This document shows, one piece after another, positions 1 to 64,000 of a stretch of 64,000 nt of DNA. The stretch is from Apoderus coryli (lineage: Eukaryota > Arthropoda > Insecta > Coleoptera > Attelabidae), in assembly GCA_911728435.2 (NCBI GenBank), contig OU452200.1, positions 37,091,715 through 37,155,714 on the forward strand, written 5' to 3'. The position numbers and the translations under genes are program-made. The notes beneath the pieces are model-generated. The model saw only the letters and a program-made list of their open reading frames with translations. It searched no databases and was not told the DNA's origin. The stretch's first letter is position 1. Each line of letters begins with the position of its first letter.

Positions 1-1256
1 TATATAATAATAAAATAAATAATTAGAATGCTCAAGTCCTTACGATATTTTCCAATATTAGAATTTTTACTTATTTCTCGTTTCTGCTTAGATTTATTAT
101 TATTGGGTTGTACCTGTTAGACAATAAAGTATTTATATATTTAATGTAATTTTTTATTTCTTAAATTCCTTTATTCCATTTTTTTATTTGAATTACCAAA
201 TGGTAAAATTTAATTTTAAATATACCTATAACAGTAATATTACATTTAATCAAAGCCGGTCCTGTTGAAAAATAAGTGACTGGTGATCATGCGCATTATG
301 GACAGCTCTACACTTTTGGTTACATTTTTGTACTACGGGATTATCATTCTAGAGTATATATATATATATATATATATAATATAAGATTTCTGTGCTTTCA
401 AGTTGTCTCTATCAATCGCTTCTCTATCGCCCCTTCGGTCATGTTCAGCTAGACACGGAAAATACCGAATCTGGTTACAGAGTACGAAATAGCGAAGCGA
501 AAGGAATCTCTATCGCTATTTTGTTACAGAGTGCCGCTCCTGATGCCTATTGTATGAAAAGTAGTGGCAGCATTGCTCTGTATCTTCTAATCTTAATCAA
601 ATCTATTTCGGCAAGCTCAACTGACCAACAAATCCCCAGTAGCACCCTACCAGGAAATAATAATAACTTGAAATGTCAAAAATGATATAGTCAGTCAAGT
701 GTGATAGAGGATTTTAACAATCAGACATACCGAGAGAAAAGAAAGAGTCTTAACTAGCCATGAATAAATAGTTGATAATAACATTTTCATCCTACTTAAA
801 ATTTAAATTTCAAAACCTCGACCCACACCTTTGTAGGTTATTATTATTTTGCGTGGGCTGTAAATAGGGGTATTGTACAAAATAATCACTCACCTTTTGT
901 GTATTTCTATGCATAAAGGTATTTTTTTTGGGTATAGTATTTAGACACAATAGATTGTTAAGGGCCATTGTGTTTTCAAGAAATAGGATAGATTTTCAGA
1001 TTTTGCAGCCTACACTAACAAGGGTGGCTCATGTAAAGTCGTTATTATATATAAGTAAAATACAATTTTCAGATAATTAGTGTAATTACTAAACACTGGC
1101 CAATATGCACAAAAATATGAAATAAATAATAATATGCATGTACAAGGTGGGCAAATTTCGATGTTTTATACGGTACAGCCTAAACCGTAATATTAAATAA
1201 TAATAATTTAGTTTCCCGGGTGGATAAGGAAAAAAAACCAGTAGATAAAGCTGAGA
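1..1256. other. AT-rich DNA without a recognisable gene
   Basis: I see no family-level protein similarity here. The only reading frame of note (392-685, plus strand) has no recognisable motif and no codon-level support, so it is left uncalled. A (TA)n run sits at about 355-378. Confidence 0.5.
355..378. repeat. (TA)n microsatellite
   Basis: A perfect run of alternating T and A of about 24 bases, directly visible in the sequence. Confidence 0.9.
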
Positions 1257-1279
1257 AATAATAATAATAATAATAATAT
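1257..1279. repeat. (TAA)n microsatellite, likely Dong-type target
   Basis: About seven tandem ATA/TAA units directly abut the 5' end of the restriction-like-endonuclease relic. The same trinucleotide returns at 1957-1967 on the other side. R4/Dong-clade non-LTR elements are known to insert into TAA repeats, so this run is probably the insertion target or the element boundary. Confidence 0.7.
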
Positions 1280-1956
1280 TGACGACACCCCGGTGCGCGG
1301 TACGCTCCTACAGATATTCCGTCCGTAATAGGGAATGGATCATGTAAAATCTACTGGAACTGTCCATTCCCTACGTTCCGGCCTCGAATACCGAATAAGC
1401 CGGACATCGTTCTCCTTGACAACACGAACCGAAAACTTTTCGTCATCGAGTTCTCGGCTCCAGCCGAGAGGAACATTATTGTCAAGGAGAATGAGAAGCG
1501 GACGAAGTATCAGGATCTCCTCTATGACCTTCGTAGGATGTACCCACGACACTCTGTGGTCCTTGTGGTACTGGTTATCGGGTCATTGGGAGGCATGCGC
1601 CAGACGCTGGTCTCAAACTTGCAGAAGATCCCTGCTTGCTACAACGTGGCGGATATTCTGGCAAGCGGGATGCAGAAACAGGTCATCCTCGGATCGTTGC
1701 GTTTGCTCAGGGCACATGAATCTGGGGTTCTCACTCACTAACCACACGGCGTGTGGAGTAGGTGAGAATTGAACGATCGGCCATGCTCCTCTGACACCTG
1801 CCGGGGTCGGAGATGGTAGGGACGACTGGGCGCCATCTGTGTCTGCACACTCCAGAACACTTCATTGTATTTCTTTCTGGAGGGTGCAGACATAGGGAGA
1901 ATTAACACCGCTGGAGACAGGCCGCTTCAGCAACTGGTTCCTTTACCAAGTGAAAG
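1280..1956 (+). mobile_element. 5'-truncated R4/Dong-like non-LTR retrotransposon
   Basis: The segment between two TAA-type runs holds the C-terminal restriction-like endonuclease region (1283-1741) followed by about 215 bases of GC-richer 3' untranslated sequence. That 3' part contains partly complementary stretches around 1845-1895 (the words tgcacactcc and ggagggtgcag can pair). It ends in AAAG followed by (AAT)n. Nothing upstream of the endonuclease remains, as expected for a 5'-truncated insertion. The clade assignment rests on the endonuclease motif order plus the TAA flanks; an R2-like or NeSL-like relative is the main alternative. Confidence 0.65.
1283..1741 (+). pseudogene. restriction-like endonuclease domain of an RLE-type retrotransposon
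   Basis: This frame is open for 152 codons to the TAA at 1739-1741, with a stop codon immediately upstream at 1280 and no natural start, so it is the 3' end of a longer protein. It reads IYWNCPFPTF, then NKPDIVLLD, then VIEFSAPAE, then KENEKRTKYQDL. This is the PD..E..KE.EK..KYxDL order typical of the PD-(D/E)XK nuclease at the C-terminus of R2/R4/Dong-type elements, which nicks the target DNA to prime reverse transcription. After it comes a hydrophobic VVLVVLVIGSLGG stretch and an SLRLLR tail, as in that family. The reverse transcriptase domain is missing, so the fragment cannot mobilise itself. No internal stop is present. Confidence 0.75.
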
Positions 1957-3012
1957 AATAATAATAAATCTTAATTGTGCCATTAGGTAATACATCAAAA
2001 ATTACATTAGCCTCGTCAATATAAATTAAACTAAAATAAATAAATAAATAACAAAATACAAACATGAAATTGTAACTAACAAAAACAACAAATCAAAGTA
2101 ACAATATACACAATACCAAATCAAGCACTGAAAAAATCATTAGTATTGTACAACACTTTGCCAACAACATAATTTTTTAATTTAGTTTTAAATAGTCTAT
2201 TTTCGGTATTTTTCAGTTCTATAGGCAGACTGTTGTATAGTCGAATGCCTTGCAACAAAGCTGAATTATGTTTCAAATTTAGGCGACGATTAGGTATACA
2301 AAAGTCATTGGCGTGCCGTGTGCTGTATTGATGGTAATTTCCATTTTTTTTTATTTTACTTTCATTTCTGCGAACGAACTCAATAAGAGTAACCACATAG
2401 AGTCCATATACAGTTAGGATATTATATTTAGAAAAAAACGGTCTACAGTTGTCCCTCTGATTTAAACGGGCCATGCATCGAATAACCCTTTTTTGATACC
2501 GTACACATATCTTAGACACGATTTTTGAACACGCTGAATTCGTTCACTATCACACCTCAGAAGACATGGACCATATATAACATCACAAAAATTAAAATTA
2601 CTCAACAGCAAGGAATCCGTCAACTTAAGTTTGACACATTGCGACAATATATATCTGTGTGGATACAATATTTTTAACGCTGCATATCCTTTGCTTATAC
2701 ATGCAGAGATATTATGATTCGTAAAACGAAGTTCATTATCCAATAGCAAACCTAAATTTCTGGCCACACTACTATATGTTAAAGACACATTATTAAGTGA
2801 TAATTCGAGATTTTGTTCAATAAAATGTCTATCCTTTCCAAATAATAGTACTTTTGTCTTACTTGAATTAATATCTAGTTGATGTTTTTTTTTGACCAGG
2901 TGGTAATAGATCTGAGATTCTCATTAATACTATCTGAAGCCATTACCAAATCATTATGATGAAACGAATACCTAAATTGACTATCGTCGGCATACATGTA
3001 TCTGATTACATT
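1957..3012 (-). mobile_element. 5'-truncated CR1/jockey-type non-LTR retrotransposon fragment
   Basis: This is the 3' part of a non-LTR element in minus orientation. It runs from a YADD-containing stretch at about 2985-3005 to a 3' untranslated region ending in an ATT/TAA-type run at 1957-1967, shared with the neighbouring Dong-like relic. The coding content is described in the overlapping pseudogene entry. The 5' half (endonuclease and most of the RT fingers and palm) is gone. Confidence 0.7.
2121..3012 (-). pseudogene. reverse transcriptase C-terminal half, non-LTR
   Basis: Read on the minus strand, the sequence starts with YMYADDSQFRYSF, the catalytic YADD box of a non-LTR reverse transcriptase. 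It continues through a KTKVLLFGKD-type primer-grip region and LGLLLDNELRF (about 2745-2720). It then passes into the thumb and connector with RIQRVQKSCLRYV, NILTVYGLYV, YSTRHANDFCIP and GIRLYNSLPIELK, the usual C-terminal signature of CR1/jockey-like ORF2 proteins. At least one frameshift, near 2465-2520, separates the two longest open stretches. The last frame ends at 2121. The protein is inactive because fingers, endonuclease and frame are lost. It resembles the better preserved element at 41,594-45,621 in layout but is clearly a different family. Confidence 0.75.
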
Positions 3013-3149
3013 TAAGGAAAATAAATTAAAATTCTATTGGAGATTTCAATATTTTTTACATAAATGCTTCATTATTCCATAAGGATTTACTAAACCAAAA
3101 AAAAATGATGAAAATTATTATGGCAAGATGGATGGCGACTTTAAAGATT

Positions 3150-4240
3150 AAGCTCTATGTGACCTTCGAACGGTGGCATTTTAAAGTGAGTTCCACTAAA
3201 AAATCGCACTCTATTATAAATTTCAACAAACAAGTGGCAAATATAACTATCCTAGACAATTTCTACATCACTTATAGTGAAATTATGGTAACATCCACTT
3301 CGACCTGCCACTTCTGGCAGCTATTGTATTTTGCCACTTTAACAATCGATTGTAGCCACAATGTAACAGCAATAAAGCCTTTAAATTGAAAAAAATAAGA
3401 ACATAATCTGCAACTATTTTAAAACTAATAGTATACAAGCATTACAAAGTTGCCACTAACTTATTTGCAAGCTTAATGGCCGGGACACACTTGTCATACA
3501 CCACTCCGACACGACTCTGGTCCGATGTTGCCCCAACAAAGCGGGTCGGTGCGGGATCGGTAGGGGTGAACACACATGTCCTACACGCTTCCGAGTTCTT
3601 TCGGAATTTCAGCTCCGGGTCGATACATTCGCTACTCTCACCAGTTTCGATTCAAACAAAATCGCGAAAGGTACTGTGCGCAAAATGTTCAAAAACTTTA
3701 GCAACTGCGATTTAGCCATGATGGTACTCTGTTTAGAATACGAAGATGAAGAAAATCGGACAGATTTCATTTAGAACAGAGAAAAACCCAGACTTTGGGT
3801 ACATCCTGCTTGGAAAAGAAGATCCGCAGAAGGACAGTATTCTACACTTTTACCTCATCTATTGGATGACGAGACCAAATTTTAGTGTCGATGGCGGCGG
3901 TTAACCTGTTAGAACTTAAACTCCACCATTACTTTATAGTGAATTTTGAAAGTAAAGATCACTTTTAAGTGACTTTTATTGTTTGGGAATGTGAAAATTA
4001 CTTTCGGAAGTAATAAGAACGTGGCACTCATTACCAGACTCATATAATCAAGTGCCGCCACTTTGTAGGTATATCAGAAATCACAAACACGTCGCCAAAA
4101 CTTTAATAATCACTTCAAAGCCGCTGCCACTTCTAAGTGATATTAAAGTGATATAGCTTGGTTGCCACGTTAGTTGATTTCCACTTTGAAGTATAGGCAT
4201 ATTTGAAGTGATACTCATTAGTTATTCTCACGTCTTAAAC
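3150..4240. repeat. stretch dense in GCCACTT/AAGTGGC-like words
   Basis: Variants of GCCACTT, AAGTGGC and CACTTNNAAGTG recur throughout, for example near 3171, 3231, 3293, 3309, 3336, 3448, 3962, 4063, 4122 and 4180, on both strands. A PIF/Harbinger fragment (3478-3885) interrupts the stretch. Subterminal arrays of short transposase-binding words look like this in some DNA transposons, but I found no transposase or clear terminal repeats, so it stays unclassified. Confidence 0.35.
3478..3885 (+). mobile_element. PIF/Harbinger 5' fragment with HARBI1-like N-terminus
   Basis: The left part starts GGCCGGGACACAC just after TTA, matching the terminal-repeat style of PIF/Harbinger elements, which duplicate TTA/TWA targets. 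From the ATG at 3685 the plus strand reads MFKNFSNCDLAMMVLCLEYEDEEN. After one in-frame TAG it continues PRLWVHPAWKRRSAEGQY and LLPHLLDDETKF before another stop. The WVHP...R...GQ/EY.TL.P.LL.D..KF pattern is the N-terminal hallmark of HARBI1-type transposases. The DDE catalytic domain and the right end are absent, so this is a dead 5' remnant. Confidence 0.6.
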
Positions 4241-5136
4241 ACACTCCATCGCACCGAAAAGTTATGAAACTACGAAGCGGTTTTCAGTAGAAAGATTTAC
4301 GTGACTACAACTATCTAAATGTAATATGAAGTTATTCTGACTATATAGGGATTTATTTAGTGGTTATTACGTATTAACCACTCATTTAAAGTTGCTGTAT
4401 CAATTTGCTTAGTTTTTAACACTAACCATGCTACTTGGGTACCTATATGCAGCTTTTTACAAAAATATGCAGTAAAACACTAAAATGCATTATGCACTTT
4501 ACATAACGTAATTTCCTTCGAAAAGTAATTTATAATTCTTAAACAAATTTCATAACTATCACACACCACGATCGTACCTAAATTTCATTATACTTACTTG
4601 TATTATACAAAAAATACTGTCCGTTACATAAATTACAGCTTTACCACATTGAATTTCTCAATAACCATCCATTATTCCACAAGCAACTAACAAGAAATTG
4701 CATGTAATTAGCGTCTACTTTTATTTTTAAGTTTCGTGTACATATTATACGTGAAACTGTCTGGCTTTCGAAATGCAGCATTTATTATTATTATGAGGTA
4801 TCTCCCGTCAATATTGTTATTAACTGAATGACAGTCATAATTCTTGTGTGCGAGTCGAATGTATGTAACGTATAATTTGCACATGATTGATGGATATTCG
4901 GTTAACGAGCGCTTATTAAAGACAAAGGCAAACTAAGTATAGCCATACCTACTACTTACTGCTGGGGCATTATTTTTAAAATTGTACCTTATCTTAGGTG
5001 GTACCAGCACAGGTAATATTTGGCATATTCCAATGAATGGATACAGTTTTCAACAACCGCAATAGTGGCGAAAGAATTATGGCAAATGACCCACAGTTAT
5101 TGGTGCAGTCCATTGTACCCACTTTGGGATAATAAT
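4241..5136. other. no recognisable gene
   Basis: AT-rich DNA. A minus-strand frame crosses 4994-5479 but mostly mirrors the reverse transcriptase on the other strand; its part left of 5136 has no recognisable motif. Confidence 0.4.
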
Positions 5137-5211
5137 ACATGGCCACAGGATCTGAATTTCTAACATTTGATGGAAATATAAATGTTGGAAATTCAGATCC
5201 TGTGGCCATGT
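5137..5211. repeat. 31-bp inverted repeat (foldback) at the 5' edge of a CR1-like element
   Basis: Bases 5137-5167 are the reverse complement of 5181-5211 with a single mismatch; the loop is 13 bases. The right arm is part of the retrotransposon coding frame (it encodes GNSDPVAM), and the left arm is an inverted copy of it. Such foldbacks are expected when target-primed reverse transcription ends by template switching or twin priming, so it probably marks the 5' insertion junction. Confidence 0.85.
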
Positions 5212-6960
5212 GCACGCGATTTCTTGGTTCTGCCAGTAACACCCTATATTTGTCACCTATTGATGAGCTGGAGGTTGTTAAGATCATAGAGAGTATGTCT
5301 CGGAGCGTCTCGAAGGATGTATTCGGCTTGAGCAATAGTCTCCTCAAAAAAAAAATAATTTGTGTACCTTTAAAAATAATTATAAATAAATGTTTTAGTG
5401 ATGGAAAATTTCCACAAAAACTAAAACTTACTAAAGTGTCTCCCTTATATAAAAAGGATGATCCTGGAGAGGTTAGCAATTATCCTATTTCTATAATACC
5501 AATCCTCTCCAGGCCAATAGAAATCGCTTTCAATAACAGGTTATACAAATATTTAGAGAAATACCAACTTATCTCAGAATCACAGTATGGTTATCGAAGG
5601 CGAAGTTTTCCAAAACAAGCAATCCTAAGGTTGGTGCGGTCTATTGTTGATGCAATGGAGAGGGGTGAGACTCTTACATCAATATTCTGTGATCTTAGCA
5701 GAGCATTTGATTCTGTGATCCATACAATTCTTTTAGCAAAATTGCCTCTGTATGGTGTGAGAGGGCTTGCTGCTTTGAACTTCATTGAGTCCTACCTGAG
5801 CGATCGACAGCAGATAGTGGAGTGCGAGGGAGAGAGGTCTGATGCACGGGATGTAACCATAGGGGTACCCCAAGGTTCGATATTGGGTCCTCTTTTGTTT
5901 TTGCTCTATGTCAATGACTTCTCCGCTTTTGTTAGAGATACTCAAATCATTCAGTATGCGGATGATACTACTTTGTATGAGTCTAACAAAAATAACAACA
6001 AACAACTCGAAAATAAATTTGTCATGGCAGAAAAATGGTTCGAATCCAATAGACAATAGACTTCGAATAGACAATAGAGCGGATTGATTTTTCACTTAGG
6101 GGTCAATACGTTAACGATAAGGTTGTTAAATTTCTTTGAGTCTGTCTGGACTCGCGTTTAACATGGAATTCTCAGATTGATAACCTCTCTAAAAGATTGT
6201 CAAGTGGTAACTACCTTTTGAGGAGACTGGCGAGTACATGCTCTGAGAGCGTTGTTCGTTGCGCGTATATGACGTACTTTCAGGGACTTATTAACTATAG
6301 CGTTCTGTTCTGGAGTAATGCATCTCACAGCGAAAAAATATTTAAAATACAGAAAACAGCAATACGCAGAGTAGCAAAAGCGAATTACAAGGATTCATGC
6401 AAGCGTTGTTTAAAAAACTAAATATTTTCACTGTTTTTGCGTTATAGGTATATTTGGCAATGTATTTTATATGTCAGAGATAATGTAGAAGGTTTAAATA
6501 GACACAGTGATATGCATGAACATAACACAAGAAAGAAAGATAGGATATGCTTATCTCAGCACAAACTGGCCCTGACTGATAAACAGTGTTTCATCATGGG
6601 AATCAGATTTTACAACCACTTACCACTTTCTCTCCAAAACTGGAAAGACAATGTAAGGTTTAAATAAGGGGTAAAACTGCATCTTCTCGAAATAATTCCG
6701 TATACTTACGCTGACTTTCTTAATTAAAAATTTTAAATGTATATAGATTACGAGTTTTGTTTCTGTAGGATTTGTTATTTTACACTTAATTGTGTTGTTG
6801 TTGATGTCGTTCTGTTTGTTTACTTATGGTAATGTTTTTTATTTTATTTTATTTTGTGTTTTTTATATTATTTATATTACTTATAGTTGTTTTAGTATAA
6901 TATGTATGACAATGCAGATAACTACGGTTACAAAGCAAATAAAGAATTATTATTATTATT
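5168..6960 (+). mobile_element. CR1-like non-LTR retrotransposon, copy A, 5'-truncated
   Basis: This is a plus-strand element beginning within the linker before the reverse transcriptase and ending in AATAAAG followed by (ATT)n at about 6944-6960. Its protein is closely related to copy B on the minus strand at 13,911-15,424: both share LPLYG, SYLSDR, QYADDTT, YFQGLI.YSVLFW and RFYNHLP. The 5' end carries the foldback at 5137-5211. The 3' end interrupts an unidentified minus-strand coding relic at 6955-7325. Confidence 0.8.
5181..6667 (+). pseudogene. CR1-like reverse transcriptase, interrupted
   Basis: The first open block runs to the TAG at 6057-6059. It includes VSPLYKKDDPGEVSNYPIS (fingers), FCDLSRAFDSVIH (palm motif A), GVPQGSILGPLLFLLYVND (motif B region) and QYADDTTLYE (catalytic aspartates). 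After a disturbed stretch around 6057-6200 the thumb and C-terminus continue in other frames as YLLRRLASTCSESVVRC, YFQGLINYSVLFWSNA, HNTRKKDRICLSQHKLAL and MGIRFYNHLPL up to 6667. The endonuclease and ORF1 are missing. The copy cannot make a full RT, although all core motifs of the palm survive. Confidence 0.8.
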
Positions 6961-7325
6961 AAAACCAAAAGCTCCATGTCAATCGGAAAGGTAAACCCAC
7001 TTTCAATGTGCAGGCCACTTGTGATGCCCAAGAAATGTTCACAAGTGTAGGTGTGAGATGGCTCTCTTCCCATTTGCTGAATATAATCTTCTTTAATACC
7101 AATTTGCATGGCTCCTTTAATATTCCCAATAGTAGGATTGCCTTCCATAGCCTGTAGTAACTGCCTCTCTCAAAAACAACGATTTCATCCCTTTGTTTTC
7201 AGTTTTCTTCTTCCAACCTTGTTTGCATGGTTATAATTTGTTTCAATAAACCTCTCGTATCCAAATGTTTGCCCATATTTCTCAGTCAGCATTTCAATTG
7301 CCTCTCATCTTTCCTTTGCTATGAT
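6955..7325 (-). pseudogene. unidentified coding relic interrupted by three stops
   Basis: One minus-strand frame stays coding-like for about 120 codons with three TGA stops. It reads EAIEMLTEKYGQTFGYERFI, then NHANKVGRRKLKTKG, then LLQAMEGNPTIGNIKGAMQI, then KEDYIQQMGREPSHTYTCEH and GLHIESGFTFPIDMELLVL. I do not recognise the family. The composition and paired Cys/His (TYTCEHF) suggest a genuine former protein, possibly a transposase or a decayed host exon. It ends abruptly at the (ATT)n tail of CR1-like copy A, so that insertion post-dates it. Confidence 0.4.
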
Positions 7326-7600
7326 TTTTCCAAAATAACGGGTGCAGCGGCAACTCTTTGTGTGTTCGTTACCAGCATTTCCTACGCTTCGGTCACTGTT
7401 TGAGGAAAGCATCTTCAATAATATTTACAAATGCGAAAAACAAAGTCCCACTGCTGAAGCCCTGCATGTCGGACAAGTTGTAACAAGTCACGCGGATATC
7501 CGCAGAGGCATTACAAGTCATAACTGGTATTCCGCCTTTAGATCTTCTTGCAGAAGAAAAACCACGCATCTGTAAGAAGAAGAACCATAGAATAATGACA
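7326..7600. other. no recognisable gene
   Basis: An open frame at 7342-7575 shows no motif I can place; no repeat structure is seen. Confidence 0.35.
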
Positions 7601-7619
7601 AAACAGATGCATCGAAAGA

Positions 7620-8020
7620 GTAAATAAAGCCGAATGGACTAAGCGACATATATAAAACATGGTTGGACTGTGGTTGCAAACACATATTATCACTTGACAC
7701 AAATTCTGATTGGTCATGGGAGTTTTATGTCATGCACCAAAAAAATTGGGAAGTCCAAAGATGATAGGTGTGTCGATTGTCACTCTGAAGACAGACATAC
7801 ATACACACATACATTGTTCGTATGCCCAAGATGGAACGAACAATGGCGACAAACTAAAATACACAAACATCAACGAAGAAAATCGTCATCTATGTCTCAT
7901 CCTTCCCGCTTTGAAAACGTTGGTATTGCGTATTTTGCCGAATCATGTACGAAGATGAAAGCATCTACTTTGTGGTCAAGTTATAAGATGCTGTTCACGA
8001 TATCATTCTCGTTTTTAAAG
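7620..8020 (+). pseudogene. C-terminus of an R1/I-type non-LTR retrotransposon
   Basis: The frame reads HILSLDTNSDW in one register and YYHLTQILIGHGSF in the other. It continues DRCVDCHSEDRHTYTHTLFVCPRWNEQWRQTK. HLTQxLxGHGxF followed by C..C.....T..H.LF.CP.W is the zinc-knuckle C-terminal signature of R1/I-group ORF2 proteins, found after the RT and RNase H domains. Nothing upstream of this tail survives in frame. A frameshift near 7640-7670 separates an AEWTKRHI block from the knuckle. Confidence 0.6.
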
Positions 8021-8035
8021 TAAAGTTTTAAGTTT

Positions 8036-8634
8036 TTGGTGGCGTTTGAAGTTTCAGTTAAGATTAAAAATTAAAACCAATTTCGAATAAATTCTTCTGA
8101 TAAACGAACATGTCGGTGTTCGAACCATAACCCCAAGCTAACGAAAAATATCGGATATGATGCGTACTTTTTGTGTGACACTGTAAAAACTAGAGAGTAG
8201 CTTTATGGTTTCTTGGAAGGATTTACAAGGTGTGAATTTCAGTTTAAACATCATTTCACATAGGTAGCCGTTTGCCATTTATCTTTTGTCGGATTGTGAT
8301 GCCGACCGCGCCATATTCGCTAGAGAATTATTAGAAACATTGCCTGGTATATTATTCTTGCCCTAACGTTATGCTGTAGGTAGTTATATAGAACATCGCC
8401 AGAGAATTAACACTGGCGAGATTTAGACGTTTTAGTTAGGAGTAGGTACCTATATTCATTAAAACGTTGAAGAAAAGCGATTCGAAGAGGAGAATTTGAA
8501 AAATACAGTCTATTAAAACTTAATTGTTGCTTTGGGAGAGTTGTAATTGATTTTAATGAGTCTTTTATACACGTGAATGGATTTGATAGCGATAAAGAAT
8601 TAAATTATCACTTCAATTCTCATTTATTCTTATA
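8036..8634. other. no recognisable gene
   Basis: AT-rich, no supported coding region and no clear repeat structure. Confidence 0.4.
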
Positions 8635-8790
8635 CACGGTGATTTTGCATGACAAAATAATGCTTCGTTTCTGAACCACAGTGAGTTAACGTTTTTCTTA
8701 AAAACTGATGATTTATTTATGCTCTGAAACCGGTAGAGATATGCAAATGAAATTTGGTTAGTTTTAAGACGTACTTATTGCGATTTTTTG
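8635..8790. repeat. fragment of the foldback-element arm family
   Basis: The stretch including TTTTTCTTAAAAACTGATGA, GCTCTGAAACCGGTAGAGAT and ATGCAAATGAAATTTGG closely matches the arms of the foldback element at 18,447-19,659. It also retains the following AGTTTTAAGA..TA.TTATTGCG portion that only the right arm keeps there. It is a solitary decayed piece with no partner arm nearby. Confidence 0.7.
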
Positions 8791-10640
8791 ACATATAATT
8801 ATGTTCATTGGAAATTAACGCTGTCTTGCGGTGTTCCGCAACTGAAGAGACGACTCGAAGTCGATACAGTAGAATTATGTCTTATCTAACAGAAAGTGTG
8901 TGTGTGTCTAATCTTCAGTGTGATAAAGACAAATGAGCCACACAGTGAGAATCCGAAAGGATTCCGAGCCAACTGTAATTTGTGTCCTACAGAAATGCAA
9001 ACATCACAAGCCCATTGGACTTTTGAAAATTGCATTGCAAGGGAGTACAGTCGTGAGACTGACTCAACCAACCTTGTGAATAGCCTAGCACTTATGTGCA
9101 AGAACGACGCTTGTTTTAGCGAATGTTCAATCCGCTACTTCCTTACGTAGGAACGTCATATCTGTTTTCACGAGTGGACACACCCCTGTATATGAAACAA
9201 TTTAAGCAACTCGCAATAAAATATAAAGAAACCCCAAATATGTGACCACGCCGCCGACTCTTCTGTTATCTCAATCCATCGCCCAGAGAAAGTAGCATCC
9301 CTTATAGGCATCTTGTTGAAAGATTAGGTAGCCTACACGGTAAGGACAGGTAGATAGTCTTAATTGTCTCTTCATGATGCTCGAGTTTTTATCGAAACAC
9401 GTATCAAAATATCAAAATTGTTTTGGTGAATTGTCTTTTAATACTATGTAACATATTTTAAATCTTTGATCACTTACTGCTTCATTAAATTCTGGACTGA
9501 AGCTGATTTGCAATATAAAACGTCTACATCAATAGTTTCATAAGATATGTGAATGGTGTTTTGATTGCGTTTAATAGAACCTTAACATAGACCTCTATGA
9601 TTCTCTAAAATAATTAATTTTGACCATTGTGGATGAAAAACCTCTACTAGAGTTTCTGAATACCTTAAACTAATGGACAACCATAAACATTCTATTAAAA
9701 TACTACATTTTCAGGTTAATACAAGTGTTAAAGTGCTTCATATTTGCGAAAAAATAATAAGATTTAATCTTCTTCAAACAATGAAGAATTGTTTAAACAA
9801 TCAACTTATCTTTAACTTAATTAACTTATTTTTTTAACGACTGACTGAGATAATACTAAGGATAACTTTACAACAATGGCCAAACCTCGAACTCATTACA
9901 AAAAGACTTGAATTATTTTGACTTCCTACAAATTACAGAGAACCATATTTAATAAAATTAAAAGCTATTACCTACACCACTGGCGACACCTTCATATATA
10001 TCCTGTTGTACACACAAAGTGAGTAATCGCCTCTGCCACCGGGCTAAGAGAGTGCTGTCTGCTTTTCCTGCCGCCTTGTCCGCCGTTCTGTAACCCCGTC
10101 AATTCATCTTCTCTCACAACGAGTAAAAGGGGGGCGACTTATCAGTTGGTTGGGCACAGCCCGCCCCATATACCACCTCGCTGCTGGTAACAAATTACCC
10201 GTCAGACACTTTGGGACGCGCTTCTGTTGCCATTTTTAACATTAAGCTGGGTACACACTATTACAGTTAGTTACTGTCTAGATTTTACAAAATTTGCGTT
10301 GCAACTTTTGTATCTTTTATACAGTTTCATACAGAAAATACGCTTTAAAAATGATGCGAAATGCCATGCATATGAGCAGTGACGTCACGTTCTTGACCTG
10401 TCAGATTGACAAAATTTAACTGACTAGCTTGGTTCTCAGTGGAAGTTTGCTTCTTCTGTTGATCAACGGAAGCAGAGGTTTTCCAACTTCAAGCTAGTTA
10501 GATTGATATTATTTCATTTACTCGTATCTTTGATTGAAATTCATTGAATGAATATTGAGTATGTTGAGTTAACCATTAAGTCGAATGCCAAAGAGTTTAT
10601 ATATTGTTATATAAAAAAAGGCGATCAAGAAATAATGTAT
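8791..10640. other. no recognisable gene; GC-richer island at 10,000-10,200
   Basis: A frame at 8896-9150 lacks motifs. The patch at about 10,000-10,200 is noticeably richer in G and C than its surroundings but has no open frame I can assign. Confidence 0.35.
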
Positions 10641-10811
10641 ATAAACGATGTTCAAACCGATATAACTTGAAATCTCTTTTCCAAATTGCTTATTTGCAGT
10701 ATATTCAAATCTTTAACACTTTTTTTATATGAAAAAGTAGTGATTTTCACGCTGTACTGAATAGTAATGTCGTTTTTAACTTGGACAGTGGCGTAGTCGT
10801 CCAAATTTATT

Positions 10812-11050
10812 TTATATTTTAAATACTTGTTTGAACCAACAAGTAAAGGTAAAAATATTTTCACAAAACAGGAAAAAGTTGCTGCGGGCTAAATCTGGAG
10901 AATACGGTGGGTGGGTAAGCAATTCGAAGCCCAATTCATTCAATTTTGCCATAGTTTTCATCGAGTTGTGACACGGTGCATTGTCTTGGTGAAACAACAC
11001 TTTTTTCTTTTGCAAATGCTTCATTTTGGCGTCCACTGCGCTCTGCAACT
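10812..11050 (-). pseudogene. mariner transposase fragment
   Basis: The minus strand reads LFHQDNAPCHNSMKTMAKL and then GFELLTHPPYSPDLARSNFF. HQDNAPCH holds the second catalytic aspartate and PPYSPDLA..(D/N)FFLF the third-aspartate region of mariner-family DD34D transposases. Here the third catalytic position reads N (RSNFF instead of the usual PSDFF), so this fragment is inactive apart from being truncated. Only about 80 residues remain and the frame drifts into unrelated sequence below about 10,870. It differs from the mariner family at 24 to 51 kb. Confidence 0.75.
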
Positions 11051-11730
11051 GCTTAAGGCCAAAGTTTGATTGTGCTCACTGCAAAATTGTAAACACTTTC
11101 GCTTGATTTGAGTTTATCGTCTCATTATATATTTCTACACAACTTTCACCTTCGGTTTTCGACCCTTCTGCGTAAGCCCAGTGATCCCTCTCTGTATTTG
11201 TATGCGGTCTCGGTTCCGATCCTCTCAGTCCATGATATTCACCTCGAAGTGTATGTCGAATTGATATTTTGGTGTGATATGATCCATGGGCATATCTATG
11301 ATGCTTTCCCTAATGCATGATCCTATTTTTGTATGTCGCCGATAACCATATTCACCATACAAGATTGAAGAAGGATTTTTTAAGCTAGAATCGAATTGTC
11401 AGGCAGCAGCATCAAGCTAATGACGATTACTCAGCAGTTGACGGCCAACACATCAAGAACAACTAGCTGTTGCCCTCGAGGCACGAATAGCTCTCCATAT
11501 TTAAGTGTAAAAGTAATAATTTTATGACCTTTTTGTCATTTATCTAAATTTTTGTTTTGTTTTAGACATCAGCTATTTTTTTTTTTTTTTTGTATCGGGT
11601 TTTGTGCCTTTTTCTTCTCTTTGGAGGCACTATTTATACGCAGATATTTTATATTTCAGATCTAGGCCAAATTCTTGTACGCAAAATAATTGATTTTTTT
11701 TTAGTTTTATTATAAAATTTATTTTGCCCT
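11051..11730. other. no recognisable gene
   Basis: A frame at 11,108-11,320 shows no motif. A poly(T) run sits at about 11,577-11,592. Confidence 0.35.
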
Positions 11731-11739
11731 CTTTTCTAC

Positions 11740-13700
11740 TATTTACGAACGCCTATGTAAACAAAATTGTTATGCTGCATGATGTAGGTTATCCGTTAAG
11801 TGGTTTTTGAGTTATCACGGATACAATTTTTTCCTGACCCTTTTATAGAATTTTCACGGACGCCTATGGAACATTAATTTTTGTCGTGTATTTTTAACAC
11901 CAATTCAACTAGTTAAATATAAAATTTTTTACATTTTAATTTTTTTTTCATTTTACCCCTTTTTTTTACTATTTACGAACGCCTATGTAAATAAAAATTT
12001 TATGCTGCATTTTTTAGGTTATCTTATATGAAAGCTATATATAATTAGCCAATTTTTCTGGTATATTTGGGAAACATTTTTTTTTCGTTTTTGACTCTTT
12101 TTTTAAGACTATTTTCGAACGCCTGTGTGAACTAATTCTTTTATGTAACATTTTTTAGGTTATATTCTATCACACCTATAAAAAATTATAAAATATTTCG
12201 GATAAGTTTAAGAACTATAATTTTTTTAATTTTTGAACCCTCTTTTAAACCCCTTGCCTACGCTCAATGTTAATCACAACCTATAAATAGCCTGTAGTAT
12301 TTTCGTACCAAATGTGGTTAAAATCCGTTAAGTGGTTTTTGAGTTATCACGGATACAAATTTTTTCTGACCCTTTTATAGAATTTTCACGGACGCCTATG
12401 GAACATTAATTTTTGTCGTGTATTTTTAACACCAACTCAACTAGTTAAATATAAAAATTTTTACATTTTAATTTTTTTTATTTTACCCCTTTTTCTACTA
12501 TTTACGAACGCCTATGTAAATAAAAATTTTATGCTGCATTTTTTAGGTTATCTTATATCAAAGCTATATATAATTAGCCAATTTTTCTGGTATATTTGGG
12601 AAACATTTTTTTTTCGTTTTGACCCTTTTTTAACACTATTTTCGAACGCCTGTGTGAACTAATTCTTTTATGTAACATTTTTTAGGTTATATTCTATCAC
12701 AACTATAAAAAATTATTCAATATTTCGGATAAGTTTAAGAACTATGATTTTTTAAATTTTTGAAACCTCTTTTAAACCCGTTGCCTACGCTCAATGTTAA
12801 TCACCACCTATAATTATCCTGTAGTATTTTCGTACCAAATGTGGTTAAAATCCGTTAAGTGGTTTTTGAGTTATCACGGATACAAAATTTTCTGACCCTT
12901 TATAGAATTTTTACGGACGCCTATGGTACATTAATTTTTGTCGTGTATTTTTAACACCAATTCATGTAGTTAAATATAAAATTTTTTACATTTTAATTTT
13001 TTTTATTTTACCCCTTTTTCTACTATTTACGAACGCCTATGTGAATAAAAATTTTATGCTACATTTTTTAGGTTATCTTATATCAAAGCTATATATAATT
13101 AGACAATTTTTTTGGTATATTTGGGAAACGTTTTTTTTTTCGTTTTTGACCCTTTTTTTAAACTATTTTCGAACGCCCTTGTGAACCAATTCTTTTATGG
13201 AATATTTTTTAGCTTATATTGTATCGCAACTATGAAAAATTATTCCATATTTCGAATAAGTTTAGGAAATATATATTTTTTATGTTTTGACCCCTTTTCC
13301 ACTCTTTACGAACGCCTATGAAAGTAAGTTATTCATGACACATTTTATAGGTTATATTCTATCAAAACTATCAATAACTAGTTAATATTTCTGCTATTTT
13401 TAAGAAATACGTTTTTTTTTAATCTTTTTTACCCCATTTTACACTATTTTCGAACGCCAATGTGGTCTAATATTTTATGTTCAATATTTTAGGTTATATT
13501 CAATTAAATGCGTAAAAAATTATGCAGTATTTCGGATAAGTTTAAGAACTATGAATTTTTTTAATTTACGAACCCTCTTTTAAACCCTTTGCCTACGCTC
13601 AATGTTTCCCAAAATCTAATCAGCTCCTTGCCATGTCCAATAGTATTTTTGTACCAAATTTGGTTAAAATCTGTTAAGCGGTTTTTGCGTTTTCGTGGAT
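11740..13700. repeat. higher-order tandem array, period about 530 bp
   Basis: Blocks such as GTTATCACGGATACAA start at 11,811, 12,343 and 12,870, giving periods of 532 and 527 bp. A divergent fourth boundary lies at about 13,688. Inside each unit shorter sub-blocks repeat the phrase ACTATTT(A/T)CGAACGCC(T) followed by TTTTAGGTTAT, so the unit itself arose from a sub-repeat of roughly 130-150 bp. The array ends in a GACA microsatellite. A related single block lies in the opposite orientation at 46,556-47,050. No reading frame is conserved. Confidence 0.85.
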
Positions 13701-13731
<31 letters not shown>

Positions 13732-13761
13732 TACAGACAGACAGACAGACAGACAGACATT
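13700..13761. repeat. (GACA)n microsatellite
   Basis: About fifteen ACAG/GACA units, nearly perfect, terminating the preceding array. The same array-to-GACA junction is seen in decayed, inverted form near 46,580-46,605 (GTCTGTC words). Confidence 0.9.
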
Positions 13762-13910
13762 TTTTTAAAACTACTTATTTATGTATAAAATGACCAAAAA
13801 GAAGTATTTCCGGTGAAATTAAAAAAATTTTTTTTTTCATGAAACTAATAGTCTCCATATATACATATATTACATATATGATATGGAGAGCTAAAAATGG
13901 GATCACACTA

Positions 13911-15424
13911 AATAATAATAATAATGCTTTATTTGCCTATATAACAATAGTTATTGGCATCGTCACATTCAGTATGCACATAAATAAAAATACAATATAA
14001 ACAAACAAAATACTCAAACAACAAATACGTGTGTAAATAGTACAAATACAAAACAGTAAAACAAAGTACATAAAAATCACTTAAAACCTCAATAAATAGT
14101 CTAAAGGGGCACAATTCAAATATTACAACAACAATCAACAGACTATAATATAAATTAAGATTAACAAAGCACTAGAGTGTACAAAATTCACTTAAAATTT
14201 GTAGGTGAGATAGTCAGCATAGTCATATCGGACAATCTCAAGAAGTTGTTTTTTCACTTCAACTTTAAATTTATTGTTGTTCGCAATATCTTTTATCTGA
14301 CGAGGAAGGTGATTATAGAACCTAACGGCCATAACCTGAAACTGTCGATCTGTCAAAGCTAATCTGTGCCGGGGCAGACACAGGTTTTTCTTATGCCGCG
14401 TTTCATAACAGTGTAGATCCTCATGACTTATTAAAGTATTGAGATTTTCCCTAATATAAAAAATGCACTGCCAAATATACAGAGCAGGAACAGTTAGAAT
14501 ATTTAATTTTTTAAAGAAGGGTTTGCATGGCTCTCTATATCCAGCTTTAACCATTACGCGTACAGCCGCCTTTTGAATTTTAAAGATAATTTGCCATTGC
14601 GGTGCCTTGCCCCAAAACAGAACGCTATAACTAATCAGGCCCTGAAAGTATCCCATATATGTGCAACGCAAGACTTCTTGTGAACATGTAGTCGATAGTT
14701 TTCGCAAGAGATAAACCACACTGGACAATTTTTTGGCAAGGCAATCGATCTGATCTTTCCATGTCAATTTTGGGTCTACAATTACTCCAAGAAACTTATA
14801 AGTATTGTTTTCGCTAGTAAAATTTTTCCTTAGTGTAAAATCAATCCTCTCCGTTGTCGAGAAGTTAAGAGACAGTCCGTTAGAGGCAAACCAATTCTCA
14901 ACACTCTTTAATTTGGTTTGGATTATGTTATTAAAATCCTCGGAAGCCTGGTAAATTGTGGTGTCGTCTGCATACTGAATTACTTGAGTATCCCTCAAAT
15001 AAGATGATAAGTCGTTGACATATATAATAAATAAAAGTGGAACAAGAATTGAGCCCTGGGGTACTACGGTTGTCACAGGCCTTACTTCAGACCTCTCTCC
15101 CATATAGTCAACTAACTGATGTCGATCACTCAAGTAAGATCTTATGAAATTAAGAGCATTTGCTCTAATGCCATATAGGGGAAGTTTCTTTAAGAGAATC
15201 GCATGAGAAACACAGTCAAATGCTCTAGAAAGATCGCAAAATACAGCCGTCAGAATGTGTCGTTGTTCCATTGCACCCACTATAGACTGCACTAACCTCA
15301 TCTTTGCTTTCGATATCCATACTGTGTGTCTGAAAGCAGTTTATACTTATCCAGAAAACTATATAGCCTATTATTAAAAGCAAGCTCTATTGGCTTCGAG
15401 AGGATTGGTATAATAGAGATCGGA
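13911..15424 (-). mobile_element. CR1-like non-LTR retrotransposon, copy B, 5'-truncated
   Basis: A minus-strand relative of copy A. Its 3' end is an (ATT)n tail (13,911-13,925 read in plus as AAT repeats) next to a polyadenylation-like AATAAA. Protein similarity stops at about 15,423, just upstream of the PISIIPILSKP motif, where an A/T homopolymer and unrelated DNA begin. It is therefore 5'-truncated within the reverse transcriptase. Confidence 0.85.
14192..15423 (-). pseudogene. CR1-like reverse transcriptase (mostly open, one lesion)
   Basis: A first block (about 15,423-15,301) encodes GPISIIPILSKPIELAFNNR and LLSDTQYGYRKQR. A lesion at 15,298-15,301 removes about eight residues and shifts the frame. 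From there 369 codons stay open to 14,192. They contain FCDLSRAFDCVSHAI (palm motif A), VVPQGSILVPLLFIIYVND (motif B), IQYADDTTIYQ (catalytic pair), YKFLGVIVDPKLTW (primer grip and thumb), YFQGLISYSVLFWGKAP, ETRHKKNLCLPRHRLAL and AVRFYNHLPRQ. The usual GPL after PQGSILG reads VPL. The endonuclease is absent, so the copy is dead on arrival, but the RT is little decayed and it is probably younger than copy A. Confidence 0.88.
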
Positions 15425-16976
15425 CCTTTCTTTTTTTTTAAATCCATGTAGACTGAAATTAAAGACCAAAAAGTCCACGATAAAAGCAAAAGAGAAGAGA
15501 AAACCGACTTCCACATCAATGGATTTATTTCAAAATGAATTAAAGGACCATTCAAAGTCAGCCAAATGACAAATTGCAACTCCACTTGCTAGTGGAGGTA
15601 GTTGCGAAAGCAGAGACGAACATCTACGTGAAGCATACCTACTTCAAATAATCCTACGCCTTTGCATCGTTGACATCAACTTACCAGATTTTGCATGCAA
15701 GCCTATATAAATAATAGTCGCGGTCTAACAATAAAAGCAATCCTGATTCTCAAAGAAATCTCCCTATACCAGTAAATCCGATTTAGCTCATAAAAGAAAT
15801 GACTTTTTCCTCCAGAAGAATAAAAAAGAGATGTAAGAATTTTATATTTTCAATATTTCATAATTGATTGGATATAAAACGGAAGGGTGTTTTTCATTTT
15901 TTTTTCTGGTTGAACATTGCCTTACATTTATCTTCTCCGGGGGTTTTTTTTTTGCTTTCCTGCCAGAAACGGACAAAAACAAATGAAAAGACATTTTTGT
16001 ATGGAATGACATCATATCTCACATATTGATTGTTATTTTTATGGCCCTTATATCCTGCATAGGCAATATAAAAGTGTAACAGCCGATCCTTATGCTTTGA
16101 GGCCCTACGATGCTTATATTATTCATGAAGCTTTTCATTTTTAGTTGGTTTCAAAATAAAATAAAAATAAAGCTTAGTATCAGATTGGAGTTATGTTAGA
16201 TCGCTTCTAGTATGTAGCATTTGACGAATCAAGGTAATTTAGAGGCATATCTAACGGACACACGCGTGAAATTTGTTGTTGTTGGTCTTAAGAACATCAT
16301 TTTGCTACCTTCCCTGGTTTCGTGAGCCGACCTTAAGCTGTGAATACAGAAAAACTGACTGGCTAAAGATAATGTGCCTTTGGTTAGAAAAAGACAACCA
16401 TTTCTGCTTACCATTCAGCACGACTCCTTTGACGCACCTGATTTACATGGGGCCCAAATTAGACGTTTTCTTATGGGAACTCATGTTCCTTTCGAAGGTA
16501 GAGATAAATTAACTAAGGTCCTCTCTGACAAAAATGGACAAGTTGAGTAGATTTCTCTTGTCAACGGATGTCTCAGATACTGCTCGGGTGCTGAGAAGAT
16601 TAAAACTATGAAGTGTATGAAGAACTTCTTGATATTGAAAGTATTCACGGCATGAAAACTGGGGTAGATATTTTTAAGAGTTGAAAATGCCATTAACAAA
16701 AAGAACCCTCGAAATACTTGAAATCTATCATAACTGATGGAGGGAAAAATATTTGTTGTAAAAATGTTTGGATATGTCTGAAGTTCTAAAGTCATATCAA
16801 TTGTTAACTTCATCAGCCCAGTGGAGCTGATCACCGACAACTCCGTCTACTGCCGTACGCTGGCTTAGTTGCGGAAAAGTCACTTTTTCAAAATCCTTTT
16901 GACTAAGACATCATTTCTGTCGTTACGTTTTATCTTGCAAGTAAATAAAACCGAGTAACAACAATAAAACATTGGC
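15425..16976. other. no recognisable gene
   Basis: Short motif-less frames only. A 26-base word at 16,465-16,490 (TTTTCTTATGGGAACTCATG and flanks) recurs at about 58,930-58,955, so a dispersed repeat passes through here. Confidence 0.35.
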
Positions 16977-17057
16977 TGTCGCGGGTCAGATTGTGACACT
17001 AATCCTAAGCTGTCGCGGGCCGGATTTGGCCCGCGAGTCTTAGTTTGGAGACCCCTG
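16977..17057. repeat. hAT-like terminal fragment
   Basis: The words GCGGGCCGGATTTGGCCCGC and AGTTTGGAGACCCCTG are typical of hAT-superfamily ends; the reverse complement of the end begins CAGGGGTCTCCAAAC. A degenerate duplicate of the GTCGCGGG word lies just upstream at 16,979. No partner end or target duplication is visible, so this is a solitary terminus. Confidence 0.5.
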
Positions 17058-18441
17058 ATCTTGTCCTTGCCTTAGATCATCAGGTTCAAAAGCGAAAATA
17101 GAAGTAAGAATTGCTTGTTACATAAAGCAACAAGGCTTTAAGTTATGTTGGAAATTTGTTTCACACTACCATGCTTCCACCAGACGGCTTATACTAGCAC
17201 GAAAATTGATTGAGAGAGAGCATATTGCCTGTTCATGCTAGATGTCGCCAAAAACATATCTCTCTCTCTCTCTCTCTCTCTCTCTCGAAAATAGAAGTAT
17301 TTGAGTAAGATAAGAGTTTAAGAGGATTTTTGACGCTTAGTTAAATCCAGCATAACAGAAATAATTCGACAAAAAAAGAAGTGTAGATTTGTTCGGATTA
17401 ATTTTATTCGTTCAACTCGTGTAATAATACAGACCACTAGCCATCCAGAGATATACCCAATATATATCCCAATGTGATGTATGTGGGGCGCACATTGCGC
17501 TAGATGGAACGCAATATGGCCGGTTTGGAGAAAGGCAATAACCATTAGGTTTGGAGAAAACTGCCCCATTTCGTGTGACACGACCGGCGAATATGGGAAA
17601 ATTTATACCAACCGGAATATCAGATAAGTGGAACTGGTCATTCGGGCAAACCGTTGCTGCTTGCATGCCATATATATATGTACATACATATATGTTATGT
17701 CCACCCCATGTCCGGGTCCAGACTGTCGTCTCGTGGCATGGAAGATTTTATATATTGCCGCAATTTACCATTAGACCGTTATATTTTTCAGAGCGAATTT
17801 GCTATAGGAATTATATACAGGTCTACACTAAAACTTACAGAAAAAAATAATTGTCACTATGATTTTGTTAGACAAGTTGGTCTTGGTGGGAATTTCCTCC
17901 TATAATGCACTAGACGAATGATCATGATAAAATTAAATGTGGGGCCGTTTCATTGATCCACAACTCATCATCAACTAAAAGTCTTGTTACTTTATGTAAC
18001 AAGCAAAGCCTCCCGCCAGGGAATTCGGGCGCGTCTAGTGTTGCCAATAGGATATAATGGAGTTGTTGCTTCTCGTCCGGCCATAGTTTGTAAACTGTGT
18101 TTCACCGGGTGTTAGGATTTCAAATTGTTATTAAATGTTGAACTTTATATTAGAGGTAAACTCAGACAGAATAAGCGGTATAGTTGAATGGTAGCCCAAT
18201 CGAAGCAATCCTAACCACCGGCAGCTCGGTCAGGAGTAAGGTAAGGGTTGCCCCACTGGTTTATGGGCGGCCAAAATCAGGTCAGCCTTCAACTATCGCT
18301 CAATAAATAAAACACTAAATTTATTTTACCCAATTACTAACTATATTCAATTAAAATATCACAGAAAAAAGTTAGGATTCAATTGGTAAAAATCACAGTC
18401 AAGACTACTCCAATTAAAATTATATAAATTTACCCAACTAA
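17058..18441. other. no recognisable gene; (CT)n at 17,259-17,286
   Basis: Apart from a 28-base CT microsatellite I see no repeat or coding region I can assign. Overlapping motif-less frames at 17,412-17,905 are probably chance. Confidence 0.35.
17259..17286. repeat. (CT)n microsatellite
   Basis: Fourteen uninterrupted CT dinucleotides, visible directly. Confidence 0.9.
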
Positions 18442-18446
18442 TTATA

Positions 18447-19659
18447 CAGGGTGTTAGTAAATAAGTGCGACAAACTTCAGGAGGTAATTCTGCATGAAAA
18501 AATAATGACAGTTTGCTATATAAACACATGTCCGCAAATGCTTTGTTTTCTGCTGAGATCCAGTTAAAGTTTTTCTTAAAAACTGAAGATTTATTGATTG
18601 CTCTGAAACCGGTGGAGATATGCAAATGAAATTTGAAGAAAAAAAAGGTACGCCACTGGAATTTTTCAAATTAAAAATCATTTTGGAATTCCTCGTTCAA
18701 TTTGTGATAAAAAATCTCTCTTGCCTTTTTATCGTAGGGGGCATTTGTGCAAAAAAATAAAACATCTCGCCGCGACTGTCAACATTCTGTTATACGAATA
18801 TTTCAACGAAATGTCAAATTAGCGTTTCTTTAATATTAGTGTTCTCTCTCTCTCTCTATATTATTGGCCTCTACAACTAGGTAATTTAGCCATTTCTTTA
18901 GTTATAGATATATATTTGTGAGAATTCTTGGACCTACAGTTTAGCCTGGAATCCGGACCACGGTCATCGACTGCCAGATGCCAGCACCTACGACTATGTA
19001 GTCCATAAGTACATGACATTGGCAAGTCTACCGACTCGACCGGGAGCGCCGTCCACCCATCCAACCACCATCCACGCGACCAGATACTGCGGTATCATAA
19101 TCACGTCGATGCGCGCTTGCACATGTGGGCATCTCCCGGCCCTAATATTAGTGTTATTTTCTCTTATTGTTTTGGTTTAATGTTTATTGTATTAGATAGT
19201 TCTTGATACTGTATTAAAGAAATGAAAAATACGGGGTAAGGTGTTTTATTTTTTTGCACAAAGACGATGCCCCCTACGATGAAACATTAAGAGAGATTTT
19301 TTATCACAAATTGAACGAGGAATTGCAAAATGATTTTTTATTTGAAAAATTCCAGTGGCGTACCATTTTTTTCTTTAACAATATTGAGATCATTACCCGT
19401 ATTAGATGATGAACATAAAATTCTTAGTTGCTTGGCAAAAAATGCGCAATAACTACCTCTTAAAACTCACTAAATTTCATTTGCATATCTCCACCGGTTT
19501 CAGAGCAATCAATAAATCTTCAGTTTTTAAGAAAAACTTTAACTCCCCGTATCTCAGAAAACGAAGCATTTGCGGTCATATGTTTATATAGCAAACTATC
19601 ATTATTTTTTCATGCAGAATTACCCCCTGAAGTTTGTCGCACTTATTTACTAACACCCT
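18447..19659. mobile_element. foldback (long inverted-repeat) DNA element with nested insertion
   Basis: The left arm (18,447-18,762) and right arm (19,241-19,659) are inverted copies. Shared blocks run from the end CAGGGTGTTAGTAAATAAGT through GCTCTGAAACCGGTGGAGAT and ATCACAAATTGAACGAGG to TTTTTTGCACAAA. The right arm keeps about 95 bp that the left arm has lost. TTATA flanks both sides (18,442-18,446 and 19,660-19,664), a candidate 5-bp target duplication. There is no transposase, so it is non-autonomous. The middle (18,763-19,240) contains a separate SINE-like insertion. A fragment of the same arm lies at 8,635-8,790. I cannot assign the superfamily. Confidence 0.8.
18844..19142 (-). mobile_element. 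SINE-like retroposon nested in the foldback element
   Basis: This 299-bp, GC-richer segment is flanked by perfect 13-bp direct repeats TAATATTAGTGTT (18,831-18,843 and 19,143-19,155), a typical target duplication of LINE-mobilised insertions. Read on the minus strand it begins GGGCCGGGAGATGCCCACAT and ends in (GA)7, so the tail is a GA microsatellite. A GGTCGAGTC word (19,033-19,041, minus strand) weakly resembles a pol III B box. It has no coding capacity. Excising it together with one repeat restores a continuous foldback centre, so it is younger than that element. Confidence 0.7.
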
Positions 19660-19664
19660 TTATA

Positions 19665-21104
19665 ATCATAAAACAATTGAAAATTTATCTTACTATTCGA
19701 CAATCTACAGCCAATCATCAATCGGTTAAACCGTCATAAACATGAAAACCGTTACCAAAACGAACGTTATCAATAACTTCAAACGAAAACGTAAAATCAT
19801 ACAAACGTAAAAGCCCTGAAATAATTCAACGGTATTAGAATCACTCTCAACGTGTACTTAGAGAAACACGTGACATAGAAACTTGACTAATTAACTTATG
19901 TTGATGGTATGTGGCTTTTAAGGTGAATTAGAGCTATATAGCTCTTTCATAACACTCCAACCAGTTATTGTTGGTCCATAACGGTTCAGTGCACTAAAGA
20001 ACGTAAAAGACTGCTAGAGAAAATTCTAGAATATTCGACATGGCTACTTACTTCAACTACCACGAGCATATGCACTCCGGTTAACATCGACTTCTGAGAA
20101 GATTACTCAACCAAACGTAGAACGTACTATTAAATGTATATCTGCCTAAATGCGAGAAGTTTCCCATACTTTTTATTGATATCATATTTCATCAGCTTAA
20201 GGGTAACCGTTTTTTTATAAAAAATTATTGAAACAACAAAAAATAAAACTTGCAATTTTGTGTCATTTTAATTATTTTTTTTTTCTATTTAAAAACCAAA
20301 AAGTTAAATTACAGTTTTGTTTTAATAGTTTGCAAATAGACCCTATTAAAAATAAAAATAAAATGGTTTTAACCAAAGACCTTAATAACACAGGAGACAA
20401 AATATTTCATTGATAACGTGCTTTCCAACACGAGCCAACATTACTTGTAAACAAGTAATGTGTGAGAGAGAGAAAGACTTATCCTTGTCGGCTTGAAGTT
20501 GCTCATTGGCAACGTTGTAATCTGTCCGGTATGCGTTCTGCAGCCAGTGGCGTACTGATCGCTGACTGCTTTTGAAGTATGTATATAATACATAATATAT
20601 AATTAATAGCATACATTAAAAAGCCAACGTGCCGAGCCTATCAGAGCATTTGGGGCGGGGCTTTCCTTGGTGCTCATTTGAATTTAACCGCTATTCAACT
20701 TATTTTAGAACTGAAATTTAGTCGATATTTAATTGGAATGAGTTTCAGTAAAATAATTTAAATATTAATATGTATAAGGTATTCGCTAAGAAAGTCTGTT
20801 GAACTTTCCTTTGTAGTAGGTATTTCTTGATATAGCTGAAACACCTTCATTTCGTATATCGAAAAAACGATACTTAAATTAATATATTTATATATAATTT
20901 GAAGAAGATAATCTAATTTTAAAATCATTTTATGCATTACAAATAGGAAGTCAGGAAATAAAAAAGGCACATTATTATCAATAGTTTATTTTTAGCTACA
21001 TATATTAAATTATACACAATGATAATAAATAATAATTACTATGAACATACAAATTAATTATGTTTTTGCAGACTTTATGCAGTTTCTGTATCGCTTTTTA
21101 ATAA
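19665..21104. other. no recognisable gene
   Basis: AT-rich DNA with short frames lacking motifs; nothing assigned. Confidence 0.4.
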
Positions 21105-21109
21105 GTACG

Positions 21110-21455
21110 AAGTCTATTTAATTGCGAATAATTCTTTCAGGGGTATGGGCGCTAGAGGTCCATGTCTAGAGCCTTCTATTTGGAAGTTTTAAAAAGGTGT
21201 TTGAGACAATGAAATCATGTTCCTGGCAGAACTGAACTAGCCGGTCTCCTCTATCGTTTGATCCGTATCTACCGGTAATATCCTCTCGTGGTGTACTTCC
21301 TACTTTGGCATTAAAATCGCCCATGATAAAAGTCAACTCTGATTTTTTCGCCAGCTTCAGGGTGTCTGTGATTTGTTCGTAGAAGTCTTCTATTTCCTCA
21401 TCGGCATCGGGGTGATCGCATGTTGGTGCGTAAACCTGGATGATGTTGATGTCAA
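21110..21455 (-). pseudogene. RTE-type endonuclease fragment
   Basis: The minus strand reads INIIQVYAPTCDHPDADEEI, EDFYEQITDTLKLAKKSE, LTFIMGDFNAKVGS and GRYGSNDRGDRLVQFCQEHD, then VSNTFLKLPNRRL. After a stop it resumes TWTSSAHTPERIIRN. This is the middle of the APE-like endonuclease of RTE-clade non-LTR elements. The QVYAPT and GDFNAKVG motifs carry catalytic residues, while the later SDH region and all of the reverse transcriptase are missing. One stop replaces the usual Y of RRLYTW. It is a short internal fragment without visible element ends. Confidence 0.8.
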
Positions 21456-21492
21456 ATGTAAAAAGGTTATAATAATAATACAGATTTACCAC

Positions 21493-22944
21493 TTACTTCT
21501 ATAATGCTGCTTTGAATTACTAAGCGGTTACATTGTTGGGCGTAAATGAACCAACATTATTTTCAGAAAATATCTATTGCTTGTGTTACTAATAATTTAA
21601 TAGAAATAAAAATTCAAAATGTTACAAATTTATCATATCAAACAAACCCCGCCACTGTGTAAACTAGCTTACACCAAACCCAAACAAATTTCCAAACATA
21701 ACCATACTTACCTGTGAAAAGTTAAATCTGGAAATAAACTATCCACTTTTCCACAAACTAAACAACCACGAACCATAGTTATTCAATAAATATTTAAACT
21801 TTAAAAAAACACACACAAGAATATCGCAAAAAAGGAAAATACTTCAAAAAACGAATAAAAACTTTAATGACAGGAACGTTTCTCAACTACAACGTCGCAA
21901 ATTATAATTTCATTCATTCTGCCGTACAAGAAGCGTGAAGTTGTAAACGATGTTGCCGTAGTGCGCTTTTATTTTACTATGAGAATAATTCCTAAAATAA
22001 AATAATTATCCCGTTTTGTACAATTTAATCTTAAAATGAACTAATTTATAACCTAAGTATAGTAATAACATTTTTTATTAAGACCCTAGTTACAAATAAT
22101 TATTTTCATCGCTCAATTTTTATTTTTTGTGACAAAAATTTAAAGATATTTCAGATACATTTGTAAGTCTGGCATTGCTTGTATTAGGATAAATAGAGGA
22201 AGGGACGATGTTTGCTAACCCTGAAAACGTAAACAATGTGGTCTCCTGTGTTATTAAGGTATTTAAGAATTGGATAAACCAAAATTTCCCTGGAAGATGG
22301 ATAGGATAGGGGAGTATATTAAAGAAATAGTTTACCGTGAGCCACGAACCACCATAGAAAACAGAAATTCACTATATCGGCCGTGCGAGATGCCACTGAC
22401 CTCATCATGCACACAAACACATTCTTTTACATAACTTATAAACTTTTATTTTAAAATTTTGAAAACAAACAATAAAAACACAATATGTATTGTTTAGTTG
22501 TCTGATCTGTCAAACGTCAATACTTAGAAACAGCTCATGAAAGTGTTCCACCCGCACCTGTCTTTTGTGTACCGAAATAAAACCGTGCAAGGTCAACGGA
22601 TGCGCCTGCAAAGTTCCGAAACCGTTCCTACCACGCCCCTGGTGGTATAGTAAGTATTTATATAGAGAAGAAAGTTTGAAATAATGTGAACAGCTGAAGT
22701 GTTAAAAAGAAACGGACAGATTTATGGGAAATTGGCAAATAACGCTCCACTTAAAATAAATGGGTCCGTTTTACAAATTGCATTAGGAGGACATTTCTTG
22801 TTGTCGCCACACATTCAACACAAAATAAATATTTATCGTTCATATAAAGTGACTGGTGTCGTGATTTGAAATGCCAAAGCGAAGCAATATATTAGATTGT
22901 GCTGTGGAATTATTAATTTTATTGCACCATTATACAGGGTGATA
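21493..22944. other. no recognisable gene
   Basis: AT-rich DNA, no assignable coding region. Confidence 0.4.
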
Positions 22945-23165
22945 TAGTTCTTCAGACGAATCAGTGGTGGACGGCCAAATCTATCGAAATGCAACAATTA
23001 GCCCACAGCAACAACACTAAAGCTTTCTTCCATGCCACTAATGCCATTTACGGCCCATCTGCATCGAGTCTTAACCCACTGCAAACCAGGAAAGGCTCTG
23101 GTTTTCTGAGAGATTGCACGTCAATTGGTTCCCAGTGGAAGGATTCAATATATAGTGAATGCATG
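22945..23165 (+). pseudogene. non-LTR retrotransposon linker (before RT) fragment
   Basis: The plus strand reads WWTAKSIEMQQLAHSNNTKA, FFHATNAIYGPSASSLNPLQ and then TRKGSGFLRDCTSIGSQWKD. The pattern WW..K..E.Q..A...N.K.F..A..A.YGP..S...PL....G..L.......RW is the linker that precedes the RT fingers in several LINE-type elements. The fragment is only about 65 codons, and no RT follows. It begins immediately after an ACAGGGTG-type terminus at about 22,934, so a DNA-transposon end may abut it. Confidence 0.5.
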
Positions 23166-23174
23166 CAGTTCAAT

Positions 23175-23306
23175 TTTAACTCAATTGGTTATTGAGTTAA
23201 ATTTTGGTATATGAGTTTGGGGGAGTCCTAGGATGCACCCATTAGTTTTTGGTTGAAATCGCTTGAGCCCTGTGATAGGGGTGGGTTTTTTAGCACTTCT
23301 CTAATT
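23175..23306. repeat. dispersed repeat, left half (also at 34,310-34,440)
   Basis: About 100 bases including AATTTTGGTATATGAGTTTG, GGGGGAGTCCT, CCCATTAGTTTTTGGTTGAA and ATCGCTT.AGCCC match 34,330-34,400 closely. The hammerhead-bearing element is inserted at its right edge within ACTTCTCTAATT. Confidence 0.75.
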
Positions 23307-23373
23307 AGTATAGTGGTTGACAGACAAACTCTCGGATTTTAAGTCTTGTTTTGTTAAACAAGCCCATTCCAAA
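23307..23373 (+). repeat. terminal direct repeat, left copy (67 bp)
   Basis: Starts AGTATAGTGGTTGACAGACA and ends CAAGCCCATTCCAAA. I see no difference from 23,640-23,706. Unlike the right copy it is not preceded by TGGTGAA, the seven bases that follow the ribozyme cleavage site, so the 5' end is slightly truncated. Confidence 0.9.
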
Positions 23374-23595
23374 TATATGCGATCCCGCTTAAGGGAGTAT
23401 CGGCGCGTCTATGTGTTGGTAGTTGCTTTATGGGGTCAGAGACCTCCCAGGCGGTCGATATAGGAACTGTTGTTCACTCGGCGTACTACCAACAATAAAA
23501 CTAGATGTCGCCAAACACATCCTTTTACATCTCTGTACCGTTTGTGGTATATACCACATTATTTACGAGGGTTTGGCTGTCAACTACTGACCGAT

Positions 23596-23637
23596 CACCA
23601 CTGATGAGTCGTGGATCGACGAAACGGCCGTCTGGTG
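23596..23637 (+). ncRNA. type I hammerhead self-cleaving ribozyme
   Basis: All core parts are present in order. Stem I 5' strand is CACCA (23,596-23,600), followed by the core CTGATGA (23,601-23,607). Stem II is GTCG/CGAC (23,608-23,611 with 23,617-23,620) around loop TGGAT. Then come GAA (23,621-23,623), a minimal stem III from the palindrome ACGGCCGT (23,624-23,631) and C17 (23,632). Stem I 3' strand is TGGTG (23,633-23,637), which pairs perfectly with CACCA. Predicted cleavage falls after the GUC ending at 23,632. The very short stem III is typical of retrozyme and Penelope hammerheads, which may act better as dimers. Every required core nucleotide matches the consensus, so activity is plausible. 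Confidence 0.88.
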
Positions 23638-23639
23638 AA

Positions 23640-23706
23640 AGTATAGTGGTTGACAGACAAACTCTCGGATTTTAAGTCTTGTTTTGTTAAACAAGCCCAT
23701 TCCAAA
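23640..23706 (+). repeat. terminal direct repeat, right copy (67 bp)
   Basis: The second copy of the 67-bp repeat, directly downstream of the hammerhead. Its last base overlaps the first base of the 12-bp target duplication. Confidence 0.9.
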
Positions 23707-23717
23707 CTTCTCTAATT

Positions 23718-24218
23718 GTCTATGTGCTAAAATAAGGCCAATATAATGGTCATACCGAAGATTAGTTTAATCTTTGGTTATACTAATTCCTAACTATAAT
23801 AATGGAAATTAATTTCTAATACAACTAAGCAAATAATTTGTAAAAATAATCCCTAGAATTCAATGAATGTAATAAATAAATTTATATTAAGAATATGACA
23901 TCTCCTATAGTTAAATTTCAGCAATTAATTTAATTTCGCATAAATAAAATGGAAGTTAATCAAGCAACATTAAGTTTGCGTTAGCGTTTAACCTTCCGGA
24001 CTAGTAGACTATAAATTCACAAAGAGTAGATTGGATTTCTGGCGAACCGAGAATTAGCCGGCTATTGTTAACGTTTGCTAAACCATCGTGCTTTGTGGTT
24101 CATAGAGATGGACAGCTGTTCTATTGAGAACGATTAGACAATTTTTTTTATAAAAAAAAACGAATGACTGATCTAAGGCAAAATGATCTTCGAAATTTGT
24201 CTTTGTAGATGGCACTTA
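23718..24218. other. no recognisable gene
   Basis: AT-rich, nothing assigned. Confidence 0.4.
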
Positions 24219-24220
24219 TA

Positions 24221-25257
24221 CGAGGGTTGCCTTTTATATTTCGGGATTAGAGAACAAAAACAAATATTAATCATCGAAAATCACTTTGTATTGTTTTTCC
24301 GAATGTTCCCCATGAAGATCTATACACTTTTGCATGCGTTTAAACCAATTGTCGAAGCACTTTTGCCACTCTGATTGAGGTATCTTAAAAACATGCATTT
24401 TGAATGCAGCAACCGCTTCTTCAGGTGTCGAAAAACGTTGATTTCTCAGTTTGTTTTTTACGTACGGGAATAAAAAGAAGTCATTCGGTACCAAGTTTTG
24501 GGTGTTCAAAAATGCAGTTGTTTGAGCCGATGTGTGAGAGGTCGCATTGTCGTGGTGAAGAGTGATCCGTCTTCGGCGGTAGGTTTTCCTGATTTTTTGG
24601 AAGACAACTGGCCAACAAATGGTTAGAACTTAGAATTAAATGTTCTGCGTTGTTCTAGTGGTACGGTTGCGACATGTCCAGTTTTTCGGAAAAAACAGGC
24701 GACCATTTGCTTGGAAGTGCTTCGTGCGCGAACAACTTTTGTTGGATACAGTCGCCTGCTGTTTACTTTCGGGCTCATACGCGTAAATCCACGATTCATA
24801 ACCTGTCACGATGTCATAGACGTGTTTCGAAGCACCGCGATCGTACTTTTTGAGCATTTCTTTCGACCAATCGACACGAGCCTTTTTTTGAGCGATTGAC
24901 AAATTGTGTGGGATCTAACGCGAACAAATTTTTTTGACCGGCAAATGTTTATGCAATATTAAATGTATGCTGGTCCCACTAATGCCTAAGGTTGTCTCAA
25001 TCTCTTGATAGCTCACATGACGATCTTACAATATCAGTTCGCGCACAGCATCAATGGTTTTCGGAGCAACAACTGATTTTGGACGACCTTCACGAAATTC
25101 GTCTTGGAGTGACCACGACCACGATTCAATTCACCATACCATGGATAAACACTCGTCCTTGAGGGAGCTTCATCGCCAAAAATTGAATTACGGTCATCCA
25201 TGCACTGTTGCTGAGTTAATCCACGTCGAAAATTGTAAAAAATAATCGTACGAAAAT
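24221..25257 (-). mobile_element. mariner element, copy 1, 5'-truncated
   Basis: The right end of the element (lower coordinate) starts CGAGGGTTGCCTTTTATATT directly after TA (24,219-24,220). The transposase frame runs on the minus strand. The 5' end is lost: similarity to the complete copy at 50,174-51,433 stops at about 25,257, before the untranslated leader and the second terminal repeat. Confidence 0.85.
24267..25230 (-). pseudogene. mariner transposase, broken (copy 1)
   Basis: Recognisable blocks are SIAQKKARVDWSKEMLKKYD, GASKHVYDIVTGYESWIYAY, FRTPEEAVAAFK-like sequence (STPEEAVAAFKMHVF) and WFKRMQKCIDLHGEH. Compared with copy 4, a deletion of about 24 bp follows the TKVVRARST region and about 40 bp are lost at HPPYSPDL. 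The last catalytic-aspartate region is therefore gone and the frame is shifted several times. The first catalytic aspartate (usual TGDESW) reads Y, a change shared with copy 3. This copy is inactive. Confidence 0.85.
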
Positions 25258-25399
25258 GCGATTGAAATATTTGCTTTTAGTAAAACTATGGTTTTTAATT
25301 TATTATAAAAATATTTATTTAAATTTAAGCGTTCTGACATAACTGTACTAATCTTAAAGGTATTACTATTACTAATCTTAAAGGTATTACAAAAATATT

Positions 25400-26370
25400 T
25401 GATTTCGGATGAACTTTTCGATCCTACACCTTCATGCCACATATAATTAGTGCCCTCGGAAGTGGCCAAGTTATAAACAGTAAAGTTAAAAGTCTAACTT
25501 TTGAGCATAATATAATTTACCAACATTAAGAGACGGTGTTACAAGAATTTTTTCCATGTCCATTGTATAACAAGCGAAGCTGTTATTTTGTACTTCGGAT
25601 CGTTCTTTGTCATCTTTTTTATGAGCCCTAGCTTCTTGTTTTCTAATAAGGTGTAGATCACACTTTTCTTGCAGTATTATCTTTTCTTCTTCTGCCAAAT
25701 TACAATAGAATCCAAGGTTAAATTCAGTATAGTGAAAACATTTCTGTAGAAGCTAAATTTTTCTGGAACAATATTTCTATCTTGACAAAAAAGTTTGTAG
25801 TCTTTGTACAGCCGGTTTTCAGAAAAGGTTGGAAGGCAAATCATTTCTTTTTCTAGTGCTACGATGATAGTGCGACGATAATAGTGCGACGAAACTACAG
25901 GAATTGATTTAAGATGTTCTCTGATTATATTTTGTACAATTTCAGGTTTATTTTTTGTGACTGCGGCTCTAACTCTGGAAATGTTAAAGGTGGAAAGGGA
26001 AAAATTTTGGCAAACTTGACGAGGAACTTCATTTGATGTTAAAGTGTACACAAATGTTTTAGATCGTCTGTCATTGTTTTCACTATAACACCGTTTTTTG
26101 GAATACTCGAAATAATAAGATTCCATCTAAGCTCTTGACATTTTAACTGAAGAAAATTTGATAGAATATCTTCCCGCTGTTCCTTTGTAAAATGTTGTTG
26201 ACAACGACATACAATATTATTTCTCACAGATTTAGCAGGTTTAAGTTTTCCTTTCTGTGTATAATACTGTTTTCCTTGCAATCTTTCTATTACCATTGGA
26301 GCTCGCATTGTAATGGTAAGCTTTTCTGCTTTTGTGCTAGTTCAAGCAATAATTTGCTTCTTGAACACAT
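25400..26370 (-). pseudogene. transposase-like protein of an unnamed insect repeat family
   Basis: Minus-strand pieces in alternating frames join into one protein. They are MCSRSKLLLELAQKQKS (start near 26,370), KQYYTQKGKLKPAKSVRNNI, CRCQQHFTKEQREDILSNFL, VPRQVCQNFSLSTFNISRVR, IPVVSSHYYRRTI, HLIRKQEARAHKKDD, FITWPL-type sequence and SEGTNYMWHEGVGSKSSSEI. The order CxC..KFT.EQR..I...F, CQ.FFLSTxNI, SHYxR and YMWHE is one I associate with a multicopy insect protein family that resembles a DDE transposase and continues with a Y/D-rich catalytic segment. That last part is missing here. A short internal duplication (TTAAAGATTAGTAATA) sits at 25,350-25,390. At least three frameshifts are present. 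The superfamily is not assigned. Confidence 0.55.
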
Positions 26371-28616
26371 TTTTAATTTTTAAGTACGTCTTTATACAAC
26401 AACAGTTAATCAACGACTGACCTATAATACATAACTACCACCCGAACCTGCAAATTCCTGTCCAGACGTGCAAGATGTGGATTAAAACTATTCACTGTAA
26501 CTGAATCAAGATCGCTGAATGAGTTATTGTATTGTTGTAGTGAAGAGTTTTAAGCCGGTTGGGACTTTTCACTACGGAAGATTTGTGGCTTATAACTTAT
26601 AGCAAATATGCTCTAATCAACATAAATATTGATCAATCGCTTAGATCTATTAACCAGTAAGAAATTTAAACGTATTAAAGCATGTTAACAGTCACAACTC
26701 AAAAATGACAATTCACCACTAGGGCGACGATGTATTGTTATGAAAATTTAAAAGGGTGCGCCTATGGACGGCTACGGTCGGTATTGACGTTACAAAGGGA
26801 TATCGATTTGTGGTGTTGTGTTTATAACGAGCAGTTGAAAGCGATTCTTAAATCTTTTATCGATAACAGTTTTGATTATTTTGCATCTCTACTAACTACC
26901 ATCCGCATTCTGATGAAGTTGCCGTGCCGAGAATTTTAGACTGTCAGAAAGCAGCGTATGTGTTTAATAGGTGAGACTAGCCGAGCTTTAGGCATTTAAG
27001 ACCATCTCTCTGGCCAGTAGTATTAAACGGGGCGCATACACACACAGTGTGTGTGAGAGGGAAAGAGAGAGCTTCAGCAAACCCAGTTAAGCCTTGGAGA
27101 TATTTAATATCTTTCCACACATACACTCACACAGAAACAGTCTCATATAATATAGGGCTACAGATTGCCGTAAGTGCTAATAGTCTGCGGTATATGTGGC
27201 TATTTGGCGTACACGGGGCTCCGTATAAATGGGGATGCGACGTGCAAACATAATACTGGGATGTAATTGCGGTACAGAGATGGATTTTATAGGGATTTGG
27301 TGTGACCCTATCGAAATTGGTATTTGCATTTCATTGACATACTGTGAAATATAAAACTAATAGCTCTAGAATACGTAGGTACCAAGTAGAGTAATCAATA
27401 ACCTCCACATATCCTATACAGGGGGTCCCAAAGTCGATGATTTTCGAAAATCGCCTTAACAATTCTAGACATCGAATGTGATGGACTAATGTAGGGGAAA
27501 GTCGTCGAATATCGATCGTATAACTATTAAGCAACCCTGCTGCAATTTTTCGATCGCAAAAGGGACAATTGTCAAGGGTTTCAGTAGCAAACTGCACTCT
27601 AAACTATGTAACAGGCCAAACCCTTTTTTAAATGTATTTTTCTTTAAATTAGTTATAATTAGTAATTAAGTTCAAATATTATGTTATATAGGTGTAAGTC
27701 GTGGATTTTTAGATTTAAGGATAAACAAAAGTGGTGTTGTGGAAGTGCGCGAATATGAATAACAGCTGCGAATATTGCGGCTTCTCTAAAAGGGATGCCG
27801 AAAGGAACGCGGTATAACCGCTCAAAGAATATTCAGATTTTGTGTTTTGCGTACCATACCACATATTATGATGATGAAAGGAGGATAGAAAAAGCTGGGT
27901 AGTCGGGAAGCAACTGCATTAAAAGCAGGTTGCATTTTGTTTTTAATTTCCCGAACCGATTTTAAATTTAATAAAACAATTCTACATAAGTAGAATAATC
28001 AGTAGTACTTGGCCTGATCCATTGTAAGAAAACGAAGTCATTAGCACCAGTAACGTTGTTCTTCAAATTACGTAGTAATTTGAAAATTACTTACTCATTA
28101 AATACTTTTATTGTTTGGGGGGTTTGAGTGTTGTTGGGTATCAACCAACTAAAAGCTTGGTGGCCATCGAAGAAAAGGCATTTGGAGACTATTTATTTGT
28201 GCGGGTTTAAAGTGATCAGAACTGTAAGTAGTTATAATTAGATATTAGTATAGTATTAGTTGTTTTTATTCAGTTTCGATTTTTTTCTTTTTAATAATTA
28301 TAATTAAACCAAATTATTTTGTTTTTGTGACACATCTTTTTCCGAACTCTTTTCCTGAGATTTTGGAGTTCTCATCTGAGCTAGCAAAAGAGATAATTTT
28401 CAACTACAGTTGCTGGTTATTATTATCTTTCGTGTATATTTTTTTGATTTGCACCTTCTTCTGTAAATTAGAAAGTGTTAAGTCAGAGTTTTGATGGCGT
28501 TGAAATTTATTATTTTTACTACAAGGTACAGAGAATATATCTGTAGTTAGATTTATGTTAGAATTAAGGGGAAATCCTAACCAAGTTATATACCATTAGT
28601 TTTATTTGTTTCAGAT
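26371..28616. other. no recognisable gene
   Basis: Several motif-less frames, including a minus-strand one at 27,331-27,597 with a CPFC pair that I cannot place. A GT/GA-rich patch sits at 27,040-27,070. Confidence 0.35.
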
Positions 28617-29516
28617 GCCCAAAAATGCAGTTGTTTGAGCCGATGTGTGACAGCTCGCATTGTCGTGGTGAAGAGTGATCCGTCTTCGGCGGTTGGTTTT
28701 CCTGATTTCTTGGAAGACAACCGGCAAACAAATGGTTGTGTACTACTCAGAATTGACTGTTCTGCGTTGTTCTAGTGGTACGGTTGCGACATGTCCAGTT
28801 TTACCGAAAAAACAGGCGACCATTTGCTTGGAAGTGCTTCGTGCGCGAACAAGTTTTGTTGGATTTGGCTCATCTTGAAACACCCATACAGTCGACTGCT
28901 GTTTACTTTCGGGCTCATTCGCTTAAATCCACGATTCATCACCTGTCACAATGTCATAGACGTGTTTCGAAGCACTGCGATCGTATTTTTTGAGCATTTC
29001 TTTCGACCAATCGACACGAGCCTTTTTTTCAGCGATTGACAAATTGTGTGGGATCCAACATGAACAAATTTTTTTGGCAGTCAAATGTTTATGCAATATT
29101 GAATGTATGCTGGTCCCACTAATGCCTAAGGTTGTCTCAATCTCTTAATAGGTCACATGACGATCTTGCAATATCAGTTCGCGCACAGCATCAATGGTTT
29201 TCGGAACAACAACTGATTTTGGATAACCTTCACGAAATTCGTCTTGGAGTGAACTACGACAACGATTGAATTCACTTAAAACACTGGTCCTTGATGAAGC
29301 TTCATTACCAAAAATTGGATTAAGTTCAACCATGTACTGTTACTGAGTTAATCCAAGTTGTAAAAAATAATCACGAGTTAATTCCATTTTTGGGCCGAGA
29401 TGAATCTTTTAAACATTCTGAGTACGTATAACCTCAAAAATGTCCAACTTTACGACAGAGCTGTCAGTTGCCAGATTGCAACACCAGGGTTGCCAAATCC
29501 CGAAATATAAAAGGCA
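28617..29516 (-). mobile_element. mariner element, copy 2, 3'-truncated
   Basis: The 5' leader and terminal region are present at the high-coordinate end (CAGGGTTGCCAAATCCCGAA at 29,487, then ATATAAAAGGCAA up to 29,516), but the expected last bases CCTTCG are altered. The element stops abruptly at 28,617, inside the DNA encoding the second catalytic region. The C-terminal third of the transposase and the other end are missing. Confidence 0.8.
28630..29333 (-). pseudogene. mariner transposase, broken (copy 2)
   Basis: Frames give MVELNPIFGNEASSRTSVLS (helix-turn-helix N-terminus), DAVRELILQDRHVTY, a WSKEMLKKYDRSASKHVYDI-type block and the first catalytic motif VTGDESW with its aspartate intact. 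The VRARTSSKQMVACFFGKTGH equivalent is also present. Several frameshifts and small deletions occur. The third aspartate region is cut off by the truncation. Confidence 0.8.
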
Positions 29517-29724
29517 AGGGAATTAGTTTCACGCGAGCTCTTCAACCTCATGAAAAGTATGGCGCAACTGGGCAATCTCTAAATTAGAGTCTATAGGTCT
29601 AGATCGTTCGCTTATATTCCAAAGTAGCTCATTCAATTACACCAACAAAAGCAAATAGCTTAATATCTGGACTTCTACTTGGTCAAAATCCTATGATTCG
29701 AAAAGCAATCGGTCTTCGTGGGAT

Positions 29725-30460
29725 GAAGAAAGCATGCGACATGCCTTTAAAGCAGTGAAGGATAAATTTTGTATAGAAAGTGGTATTAAGGTAATCTCAA
29801 TCCCACCTCACACATCACACCGCCTACAACCTGATATTGCAGAATTGTTTAACAATTCTTTTAATTGGGTAGCGACGGTTGAAAAAGAGGTACGATCCTT
29901 CGAGGTAACTGGGATATTTCCCTTTAGTTGTTTTGTCTTAGTCGAGAAGGATTGACATCCTTCTCAGAGGACCAGGTTTACGTTACTGCAGATATTCCAG
30001 GGCCCAGCAATGCCGAAGAGCGTAATGCAAGTCTTGCAATCCAACGTGGCGAAAGAACTCCTTCGCCCATCCCATCCTGGGCCATCCATGTCTAATCATC
30101 AATTTCCACTTAAAATCAACCTAATGAAACGTCAACCTAATCGTAAAACCTCATCTTCTTCAGACGAATCGGATTTGATTTTAGAGGAGGTTATAGAGGA
30201 CGATTTGAGTGATGATACTGACAAGACTCGCTAACCAAGGCAGATTAACAAAAGTCCAACATTTAAAAATTATGATAGGTGAATAATTTGATGAAGATGA
30301 ACTAGAAAAAAATGGATTGGATGATGAGAAATGAAGCGTTTGTACCGATTTTGGTGGCAAAAACGATTTGTGGTGGAGATGTCGTTCATGTGGTTCGTGG
30401 GTTCCCTCTGATTGCACAGATATTGAAAAATTGATTTTCCAAAATATTCTTATATGTGTT
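29725..30460 (+). pseudogene. pogo/jerky-type (DDE_1) transposase C-terminal relic
   Basis: Plus-strand blocks are FCIESGIKVISIPPHTSHRL followed by QPDIAELFNNSF. SIPPHTSHxLQPLD is the pogo/Tigger/jerky motif before the last catalytic aspartate, here with the L of LQPLD lost. Next come FEVTGIFPFSCFV and VFSEDQVYVTADIPGPSNAEE (in a shifted frame), an acidic SSSSDESDLILEEVIEDDLS stretch, and KNDLWWRCRSCGSWVPSDCTD, matching the C-terminal zinc motif found in insect jerky-like transposons. Frame changes occur near 29,945 and after 30,234. The catalytic N-terminal part is absent. Confidence 0.65.
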
Positions 30461-31008
30461 ATACTCGATGTAATATTTGTACTATGAGTTGTATTCCTAC
30501 TATCATGGGCATAGCTTTAAGAGCTATCTGCTCAGCTTCTTTAAAAACTCAATAAGGATTTTTCGACAGTATTCAGGGCAGAACATAAATTGATTTTTTG
30601 TTGTAAATATTCACAAAACCCATTGATTTGTAACTCCCAAAAGCTATTCCGAACTTTGTACAGCAATTATAAAATGAAAAAAGTGTTCCAATGATAGCAG
30701 AGCATATACTTTAGGAAATCCGCGAAAAGGCAAATAGCATCGCTACTGGCTTAAGCGGCCTATACACATGCAGGCAAGTGTTAAGACTTGCCTGAACAGG
30801 TCGAGACACGCGAGTAAGTGCGAATGTGTATGTCTCAAAACTCACGGCGCGTTCAGTTCCAAGCGCGGATCGAAGCGAATCAGATTGCGTCTGATTTTTA
30901 GAGCAAGTGCGAAGGCCAACTTATCAGTGTACGTTCAGTTTTTTGTTAGGTTTCGCGCCAAGACTGTTTCTACGTGATTTTCGTGGCAGAATAGTCGCTG
31001 AAAAAAAA

Positions 31009-31718
31009 ATGGCAAATTCTAGACTATCAAAGAAACACGAAGACATTATGAGGGAATTCATAGAATTATATAAAGACAATCCGTGCTTGTGGAAGATAAA
31101 ATCAAAAGAGTATTCCAATAAAATGTTAAAAGAAGAGGCATACAAAATTTTAGTTGAGAAGTTGAAAGAAATTAATGAAGATGCAGCAAAGGAAGACGTT
31201 GTCAAAAAAAATAATTCAATGCGGAGTTGTTTCCGAAAGGAGTTTAAAAGATGTATGGATTGCAAAAAGTCTGGGGCTGGCACTGAAGAAGTATACAAAC
31301 CTACTTTGTGGTACTACGACCTGCTCTTATTTTTAAAAGATCAGGAAATTCCAAGAGAGCCAGTAGGTTTTGACATACCTAGAAATGAAATTAGTCGGGT
31401 AAGTAATGAGATATTGAAATAATCGGGCCGTGTGAAATGATTGTTCTTATTTTTTATAGCCAGTCTGATAGTGATGATCATAAGGATTGAGAGAATGCGG
31501 AAGAGGAGGAAAGGAGTGAATTATACGAGACTGTTCCAGAAACGCCACAGTCTATGATTTCTAGTGGAATATCAGAGAGTATCAGGCGATCGTTTACTAC
31601 TAAAAAACGAAGAACCACGAATCGAAATGCACATCAACTTTCAACTCCAAGAACGACAACGGTGGCAATCACACACATTTCTTCGACGTTCATTTTTCGC
31701 ACAGGTCCCACCAACTGA
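31009..31718 (+). CDS. MADF (Myb/SANT-like) DNA-binding protein of a Harbinger element, two exons
   Basis: Translation starts at the ATG at 31,009 after an A-rich run. Exon 1 (31,009-31,398) encodes MANSRLSKKHEDIMREFIEL with the MADF core YKDNPCLWKIKSKEYSNKM, EEAYKILVEKLKEI and LWYYDLLLFLKDQE. The MADF fold binds DNA and in Harbinger transposons helps bring transposase to the ends. At 31,399 a consensus donor GTAAGT begins an intron. A pyrimidine-rich tract and ATAGCCAG acceptor end it at 31,463 (65 bp, phase 0). Exon 2 (31,464-31,718) reads SDSDDHKD, then a TGA at 31,488-31,490, then ENAEEEERSELYETVPETPQ and RRSFTTKKRRTTNR, the acidic and basic tail expected for this family. Without splicing, the frame ends at 31,422. 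The premature TGA suggests recent decay. Confidence 0.75.
31399..31463 (+). other. predicted spliceosomal intron in the MADF gene
   Basis: The donor GTAAGT matches the consensus exactly; the acceptor side is TTCTTATTTTTTATAGCCAG. The alternative acceptor four bases upstream (after ATAG) would cause an immediate stop, whereas CCAG restores the acidic tail frame. At 65 bp it is a typical short insect intron. Confidence 0.65.
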
Positions 31719-31807
31719 CGAACCTCGACGTTTACCTGAATAATGTGTGGCCGCAATTCGTTTCGCACTTGCTCGCGGACTTGCCTGCATGTGTATAGGC
31801 CGCTTTA

Positions 31808-32246
31808 GACACAGCTTTGCTTACTAACGAGGTGGATCGTGTTCATGAAATTAAACATTTACCCGTGACAAGACAGAAATTGCGTACAATATATTTTAAA
31901 GTCAGATTGCCGAAATAACCTTGTAGTTGAGAGTGATTGGCAACGGCCCACAAACCTCTCGCAAATCATTCATTAAATGAAATAAAACTGTTGCGCGTTG
32001 AACCGTATAAATTTAACGATACTCATAATATATCACACGCACAGAGAGACAGACATAAAAGCCGGGCGACTGTTGCCAACAAATTACCCGTGCATCTATT
32101 TCTATATAATTGCTGTTTTCCCTGAAGTATTATTATGGCTGGATTGTAGAAAAATATATACCAGCTCGCGAGATTTTCCCTCAAATAATTATAAATATAA
32201 AATGTTATAAATATCCCCCTTTTTTTACTACAGAAATATTTATGGG
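31808..32246. other. no recognisable gene
   Basis: Motif-less frames only. Confidence 0.4.
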
Positions 32247-32435
32247 ATAACTCAAAAAATTTCCCACTCCATTTTTGGGGCGAGATGAACCTTTTAAGTT
32301 ACTGTAAACAACACAAATAGCGCTCGTATGTCAAAACGTTCTGAGTACGTATAACCTCAAAAATATCCAACTTTACGATACAGCTGTCAGATGCCAGATT
32401 GCAACACCAGGGTTGCCAAATCCCGAAACTCCTAT
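32247..32435 (-). repeat. mariner 5' leader fragment (solo)
   Basis: The segment matches the untranslated leader of mariner copies 2 and 4: CGTATGTCAAAACGTTCTGA, GTACGTATAACCTCAAAAAT and GCAACACCAGGGTTGCCAAA, then TCCCGAAA. No transposase remains. A second copy of the AGGGTTGCCAAATCCCGAAA word lies at 32,496-32,516, so the terminus was duplicated or two ends abut. Confidence 0.75.
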
Positions 32436-32624
32436 CCCTGAGAATATCCCGCATTGACTTTCCAAAAAGTTGGCCGCCTTAAATCAAGACACCAACCAAG
32501 GGTTGCCAAATCCCGAAATTTCCGGCATAAAAAAATGGAGACCCATATTGAACGGACAACCCTAGTATCTAGCACACACAGTAGGTGAAATAATTCGCAG
32601 CCCTCGTATATACTGTTTGGTAAC

Positions 32625-34130
32625 ACTTGATTTATGATAAGTAAAATGTGGTTTATTGCAAGAACAGTTACGTCTCGCCTAAAAACGCAAGGCAGACTGT
32701 TGTAATAAAATTAAATTATGATTCGTTTCATTCTAACAATTACTATTATTGTTACAGTTACAAGCCATACATAAAATATATGAGCACAGTGAGAAATGAA
32801 TTGATTTAATCGCTTTGTCGGTGCAACTATTGAGATTTGTGGATATTACTAATGATCTTATACAAGCGAATATAAATAATAAAGTTTAAACAGTACATTA
32901 AACACACAGACCACATAAAAATGAGATTTATGTTCGGGTTTATTGTACTAAACTAAAATAAAATTGTACGAGTATTTTACTTTGTTGGATAATGTATACG
33001 AGTATTTTTGTTTTGTTGATTTAGTACTTGAGTATGAGAAAAAGCATTGGTTCCTTGTCAATTATGCGGTTAATTTTAAATCTATTGTAATTTATTTAAT
33101 TTAACAAATGCCCAATACAAACAATACATCAAAAGTGAATACACAAGAAAAAGACCTAAATCAAAATCAGACCCAAAACCCAAAAAAAAAATACAATATA
33201 CAAATATCAATTATACCGAGTGTCCCACCGGGAAGGGATTCGATCGATTATGGAGAAACTACCCTGCGGAAGAATCTGAAAATCTGGTGTAGTACTTAGG
33301 TCGACGGAACCAATTGGGCTAAAATGTTTTCAAGAATCTAGCACTTCCGGTTATACCGGAAATGGGTGTCAACTTTCTTATTTCAAATACGATTCTATAC
33401 AGATTATATTTTTTTTGGATTCTCCTTGTAATTCTAAACATATTTCATATATAATATGTTATACCTATCGCCAGCCGTTCTCGAAATATTTGAAATTTTA
33501 TGTCAAAAATGACGTTTTCAGAATAATAACAATTTTTTATTATATGGAAGCTTGAATAATTTAATTTGTTAGAATATCCTGGGAGATATAGACCTACTTT
33601 AGGCGCCTACGTATAATTTTTTAAATGTCAACCTCCCATTTTATGTTTTTTTTATTTTTTTGCATCAAAAATAAGGGCTCGTTTATGAAAGGATGTCTAT
33701 CACAAAAGCATATGTCAACGCTATACGTCAAACAGCATACGTCAACGCCACACCTCATATGCTTACCCCCCACCACTTGGGAACCAAAATCTAGCAAATT
33801 CAGAATGGGATTTCCCACTTTCGTTTTTGGTAAAAAGAGGGAAATTTGGTAACGCTGTTTTCGGGACTAAATTATGGAAATTTACAGCTACATTGAGCTT
33901 TTTTCCTTCAATTTGAGAGAATTTACCTCTAAATTGCGGCGTTGCCGGTCCTGAACCCCCATAGCCTATCTACTTATGCTGTTTTAAAGTTAAATTTAGT
34001 ATTTAATGCAGTTAGTATATGTTTTTGTAAAAAACTATTAAATTAACCACTTTCATTTTCAAAATTGGTATTTTATTTCCAGCAACTTTAAATTTTGCCC
34101 TTAAATCGGCGGCACTGAATTGTCGGATTG
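32625..34130. other. no recognisable gene
   Basis: AT-rich. The 33,108-33,299 frame is Asn/Lys/Gln-rich without motifs. Confidence 0.4.
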
Positions 34131-34139
34131 TCGGATTGA

Positions 34140-34450
34140 ACCGAAATTTGGTGAAGTTCGTTATTACTTTCCCGCACAGGGAAAGTATTGTGAACGCACT
34201 AAAAAATCCGATATAACTATTTTGAAGTTCCTTGGGACGATTCAGATTGAAGTCTGTCTGTCTGTGGGTCTCAGTGCGTGTATCTGTATCTATTCTTCCA
34301 CGATAGCGCCTAAACGCGTTAACCAATTGAGCTAAATTTTGGTATATGAGTTTGGGGGAGTCCTGGATGAACCCATTAGTTTTTCGTTGAAATCGCTTTA
34401 GCCCTTTGATAGACACGACAGCTAAATTTTCATATATCAGTAGGGGTCGA
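34140..34450. repeat. dispersed repeat with GTCT microsatellite (also at 23,175-23,306)
   Basis: Begins near TTTCCCGCACAGGGAAAGTA and passes a short (GTCT)n at 34,252-34,264. It then carries the block TTTTGGTATATGAGTTTGGG shared with 23,195-23,300. The microsatellite plus AACCAATTGAGCTAAATTTT design resembles the array at 11.7-13.7 kb in style, but I cannot show homology. Confidence 0.6.
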
Positions 34451-35737
34451 GCGATACATCATTTTAAAGCATTTTTTATCTGCTTTACAGCGATAGATCA
34501 AGTAGTTAGTTTGTTAGGTTAAATAATAATTATTATAATTAAAATTCTGTTTCGCTACGCAGGTCATACATTTTTGATTATATTATATCTTGTGGGGAAA
34601 GTTTTGGGGCGGCACAACCAATTTCTTGGATACTTCTATGGTTTTATTTGCATATTATTTGCCTTTTTGTCTCTAAGATAAATAGGCTGGAATAGATAAT
34701 CAATTAAAAATTATACAAATTAAATTAGTTGCAATCCCACTTACACAACTATAACAAACTAGGTGGATAAGGGCATGTCCATCAATCAAGTGTGTCGTCA
34801 GCGGGGAGTGACACGGTCGACCGACGGCTGTGGCGTCCCGACGCTACCCGTCGCAAAATGAATGAGTGCACCGCTCACATACACATAGGCGCAGTTACAC
34901 ATATACACAATATATCAACGTCACACCAAATATAGATATAAAATAACATCGAATGAACAGCTCTGTTGAATGCAGATAAACTTTCCCATTACACACATGT
35001 CGCATCATTTATCACGCATCTTGACGGCTACGAAGAGGTCGTCTCACTGTTGCCAATCTGCAAATAACAAATTATTATACAGGGCTTTCATTTTAAAATT
35101 TGCCACTTGAAATAATTCGTCATCTAAGGAAGAGAAACTTCCCCTTATAGCCAGCACAACTTTATAATTTTAAATGTCAGCCCCTGTTTTGTGACATATT
35201 ATTTTAAGTGGCTTAAAAAGTCATACGATGAGCTTCTGAGTTAAAGGCATAAAAATTAAAGTTGCTGCTAAACTTTTAGTTTCCAGAGATATTTGTCTTA
35301 GTTCAATCACTTGGCAGTTCGTGCTTTATGATTTTTGGGCTGCTGAATCTGAACTTAGACTTTGCCATCTCAAAAAACTGATGCGTTCCTGGAACTGAAA
35401 ACTGGAAGAAAAACTGCGAAAGAGTGCACTTCCTTCGCTTTTTTGCTAATAACTCGAAAAATATATCTTTTTGAAAGGAAGTGTTAGAATATGAAAATAA
35501 AGAATAATAAATTCTCTACAAATTCAGTCTCCTACATTTTTCTGTTTAGGAAAACGGTTTCGTAGGTAGATAGCCTTGAAAATCGACCAAATTTCCATAG
35601 TTGACTACAAAACTTGTACTTTTCATGAAAGACTATACTTCGTGAACTAATTTGTGTTTGTTCTGATTCTCAATTTTTAATATGATTTGAGACTTTTACC
35701 ATGTATTTTAGGTTTGTACAGAACAATAAATATACCT
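34451..35737. other. no recognisable gene
   Basis: Nothing assigned. TATACAGGGCTTTCATTTTA at about 35,077 resembles a short DNA-transposon terminus. Confidence 0.35.
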
Positions 35738-35970
35738 AATAATAATAATAATAACTGTCTTTATTCGTCAAATACAATAGTAGTACATAGAATATGTCAC
35801 AAAATAATTAAAGAAATAATATAGAAGTCACAACAACCTTCAAGTCGGCAACAATCAACATAATATACTCGTCCAATGAGTAAAAGCTGTACTGTATAAT
35901 TTTACTTTACTTTTAAAGTTTCTTGAAAAACAGGTCTTCGAAAAGTTGAAGTAATATTGCCTTTTAAATG
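35738..35970 (-). repeat. 3' end of a CR1-like element (no coding sequence left)
   Basis: In minus orientation it ends with AATAAAGACAG followed by (TTA)n (plus strand (AAT)n at 35,738-35,754, then CTGTCTTTATT). The same AATAAAG-to-(ATT)n design ends the elements at 6,960, 13,911 and 41,379. No RT sequence is found upstream, so this is a short 5'-truncated insertion. Confidence 0.45.
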
Positions 35971-36377
35971 AATAGAATCCTTAAATGTTTAGTTTCTCTT
36001 AGGAATACATTGCTACAAAAAGATCTATAAAAAAGGTGGCACACCAAGGTCACAAATCACTATAGAATGATCTAATAGTAGAAAAGTGAATTTTCTTAAA
36101 TGCAACACCCTGTATATTATGTATATTATCAAATATTCGCAAATAAATAAAAAAAAAGTTTAATCGAATTCAAAATAAGTTTGTTAATTATGGATCTAAA
36201 CTGAAGATAGATCGTAAGTTACCAAAACCAGTAACCAGCGATGAAGACAAATATTCTGAATGTTTTGCCTTATTTTTTGAAAAATCCTCAGTCTTCACTT
36301 TATAGTGCTGCATAGGCACCATTTGGGGTTATCATATTATGGTGCGCAAAAGACTTTGAATGATCATCATATAATAT

Positions 36378-36597
36378 GCATCCTTTTAAATTAACAAAAG
36401 TTCAGGATTTGGAACCGGAGGATTACTAACGTCGAAACCTATTTTGTGAAAATATTCTGGTACACATTCAAGAAGACCCAAGGTTAAAAAAAATATATAT
36501 ATGGGCAGATGAAGCCAAGATTTCTCGAGAAGATATTTTTAATAGAAGAAATGAACATATTTGGGCTGATCAAAATCGGCTTGCATTTAGGTAATGG
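36378..36597 (+). pseudogene. Tc1/mariner-superfamily transposase fragment
   Basis: Plus-strand reading gives HPFKLTKVQDLEPEDY, then RNLFCENILVHIQEDPRLKK, then YIWADEAKISREDIFNRRNE and HIWADQNRLAF. The arrangement HPFxxxxVQxLxPEDYxRR..FC.W......P.....I.WxDEA.FxR.GIFN..N.H.WA.ENPH is that of an insect Tc1/mariner-like family. The first catalytic aspartate (WADEA, about 36,508) survives. Two related fragments in this window are at 47,081-47,200 and 57,690-58,390. Stops and indels occur before and after. Confidence 0.65.
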
Positions 36598-36764
36598 TAT
36601 TTCAAGGAAACTTTAGTGTAAAAATGCTTTTTGCCTTTTAAAATTTCTATTTTACGATGGGTCGCTAACTAGCAACAAATACCTAAAAATTTTCAAAAAA
36701 CTGACAGTACGGAAATGCCGCTTTGGCTAGTTTAGATATTTTCTAAAATTTACCATCCAGGAAT

Positions 36765-37494
36765 GCGTTTTCATGAAATACAAAATAAACTAAACTGCAG
36801 GTTATAGTTTAAAACGCCGAATGAACCTCTCTACCTCGTCGCACTGCACTGGAATACTCAGTTACATCCAATAATAATAATAATTATTAGTACATTTTGT
36901 TATTTCCATGTCCACCTGTCTAGATGTAGAAATAACAAAACATGTTCAATGTTCATGCACCTATATTACCAACTCCTTTTAACTGCCATATATTTTGCAC
37001 GCCTGGTGAGAAATAACGTACATAAATTTGTGCAACAAATTATTATACCTACTAAGTAACACTACTGACATACTAATTTATGGTGCAGCCTAAATTAAAA
37101 AAAATAAAAAAGAATTTAAAACTTGATAACAATTTTCTGGCTTTAGAAATATGTAGTTAAGGAAATGTTGTAATTTGCAGTGTTAATTCAAAAAAATGAC
37201 TGGTGCTCTTATTGGTTGGTGTTTTTGTTACATTCTTAAAAGGCATGTTTCAATAATTGGAACCTTAAATACTAATTACAACTTGACACGAACTTCTAGC
37301 ACTATATCCTTTACTGCTTCTATCTCATTGGAGTTGAGTTGACCGCGCATGGGAATCTAGTCTCAGACAGGGCAAGGAATTATGTTCAACTGTTGGTTGT
37401 AGCACACCGGATTTGTTTTTGACTGATGATGGGGGTTTATACCTCCGAAACATATCTCTGACGTGCTGTTAACGTCATGAGAATAGAGAAGTCC
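36765..37494 (+). repeat. dispersed repeat D, copy 1, with hammerhead-like motif
   Basis: About 730 bp match 48,605-49,329 at high identity, from GCGTTTTCATGAAATACAAA to AACGTCATGAGAATA, in the same orientation. An internal ATAATAATAATAATTATTAG microsatellite is shared. Near the right end lies a hammerhead-like core (see 37,423-37,456). No reading frame is conserved. The sequence class is unknown; a Penelope-type terminal repeat or a non-autonomous derivative are options. Confidence 0.8.
37423..37456 (+). ncRNA. hammerhead-like motif, non-canonical (repeat D copy 1)
   Basis: CTGATGA (37,423-37,429) is followed by one extra T, a stem GGGGGT/ACCTCC around loop TTAT (one G-U pair) and GAAAC (37,447-37,451), then ATATC. 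Flanking AGCAC (37,401-37,405) can pair with GTGCT downstream. The extra nucleotide between the core and stem II departs from the consensus, so activity is doubtful. Confidence 0.35.
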
Positions 37495-38030
37495 GGAAAA
37501 TAGGTTTTTTCTTTGGACGAATAGACAAAATTGTAGGACGAGCCGTAGGCGAGTCCTGGAAGTCTTTGAGTCCAAAAAAACTATTTTCGGGCGTGTTGCG
37601 TACAATATTTTTTCGGCAATCTTGTAGAATAATAATCAATGAGAGGATTGCTTTATTTCTTCATTTTACATTTTAATTCTTATTTGAATTAAATAGAACA
37701 GAAAATATACTATACATATTTATTAACAGAAACATTTTAATTCTTATTTATATTAATATTTTAATATTTATATTAAAATTCGAGCAATTGCTAATATTGA
37801 AGGGATTCAATTTGTTTGAAATGCTTGGTATATTTAAATTCCTTTTGTTGAAGCCAGAACAAGAAGGCAAAGTTTCCGTTTCACATTGATTGTTTTCATC
37901 TGATGGTTTTTGAATAGTCTTGGCAATTTTAATTTTGTTTGTAAGTGAATTATCTACCTATATATCCTTCAGCCACATTGGTAGAGATCAAGCCACCGTG
38001 TCTCTTCAAATTTGTGATGTTTCCGCACCA
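37495..38030. other. no recognisable gene
   Basis: AT-rich, motif-less. Confidence 0.4.
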
Positions 38031-38031
38031 T

Positions 38032-38092
38032 TATCAGCAATCATCCATTGGCGTAGCGTGTTTTTCAGTAATGAAGCAAACATACAGAGTGA
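38032..38092. repeat. short repeat shared with 47,875-47,935
   Basis: ATCCATTGGCGTAGCGTGTT, TTTCAGTAATGAAGCAAACA and TAC.GAGTGAT recur at the start of the non-LTR C-terminus at 47.9 kb, so this is a scrap of the same element family. Confidence 0.7.
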
Positions 38093-38339
38093 TCCATTTA
38101 AAAGCAGGCCACCCTCATAAATTTATTATTTACTGAGCGATTTTGGCGATTTTTTTTTAGATCTTGAGGGGGGGAAAGAGATTTCCATTATGTGCCACGG
38201 TACATATACTCGTACATGTAAAATTACATATATAACAATATAATAATACAACAACACAAAACATAGACTGCTAGGACACAAAAAACGTGAGCCCAACATA
38301 ACAATGTTAAAAAAAACCACTACCAGGTGTCAGAAAAGA

Positions 38340-38800
38340 AATCATCAAGATAATAGTAAGTTTAGTAAAGCAGCGTTCTCTTGACAGACCTCCTAAATTG
38401 CCTATAATTGACCATTGCCGTTACAGTTGGTGGCAAGTGATTACAAATTTTGCGGCTTTCATAAATGCAAGATCTCCTTGTTAAGGCCGATCTAGGTATA
38501 TAGGTAAGTGTGCGCGTTGGAGACATCTCGTAGGATAACTGTGAGCAGATGGAGCAGACGAGGATATAACCTGCAAGTTTCTATAAATAATGAGTGAGTG
38601 TCAATATTTGATGTTTCTGAAACAGTTCTTTACAACTTGCCTCTACACCAACCCTATACAGTCAAATACAGACACTTTTGAATAAAACTCGACTGCATTG
38701 ACCCCAGAAAGCTATACCGTATCGATGATGTGATTCAACTAAGGAAAATAAGAATTACGCGCAGCCTCCGATCTCAATGCCCACGCAACTACCCTTAGCG
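38340..38800 (-). pseudogene. non-LTR retrotransposon ORF2 C-terminal relic
   Basis: Minus-strand blocks are SHHRYGIAFWGQCSRVLFKS, VEASCKELFQKHQILTLTHY, SPTRTLTYIPRSALTRRSCI, YESRKICNHLPPTVTAMVNY and RQFRRSVKRTLLY. YGI.FWG......F..QK....C...F....ILTL followed by the R...Y.....N.LP......F...K end is the C-terminal signature of jockey/CR1-like ORF2. Frame changes and stops interrupt it (TGA and TAG near 38,665-38,690). The CIYESRKI part also occurs at 48,520-48,590. Confidence 0.65.
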
Positions 38801-38904
38801 AAAAATAACTAGTAGGTACTCTTTTTTATTTTTTTCACGAGACTTTAGCTGTAGCAGATTTAAGGCCGTTATAGTGACAGAATGGAGTCAATGGCCTCTG
38901 TCGA

Positions 38905-38955
38905 CGACGAGACCGCCTTCTGGTGAAAGTAAAGTGTTCTGCCAGACAAGAGTGT
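38905..38955 (+). ncRNA. decayed hammerhead relic related to 23,596-23,637
   Basis: CGACGAGACCGCCTTCTGGT, then GAAAGTAAAGTG and CAGACAA, aligns to the 3' half of the intact hammerhead plus the following terminal repeat with scattered differences. The CTGATGA core is missing, so it cannot cleave. Confidence 0.45.
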
Positions 38956-38959
38956 AAGT

Positions 38960-39720
38960 ATTAATTTTGAAGTCCGTTATTTCTGGATTGTAAACTCCAA
39001 ATAACGTAGGCATATGACTGATAAGAATTTTATAGCATTGGACGTTTAGCAAACTAATAAAATTAAGTAGGTACATTAAAATGTTGCAAGAATTATTTTG
39101 GTATCGAACACCAGGTGTTTTACAGAACGCGCATTCAACGTTAAAAACTCCTGTAAAAAATATATTATCCAATATACCTCAATATAATAATATTAAAATG
39201 AAATTCAACCAATAATAAAATAATTTACACTAATTGGTAATAAAAATATTTTGAAAGCAATTAACGTAACGTAACCACGGATATGTAAGTCTATCTACAT
39301 TTTAATATTCATACGTACTTATAATATTAATGTGAATTAGGTATATTATGTATAGTATCTATCCAAGTATATATGCTGTAAACTTCTTTTATTAACGCAA
39401 TAAATATTAATTTTGAAACGGAATTCAAGGTAATTATCAACTCATAAAATAAATAATATTGAAAGTTTCAAACGAAGGCATCCTCGGAAAAACATCATAA
39501 TTTATATTTTAATAGGCATCCCGTCGTTTCTCAATTAATAATCCACATGACGGCCAATCAAATTGCCATCGGTGGTAGTTTTCTATTACGAAATGTACCT
39601 ATATGAGTATGTTGTTATGGGACTGTTATTTATAATAATTATCATAATATGCATACTACATCTTATGACTTTTGCTGAACATTGATGTTAATATTAAGTA
39701 GGTATAATAATTTGAGGAAA
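38960..39720. other. no recognisable gene
   Basis: AT-rich; nothing assigned. Confidence 0.4.
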
Positions 39721-39722
39721 TA

Positions 39723-40738
39723 CGAGGGTTGCCTTTTATATTTCGGGATTAGAGAACAAAAACACATATTAATCATTGAAAATCACTTTATTCCCCATGA
39801 AGATCTATACACTTTTGCATGCGTTTGAACCACTTTTGCCACTCTGATTGAGGTATCTCCAAAACATGCATTCTGAATGCAGCAACCGCTTCTTCAGGTG
39901 TCGAATAACGTTGACCTCTCAGTTTGTTTTTTACGTACGGAAATAAAAAGAAGTCATTCGGTGCCAAGTCAGGACTATCCGGCGGATGACTCATCAAATC
40001 GATGTTTCGGGTGCCCAAAAATGCAGTTGTTTGAGCCGATGTGTGCGAGCTCGCATTGTCGTGGTGAAGAGTAACCCGTCTTCGGCGATTGGTTTTCCAG
40101 ATTTCTTTGAAGACAACTGGCAAACAAATGGTTGTGTACCACTCAGAATTGACTGTTCTGCGTCGTTCTAGTGGTAAGGTTGCGACATGTCCAGTTTTTC
40201 CGAAAAAACAGGCGACCATTTGCTTGGAAGTGCTTCGTGCGCGAACAACTTTTGTTGGATTTGGCTCATCTTGAAACACCCATACAGTCGACTGATGTTT
40301 ACTTTCGGGCTCATACGCATAAATCCACGATTCATAACCTGTCACGATGTCATAGACGTGTTTCGAAGCACCGCGATCGTAGTTTTTGAGCATTTCTTTC
40401 GACCAATCGACACGAGCCTTTTTTTGAGCGATTGACAAATTGTGTGGGATCCAACGCGAACAAATTTTTTTGACAGTCAAATGTTTATGCAATATTGAAT
40501 GTATGCTGGTCCCACTAATGCATAAGGTTGTCTCTTGATAGGTCACATGACGATCTTGCAATATCAGTTGCACAACAACTGATTTTGGACGACCTTCACG
40601 ATATTCGTCTTGGAGTGAACTACGACCACGATTGAATTCACCATACCATCGATAAACACTGCTCCTTGATGAATCTTCATCACCAAAAATTGAATTAAGT
40701 TCATCCATGCACTGTTGCTGAGTTAATCCACGTCGAAT
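39723..40738 (-). mobile_element. mariner element, copy 3, 5'-truncated
   Basis: The lower-coordinate end starts CGAGGGTTGCCTTTTATATT right after TA (39,721-39,722). Similarity to copy 4 ends at about 40,738, just upstream of the transposase helix-turn-helix. The leader and the second terminal repeat are lost. Confidence 0.85.
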
Positions 40739-40846
40739 AGTCAAGAATATTATGAATTCTCTGAGAAAAAATAAGTTTTTGAAAAAGTATGTATGACGTA
40801 CATTTACTTCTATCTCTAACGAAACACATTTGTTTTTACTGAACAA
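39788..40846 (-). CDS. mariner transposase, near full-length but catalytically mutated
   Basis: An open frame of 352 codons. About the first 37 residues come from flanking DNA, because the element is truncated at about 40,738; the real protein starts near RRGLTQQQCMDELNSIFGDE. Then follow the helix-turn-helix and linker (SSVYRWYGEFNRGRSSLQDE, WIPHNLSIAQKKARVDWSKE). The first catalytic motif reads TGYESW instead of TGDESW. LHHDNASSHTSAQTT holds the second aspartate and HPPDSPDLAPNDFFLF the third. In-frame losses remove the segment after RPKSVVV and part of VTYQE..TLGISG. Mariner transposases cut and paste the element at TA sites with a D,D34D triad, so the D-to-Y change should abolish catalysis although the frame is open. 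Confidence 0.85.
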   Translation of the reverse strand: MFSKNKCVSLEIEVNVRHTYFFKNLFFLREFIIFLTIRRGLTQQQCMDELNSIFGDEDSSRSSVYRWYGEFNRGRSSLQDEYREGRPKSVVVQLILQDRHVTYQETTLCISGTSIHSILHKHLTVKKICSRWIPHNLSIAQKKARVDWSKEMLKNYDRGASKHVYDIVTGYESWIYAYEPESKHQSTVWVFQDEPNPTKVVRARSTSKQMVACFFGKTGHVATLPLERRRTVNSEWYTTICLPVVFKEIWKTNRRRRVTLHHDNASSHTSAQTTAFLGTRNIDLMSHPPDSPDLAPNDFFLFPYVKNKLRGQRYSTPEEAVAAFRMHVLEIPQSEWQKWFKRMQKCIDLHGE

Positions 40847-40859
40847 ATATTTTATTAGA

Positions 40860-41340
40860 AGTTACAGGCCATATTCTCAATGATATCGTGGGCAGATTTC
40901 ACCTCTCATTGTCCCTTCACAAACATGCAACTCCGTAGAAAATTCCACCCCAAACCATTACACCTCCACCTCCAAATGGTTGCACTTCTTAAATATTAAC
41001 TCTTGAATTTCTTGATCTCCAGACATGAAGTGTACGTCTGTCAGCACGAAGACAAAAACGGCTTTCATCACTACGCATCATTCCAGTTCGCTCTGTCATT
41101 ACACCAAAGCAAACGTTGAGCTTTATGGACTGCGGTCAACGGAAGACGTCTTATAGGCCTATAGCAATGTAAACCTGCTTCATTTAATCGATTTAAGATC
41201 GTCCGAGGAGACGAATTCTGCCGGTAGCGAAAAGCTCCTGGCTGAGCAACGTGCAGTTTCTTGTAGGATCGATCCTAGCTCCTTTCACTAATATTCGGTC
41301 CTCCTTAGCATTTCTCGATCTTGGTTTACGTTTATAAGCC
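40860..41340 (-). pseudogene. Tc1-like transposase relic
   Basis: Minus-strand blocks in mixed frames are RKPRSRNAKEDRILVKGARI (second helix-turn-helix), SDESRFCLRADRRTLHVW with the first catalytic aspartate, RSRNSR, and EVEVWFGVEF, a decayed form of the GG.VMVWGGI motif. The order HTH, SDESRFCL, VW......, MVWG is that of Tc1-like elements. Frameshifts and stops are frequent, and the C-terminal DDE half is missing. It abuts the truncated mariner copy 3, so the two may have been joined by a deletion or insertion. Confidence 0.6.
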
Positions 41341-41593
41341 GAAATTATCGTGAAATTGTTTATTTTCTTGAGGAATAATAATAATAATAATAATAACTTT
41401 ATTCACCTTCAATTATACATAATCATGTACTTAGGTACGTCCAAGTTAGACTTACAAATTACAAGCACAGCAAGTATTACTAATACAAGTACAAATATTG
41501 TCTTAAGTGTCAACCACAAATATAAGTAAATTAAAAGTGTTAATTTAAAATTCGTCAAATAAATAAATAAATAAAAACACTTGACACATACAC

Positions 41594-44507
41594 TTAATCA
41601 TCTGTACAATATACACAGAACTCTTGCAGCGTATAAAAAACTCCATCGATCAAAAATTTCTTCAGTTTTGATTTAAATGAGTTGAGTGTCGGTGCATTTT
41701 TCATAGCAACTGGCAGAATATTGAAATAGTACCTACCTGAGTATAACGGACTCCTTTTAAAAAACTCATGATGAGGCCTAGGGAGGTACAGACGGTTCGC
41801 CCCTCGAGTGTTGTGATCGTGCATACTGCCGTTGGTTTGTAGTTCCTTAACGATTTTAAAAATGTAAACACATAATTTGTAGAGATACACCCCAGTCAAT
41901 GTTAAAATCTGGCAACTTTTAAATGTGTTTCTACATGAATAGTTGTAAGGCAAAGCAAAAATAACGCGTAGTATTCTTTTCTGCAGTACAAACACTCTTG
42001 ATATGTCAGATGCCCTACCCCAAGATACAACATTATATGACAACACAGAGTATACCAAAGCATAATAAATATTCACTAAAGATGATGCATCCAGCTTGGT
42101 CCTCAGTGAGTAAATGAGAAAGAAATTTTTACTCAATTTGCCACAAACCGCATCAACCTGGCTTGTCCACCGTAATCGCGAATCCAAACACATTCCCAGA
42201 AGTTTTGAAGAGTTCGTCCATGGCAAATCAAAATCCCTAAAAGAAACATTGAAATTTAGAAGTGGTTTGTATATAGGAAACTGCATAATGACTGTCTTAC
42301 TGTGGTTTATTATTAATCGGTTTTCATAACACCACTGTTCAAACTGATTTAATACCTCATTTATTTTTAAATGCAGCATACTTTCAGCTTTATCGGACAC
42401 AATAATTGTTGTATCATCTACATACATAAATAACCTGCCACAAGTGATATACCGGGGTAAATCATTAATATATAATAAAAACAAAAGGGGTCCAAGAACA
42501 CTACCCTGTGGGGTCCCAATATCCATGCTCTCCTGGGCCGAAACAGACCCATTTACCCTAACACATATTCTTCGATGACTTAAGTAAGATAATATCCATC
42601 TGTTAATTGGGTATCTGAATCCCATTGACTCAATCTTACTGATTACGAAGGATTTATCGATTGTATCGAAAGCTTTCGACAAGTCGAACATTAGTGCTAC
42701 CACGAAATGTCCCCGGTCAGCCAATTCGTGTATGTGTTGCACTAACTCAGTGGTACATGTCTCCGTAGATAATCCACTCCGGCTACCATGCTGACAATCA
42801 GTGATAGTGTTAGTCAATGTTAGAAACTCCTCCATTTTTTGTGTTACAGCCTTTTCGAATATTTTGGAGATAATACTTAAGAGTGAAATGGGTCTGTAAT
42901 TATCCATGTTCAACTGGTCACCCTTTTTAAAAACCGGAACAATAACTGCTTGTTTAAGTTCAGAAGGGAAAACACCTGTCAAAACAGAACCATTAATAAG
43001 CCCACATAATTGAGCAGCCAACGTATCAGCGTTCTGTTTGACCAATTTAACAGGAATGCCATCATATCCAGTAGAATTTTTGTTTTTAAGATGTTGGATA
43101 ATTGTTTTTACATCATCTTCAACAACCGGTGTGAAATAGAAGGACAAAGAGGTCGCTGGGCCAGCTGTACAATTAACCGAAAGACCAGCAGAAAAGTGTG
43201 TATGCAATTTTGTGAGTATATTGGATGCATAGTATTTACATAAAGTAGCAGCAATCTCCGACGGCTCAGTTATCTCACGATCTTCATGTCTAATGCACTC
43301 CACCGTCCGATCCCTCTGGTTTACCCCTGTTATCTTTTTATAGGTTGACCAAACAACTTTAGACTTATTCGAACTATTATTTAATTTAAAGTTAAATTGG
43401 TCAATACGTTCCCGCGAGATTCCACTACGAACCTCCCTTTTAAGATTTTTATAGGCATCATGTAGGGCAGGTTCATTCAAATTCCGCCTTAACCAGTTTA
43501 AATTTTGTAAGTCATTGTACATGCGACCCAGCTCGTTAGAAAATACTATTTTGTTTTCGAAGTATTTAGCATGATTAACTTTTGCTCTCTTTAGAGGAAA
43601 TGCTATATCAAAACACCACTTCAGGCGAGTCCAGAAGGATGTAAAACTGTCCTCAAAGGAATTAGATATCTCAGGCATACCGTTATTAAAGTGAAAGGCA
43701 AATTCCTGTATAGATGCATCATCAAACTTTCTGTATTGATAATACTCAGGCTCATCTTTCACTGCCAACCGTTGTTCAAAGTTAACCTTAGTTATTTGGG
43801 CCAAATGATCAGAGAATCCCAAATTAACATTAGCCGTTGTCACGATTTCTGGAGAATTTGTAATAACATAATCAATAGTTGACGAAGTCATAATACCATT
43901 CAACAGTTGGACAGTTCTTGTAGGGGTAATTACCTTCGAAAATAGATTAAACGAGTTCAATAAATCCCTAAGAGTTCTGTCCTCAATGGAGCCATCGCCC
44001 CAATCAACATTAAGATCGCCGCAAACCAGTAACATGTCAAATGCCTGCGACGCTCTTGCTAGCAAATTAGTCAGTTGATTAAGAAAGTGATCAAAATCGC
44101 CTGAAGGGCTTCTATACACCGACACAATGCACATGTGATTGTTATACGCTACAGCAGCACACTCAAAATCCATTTCCAAAGAAAGATCATTTAAAAATTT
44201 TACAGTTTTAAAAGAATTAATAATGTCATTTCTAATATAAATAGCTGATGCCATGCTTATGCAAGCTTCTACAATAACTTACAACTAACGAATAATTTTC
44301 AATATATGTACAAGCGATCCTTTCGCTGGAAAGCCAGTGTTCTGTTACACAAACAACATCAACGCTATTCTTACTTAAATAAAGTTCAAAAATACTTATT
44401 TTATTTAAAAGGCTTTGTACATTAATATGTAACACAGTCATTGAAGTATCGGAACTGGAATCATATTTGACGTACTCATTCGGATTCGGAACGAAAAAAC
44501 CCATCAC
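41594..44507 (-). CDS. CR1-type ORF2: endonuclease-reverse transcriptase (one frameshift)
   Basis: Two frames join near 44,250. The first 91 codons (from 44,507) read VLHINVQSLLNKISIFELYL and VDVVCVTEHWLSSERI, the start of the APE endonuclease with its N and E residues. A one-base-type shift in SLHKHG then leads into 886 codons beginning ASAIYIRNDI. The endonuclease continues with YRSPSGDF, CGDLNVDW and FSDHLAQ (catalytic D/H). The reverse transcriptase follows: VPVFKKGDQLNMDNYRPISL, FDLSKAFDTID (palm A, about residue 526 of the second frame), GTPQGSVLGPLLFLLYIND, MYVDDTT (about 611; usual YADD has A, here V) and KLLGMCLDSRLRW. The C-terminus has HDHNTRGANRLYLP and YYFNILP. It nicks DNA and copies its own RNA at the nick. 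Confidence 0.92.
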
Positions 44508-45621
44508 TTATTGCTTTAGAAATAAAGTTCGCAATAATAAATTTTCCGCTCCAGCCCAGTGAAATACAGCGATTTCGAGAGAAGACTAAATTTTTTGAAT
44601 TTAATATTGAATTAATATTGACATATTTAATTTTACTCACTGTATTTTCTTCTACAAGCTTATTATAATTGATTATATTAAATTCATCAGCAAGTTTGCA
44701 AAACACAGGTCTGTCTTTCCATAACGGCACAGAAAAAAATAAAATGTTGGTTTTTAGAGCCGCGGTAATTATTTTATGATACACTGACGCGAGAGTTTGC
44801 TGTCCACGAAGAATATTAATGAGACCCCCAGATATGACTATGTAATCATTGACAGAATAGCCCACAGACAATCTTGTTAAGTCTTCAACGATGTCCTCGA
44901 GTTTAGCGTTGTGTTTTACAAACGAAATAACTTTAAATCTATCACCACAAAGGTTTGTCAATAGATATGATATGTCAACCATCATGCTATCGCCAAAGAT
45001 CAATACTCTGTTTTTCACCACATTCTCACCTCTCTGTGTACATCTGGGAGTAGAGAGATCAGATGTCGCACCTTCAGGGATGCTATTTTCATCATTTGAA
45101 CAAGTTTGTGTATGAATTTCCGTTGTTTCTCGAGCACACTGTACAGCGAAATCACTACTAACACTTTGATTACTTTGATAAGTCTGTGTTTGTATATTTG
45201 TCACTTTATTGCAACATTGTACTGCACACTCAGATTTTTTAATATTAGTCTGGGTAGAGTTATCCATCACAGATGGCGCTTTTGTAGATTCATGCATTAA
45301 AACACTTTCAAGCTCCTGAATTCGTAGTTTTTGGTTTGTGATTTCCTGGGTATAATTCTCCTCCGCCTCGACCACATCACTTTGAAATTGGTTGGACTGA
45401 CGTCGCATTCTATGTATATAATCGTCTTTCAATCTAAGTTCCTTTTGTAATTCCTGGATAATGTTTGCTTGCTGTTCAATTTCAGATTCAAGTTTCTGTA
45501 CCTTGTCTGCCTTAGCACATAGCTTTGAGCAGTAAAATCTATTTTTATTAACAAATAGTGCCTCCTTCCACTTGGTAGAACAATTTTTGTGAAAAAATTT
45601 TTCACACGTTAAACGAAGCAT
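44476..45621 (-). CDS. CR1-type ORF1: PHD-like finger, coiled coil and SGNH esterase
   Basis: A frame of 381 codons. The N-terminus CEKFFHKNCSTKWKEALFVN and FYCSKLC looks like the second half of a PHD-type zinc finger, so the start may be internal to a longer protein; a stop lies two codons upstream of the ATG. A coiled coil follows (KVQKLESEIEQQANIIQELQ, KELRLKDDYI), then a Ser/Thr-rich linker with repeated TQT(N/C/Y) phrases. The domain at about residues 200-340 reads NRVLIFGDSMMVDI, VISGGLINIL and FFSVPLW, the GDS and GG.N blocks of an SGNH/GDSL esterase. Such PHD-esterase ORF1 proteins are known from CR1-like elements and probably bind RNA or membranes and aid transposition. ORF2 overlaps its last 32 bases. 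Confidence 0.85.
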   Translation of the reverse strand: MLRLTCEKFFHKNCSTKWKEALFVNKNRFYCSKLCAKADKVQKLESEIEQQANIIQELQKELRLKDDYIHRMRRQSNQFQSDVVEAEENYTQEITNQKLRIQELESVLMHESTKAPSVMDNSTQTNIKKSECAVQCCNKVTNIQTQTYQSNQSVSSDFAVQCARETTEIHTQTCSNDENSIPEGATSDLSTPRCTQRGENVVKNRVLIFGDSMMVDISYLLTNLCGDRFKVISFVKHNAKLEDIVEDLTRLSVGYSVNDYIVISGGLINILRGQQTLASVYHKIITAALKTNILFFSVPLWKDRPVFCKLADEFNIINYNKLVEENTVSKIKYVNINSILNSKNLVFSRNRCISLGWSGKFIIANFISKAISDGFFRSESE

Positions 45622-45649
45622 GAGCTATTCGTCGCATAATTTTAATAAC

Positions 45650-46235
45650 AAAAAAAGTGAGGAGAGCTGAGTGCAGTGAGGTGAGCTGAGTGAAGAGAAC
45701 AAAGTGCGTGAAGTAATGTGAGCGTAGTGAGTGGTTTGAGTAAAGTGAGGTGAGCGAAGTGAGTGAAGTAAGTAAAATGAGGTGAGTGAAGTCAGAAAAA
45801 ATATAAGGTTTTCTTTATACCAATGGATTCAGGATGAGAGGGGCCGCACCTTATATCTACGAGGATTTATTAAAAAGTTCGGACGAGTCAGAGTCAGGCG
45901 AATCCGTGTCAGACGAGTCAGAATCAGATGAGTCAGAGTCAGACGAGTCCGAGTCAGGCGAGACAGAATCAGAAAAGTCCGAATGAGGCGAGTACAAGTC
46001 GGGCAGTGAAATATAGGTGAGGTGAGTGAAGTGAAGAGGGCGAAGTAAAGTGAGTGAATTGAGTGAAGTGAATGTAATGAGGTGAGCAAAGTGAAATGAG
46101 CGAAGTCAGGTGAGTGAAGTGAGGTGAGTGAGGAGAGTGAAATGAGTGAAGTGAGGTTAGTGAATTGAGGTAAGTGAAGTGAAGTGAGCTGAGCGAAGTG
46201 AGGTGAGTGAAGTAAGGTGAGAGAATACCTTAATC
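45650..46235. repeat. GTGAG-type minisatellite region
   Basis: Imperfect repeats of GAGGTGAGTGAAGTGAG and variants, interrupted at about 45,795-46,000 by a different stretch with (GAGTCAGA)-like repeats. The minus-strand open frame here is low-complexity (Leu/Thr/Ser) and is not a real gene. Confidence 0.85.
45834..45986 (+). CDS. short acidic Ser/Asp/Glu-repeat open frame, hypothetical
   Basis: An ATG at 45,834 opens 50 codons: MRGAAPYIYEDLLKSS, then repeats of the type DESESDESES, then GETESEKSE and TGA. The N-terminal PYIYEDLL is not repetitive, and the repeat keeps codon phase (all units multiples of three). It sits inside the GTGAG minisatellite, so it may be a fragment of a former exon or simply a repeat product. 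I do not recognise a family. Confidence 0.25.
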   Translation: MRGAAPYIYEDLLKSSDESESGESVSDESESDESESDESESGETESEKSE

Positions 46236-46337
46236 CTTTAATAAATAATTTGTTGCACAACCTAAATATATGAAATATGCTTATAAATTGAAGAATTTGG
46301 AATACATACGGGTTCATTCAATTACATTTTTCACAAA

Positions 46338-46500
46338 TATACAGGGTGTTCAAAAAAATTATACAATGTGCGTAAAAAGTGGGGAAACGGTTTAATGACG
46401 TATTTTATGCACTCTCTGACGCTAATAGCGTTGTTGCCAGCTCTTTAGGTTGTCTGTATATTAATCCAATTTTAAATTTTTAAACGTGACGCCCTGTAAA
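46338..46500. repeat. possible short MITE with ACAGGGTGT-type ends
   Basis: The left end ACAGGGTGTTC and right end GACGCCCTGTA are imperfect inverted repeats about 160 bp apart. There is no coding sequence. The ends resemble the many Tc1/mariner-style CAGGGTGTCCC termini in this window. No target duplication is certain. Confidence 0.4.
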
Positions 46501-46555
46501 TGGAGGCATATGTTTTATGATTGTTTTATTAATTTCATCGGAAATACATTTTATA

Positions 46556-47050
46556 CGTAAATAAGTAGTTTAAAAAAAATGTCTGTCAGTCTGTGTGTCT
46601 GTCTTTATCCACGATAACTCAAAAACCTCTTAACATATTTTAACCAAATTTGGTACAAGAACACTACAGGGTATCTCTAGATGCTGATTAAGTTTTACGA
46701 AACGTTGAACGTAGGCAAGGGGTTTAAAAAAGGGTTCCAGAATTTTAAAAATTTATATTTCTTAAACTAACCCGAAATGTTGATTAATTTTTCATTGGTT
46801 TACTAGAGTATAACCGAAAACATAAACTATAAAAAAATTAGACCACATTGGCGTTCGAAAAGAGTGTAAAAAGGGGTTAAAAACTAAAAGATATTTCCTA
46901 AATATTGCAGAAATATTGAAGAAATATAGCAGAAATATTGACTAGTTATATATAGCTTAAATGTATCAAGAAAATATTGCTTACATAGGCGTTCGCAAAT
47001 AGTGCAAAAGGTGTCAAAATAAAACAATCTTTCCTATATAAACTTGTTCA
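46556..47050 (-). repeat. inverted relative of the 530-bp array unit
   Basis: Read on the minus strand it carries the same parts as the array at 11.7-13.7 kb: AACATTGGCGTTCG-like GAACGCC phrases, CCCCTTGCCTACG.TCAA, GGTACCAAATTTGGTTAAA-type blocks and a terminal GACAGAC microsatellite. It is a single, more diverged unit. Confidence 0.7.
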
Positions 47051-47080
47051 ATAATTTTTCAAAGTTTTGTAGCAAAAACT

Positions 47081-47215
47081 TTATTCTTCAAATGTCCCAT
47101 AAAAAGTATAAGTGATTAAGCGACCAATCAGGTGCCAATCGATTCTACCCCCTCTACCGATCCACCTATTTGGAAAATTGTTGTTCAAAAGTGTTGAAAC
47201 TGAGTATAGCCGAAC
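47081..47215 (-). pseudogene. Tc1/mariner-like transposase scrap
   Basis: The minus strand reads LLNNNFPNRWIGRGGRIDWH and LIGRLITYTFYGTFEE. It is the counterpart of PNRWIGRxGPVPWPARSPDL..LDF.FWG in the related copy at 58,100-58,230. The third-aspartate motif is corrupted (SPDL is lost). Confidence 0.55.
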
Positions 47216-47874
47216 GTGGCGTCGTTCTTGGGTGGTATAATGATAATACAATGGAGTCACCATCTTCTGACTTGTTATTTGTAACTAAATTTAAATTTAT
47301 AAGCTTGTCTCGTACATATTTGTCCTATTATATGCTTATAATGTTCCTATTTTCTTCCACTACCTGATAAATAATTTATAAATCAACAAAAACCCATTAA
47401 TAGACATGGAGCTTATTTATGCCTATTTGTATCCAAACACAATTTGTGTTTATTGTCATTGTTGTCAAGAGTGTCATAGAGGAAATACGATATTATAATA
47501 ATAGTAGGTAGGTAGGTAGGTATAGTTAATAGTCGAGTGTACTAGGTACTAGAGATCTATCTATGGTGTGTCTTTGACAAAAGCATTGGAATAAATGGTG
47601 TGGTCATGCCAGCTGCAACCGTTTGTGTGTTCGGTATTGTGTTTTGTATGGTTAATCTTGATGGCTATCGATACCGACTACTTACTTTACTGTTGAACCT
47701 TCTGGTGGAAATATCGTGACAGGCATATTGAAATGGAAATGTTTGTGTTTCTTGGACAACCCAAAGATATATCGGATGTTGCCAAATGTGTAGGACAATA
47801 TTTTACGTTATAGTTTATTGTTTTTAGAAGCAGTGGATGAATTTCAATTTTCATAGCCTTCATAATTTGTTCCG

Positions 47875-48515
47875 TTGAATCCATTGGCGTAGCGTGTTTT
47901 TCAGTAATGAAGCAAACATACCGAGTGATTCGTTTAGAGAACATCCAACGTAGATTTGGGAAGTACTTGTGGTTTAAATGCGATGCGGCATACCCATTTC
48001 CTCATGACCTCTTGATAAATCGTTTTAATTTGAAGCCTCTTGACAGACGCAGAGAGTATGCCTCATACGTATTTTTATTCAAACTTTTAAATGGAATGAT
48101 TGACTGCTCAGAGTTACTTTCTCTAATACCTTACCTTACCTTACCAAGCTCACGAACAAGAACCATCGGATGAAACTTCTATTTGCCGGCCGCGCGCGTG
48201 TTTGTGATTCGGTCTCAGCTGAGATTGACATATTTTGTACAAATATTTCTCAGATAAAGAGAGTGTTTTTTGAACAATGATATTTGTATTATTAAAATTT
48301 AAATACTATGTTTATTCTCTAATCTATTGTTATTTTTATGTATTGTGATATGTGTTCTATTTCATGTTATATCTTAACATTTTATTTATGTACTCGTATT
48401 ATGTATAGTGTGTAATTTCAATATTTGTTATTTGTTATTGTTTCTGTACCTGCCCTTTAATTGGATATATTCTGTCAGGGCAGTTGTATCTTAAATAAAT
48501 AAATAAATAAATTTT
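47875..48515 (+). mobile_element. 3' end of a non-LTR retrotransposon
   Basis: The coding C-terminus is followed by an AT-rich 3' untranslated region and a (TAAA)n tail at about 48,494-48,511. It is 5'-truncated near 47,875, where the sequence matches a scrap at 38,032-38,092. Its (TAAA)n tail distinguishes it from the (ATT)n-tailed CR1-like elements. Confidence 0.65.
47907..48290 (+). pseudogene. non-LTR ORF2 C-terminus
   Basis: Reads MKQTYRVIRLENIQRRFGKY, AYPFPHDLLINRFNLKPLDR, RREYASYVFLFKLLNGMIDC and LLSLIPYLTLPSSRTRT. In another frame it continues SVSAEIDIFCTNISQIKRVF before a stop. LE.(I/V)QRRF..Y, L..RR...D..FL.KLLNG.ID.P.LL..I and NSLP-type endings with D.F....F.....L are typical ORF2 C-termini. 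One frameshift lies near 48,175. Confidence 0.75.
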
Positions 48516-48604
48516 GCGACTTTCATAAATGAGAGATCTCCTTGATAAGGCCGAACTAGGTATAGGTAAGTGTGCGCATTTGACGCTCGACTGCATGAAC
48601 AAGG

Positions 48605-49329
48605 CGTTTTCATGAAATACAAAATAAACTAGACTGCAGGCTAAGCTTTGAAAAGCCGAATGAACCTCTCTAACCCGTCGCACTGCACTGGAATACTCAG
48701 TTACATCCAATAATAATAATAATTATTAGTACATTTTGTTATTTCGATATCCACCTGTCTAGATGTAGAAATAACAAAACATGTTCATGTTCATGCACCT
48801 ATATTACGAACTCCTTTTAACTGCCATATATTTTGCACGCCTGGTGAGAAATAACGTACATAAATTTGTGCAACAAATTATTATACCTACTAAGTAACCG
48901 TACTGACATGCTAATTTATGGTGCAACGTAAATTAAAAAAAAAGAACTTAAAACTTGATAACAATTTTCTAGCTTTAGAAATATGTAAGTAGTAAAGGAA
49001 ATGTTGTAATTTGCAGTTAAAATTCAAAAAAATGGCTGGTGCTCTTGTTGGTTGGTGTTTTTGACTTTTTAGCATGTTTCAATAATTGAAACCTTAAATA
49101 GTAATTACAACTTGACCCGTCTGATGAGATATAAAAGATCGAAACACTATAGCCTTTACTCCTTCTATCTGTTTGGAGTTGGGTTGACCGCGCATGGGAA
49201 TCTAGTCTCAGATAGGGCAAGGAATTAAGTTCAACTGTTGGCTGTGGCACACCGGATTTGTCTTTAACTGATGATGGGGATTTATACCTCCGAAACATGT
49301 CTCTGACGTGCTGTTAACGTGATGAGAAT
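48605..49329 (+). repeat. dispersed repeat D, copy 2, with hammerhead-like motifs
   Basis: The second copy of the roughly 730-bp repeat (see 36,765-37,494), in the same orientation. It ends AACGTGATGAGAATA. Two CTGATGA...GAAAC arrangements occur: at 49,121-49,145 and about 49,267-49,295. Confidence 0.8.
49121..49145 (+). ncRNA. hammerhead-like core (repeat D copy 2)
   Basis: CTGATGA (49,121-49,127), then GAT/ATC stem II (49,128-49,130 with 49,138-49,140), then GAAAC. The core nucleotides match the consensus including the closing G-C pair, but stems I and III cannot be made convincingly from the flanks. The copy at 37 kb lacks this block. Confidence 0.3.
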
Positions 49330-50171
49330 AAGTTGTTTTGTGGAGATGAAGTTATAGTTTGCTTTTTCATAGATACGAACCCTCGTATTATGTAATATGC
49401 TCCTCCTCTATAAAAGATTACAGACCTGCCATGAAATTTTTATATCGGCAGCAAGGTATACCTATCTAAAAAAATAGTAAAAATTCAAAATGAAAAATAA
49501 TAATAAAAAAGATGTTATGAAAATAAGAAGCATAAAGATAATAAATGGGATCTCTTTTACAGGCAGTCAGAAGTGATTGATAGCGTCTCATAAATTTTGG
49601 AACGCCTTTGATCTTTATAAAGTTTTTCCAACATAAATCTACTAGGTAATAGACAGGCCAGAAATATAACGTTATGTTTGCTTGTTATTAGACAAATAAA
49701 CTTAAATTTATTATTAGTTTTGCTATGAGAGATATCAACATTTTATCCGGTAAATCCTGGACCGTATCAGCAAAAGTTTATCCGCTATAAACAAATTGTA
49801 TATCGCTGTCAGTACTAGAGTTTCCCAGCAGGGCCATTATATCATTGAAATTTGTTACAATCTTACACAGGTCTTTTGAAGCACCGTCAGTATTTTTTGA
49901 CATTTGACACGCGCATATTTGTTGACAATTAACAGTAATAAGACCTACACAACATGTTTCGATAGAACTAATTCCGAGAAGTGTTGGCCAGTGTAGTCCT
50001 ACCAAGCACTGCAGGCGAGATCTACTTGCGCCCAAGAGCTGCATCATCATTTAGGTTCGATAAGCTAGGCTAACAGTCTCCTGTTTCATTCACCTCTAAA
50101 CCACAGTGGCCAGGAATTGAGATCAGAGTCATATTATTGTTTGTCCGAACTGCCTCCCGTTCTAGTCCTGA
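49330..50171. other. no recognisable gene
   Basis: The 49,778-50,050 minus frame has no motif; nothing assigned. Confidence 0.4.
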
Positions 50172-50173
50172 TA

Positions 50174-51433
50174 CGAGGGTTGCCCTTTATATTTCGGGAT
50201 TAGAGAACAAAAACAAATATTAATCATCTAAAATCACTTTATTGTTTTTCAAAATATTCCCCATGAAGATTTACACACTTTTGCATGCGTTTGAGCCAAT
50301 TGTCGAAGCACTTTTGCCACTCTGATTGAGGTACCTCCAAAATATGCATTCTGAATGCAGCAACCGCTTCTTAAGGTGTCGAAAAAAGTTGACCTCTCAG
50401 TTTGTTTTTTACGTACAGGAATAAAAAAAAGTCCTTCAATCCCAAGTCAGGACTATACGGCGGATGACTCAACAAATCGATGTTTTGGGTGCTCAAAAAT
50501 GCAGTTGTTTGAGCCGATGTGTGAGAGGTCGCATTGTCGTGGTGAAGAGTGATCCGTCTTCGGCGTTTTTCTGATTTCTTGGAAGACAACTGTCAAGCAA
50601 ATGGTTGTGTACCAGTCAGAATTGACTGTTCTGCGTTGTTCTAGTGGTACGGTTGCGACATGTCCAGTTTTTCCGAAAAAACAGGCGACCATTTGCTTGG
50701 AAGTGCTTCGTGCGCGAACAACTTTTGTTGGATTTGGCTCATCTTGAAACACCCATACAGTCGACTACTGTTTGCTTTCGGGCTCATACGCGTAAATTCA
50801 CGATTCATCACCTGTCACGATGTTATAGACGTGTGTCGAAGCACCACGATCCCATTTTTTGAGCATTTCTTTCGACCAATCGACACGCGTCTTTTATTGA
50901 GCGACTGACAAATTGTGTGGGATCCAACGTGAACAAATTTTTTTGACAGTCAAATGTTTATGCAATATTGAATGTATGCTGGTCCCACTAATGCCTAAGG
51001 TTGTCTCAATCTCTTGATAGGTCACATGACGATCTTGCAATATCAGTTCGCGCACAGCATCAATGGTTTTCGGAGCAACAACTGACTTTGGACGAGCTTC
51101 ACGAAATTCGTCTCGGAGTGAACTACGACCACGATTGAATTCACCATACCATCGATAAACACTGGTCCTTGATGGAGCTTCATCGCCAAAAATTGAATTA
51201 AGTTCATCCATGGACTGTTGCTGAGTTAATCCACATCGAAAGTTGTAAAAAATAATCGCACGAAAATGTTCACGATTTAATTCAATTTTTGGGCCGAGAT
51301 GAATTACAAATATCGCTCGTATGTCAAAACGTTCTGAGTACGTATAACCTCAAAAACTTTACGATAGAGCTGTCAGTTGCCAGATTGCAACACCAGGGTT
51401 GCCAAATTCCCGAAATATAAAAGGCAACCTTCG
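50174..51433 (-). mobile_element. mariner element, copy 4, complete with both ends
   Basis: Exactly 1,260 bp between TA dinucleotides (50,172-50,173 and 51,434-51,435). It begins CGAGGGTTGCC and ends GGCAACCTTCG, inverted repeats of about 28 bp with few mismatches (the left reads CCCTTTATATT, the right TATAAAAGG). This is the reference copy for the family in this window. The transposase inside is broken. Confidence 0.9.
50270..51239 (-). pseudogene. mariner transposase, broken (copy 4)
   Basis: Blocks in three frames: MDELNSIFGDEAPSRTSVYR with the helix-turn-helix, RRSSLRDEFREARPKSVVAP-type linker, SRWIPHNLSVAQ; then VTGDESW (aspartate intact, 50,806-50,825); FQDEPNPTKVVRARSTSKQM and VACFFGKTGHVATVPLEQRR; then ITLHHDNATSHTSAQTT (second aspartate). 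HPPYSPDLGLKDFFLF follows, where the usual APN reads GLK but the third aspartate remains. Frameshifts near 50,580 and 50,890 and a stop in the SVAQ region make it inactive. All three catalytic aspartates survive, unlike copies 1 and 3. Confidence 0.88.
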
Positions 51434-51435
51434 TA

Positions 51436-52612
51436 GCAGTTCGTCCACCTGGAGTTACCATACCATAGACTACAACTTCGAAAAAAATGAGGCAGCTTTA
51501 TACCATTTATAGAGATTTATTCTACGAAAAAAGCTCCACCTTGTATAGTAGTTACATTGTAAAGATATCCAAGGAAAGTACGTCCTGTTTATGTTGAAGA
51601 AAATAAGTTTATTTTATCTGAAAAACTATAAAGAGTAATTTATTGAGAGCGTTGAGAGCTGCTATAATATAAGGGGAGGAAAAAGATATATACCGCTTCA
51701 TACTATAGATATTTGTGGAGAATTTGTGTAACTCCAAGTTTTGTTCCCTATATCGGGTTATATGGCAGTTTTATATCCAGCATATCCAGTTTCAGCAGAA
51801 ACGAATATCCATATATCAGCACCTAACTTCGGATATGATGGTAATGGTGCTTTTAGAAATTGCTACTATAGAATGTAATATACATAGATGGGACCTAATA
51901 AAAAGTTATTGTTGAGGTATTCGGACTACGTTAAAGGGTGGTTCAGAATGAATTTGGAGGATTTTTTTGAAAGCTTCAGCGTTTCTTGGTCCTTGCTTTC
52001 CAGGGGTCCAAATATGAAGATTTTATGACAATTCGTACATTGATTCAGTGGTTTTGTTAACAGACGATCATTTTCTTTTTGTGTGACAAAGAAGGTCCTT
52101 TTTCCAGAATTTTTGTAGCCAACAAAAAGGTTTTAGCGTTCTGAGGAAAGTAGAAAATTTCTTCCAATTAGAACAGCAAAAGTTCCACCAGCGTCAACTT
52201 ATGATTTTATTTTGTTTGTTTTCATTCTAGTACAAAGATATTTTCAACGTGGGTGCTGCGTGTTTTCGAAACAATGTTAATTCTGAAAAGAAAATTCGAT
52301 CGTAAAAATGCACCATGATGTAAGGAAGTTTGTGGACAAACTTCGTGAGACTGGTTGGTTGATTGATATCCGAACCTATTTGCCTGTTTATCCTTTGCGA
52401 TTTCTGCTTTTGGTCTAACTGACTTATGAATTGAAGAAAATTGACTACGACGTTCGTAATTACTTCTATCATTGAGATTTAGCACAGAATGGGCAATTGG
52501 CTCAACAATTTTGTGAAAAAGTAAAATTGTCTTATTTGACGATAGGAAAATCTACAAGTAGTCATGGGAAAGTATTAGACATGGCGTATTATCAGCCTCG
52601 ATGGAACACACT
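51436..52612. other. no recognisable gene
   Basis: Motif-less frames only; nothing assigned. Confidence 0.4.
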
Positions 52613-53480
52613 GTGTAAGAGCCTCAATTAGGCAGATCCTCCAACAAAAATCTCATTGAGTTGCTGTAAGCCTGTTGCTCTAAAAGTTGCCTGTGAAAGA
52701 GCCTCAATTAGGCTATTCCTCGTATAATTATCTCATTGAGTTGCTGTAAGCTTGTTGCTCTAATAGTTGCCTGTATAAGAGCCTCAATTAGGCCATTCCT
52801 CCAATAATTATCTCATTGAGTTGCTATAAGCCTGTTGCGCTAAAAAATTGTCTGTGTAAGAGCCTGAATTGGGCAATTCCGCCAATATAGGCCTCATTGA
52901 GTTCCTAAAAGATTGTCGCTGTATAATTTGCCTATGTCGGAGCCTCAATTGGTCCATACCTTTAATAATTGTCTCATAGAGTTCCTAGAAGATTGTCGCT
53001 CTAAAATTTGCCAGTGTAAAAGCTTCAATTATACAATTCCTTCAATAAATATCTCATTGGGTTGCTATAAGCCTGTTGCTCTAAAAGTTGCCTGTGTAAG
53101 AGCCTTAATTAGGCCATTACTCCAATAAGTGTCTCAATGAATTGCTATAAGCCTGTTGCGTTAAAAAAATGCCTGTGTAAGAGCCTCACTTAGGCAATTT
53201 CTCATATAATTGTTTCACTAAGTTCCTTTTAGATTGTAGCTCTAAACTTTGCCAGTGTAAAATCCTCAATAATGAGGAAAGTCCTCCAATAAATACCCCA
53301 TTGAGTTGCTATATAAGCTTGTTGTTCTAAAAGTTGCCTATCTAAGTGCCTCAATTAGGCAATTCGTCCAATAAATACCTCATTGAGTTGCTATAAGCCT
53401 GTTGCTCTAAAAGTTGCCTGTGTAAGAGCCTTAATTAGGCAATTCCTGCAATAATTGCCTCTTCGAGTTCCAGCGTAGTG
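52613..53480. repeat. 80-bp satellite array, about 11 copies
   Basis: The phrase GTGTAAGAGCCTCAATTAGG begins units at 52,613, 52,693, 52,773 and 52,854 and continues to about 53,480, a period of 80-81 bp. Each unit continues CAATTCCTCCAATAATTATC, TCATTGAGTTGCTATAAGCC and TGTTGCTCTAAAAGTTGCCT. Units are clearly diverged from each other. The length is not a multiple of three and no frame is conserved. The array has abrupt ends and is not seen elsewhere in the window. Confidence 0.92.
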
Positions 53481-54629
53481 TCCAATATTTTTTAACTAGA
53501 ACTAAATGATGTTCTGTGAATAAGTAGATCGTAGGTAAAGTATAGTACGTAATAAGTACGTGTTGTAATGCAATTACGCACTCATAGAACTTTTCCATTC
53601 GTGCGTAAAATGGTTTTTACAACACTTATTACGTAATATACTATTATCGAACCCATGAATAAAACTTTTACGAAACGAAATAGTTTATCCACACTATTCC
53701 GTGTCGTATGGCGTGAACAACCCTGTATATTTTTCATCTAAAACATTGGATGATTGACTTTGATAGATGCAAAGAATGCTAATGAGTGCCCACTAAATTA
53801 AAAATCAAATAGTTGGCAATAAAAAAACCAGAGTTTCCGCCCGGTATAATCCACAAAATCTAAAATACATTCACATGTTTAAAACATATCAGAACTGGCA
53901 CATCTCCACAGGAGAGGAACAACAAAAACAAAACAAAAAAAAAAGTTCTTGCAACCCACCCTATTTGCTAAATTATAAAGCTGTGACACAGCCCGACTGT
54001 CACTTCCGAACGAAATATGAGAAATTATTAGACAGGGGGATACACGACAGTTTTGTTTTGTTTGCTTCGCTTGTCACCAGGTAACACGATGCCTTCACAA
54101 AGGCTTTTACCGCAAAGCATTTTAATTGACAAGATCTCTTGCTAATATAACAGGACCGGCCTTAACATTAACACAACATCATAAATTCATTTTATTTCAA
54201 GTCTGTCGTTTAGAACCTAAACCGTCTGATGAATCTAAAGGTTCTAAACCGTGAGATCAGGGGGTCACATAAAATCTTCAATTGATCTACAATTTTCAGT
54301 TACGTTTAACATTTTCTGATTGGGAAGATTATATGGTCTTCGAGCAGAAACGTTATTCGAACCTTCTAAGTGGTTATCGCTTCGCATAGTTCGTCTGGTT
54401 GAGGAAACCCCCGGAGGAAGCTTCCAAACTGCGGTAGGGCTGGAATGTCTCTGTTGAAAATCCGCGTCACCGCATTGAAATTCTTTCAAAAATCTGCAAA
54501 TAGATCCGCGGAATAAGCGACAAGGATTCTTTTGGAACGGTAATTTCTCGAAAACACCCTTTGCTCCCTTCGCTATTGGCTCATTTACGGTCACCAGCAT
54601 CCGTATTTTATATTTGCTTTTCGGATAAA
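53481..54629. other. no recognisable gene
   Basis: AT-rich DNA; the 54,265-54,600 minus frame has no motif I recognise. Confidence 0.4.
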
Positions 54630-55875
54630 GTCAAATAACTGGGAGTAATCCTGGATAAACGACTAATCTGGAATCAGAGATAGAGAAAACCATATCGAAA
54701 GCCACAGCGCCCATATGGACGTGTCACAGGCTGCTCGGTAGGAAGTGGGGGCTAAAGACAAAGCTCACATACTGGGTGTACCAAACAGTCATCAAACCCA
54801 TGGTTACATACGCCTCATTAGTATGGTGGCCAAAAGTTAATATTAAGCATACACAATGCCGTCTTTAAAAGTTGCAACGGCTTGCATGTTTAGGAATAAC
54901 AGGAGCAATGCCAACTTGCCCCACAGCAGCGATGGAAACGTTGCTGCATCTAATACCTTTGCCTGTCCTGGTAAAAAAAGAGGCAGCAATTAGCGCTCTG
55001 AAACTGGCACAGGTAATGGAATACAAATCTGACGATCTTGAGGGACACATGGGAATCCTGAATCTAATACCTTTGGATTCAGGAAGAAAAGCGTCGGACG
55101 CTTTGCCACGCAAATATGATTTTGAAATCCCATTTGAAGTGGTCATTGCAGACCGTCAAAAATGGCTAAATGGGGAACCACGATTCCCAGAAAACACATG
55201 GGAGTATACGGGCCTAATTGCAGGCTCTTTGAATCTCTCGGGAAAAGTCCCACTATATTCCAAGCAGATATCAACGCTATTAATCGTTGTGCTCAAGAAT
55301 GCCTGCAGAGTGGCATCCTGGAACGGCAGATCAATATTATGTCAGACAGTCAAGCTGCGTTAAAAGCACTGAGGTCTTACACCTTCACGTCAAAGCTAGC
55401 ATGGGAATGCAAACAGACCCTAAAAGAAAAAGATTACTTTGACATGGGTACCAGGACATGAAGGCATAGAGTGGAACGTTCTGCGACCCGGAACCCATCT
55501 TTGGCCTTCCAAAAAGCCATATGAAGGAAGAACTTCGGAGATGGGAAAAGGAACAACTTATGTCCTACTGGAGAAACACTCCAGGCCTAAGACAATCAAA
55601 AAGGATTATCAAACCTTCAGAGGCCAACGCTGGGAAGCTTATCCAACTGGAGAGAAGCGATCTAAGGCGAGTTACAGGCCTTTTTATGGGACACCACCCA
55701 GTGAAGTACCATCTCAAAAAGATGGGCCTAACCGAGGACGACACTTGTCGGTTTTGCGAAGACGCAACAGAGACAACAGAACACGTGCTCTGTGGATGCA
55801 TGGCACTTTTCTGCAAAAGGCTAAAACACCTTGGAGGGGTGTTGCTTGGTTATTCACGGTTCAAACGGTGCTAGT
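54630..55875 (+). pseudogene. I/LOA-group ORF2: RT tail, RNase H and C-terminal zinc motif
   Basis: The reading starts VKYLGVILDKRLIWNQ, then WVYQTVIKPMVTYASLVWW, then LQRLACLGITGAMPTCPTAA, the RT thumb and connector. RNase H follows with GVYGPNCRLFESLGKSPTIF, INAINRCAQECLQSGI, MSDSQAALKALRSY and WVPGHEGIEWN, in shifting frames. Those blocks carry the conserved E, the D of SDSQ and the late H/D region. The end reads MKEELRRWEKEQLMSYWRNT, LTGHxPVKYHLKKMG (here MGHHPV) and CRFCEDATETTEHVLCGC. At least three frameshifts and a deletion around 55,440-55,500 break it. RNase H-bearing ORF2 with this C-terminal zinc motif is typical of the I/LOA/R1 side of non-LTR elements. Confidence 0.8.
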
Positions 55876-56039
55876 TCTTGGGAGATGATCGGTATAATGG
55901 AACCATAAAGCTTGATGAATTTGGGTAGGCGAACCAATAGAGGTGGTTTAGATAATTATGATTGATGATTATACCGATTCTTTTTGCCTTAGAGGGTCAG
56001 GCAAAAAGGAGCAAATGCAGAAATTAAAAAAAAAAAAAA
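54630..56039 (+). mobile_element. 3' half of an RNase H-bearing non-LTR retrotransposon
   Basis: Coding sequence from the end of the RT through RNase H and the zinc-knuckle tail is followed by a short 3' untranslated region and a poly(A) run at 56,026-56,038. The poly(A) tail separates it from the (ATT)n- and (TAAA)n-tailed families. The 5' half is missing. Confidence 0.8.
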
Positions 56040-56686
56040 TCATTTAAAAACAACGGTTAGACAACCAAAGAGATAAATTTATTAAAAATAATCATTAACC
56101 TTCTCTTAGTCGACGGCTGCTGGACTCTCCCCTATGTAGCATCTATAGAACCATTCTTGGTTCTTGGGGATATCAGAAAGTCAACTGATGCAGAGAAAGA
56201 AAAAGACACAGGTAAGATTATAATTGCTAGGCTATCTAGGATCGTCAAAATTAAACATTTCCTATGTGTACAATTGTTTAATTCAAATTCAACAAAAAAA
56301 CACCATTATATTTTTAGACTAAAAGCAGTTTAAAAAGTTAATTACACCCCTGTCTTAATATTAAACCATTACACACCGGTATAATACATAATTGACAACG
56401 ACAACCCATCCAACCGTGGATAATACCACACCGCCCTGGTATTCATGCCATCCTTCATTCTTAATATCTACTGCATTATATACTTATAAAAAGTTCCACC
56501 ACATTTTTTTTGATCTCTTATCCAACTTGTCGGTTTTCGGATGAGACCGCACTGTTGTCGTGTCGTTTTGAAGAGGGTTTCCTTCTGTCGCACGGTAGCA
56601 CCTTAATAAGAGGCTGCTTTTTTCTTTATAACACGATATACGAGAAGTTTACGATCGACTACGACTAAGCTGAAAATACACATTTA
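56040..56686. other. no recognisable gene
   Basis: AT-rich; nothing assigned. Confidence 0.4.
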
Positions 56687-57105
56687 ATATGAGGTTAACG
56701 CTAGCCCCCCCGGTTGGACATTTTTAGCCAAAATGCTAGCACACATAATAGACACCTAGCACACCAAATTTTAGAGGTAGCACACCAAAAGATTTGAACC
56801 AAAATGATGTTAATTTCGGGGGAGGCCATGTTAACGGATCGATTTTTTTTTGCCAAAATAATAGCACTAATAAAGGACACCTAGCACAATCTACCACACC
56901 AAATTTTAGAGCTAGCACACCAGTAAATTAGAACCAAAATGATGTTAAATTCGGGGGAGGCCAGGTTAACGGATGGATTTTTTGTTGCCAAAATAATAGC
57001 AGTAATAAAGGACACCTAGCACAATCTAGCACACACAATTTTAGAGCTAGCACACCAACAGTTTAGAGTCGAAATTAGTGCAAAATCATAGCGTTAACCT
57101 CATAT
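56687..57105. mobile_element. small inverted-repeat element with internal 125-bp minisatellite
   Basis: The ends ATATGAGGTTAACGCTA (56,687-56,703) and TAGCGTTAACCTCATAT (57,089-57,105) are perfect 17-bp inverted repeats, possibly counting an ATAT target duplication. Between them about three units of 120-125 bp repeat TTAGAGCTAGCACACC, ACCAAAATGATGTTAA and TTCGGGGGAGGCCA.GTTAAC. It has no coding sequence. It may be a MITE that captured or grew a minisatellite. The superfamily is unknown. Confidence 0.7.
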
Positions 57106-57114
57106 ATTCAACCA

Positions 57115-57660
57115 AATAAAGGATCGCATTACTTCTCAACAGCATGGATTTTTCAAAAATCGGTCGACGGTAACAAACGTTGCATCTTTTCTACAGGGGA
57201 TTTGCCAGCAATTGGGGAACGGGTACAGGTGGACGCGATTTATACTGACTTCGCGCAGGCTTTTGATATGTTGGACCACTCAATAATTAAGCACAAAATG
57301 CGTTGCATTGGTTTCCACGATATCCTTATTTCCTTTTTTTGTTCGTCATAATGGAGACGCCGAGTATAATGGCTATGAGTCTAAATTGCTTGCCGTTACC
57401 AGTGCTAGTTACCTTGCTCTTCTGATCTTTTCTATTTTTAATAATGATATAGGTTATGATATATCAAGCATCATCTGCGCTTTGCTGATGATATTAAACT
57501 TTACAGGTCTGTGTGCAGTTTTGTCTTAAGTTGCAGGTGAGCGTTGATATTTTACATCGTTGGTGTGTTCAGAATATACTTTAATTAGATATTAAAAAAT
57601 GGAAAACCATGACCTTCACGGGTGTTGAATTTATTACATACGATGCGTCAAGCGACAGTT
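57115..57660 (+). pseudogene. non-LTR (jockey-type) reverse transcriptase relic
   Basis: Blocks in mixed frames are RITSQQHGFFKNRSTVTNVA, YTDFAQAFDMLDHSIIKHKM (palm motif A), RCIGFHDILISF, YNGYESKLLAVTSA, NDIGYDISS and then RFADDIKLYR. FADD is the catalytic pair, at about 57,480-57,495. The end ILTLDIKKWKTMTFTG is the primer-grip region. The PQGS motif is eroded. Multiple frameshifts are present and no element ends are visible. The next relic, a Tc1-like transposase, starts within 40 bp. Confidence 0.7.
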
Positions 57661-57689
57661 ACGTAAATCTAGCAGTTCAATTTTTAAAA

Positions 57690-58390
57690 GTTCACTTAAG
57701 AGTAGTCCAAGCTTTACATCCTGGTGACCAACAATGACGATTAGCATTTTGTAGATGGATTAGTGCAAAAATTGAAGAAGATCCTCTCATTTGTGAGAAA
57801 ATAATATGGACTGATGAATCGCGTTTCACAAGGCGGGGTATTGTAAACTTCCCTAATCTTTGTGTTTCGGGATCAGAGAATCCCCACATCGAAACACCGC
57901 GAAACTTGTAAGAGATTTGATCTTGGGGCCTATTTTTTTGTTCGAAAGGGTTGATGGTCAAATTTTTTTGCAATTTTTAACAGAAAGCCATGCGGAATTT
58001 GTAATGATTTAAACACATTATTAGAAGATGTCCCATTGGCCATTATTGGAAGAATGTATTACATGCATGATGGGTCGCCAGCTCACTTTTCTCGAGTGGC
58101 AAGGGAATATTTGGACAGGAGATTTGGAAATACGTGGATTGGTCGAGATGGGCCTGTACCCTGGCCAGCTCGTAGTCCCGACCTTAATCCCCTCGATTTT
58201 TCATTTTGGGGATTTATGAAAAATCTTAAAAACTAATTTTTGGTACACTGTATAGAAAAGTCCGTGTCTGTTTTAGAAATGCTGGCAACCGCGGTGTATA
58301 GTAATGAATCACGCCAAGTTTTATGACGACTTTATGTTATATTTCATGTTGACTTGATTGAAATACGGCTTCTTGTAAACGCTTTATCAC
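57690..58390 (+). pseudogene. Tc1/mariner-superfamily transposase relic
   Basis: Blocks are VQALHPGDQQ, RLAFCRWISAKIEEDPLICE, KIIWTDESRFTRRGIVNFPN and SGSENPHIETPRNL, then a decayed middle. MHDGSPAHFSRVAREYLDRR, WIGRDGPVPWPARSPDLNPL and DFSFWGFMKNL follow. WTDE, MHDG and RSPDLNPLDF carry the three acidic catalytic positions. A stop after PRNL and a shifted frame around 57,900-58,030 inactivate it. It is the best preserved of three related copies in the window (others at 36.4 and 47.1 kb). Confidence 0.78.
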
Positions 58391-59015
58391 TGCCACCTTA
58401 ATACTGCCTGCGAGTTGTTAAACTCGCATGACGGGGCATGCATGGGCTCATAATATTATTTAGTCTGGCTGCCTCTGCCCGTCCATTCCATTCCATTCCT
58501 TATACATTCAAGATAATGACCTGACAAGATATTATAGGCATGTATAGAGATATATTTTATGAATTTTATAACGTACTTATTATATTATTATCTTTATGTG
58601 TTTTTACGCTTGACGTAGCTGTCAGAACATTTCAAATTTTTTGAATATCTGCGTAACGGATGTCCCATTTCCACAACTTTTATTTGGTATCAAAGATATT
58701 ATCACACATGCGCTGCTGTGATCAGTTTAATTCTACAAAAAATAAAATAAATCAATGAACAAGTGCTTGGTTTAATAATGGGTAAACTAATGTTGAATAT
58801 CACGAACGAAATTCCTGAATACACGTGTTATAAATAACATTTATTGACTACGTTTTGTTAGAAAAAATCAACTGAAAATACATCTAAATTCATTATAAAA
58901 TTTTCTTATAAGGAAACCCTCAGGGTGGTGTTTTCTTATGGGAACTCATGTTCCTGTCGAATATAGAAAAGGGTCAAATTTTATGAAAGGCAAACGAAAT
59001 TTGGCTATCTGTAAC

Positions 59016-60720
59016 CAGTGGCGGCCCGTGAGTCCTGAGTGTTGTGAGGCAGTAAAAAGATTTTTATAAAAAGAATGTTGATTACCAATTACCAATATTA
59101 TGTATATTCTCTGCTGATTATTTGGGAACTATCAATAACGGAAGCTATATATTTGTTTTTGTTTTTTCACGATAAGTAATTTACATTTACATCCAATATG
59201 TGCAGCACTTTTGTCATGAATAGCCAAACTACGAGCTAAATTTTTTATATCAGAATACCCATTTTTAGACTATGTATTATTAGATACTCAAAACATGACA
59301 CAAGGTCAACAAAATATTTTTTTTAACTCCGCGCTCCCAGCTAACCAATCAAATTTTTGTACCAATCATTATTAAAACCCCTAGTTTTTCCCGCGGAGCC
59401 AATATTTATTAAATATTTACTTAAATCTGGAATAGGCCTCGCTAATTCTTGAACGACGTATAGATTATCGTCGTATCGCTTTGAAAATGAAATATTATAT
59501 AATTGATTATATCCCCAGAATTTCGCATTTCTAAATCTACGTTTACTTGTACTACTGTCGGCGTTGGTGCACTACAGCCTGGACCTAGAACATCCATATT
59601 TTCCATACTATTAACCATTCACACTATCACTACACTAGCACAAAAAAAAATGCTTCTTTACACGAAATATTCCTAAATACCTACTTATTTATTGTATTTA
59701 TTGCCTGTCCCTCGTGTACCTTAATTTATTACGATTATTATGAAGAAAAACCAGAAAGAAATAATGATAATTTACAAAATAGGTAGGTAATAGCTATAAT
59801 AATATTATAATCAAAACATAAGAAAGCACAAGAAAACAGAAAGATGAATTGAACAAAGATCAAAGATAATGTATGATCAATAGGTCAAAGCGAGAGAACG
59901 CTAAGTAGTAAATGAAGGGGTATAAGACAGACGTGGATGTTTTGTTTCAGTCACTCAATTTGCTGTATATCTAAAAACGCATGAAGAGGCACTGCTTCAC
60001 TTTCCATCTTTGTTTCACACATTAATGTATTACTGCAGTAATACCTACAATGCTAGACAGAATTGTGCAACTCCAATTGATATTAATGTGGGTCAAGTTT
60101 AACGTTGATAGAACTAAATGGAATGTGTACTCTTATAATAAATACTTTGAAAATAAAATACGTACATGAGTACGTGCCTGCGATGAATGAATATGCAATT
60201 TATAGCAATACAATAGATTATCAACTCAACTCACATAAATTAGTAAACATAAATTATTAAATTAAAAAAAACTTTGTATACAACACATAAATATGTTAGC
60301 TGATCAGTTTCTATTTAATAAGAAAATCGGAGACTAATATTAATCAATGTGGTAGTAGATAACAATAATTAAAAGTGGCAACTCGCCGTGCATAGGGACT
60401 AGAGGCACTGCCTCTGACTTAAAATTATTAAATTATGGCCAGTATGGATGTTTTTATTGACGTTGGCCTGCTCTCGTTCTGAGTTCGCCGACGGTCATGG
60501 CATTGTTGCCTCATTGGATAGCGAGCATTAAATGGACGCACGATTTACATGACAGTTATTTTCATAAGTTAAAACAAATCATCATGTGCGATGTGCGTAG
60601 GTATAATAGGTATACAATCTATCAATCTGTGCGCCATTTTTTTAACAGTAAAAAAATGTTAATTGGTTAAAAAGTTAGTGAGGCACTGCCTCACTTGCCT
60701 CATAGGACTAGCCGCCCCTG
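59016..60720 (-). mobile_element. hAT element, 1,705 bp, with perfect 8-bp target duplication
   Basis: The ends CAGTGGCGGC (59,016) and GCCGCCCCTG (60,720) are imperfect inverted repeats. The flanks carry a perfect 8-bp duplication TCTGTAAC (59,008-59,015 and 60,721-60,728), the size diagnostic of hAT. The GGCAGTG/CACTGCC words inside each end extend the similarity. Only an N-terminal transposase stretch is present, on the minus strand. The element is therefore non-autonomous. Confidence 0.85.
59130..59618 (-). pseudogene. hAT transposase N-terminal remnant (TTF-type zinc finger region)
   Basis: The start codon at 59,618 opens MVNSMENMDVLGPGCSAPTP, with RYDDNLYVVQELARPIPDLS and then FNNDWYKNLIGWLG-like sequence containing a stop. 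In a shifted frame SKNGYSDIKNLARSLAIHDK, SAAHI follows. FN.DWY....L.GS...LFC..C followed by GYSD.KNL..SL..H..S..H is the zinc-finger region ahead of hAT catalytic domains. The catalytic DDE and dimerisation parts are missing, so this is a deletion derivative. Confidence 0.6.
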
Positions 60721-60927
60721 TCTGTAACGGTTAAGCCGCTAGGTGGCCTTTCTCAATTTTGGTCGATTTCTTTTATGGCTTATAACTTTTTTGTTATTTG
60801 AGCTAATTGATTTCTGCAAAAACTTTCTCATAGGAATTTTCAACGTATAGAATAAGATATAGTAACTTGTTTTAGTATTTGTTTCCTTATGGAACACCCT
60901 GTATAATTATATTATAAGGAACCTTGA

Positions 60928-62390
60928 GAGCTATTGTCAGATTAATAGACTCGAGGTCAATGTCGCAAAAACCAAAATAATGTGTTTTCAGAGAGGAGGT
61001 TTTGGGGCTGTCAGTGAAAACTTCAAATATTTGTCAAACCCCATTAAAATGATGAGAGAATTTGTTTACTTGGGGATAACTTTCTCTGCTTCATCCCTTT
61101 TTCCGAAGGCAGCTGCGGTTATGTCCACAAAGGCAACTCAAGCTACGGGCAGGGTTTTGGGACTAATGGCGAATTCTCGACTAACATCGTGGAAAGCCAG
61201 AATGCAATTATATAATTCGCTGATTTTGAGCATATTAATGAATTGCGCGGTAGAATGGGGTCTTAGATACCCTGATGTAATCGAGCGGGTGCAAGTTCAG
61301 TTTTTTAACCGATTGCTCCTACTGCCTAAAACAACCCCAAACTACTTAATTCGAATTGAGACAGGCACTGTAAAGCTTTCAGTTATGCTATTCCAGCTAA
61401 CACTGAATTGGTTGCAGAAGCTAATGCTGATGGACTCCTCCAGATTTCCTAAAAAATGTTTTTTGCGACAAATAAGCTTACTTGGCACGGATGTTGATGT
61501 CAGATATAACTGGGCAGCACAGGTGAAATGCATGTTTAACTATATAGACCGTGGTGACCAGTTTGAACGTATGACAGCCGGACAACTGAAAAGTGAAAAG
61601 CAGCTCTATTCGGATGAATTTAGGGACAGGTGTTCTGGTGCGGATTTCCATTTGGCCACGCTTTCGAGTTACCCACTATATACTGCGCCTAATATTCCCA
61701 GCTCCGCCTGTCAGAGATACCTTCAGCTCGACATGCATATAAATTTTATTAGGATCATAGCACAACTCCGTTTGGCGAGCAAAGTATTCCTCAGTTTGTC
61801 TGTCCGTGGTATAACTTATCAGATCCAGTGTGAGGAGATTTGTAGTGTGTGTAATCTAAAAGTCAACCAATCTATCCAGCATGTTTTGTTCGAATGTGTC
61901 TCCTTGTCATGTATCAATGAGAGTTCCGAGTATTTCCTTAGATCGTATCTCGATTTCAAGACTGAACTGTCTAAAAGTAATACTAAGTCAATTAAGACGA
62001 TATGTTATCACATTGAAAATGTATTGAAGTTACGCTCCTTCTTTATTAATGAATAGTGGTTAATTATTATGATATTGAGTATCTTGGATAGGGCCTAGTA
62101 GTATGCATTTTTTTTTGTTTTTTTTTTAATTGTTATTTTCTTTCTCGTATTTTATATAAAACAATTCACTATTAATTTTCAGGGTAATAGCACGGGGTAT
62201 GTATAATAGTATAATATATGAATCGCATAACACCTATTTTATATGCATTGGTTAGTGTTTGGTGGTTATGGTTGTTGTTGATTGTATTTATAATAGATAT
62301 TTTTGTTTCTGTTCTTCTAAATTTTACATTGTACACAAACATTTTGCTGCCCCTAAAACTAGAATTCTAGGGGCTGTAAGAAAATCCAGA
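60928..62390 (+). mobile_element. 3' end of a non-LTR retrotransposon, coding part intact
   Basis: A 5'-truncated element starting just after the RT catalytic box and running through an open C-terminal frame and an AT-rich 3' region. No clear poly(A) or microsatellite tail is visible, so the 3' boundary is approximate. Confidence 0.55.
60980..62056 (+). CDS. non-LTR ORF2 C-terminal region, uninterrupted 358 codons
   Basis: The sequence upstream of the first ATG is also coding (NRLEVNVAKTKIMCFQRGGF), the conserved RT segment after the YADD box, so this ATG is internal. The frame then shows EFVYLGITFSASSLFPKAAA (thumb), VMSTKATQATGRVLGLMANS, KARMQLYNSLILSILMNCAV, EWGL and RVQVQFFNRLLLLPKTTPNY. 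It ends with a zinc-type C..C....QSIQHVLFEC motif. It resembles the C-termini of insect non-LTR families whose RT is followed by a long helical region and a CCHC knuckle. Function on its own is unlikely, but the absence of stops over 1.1 kb suggests a recent insertion. Confidence 0.7.
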   Translation: MCFQRGGFGAVSENFKYLSNPIKMMREFVYLGITFSASSLFPKAAAVMSTKATQATGRVLGLMANSRLTSWKARMQLYNSLILSILMNCAVEWGLRYPDVIERVQVQFFNRLLLLPKTTPNYLIRIETGTVKLSVMLFQLTLNWLQKLMLMDSSRFPKKCFLRQISLLGTDVDVRYNWAAQVKCMFNYIDRGDQFERMTAGQLKSEKQLYSDEFRDRCSGADFHLATLSSYPLYTAPNIPSSACQRYLQLDMHINFIRIIAQLRLASKVFLSLSVRGITYQIQCEEICSVCNLKVNQSIQHVLFECVSLSCINESSEYFLRSYLDFKTELSKSNTKSIKTICYHIENVLKLRSFFINE

Positions 62391-63440
62391 ATTATACAGG
62401 ATGTCCCATAAGGAAACAAATAATTTTCGTTACAGTAACTTTACGAATGGCCCTGTAATACCGTCCACCTCCTTAAGATACTCATCTAATGAGTTATGAT
62501 ACGATTCTCTTAAAGAGAGATGATATAAATATATTGTTGGACATCCCTGGGAAGATTGTTACGTCTGCAAAAGTATTTTTTGCAGACTTAGTCATATTAT
62601 TTTATTAATGAAAATCTGAATTTGTTTTATTTATTATACAATAAAAAAACATTATTCCAACAACAACAGCTCTACGTCACTGCTGTTGATGATGATAAAT
62701 AACAGCCCTCGATGATAAATAGCAGGCAATGCAGCACTCTAATGACCGATATATCCATCCATACAAGGATGTGGATGCTCTCGCTTCCACTCATCAGCTG
62801 CCAGCACATACACAACTTTACGAAAACGTTTATCATTCCCGTCCCGACGCGGCCCCGAAAGCATAGAACAACTACTTGCTTGGCATTATTATTGATGGGC
62901 CGAATCACAAATGACAGCTTGCCGGTGTTCATCTTTGTCAGTCAAAATGCCGTCGACCTTAGTTTTGGTTTTATCGCACACTAATGACTTTAACGACACA
63001 CTTATACCAACCCAAATATGGTTTTTGTTATTTTCGAAATCATTAATCTTGTCTGATGGTGGTGTTTTGGGGTATTTTGGATATGTCACTTATACCGGTA
63101 AAAAGCGGTCTACGTGGCCAATCTGTAAAGTTTTCCAAAAAGAAATGTAAACATTTGATTTTTCAACATAAACTCCCAAAACTCTAAAATACGCTTTTCT
63201 AATAATTTTGTCCCAATCTATATAGAGCGGTTAGGAGTTTTTGAGCTGAAAGTAGTTTCTATAAAAATGCAAAAACCTCTTTAAAATTGCCCAAATTGTT
63301 TCCTTCTTGGAAAAAACCTTTCAGTCGAAATGCAAATGTTGAGGATTCAGCATAAAGCTCAGGTCTACAACCACTATGCATCGAAATCTAATAAAAGGTT
63401 TAAAACTTCTTTCGTACAAAGTTCAATTGACTCAAGAACT
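62391..63440. other. no recognisable gene; one transposon-type terminus
   Basis: TATACAGGATGTCCCATAAG at 62,392 resembles a DNA-transposon end. The overlapping frames at 62,672-63,150 have no motif. Confidence 0.35.
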
Positions 63441-63499
63441 AAAGTCAAAACACCATGGAGAACGAAGTGTGTTTGTTGATTGGATTTGGGAACAACGGT

Positions 63500-64000
63500 A
63501 AATGGATGGTGATTTTTCTACTAAAATCATCTACAAGGCCTATTTTTATCTTGATGTCGTTAATTGACAAAATTATCGCATTTGAAGAACAAGAGACTGC
63601 TTGGTGTGCGGGAGCCACCATAGGACCATTTTTCTTCGAAAATTCAGTTGGTCAAGATTTCTGTTTGCTTTTGTGAAATGTTAACCAACTTTTTTGTGCC
63701 AAAATTGAAATATATGGATCTCAGCAGCATGTGGTTTCAACAGGACGGTGGAACATGTTATAAACCCAGAGAAACTGTTCAATTACTGAATGAGTCATTT
63801 CCTGGTCGTAATATTCGCGTTTTGGAGATCGACATTGACCGCAGAGATAATGCGATTTAACTCATTTTTGGACTTTTTTCTTTGGAATTATTTAAAGATG
63901 CAATTTTATGTGAACAAAGCCCCCACACCGATTAAAGCCTTAAAAGACGAAATTCAACGCTGTATCACAACAGTCCTTGAACATGCGGTGACAATCACAA
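63500..64000 (+). pseudogene. Tc1/mariner-like transposase, cut by the window edge
   Basis: Blocks are CAGATIGPFFFENSVGQ, VKC/EMLTNFFVPKLKYMDLSS, MWFQQDGGTCYKPRETVQLL and NESFPGRNI. In another frame DFFLWNYLKMQFYVNKAPTP, IKALKDEIQRCI follows. MWFQQDGATCHTARET is the second-aspartate motif, and LTPLDFFLWGYLK...Y.NKP follows the third. The third-aspartate motif (PPRSCDLTPLDF) is mostly lost in an indel near 63,845. It is a different family from the copy at 57.7-58.4 kb. The 3' end lies beyond 64,000. Confidence 0.65.

Follow-up and report, generated by a model that had tools for sequence, protein, structure and literature searches.

A dispersed family of non-coding hammerhead repeats in the genome of Apoderus coryli is probably a non-autonomous animal retrozyme whose unit RNA would be closed into a circle and copied from both edges of a DNA break, most likely by the enzyme of a Penelope-like element. 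Five features can be read from the assembly itself: a multi-copy family, target duplications around its insertions, two fixed end sites, a rule that each two-armed insertion uses one of each, and a bottleneck of a single unit at insertion.

The copy in the window

One copy lies in the window, i.e., the whole stretch of 64,000 nucleotides that was analysed (Table 1). Unit positions are counted from the first nucleotide after the predicted hammerhead cut (u1). The preliminary description had reported 67-bp identical repeats, a 333-bp unit and a 12-bp target duplication, and all three are confirmed in the sequence: the direct repeats, 67 nt each, are 100% identical and spaced by 333 nt. Base 23706 is common to the right repeat and the right duplication, so that the end reads as 67 + 11 or as 66 + 12. 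Identical as they are, these terminal repeats are not a fixed, LTR-like part of the element; they reflect the part of the unit that a copy of 1.2 units holds twice, and arms elsewhere in the family run from 0.3 to 12.3 units. The sequence supports the reading as a recently inserted retrozyme. Unit GC is 45%, and the window copy differs from most others at three positions (154G, 171T and 271G). No open frame of at least 120 aa is found at the element, hence no ORF of the Penelope kind with reverse transcriptase (RT) and GIY-YIG domains. The empty target would fold as a hairpin, TTTTAGCAC ... GTGCTAAAA, with 9-bp perfect arms flanking the insertion point (23288-23296/23724-23732).

A complete type I hammerhead, also claimed before, was recovered by both Rfam and a strict descriptor, with the cut predicted after 23632. 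Hammerhead_1 (RF00163) scores 33.8 bits (E 1.2e-4 over the whole window), which falls 0.2 under the gathering score of 34, and for this reason a default Rfam scan lists no hammerhead. The strict descriptor finds this site only in the window, and one hit in 150 dinucleotide-shuffled windows. Stem III has 2 bp closed by a palindromic GGCC loop, making ACGGCCGU self-complementary, and the extended stem I folds over the repeat boundary (23580-23660, z -3.8). Folded as a circle, the window unit reaches -113.9 kcal/mol against -83.6 ± 6.3 for 100 shuffles, none of which was as low; among 100 other 333-nt pieces of the window, one folds as well.

The first repeat starts 7 nt past the position equivalent to the cut, with no hammerhead ahead of it; therefore, the window copy has one cut site and not two. 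Its transcript would be cut once and could not release a free 333-nt unit. Of the earlier suggestion that a unit of about 333 nt is released, the single hammerhead stands and the release from this copy does not; multimeric loci, unlike the window copy, could release it.

Table 1. Features of the retrozyme families in the window.
Feature	Position	Strand	Remarks
Retrozyme copy	23307..23706	+	one-armed, 1.20 units, head u8, tail at site 1 (u74)
First copy of 67-nt overlap	23307..23373	+	unit positions u8-u74
Second copy of 67-nt overlap	23640..23706	+	supplies 3′ strand of extended stem I
Left target-site duplication, 12 bp	23295..23306		ACTTCTCTAATT
Right target-site duplication, 12 bp	23706..23717		ACTTCTCTAATT
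Type I hammerhead	23595..23638	+	Rfam RF00163, strict descriptor
Hammerhead stem I	23595-23600/23633-23638	+	
Hammerhead CUGAUGA	23601-23607	+	
Hammerhead stem II	23608-23611/23617-23620	+	
Hammerhead GAAA	23621-23624	+	
Tail hairpin	23678..23695	+	CTTGTTTTGTTAAACAAG; directly ahead of site 1; similar hairpin in older family
Site 1	23702..23706	+	u70-u74; tail end, putative reverse-transcription start
Site 2	23527..23532	+	u228-u233; second end position, used by other insertions of the family
Family-2 insertion	17107..17285		minus arm left (17110-17185 aligned), plus arm 17220-17257 aligned
Family-2 target duplication, 14 bp, left	17093..17106		
Family-2 target duplication, 14 bp, right	17286..17299		
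Second family-2 fragment	17942..18109		minus hammerhead piece 17942-17970, plus piece 17972-18109
Decayed hammerhead/tail fragment of a relative	38895..38958	+	nhmmer E 2.9e-4

Other elements surround the copy. At 5133-5215 a near-perfect inverted repeat resembles the mir-5595 family (54 bits against a cut-off of 100) and is probably a small inverted-repeat transposon. A LINE occupies 41594-45624 on the minus strand, with an 894-aa frame holding endonuclease and RT domains and a 382-aa frame upstream; the nearest relative in the collection searched is only 43% identical. Frames at 39788-40861, 50894-51349 and 24267-24629 resemble degraded mariner copies.

The family in the genome

The expectation of a multi-copy family was borne out by a genome-wide search with the unit, which gave at least 208 matches spread over many contigs of the 428 Mb assembly (129 contigs), 40 of 1144 candidate places having been scored. 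Nearly all are 97-100% identical among the matches listed, and since scoring covered the copies with the highest similarity, the sample is weighted towards young insertions. The unit is 332-333 nt long, mostly 332 nt.

We fetched 39 stretches and measured 36 insertions, the window copy included. Loci L001-L008 had been dropped as the same places as other loci. Left out of the 36 were L043, with flanks and duplication as in L046, L044 and L045, from a repeated region of contig C101, and L047, a flank of the window; L043 was retained in the hammerhead-core count only. That count, over 36 fetched loci, gives an exact core in 157 of 167 units. L019 and L032 share a target site and are not independent. 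Their arrays, on contigs C15 and C14, are of unequal length within the same target sequence and a nearly identical duplication, as if a host repeat with its insertion had been copied and the arrays had later changed length. In C101 (L043-L046, about 47-74 kb) many retrozyme arrays lie within less than 30 kb, some with shared flanks, which is either a cluster of segmental duplications or an effect of assembly.

An older family (family 2), about 65% identical to this one (family 1) over the whole unit, is present in the window and in the flanks of L015, L022, L030, L040 and L042, and a closer relative of family 1 (79%) lies in L020. The tail hairpin is kept in the older family. Its insertion at 17107-17285 has a site-1 tail on the left and, on the right, a plus arm that reaches close to site 2, with a CT/GA run between it and the right duplication. 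This insertion and the fragment at 17942-18109 were also considered as one element split by an insert; they are better read as separate family-2 insertions or fragments. In L040 (4518-4533), a family-1 insertion stops about a dozen bases short of an older, two-armed family-2 insertion.

Two arms and two end sites

The majority of insertions (27 of 36) are two-armed: a minus arm on the left and a plus arm on the right, with heads in the centre and tails outward. The other nine, among them the window copy, have one arm. Arms measure 0.28-12.34 units. Target duplications of 10-15 bp had been anticipated at other copies, and exact ones of at least 10 bp (10-17) were found at 31 of 36 insertions, against 16 of 720 in the control. 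Allowing one mismatch adds three of the remaining five (34 of 36 in total; control, 14 of 360), while L010 and L028 have no duplication even then. The duplications are 84% A+T. At the 27 head-to-head junctions, the arms overlap by 1-5 nt in 15 cases, have no overlap in 4 and are separated by inserts of 2-44 nt in 8. RNA transcribed across both arms of such loci would be double-stranded over long stretches and might give rise to small RNAs that act against the family.

On first reading, 35 arms have a tail that ends within u62-80 and 28 have one that ends within u228-238. Once the duplication is subtracted, the end positions are about u69-74 (site 1) and about u226-235 (site 2), some 157 nt apart. 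One end at each site was seen in 26 of 27 two-armed loci at first reading and in 27 of 27 after L040 was re-examined. This locus, with a 14-bp duplication holding one mismatch, had looked like an exception (u62/u76); an internal deletion has joined u62 to a site-2 piece, which forms the left end. If both sides chose independently and at about even odds, the one-of-each pattern would have a chance of about 1e-8 by our own arithmetic, with L019 and L032 taken as one. The nine one-armed insertions end at site 1 in seven cases and at site 2 in two. Microhomology between target and RNA at the start sites is modest only (p 0.015 at each site).

The heads behave differently from the tails. The 63 heads over the 36 insertions are evenly spread over the unit (KS p 0.46), with six within 10 nt of the cut where 4.0 are expected. 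Hammerhead cleavage therefore seems not to determine where the 5′ end falls, and we rejected the idea that it does; the closeness of the window copy's 5′ end to the cut site looks like coincidence.

This architecture bears on two other routes. Satellite DNA, spread by unequal crossing over and gene conversion, would account for tandem units of a single length, and self-priming on an antisense template, a route put forward for the Penelope elements of rotifers (PMC3846280), for the inverted arms and their head-to-head junctions. A tandem satellite would form arrays without insertion boundaries; here, duplications bound 31 of 36 insertions, the copies are dispersed over many contigs, both ends are fixed and obey the one-of-each rule, and the arms of a locus share variants that most other loci lack. 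We give this explanation practically no credence.

Target-primed reverse transcription of the LINE type, as for SINEs, with the inverted arms as products of twin priming, is a somewhat better candidate and still a very improbable one. LINEs are present in the genome, one of them in the window with a long open frame, and duplications of 10-17 bp are compatible with them. However, poly-A is missing from the ends of the retrozyme tails inspected. In twin priming by LINEs, the RNA 3′ end is found on one side only, whereas both outer ends of the retrozymes are tails at fixed internal positions, and the Penelope-like insertions of the same genome share the two-armed form.

A bottleneck of one unit

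The arms of one locus differ in 1 of 297 comparisons (12 informative positions), whereas a control with shuffled partners gives a mean of 9.9% differing and, as the lowest of 5000, 4.4%. Variants within loci were classed wherever a locus offered three or more units at a position, with the termini (u66-82, u224-243) and inserted nucleotides excluded: 14 variants, from 8 loci and five of them from L038, are shared by all units, 68 belong to a single unit and 2 are intermediate. Examples of the first class are 151A in L036 (9 of 9 units), 134A in L046 (15 of 15), and 271G and 282G in L026 (6 of 6). Some of the one-unit variants may be later mutations. Since variants are found in all units or in one and rarely in between, each insertion appears to stem from one unit-length RNA, and it seems that, at insertion, a variant passes from one unit to every unit. 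To judge from these variants, the template would most simply be circular and primed from both DNA strands.

Alternatively, a homogeneous donor array could supply the template as a long multimeric transcript that is left uncut, with the two-sided priming unchanged. The Penelope enzyme PAc accepted unprocessed RNA in vitro, where it did not need the hammerhead (PMC11167929), and arrays in the genome are homogeneous, as transcripts of a single array would then be too. Linear copying, however, should keep one-unit variants single and make mixtures common, which is at odds with 14 variants in all units and 2 intermediate ones, and the intact hammerhead core of most units argues against long uncut transcripts. 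We consider such a template unlikely, and prefer a circle primed from both DNA strands.

Predicted structure of the unit RNA

In the predicted circle, the pair u35-u267 closes a multiloop in which site 1 is unpaired. A weak hairpin of 4 bp (u227-238), which contains site 2, branches off this multiloop across the domain u92-226. The mean unpaired probability is 0.76 at site 1 and 0.52 at site 2, against 0.35 overall. In nine diverged fragments, 73-86% identical over the aligned part and including two arms of the same insertion, 346 of 417 predicted pair cells are kept, while partners slid by 1-3 positions keep 138-223 of 386-425, in a test that favours the structure as it was derived from one of the compared sequences. 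Changes on both sides of a pair number 11 against 0-9 in the slid controls, hardly above the best of these; therefore, covariation proper is weak.

Penelope-like elements of the same genome

GIY-YIG domains are abundant in this genome: all 150 places scored, of 1260 candidates, were above the cut-off, and several form minus/plus pairs that stand head to head like the retrozymes. One locus (L069) has an RVT_1 (RT) frame and a GIY-YIG frame, head to head. The protein relatives combine RVT_1, PF26215 and GIY-YIG, as Penelope-like elements do; the best hit is 61% identical, and the best named ones (58-59%) are from Molorchus minor and Aromia moschata, both longhorn beetles. One short and one long tail were found in the three two-armed insertions that could be scored (L052, L053 and L078), which have duplications of 8, 8 and 12 bp. 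The distance between the two ends is 36 nt in L078 and about 49 nt in L053, against about 157 nt in the retrozyme, and the long side of L052 has a deletion. Such unequal tails agree with the optional tail published for one of the inverted ends (PMC3846280) and with the two RT start sites of a lizard Penelope (PMC11167929). L079 is two-armed as well and was left unscored, its left arm breaking off in a hammerhead-like region; L051, L059, L060, L065 and L068 also have inverted self-matches and were not scored at both ends.

Among 30 Penelope loci, eight match a loose minimal-hammerhead pattern, and five of these eight contain GAAACGTC. The strict descriptor finds no hammerhead in the 30 loci, and Rfam none in the eight pattern-positive ones up to E 1, and for the latter reason our confidence in the mechanism proposed below and in its more specific version is slightly lowered. 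Beyond the loose pattern, the literature makes hammerheads in these elements likely. Penelope tails and retrozyme sites share no sequence similarity above shuffles in eight comparisons (lowest P 0.09); therefore, no particular partner is identified, and the helper is suggested by form and not by sequence.

Comparison with known systems

The family resembles the animal non-LTR retrozymes (Cervera & de la Pena 2020, PMC7229834), which are described with a type I hammerhead, a unit within 150-450 bp, GC below 50%, tandem copies, large target duplications (>4 bp), no coding region and a highly paired unit. The two-base-pair helix III with a tetraloop is found in HHR_Amex2 from the same source, and a weak helix III, in many cases needing a dimer, is described for animal retrozymes (PMC7761336, PMC7229834). 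The available portion of PMC7229834 does not mention two-armed head-to-head insertions, fixed ends used once per side or a unit bottleneck.

Plant LTR retrozymes are alike in being non-coding, in their hammerhead and in the circle model (PMC4918200, PMC7761336); in the descriptions available, they have a type III hammerhead, LTRs of about 350 bp and 4-bp duplications, all absent here, where the hammerhead is of type I and the duplication 12 bp. By description, the repeats of newts, Schistosoma and cave crickets can be set beside the family as units of a few hundred bp with a hammerhead (PMC4918200, PMC7229834, PMC2837043), and amphibian hammerhead repeats share the palindromic loop III. Unlike those repeats as they are described, the present ones are dispersed insertions with duplications. 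Pattern scans of viral and genome contig collections and blastn of phages and plasmids gave no matches.

Penelope-like elements share with the family a hammerhead near the start, partial tandems, head-to-head inverted ends and short target duplications (PMC11167929, PMC3846280), an optional tail on one inverted end (PMC3846280), and an internal RT start with both strands cleaved and extended (PMC11167929). They differ in several respects: the retrozyme has no ORF, its hammerhead is complete and not minimal, its arms can hold many full turns, and its sites are about 157 nt apart where the published Penelope distance is 30-40. In other words, the retrozyme works like a Penelope-like element and is not one. 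In a lizard, a Penelope protein cuts and extends both strands, with starts at two neighbouring positions internal to the RNA; no difference in start site between the DNA strands was seen in that work, and the hammerhead was dispensable in vitro (PMC11167929).

Proposed mechanism

We propose that multimeric copies would be transcribed and their RNA cut by the hammerheads into units of 332-333 nt, which would be closed into circles. An enzyme, most likely of a Penelope-like element, would cut both DNA strands about 13 bp apart and leave 3′ ends overhanging. Each overhang of about 13 nt could then prime reverse transcription on the same circle, site 1 serving as the start for one overhang and site 2 for the other, and each cDNA would extend round it, covering between part of one turn and twelve turns. 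Both cDNAs would then be joined at their ends, head to head and at arbitrary positions, often with an overlap of 1-5 nt, and filling of the overhangs would create the target duplication. Copying from a single side would yield one-armed insertions such as the window copy. The one-of-each rule would follow if the complex were dimeric and held one RNA in a fixed manner. From the sequences we infer the circle, in preference to another unit-length bottleneck, together with the enzyme and the dimeric complex.

A more specific version, for which we see the case as nearly balanced, is that a two-part reverse transcriptase of the Penelope type copies the hammerhead circle, its parts starting on opposite DNA strands, one at site 1 and one at site 2 of the same circle. 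Both sites would be at the base of one RNA domain, placed like the RNA starts of Penelope. If true, retrozymes would be rolling-circle parasites of Penelope elements.

Both a circular template (proposed in PMC4918200 and PMC7229834) and Penelope elements as helpers of animal retrozymes (PMC7229834) have been put forward in print. As far as seen, the family is a new member of the retrozymes. Head-to-head retrozymes were not found in the open-licence literature searched, which does not prove their absence elsewhere; within that literature, the two-armed, two-site form with a unit bottleneck would be new for retrozymes. The bottleneck in both arms, along with the rule of one end each shared with Penelope-like insertions, provides genomic evidence for the proposed circular template and Penelope helper. 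It also leads to exact in vitro predictions for a Penelope enzyme, which should start at two defined positions of a 332-nt circle, one for each strand. The family may also offer a natural case of DNA insertion templated by circular RNA.
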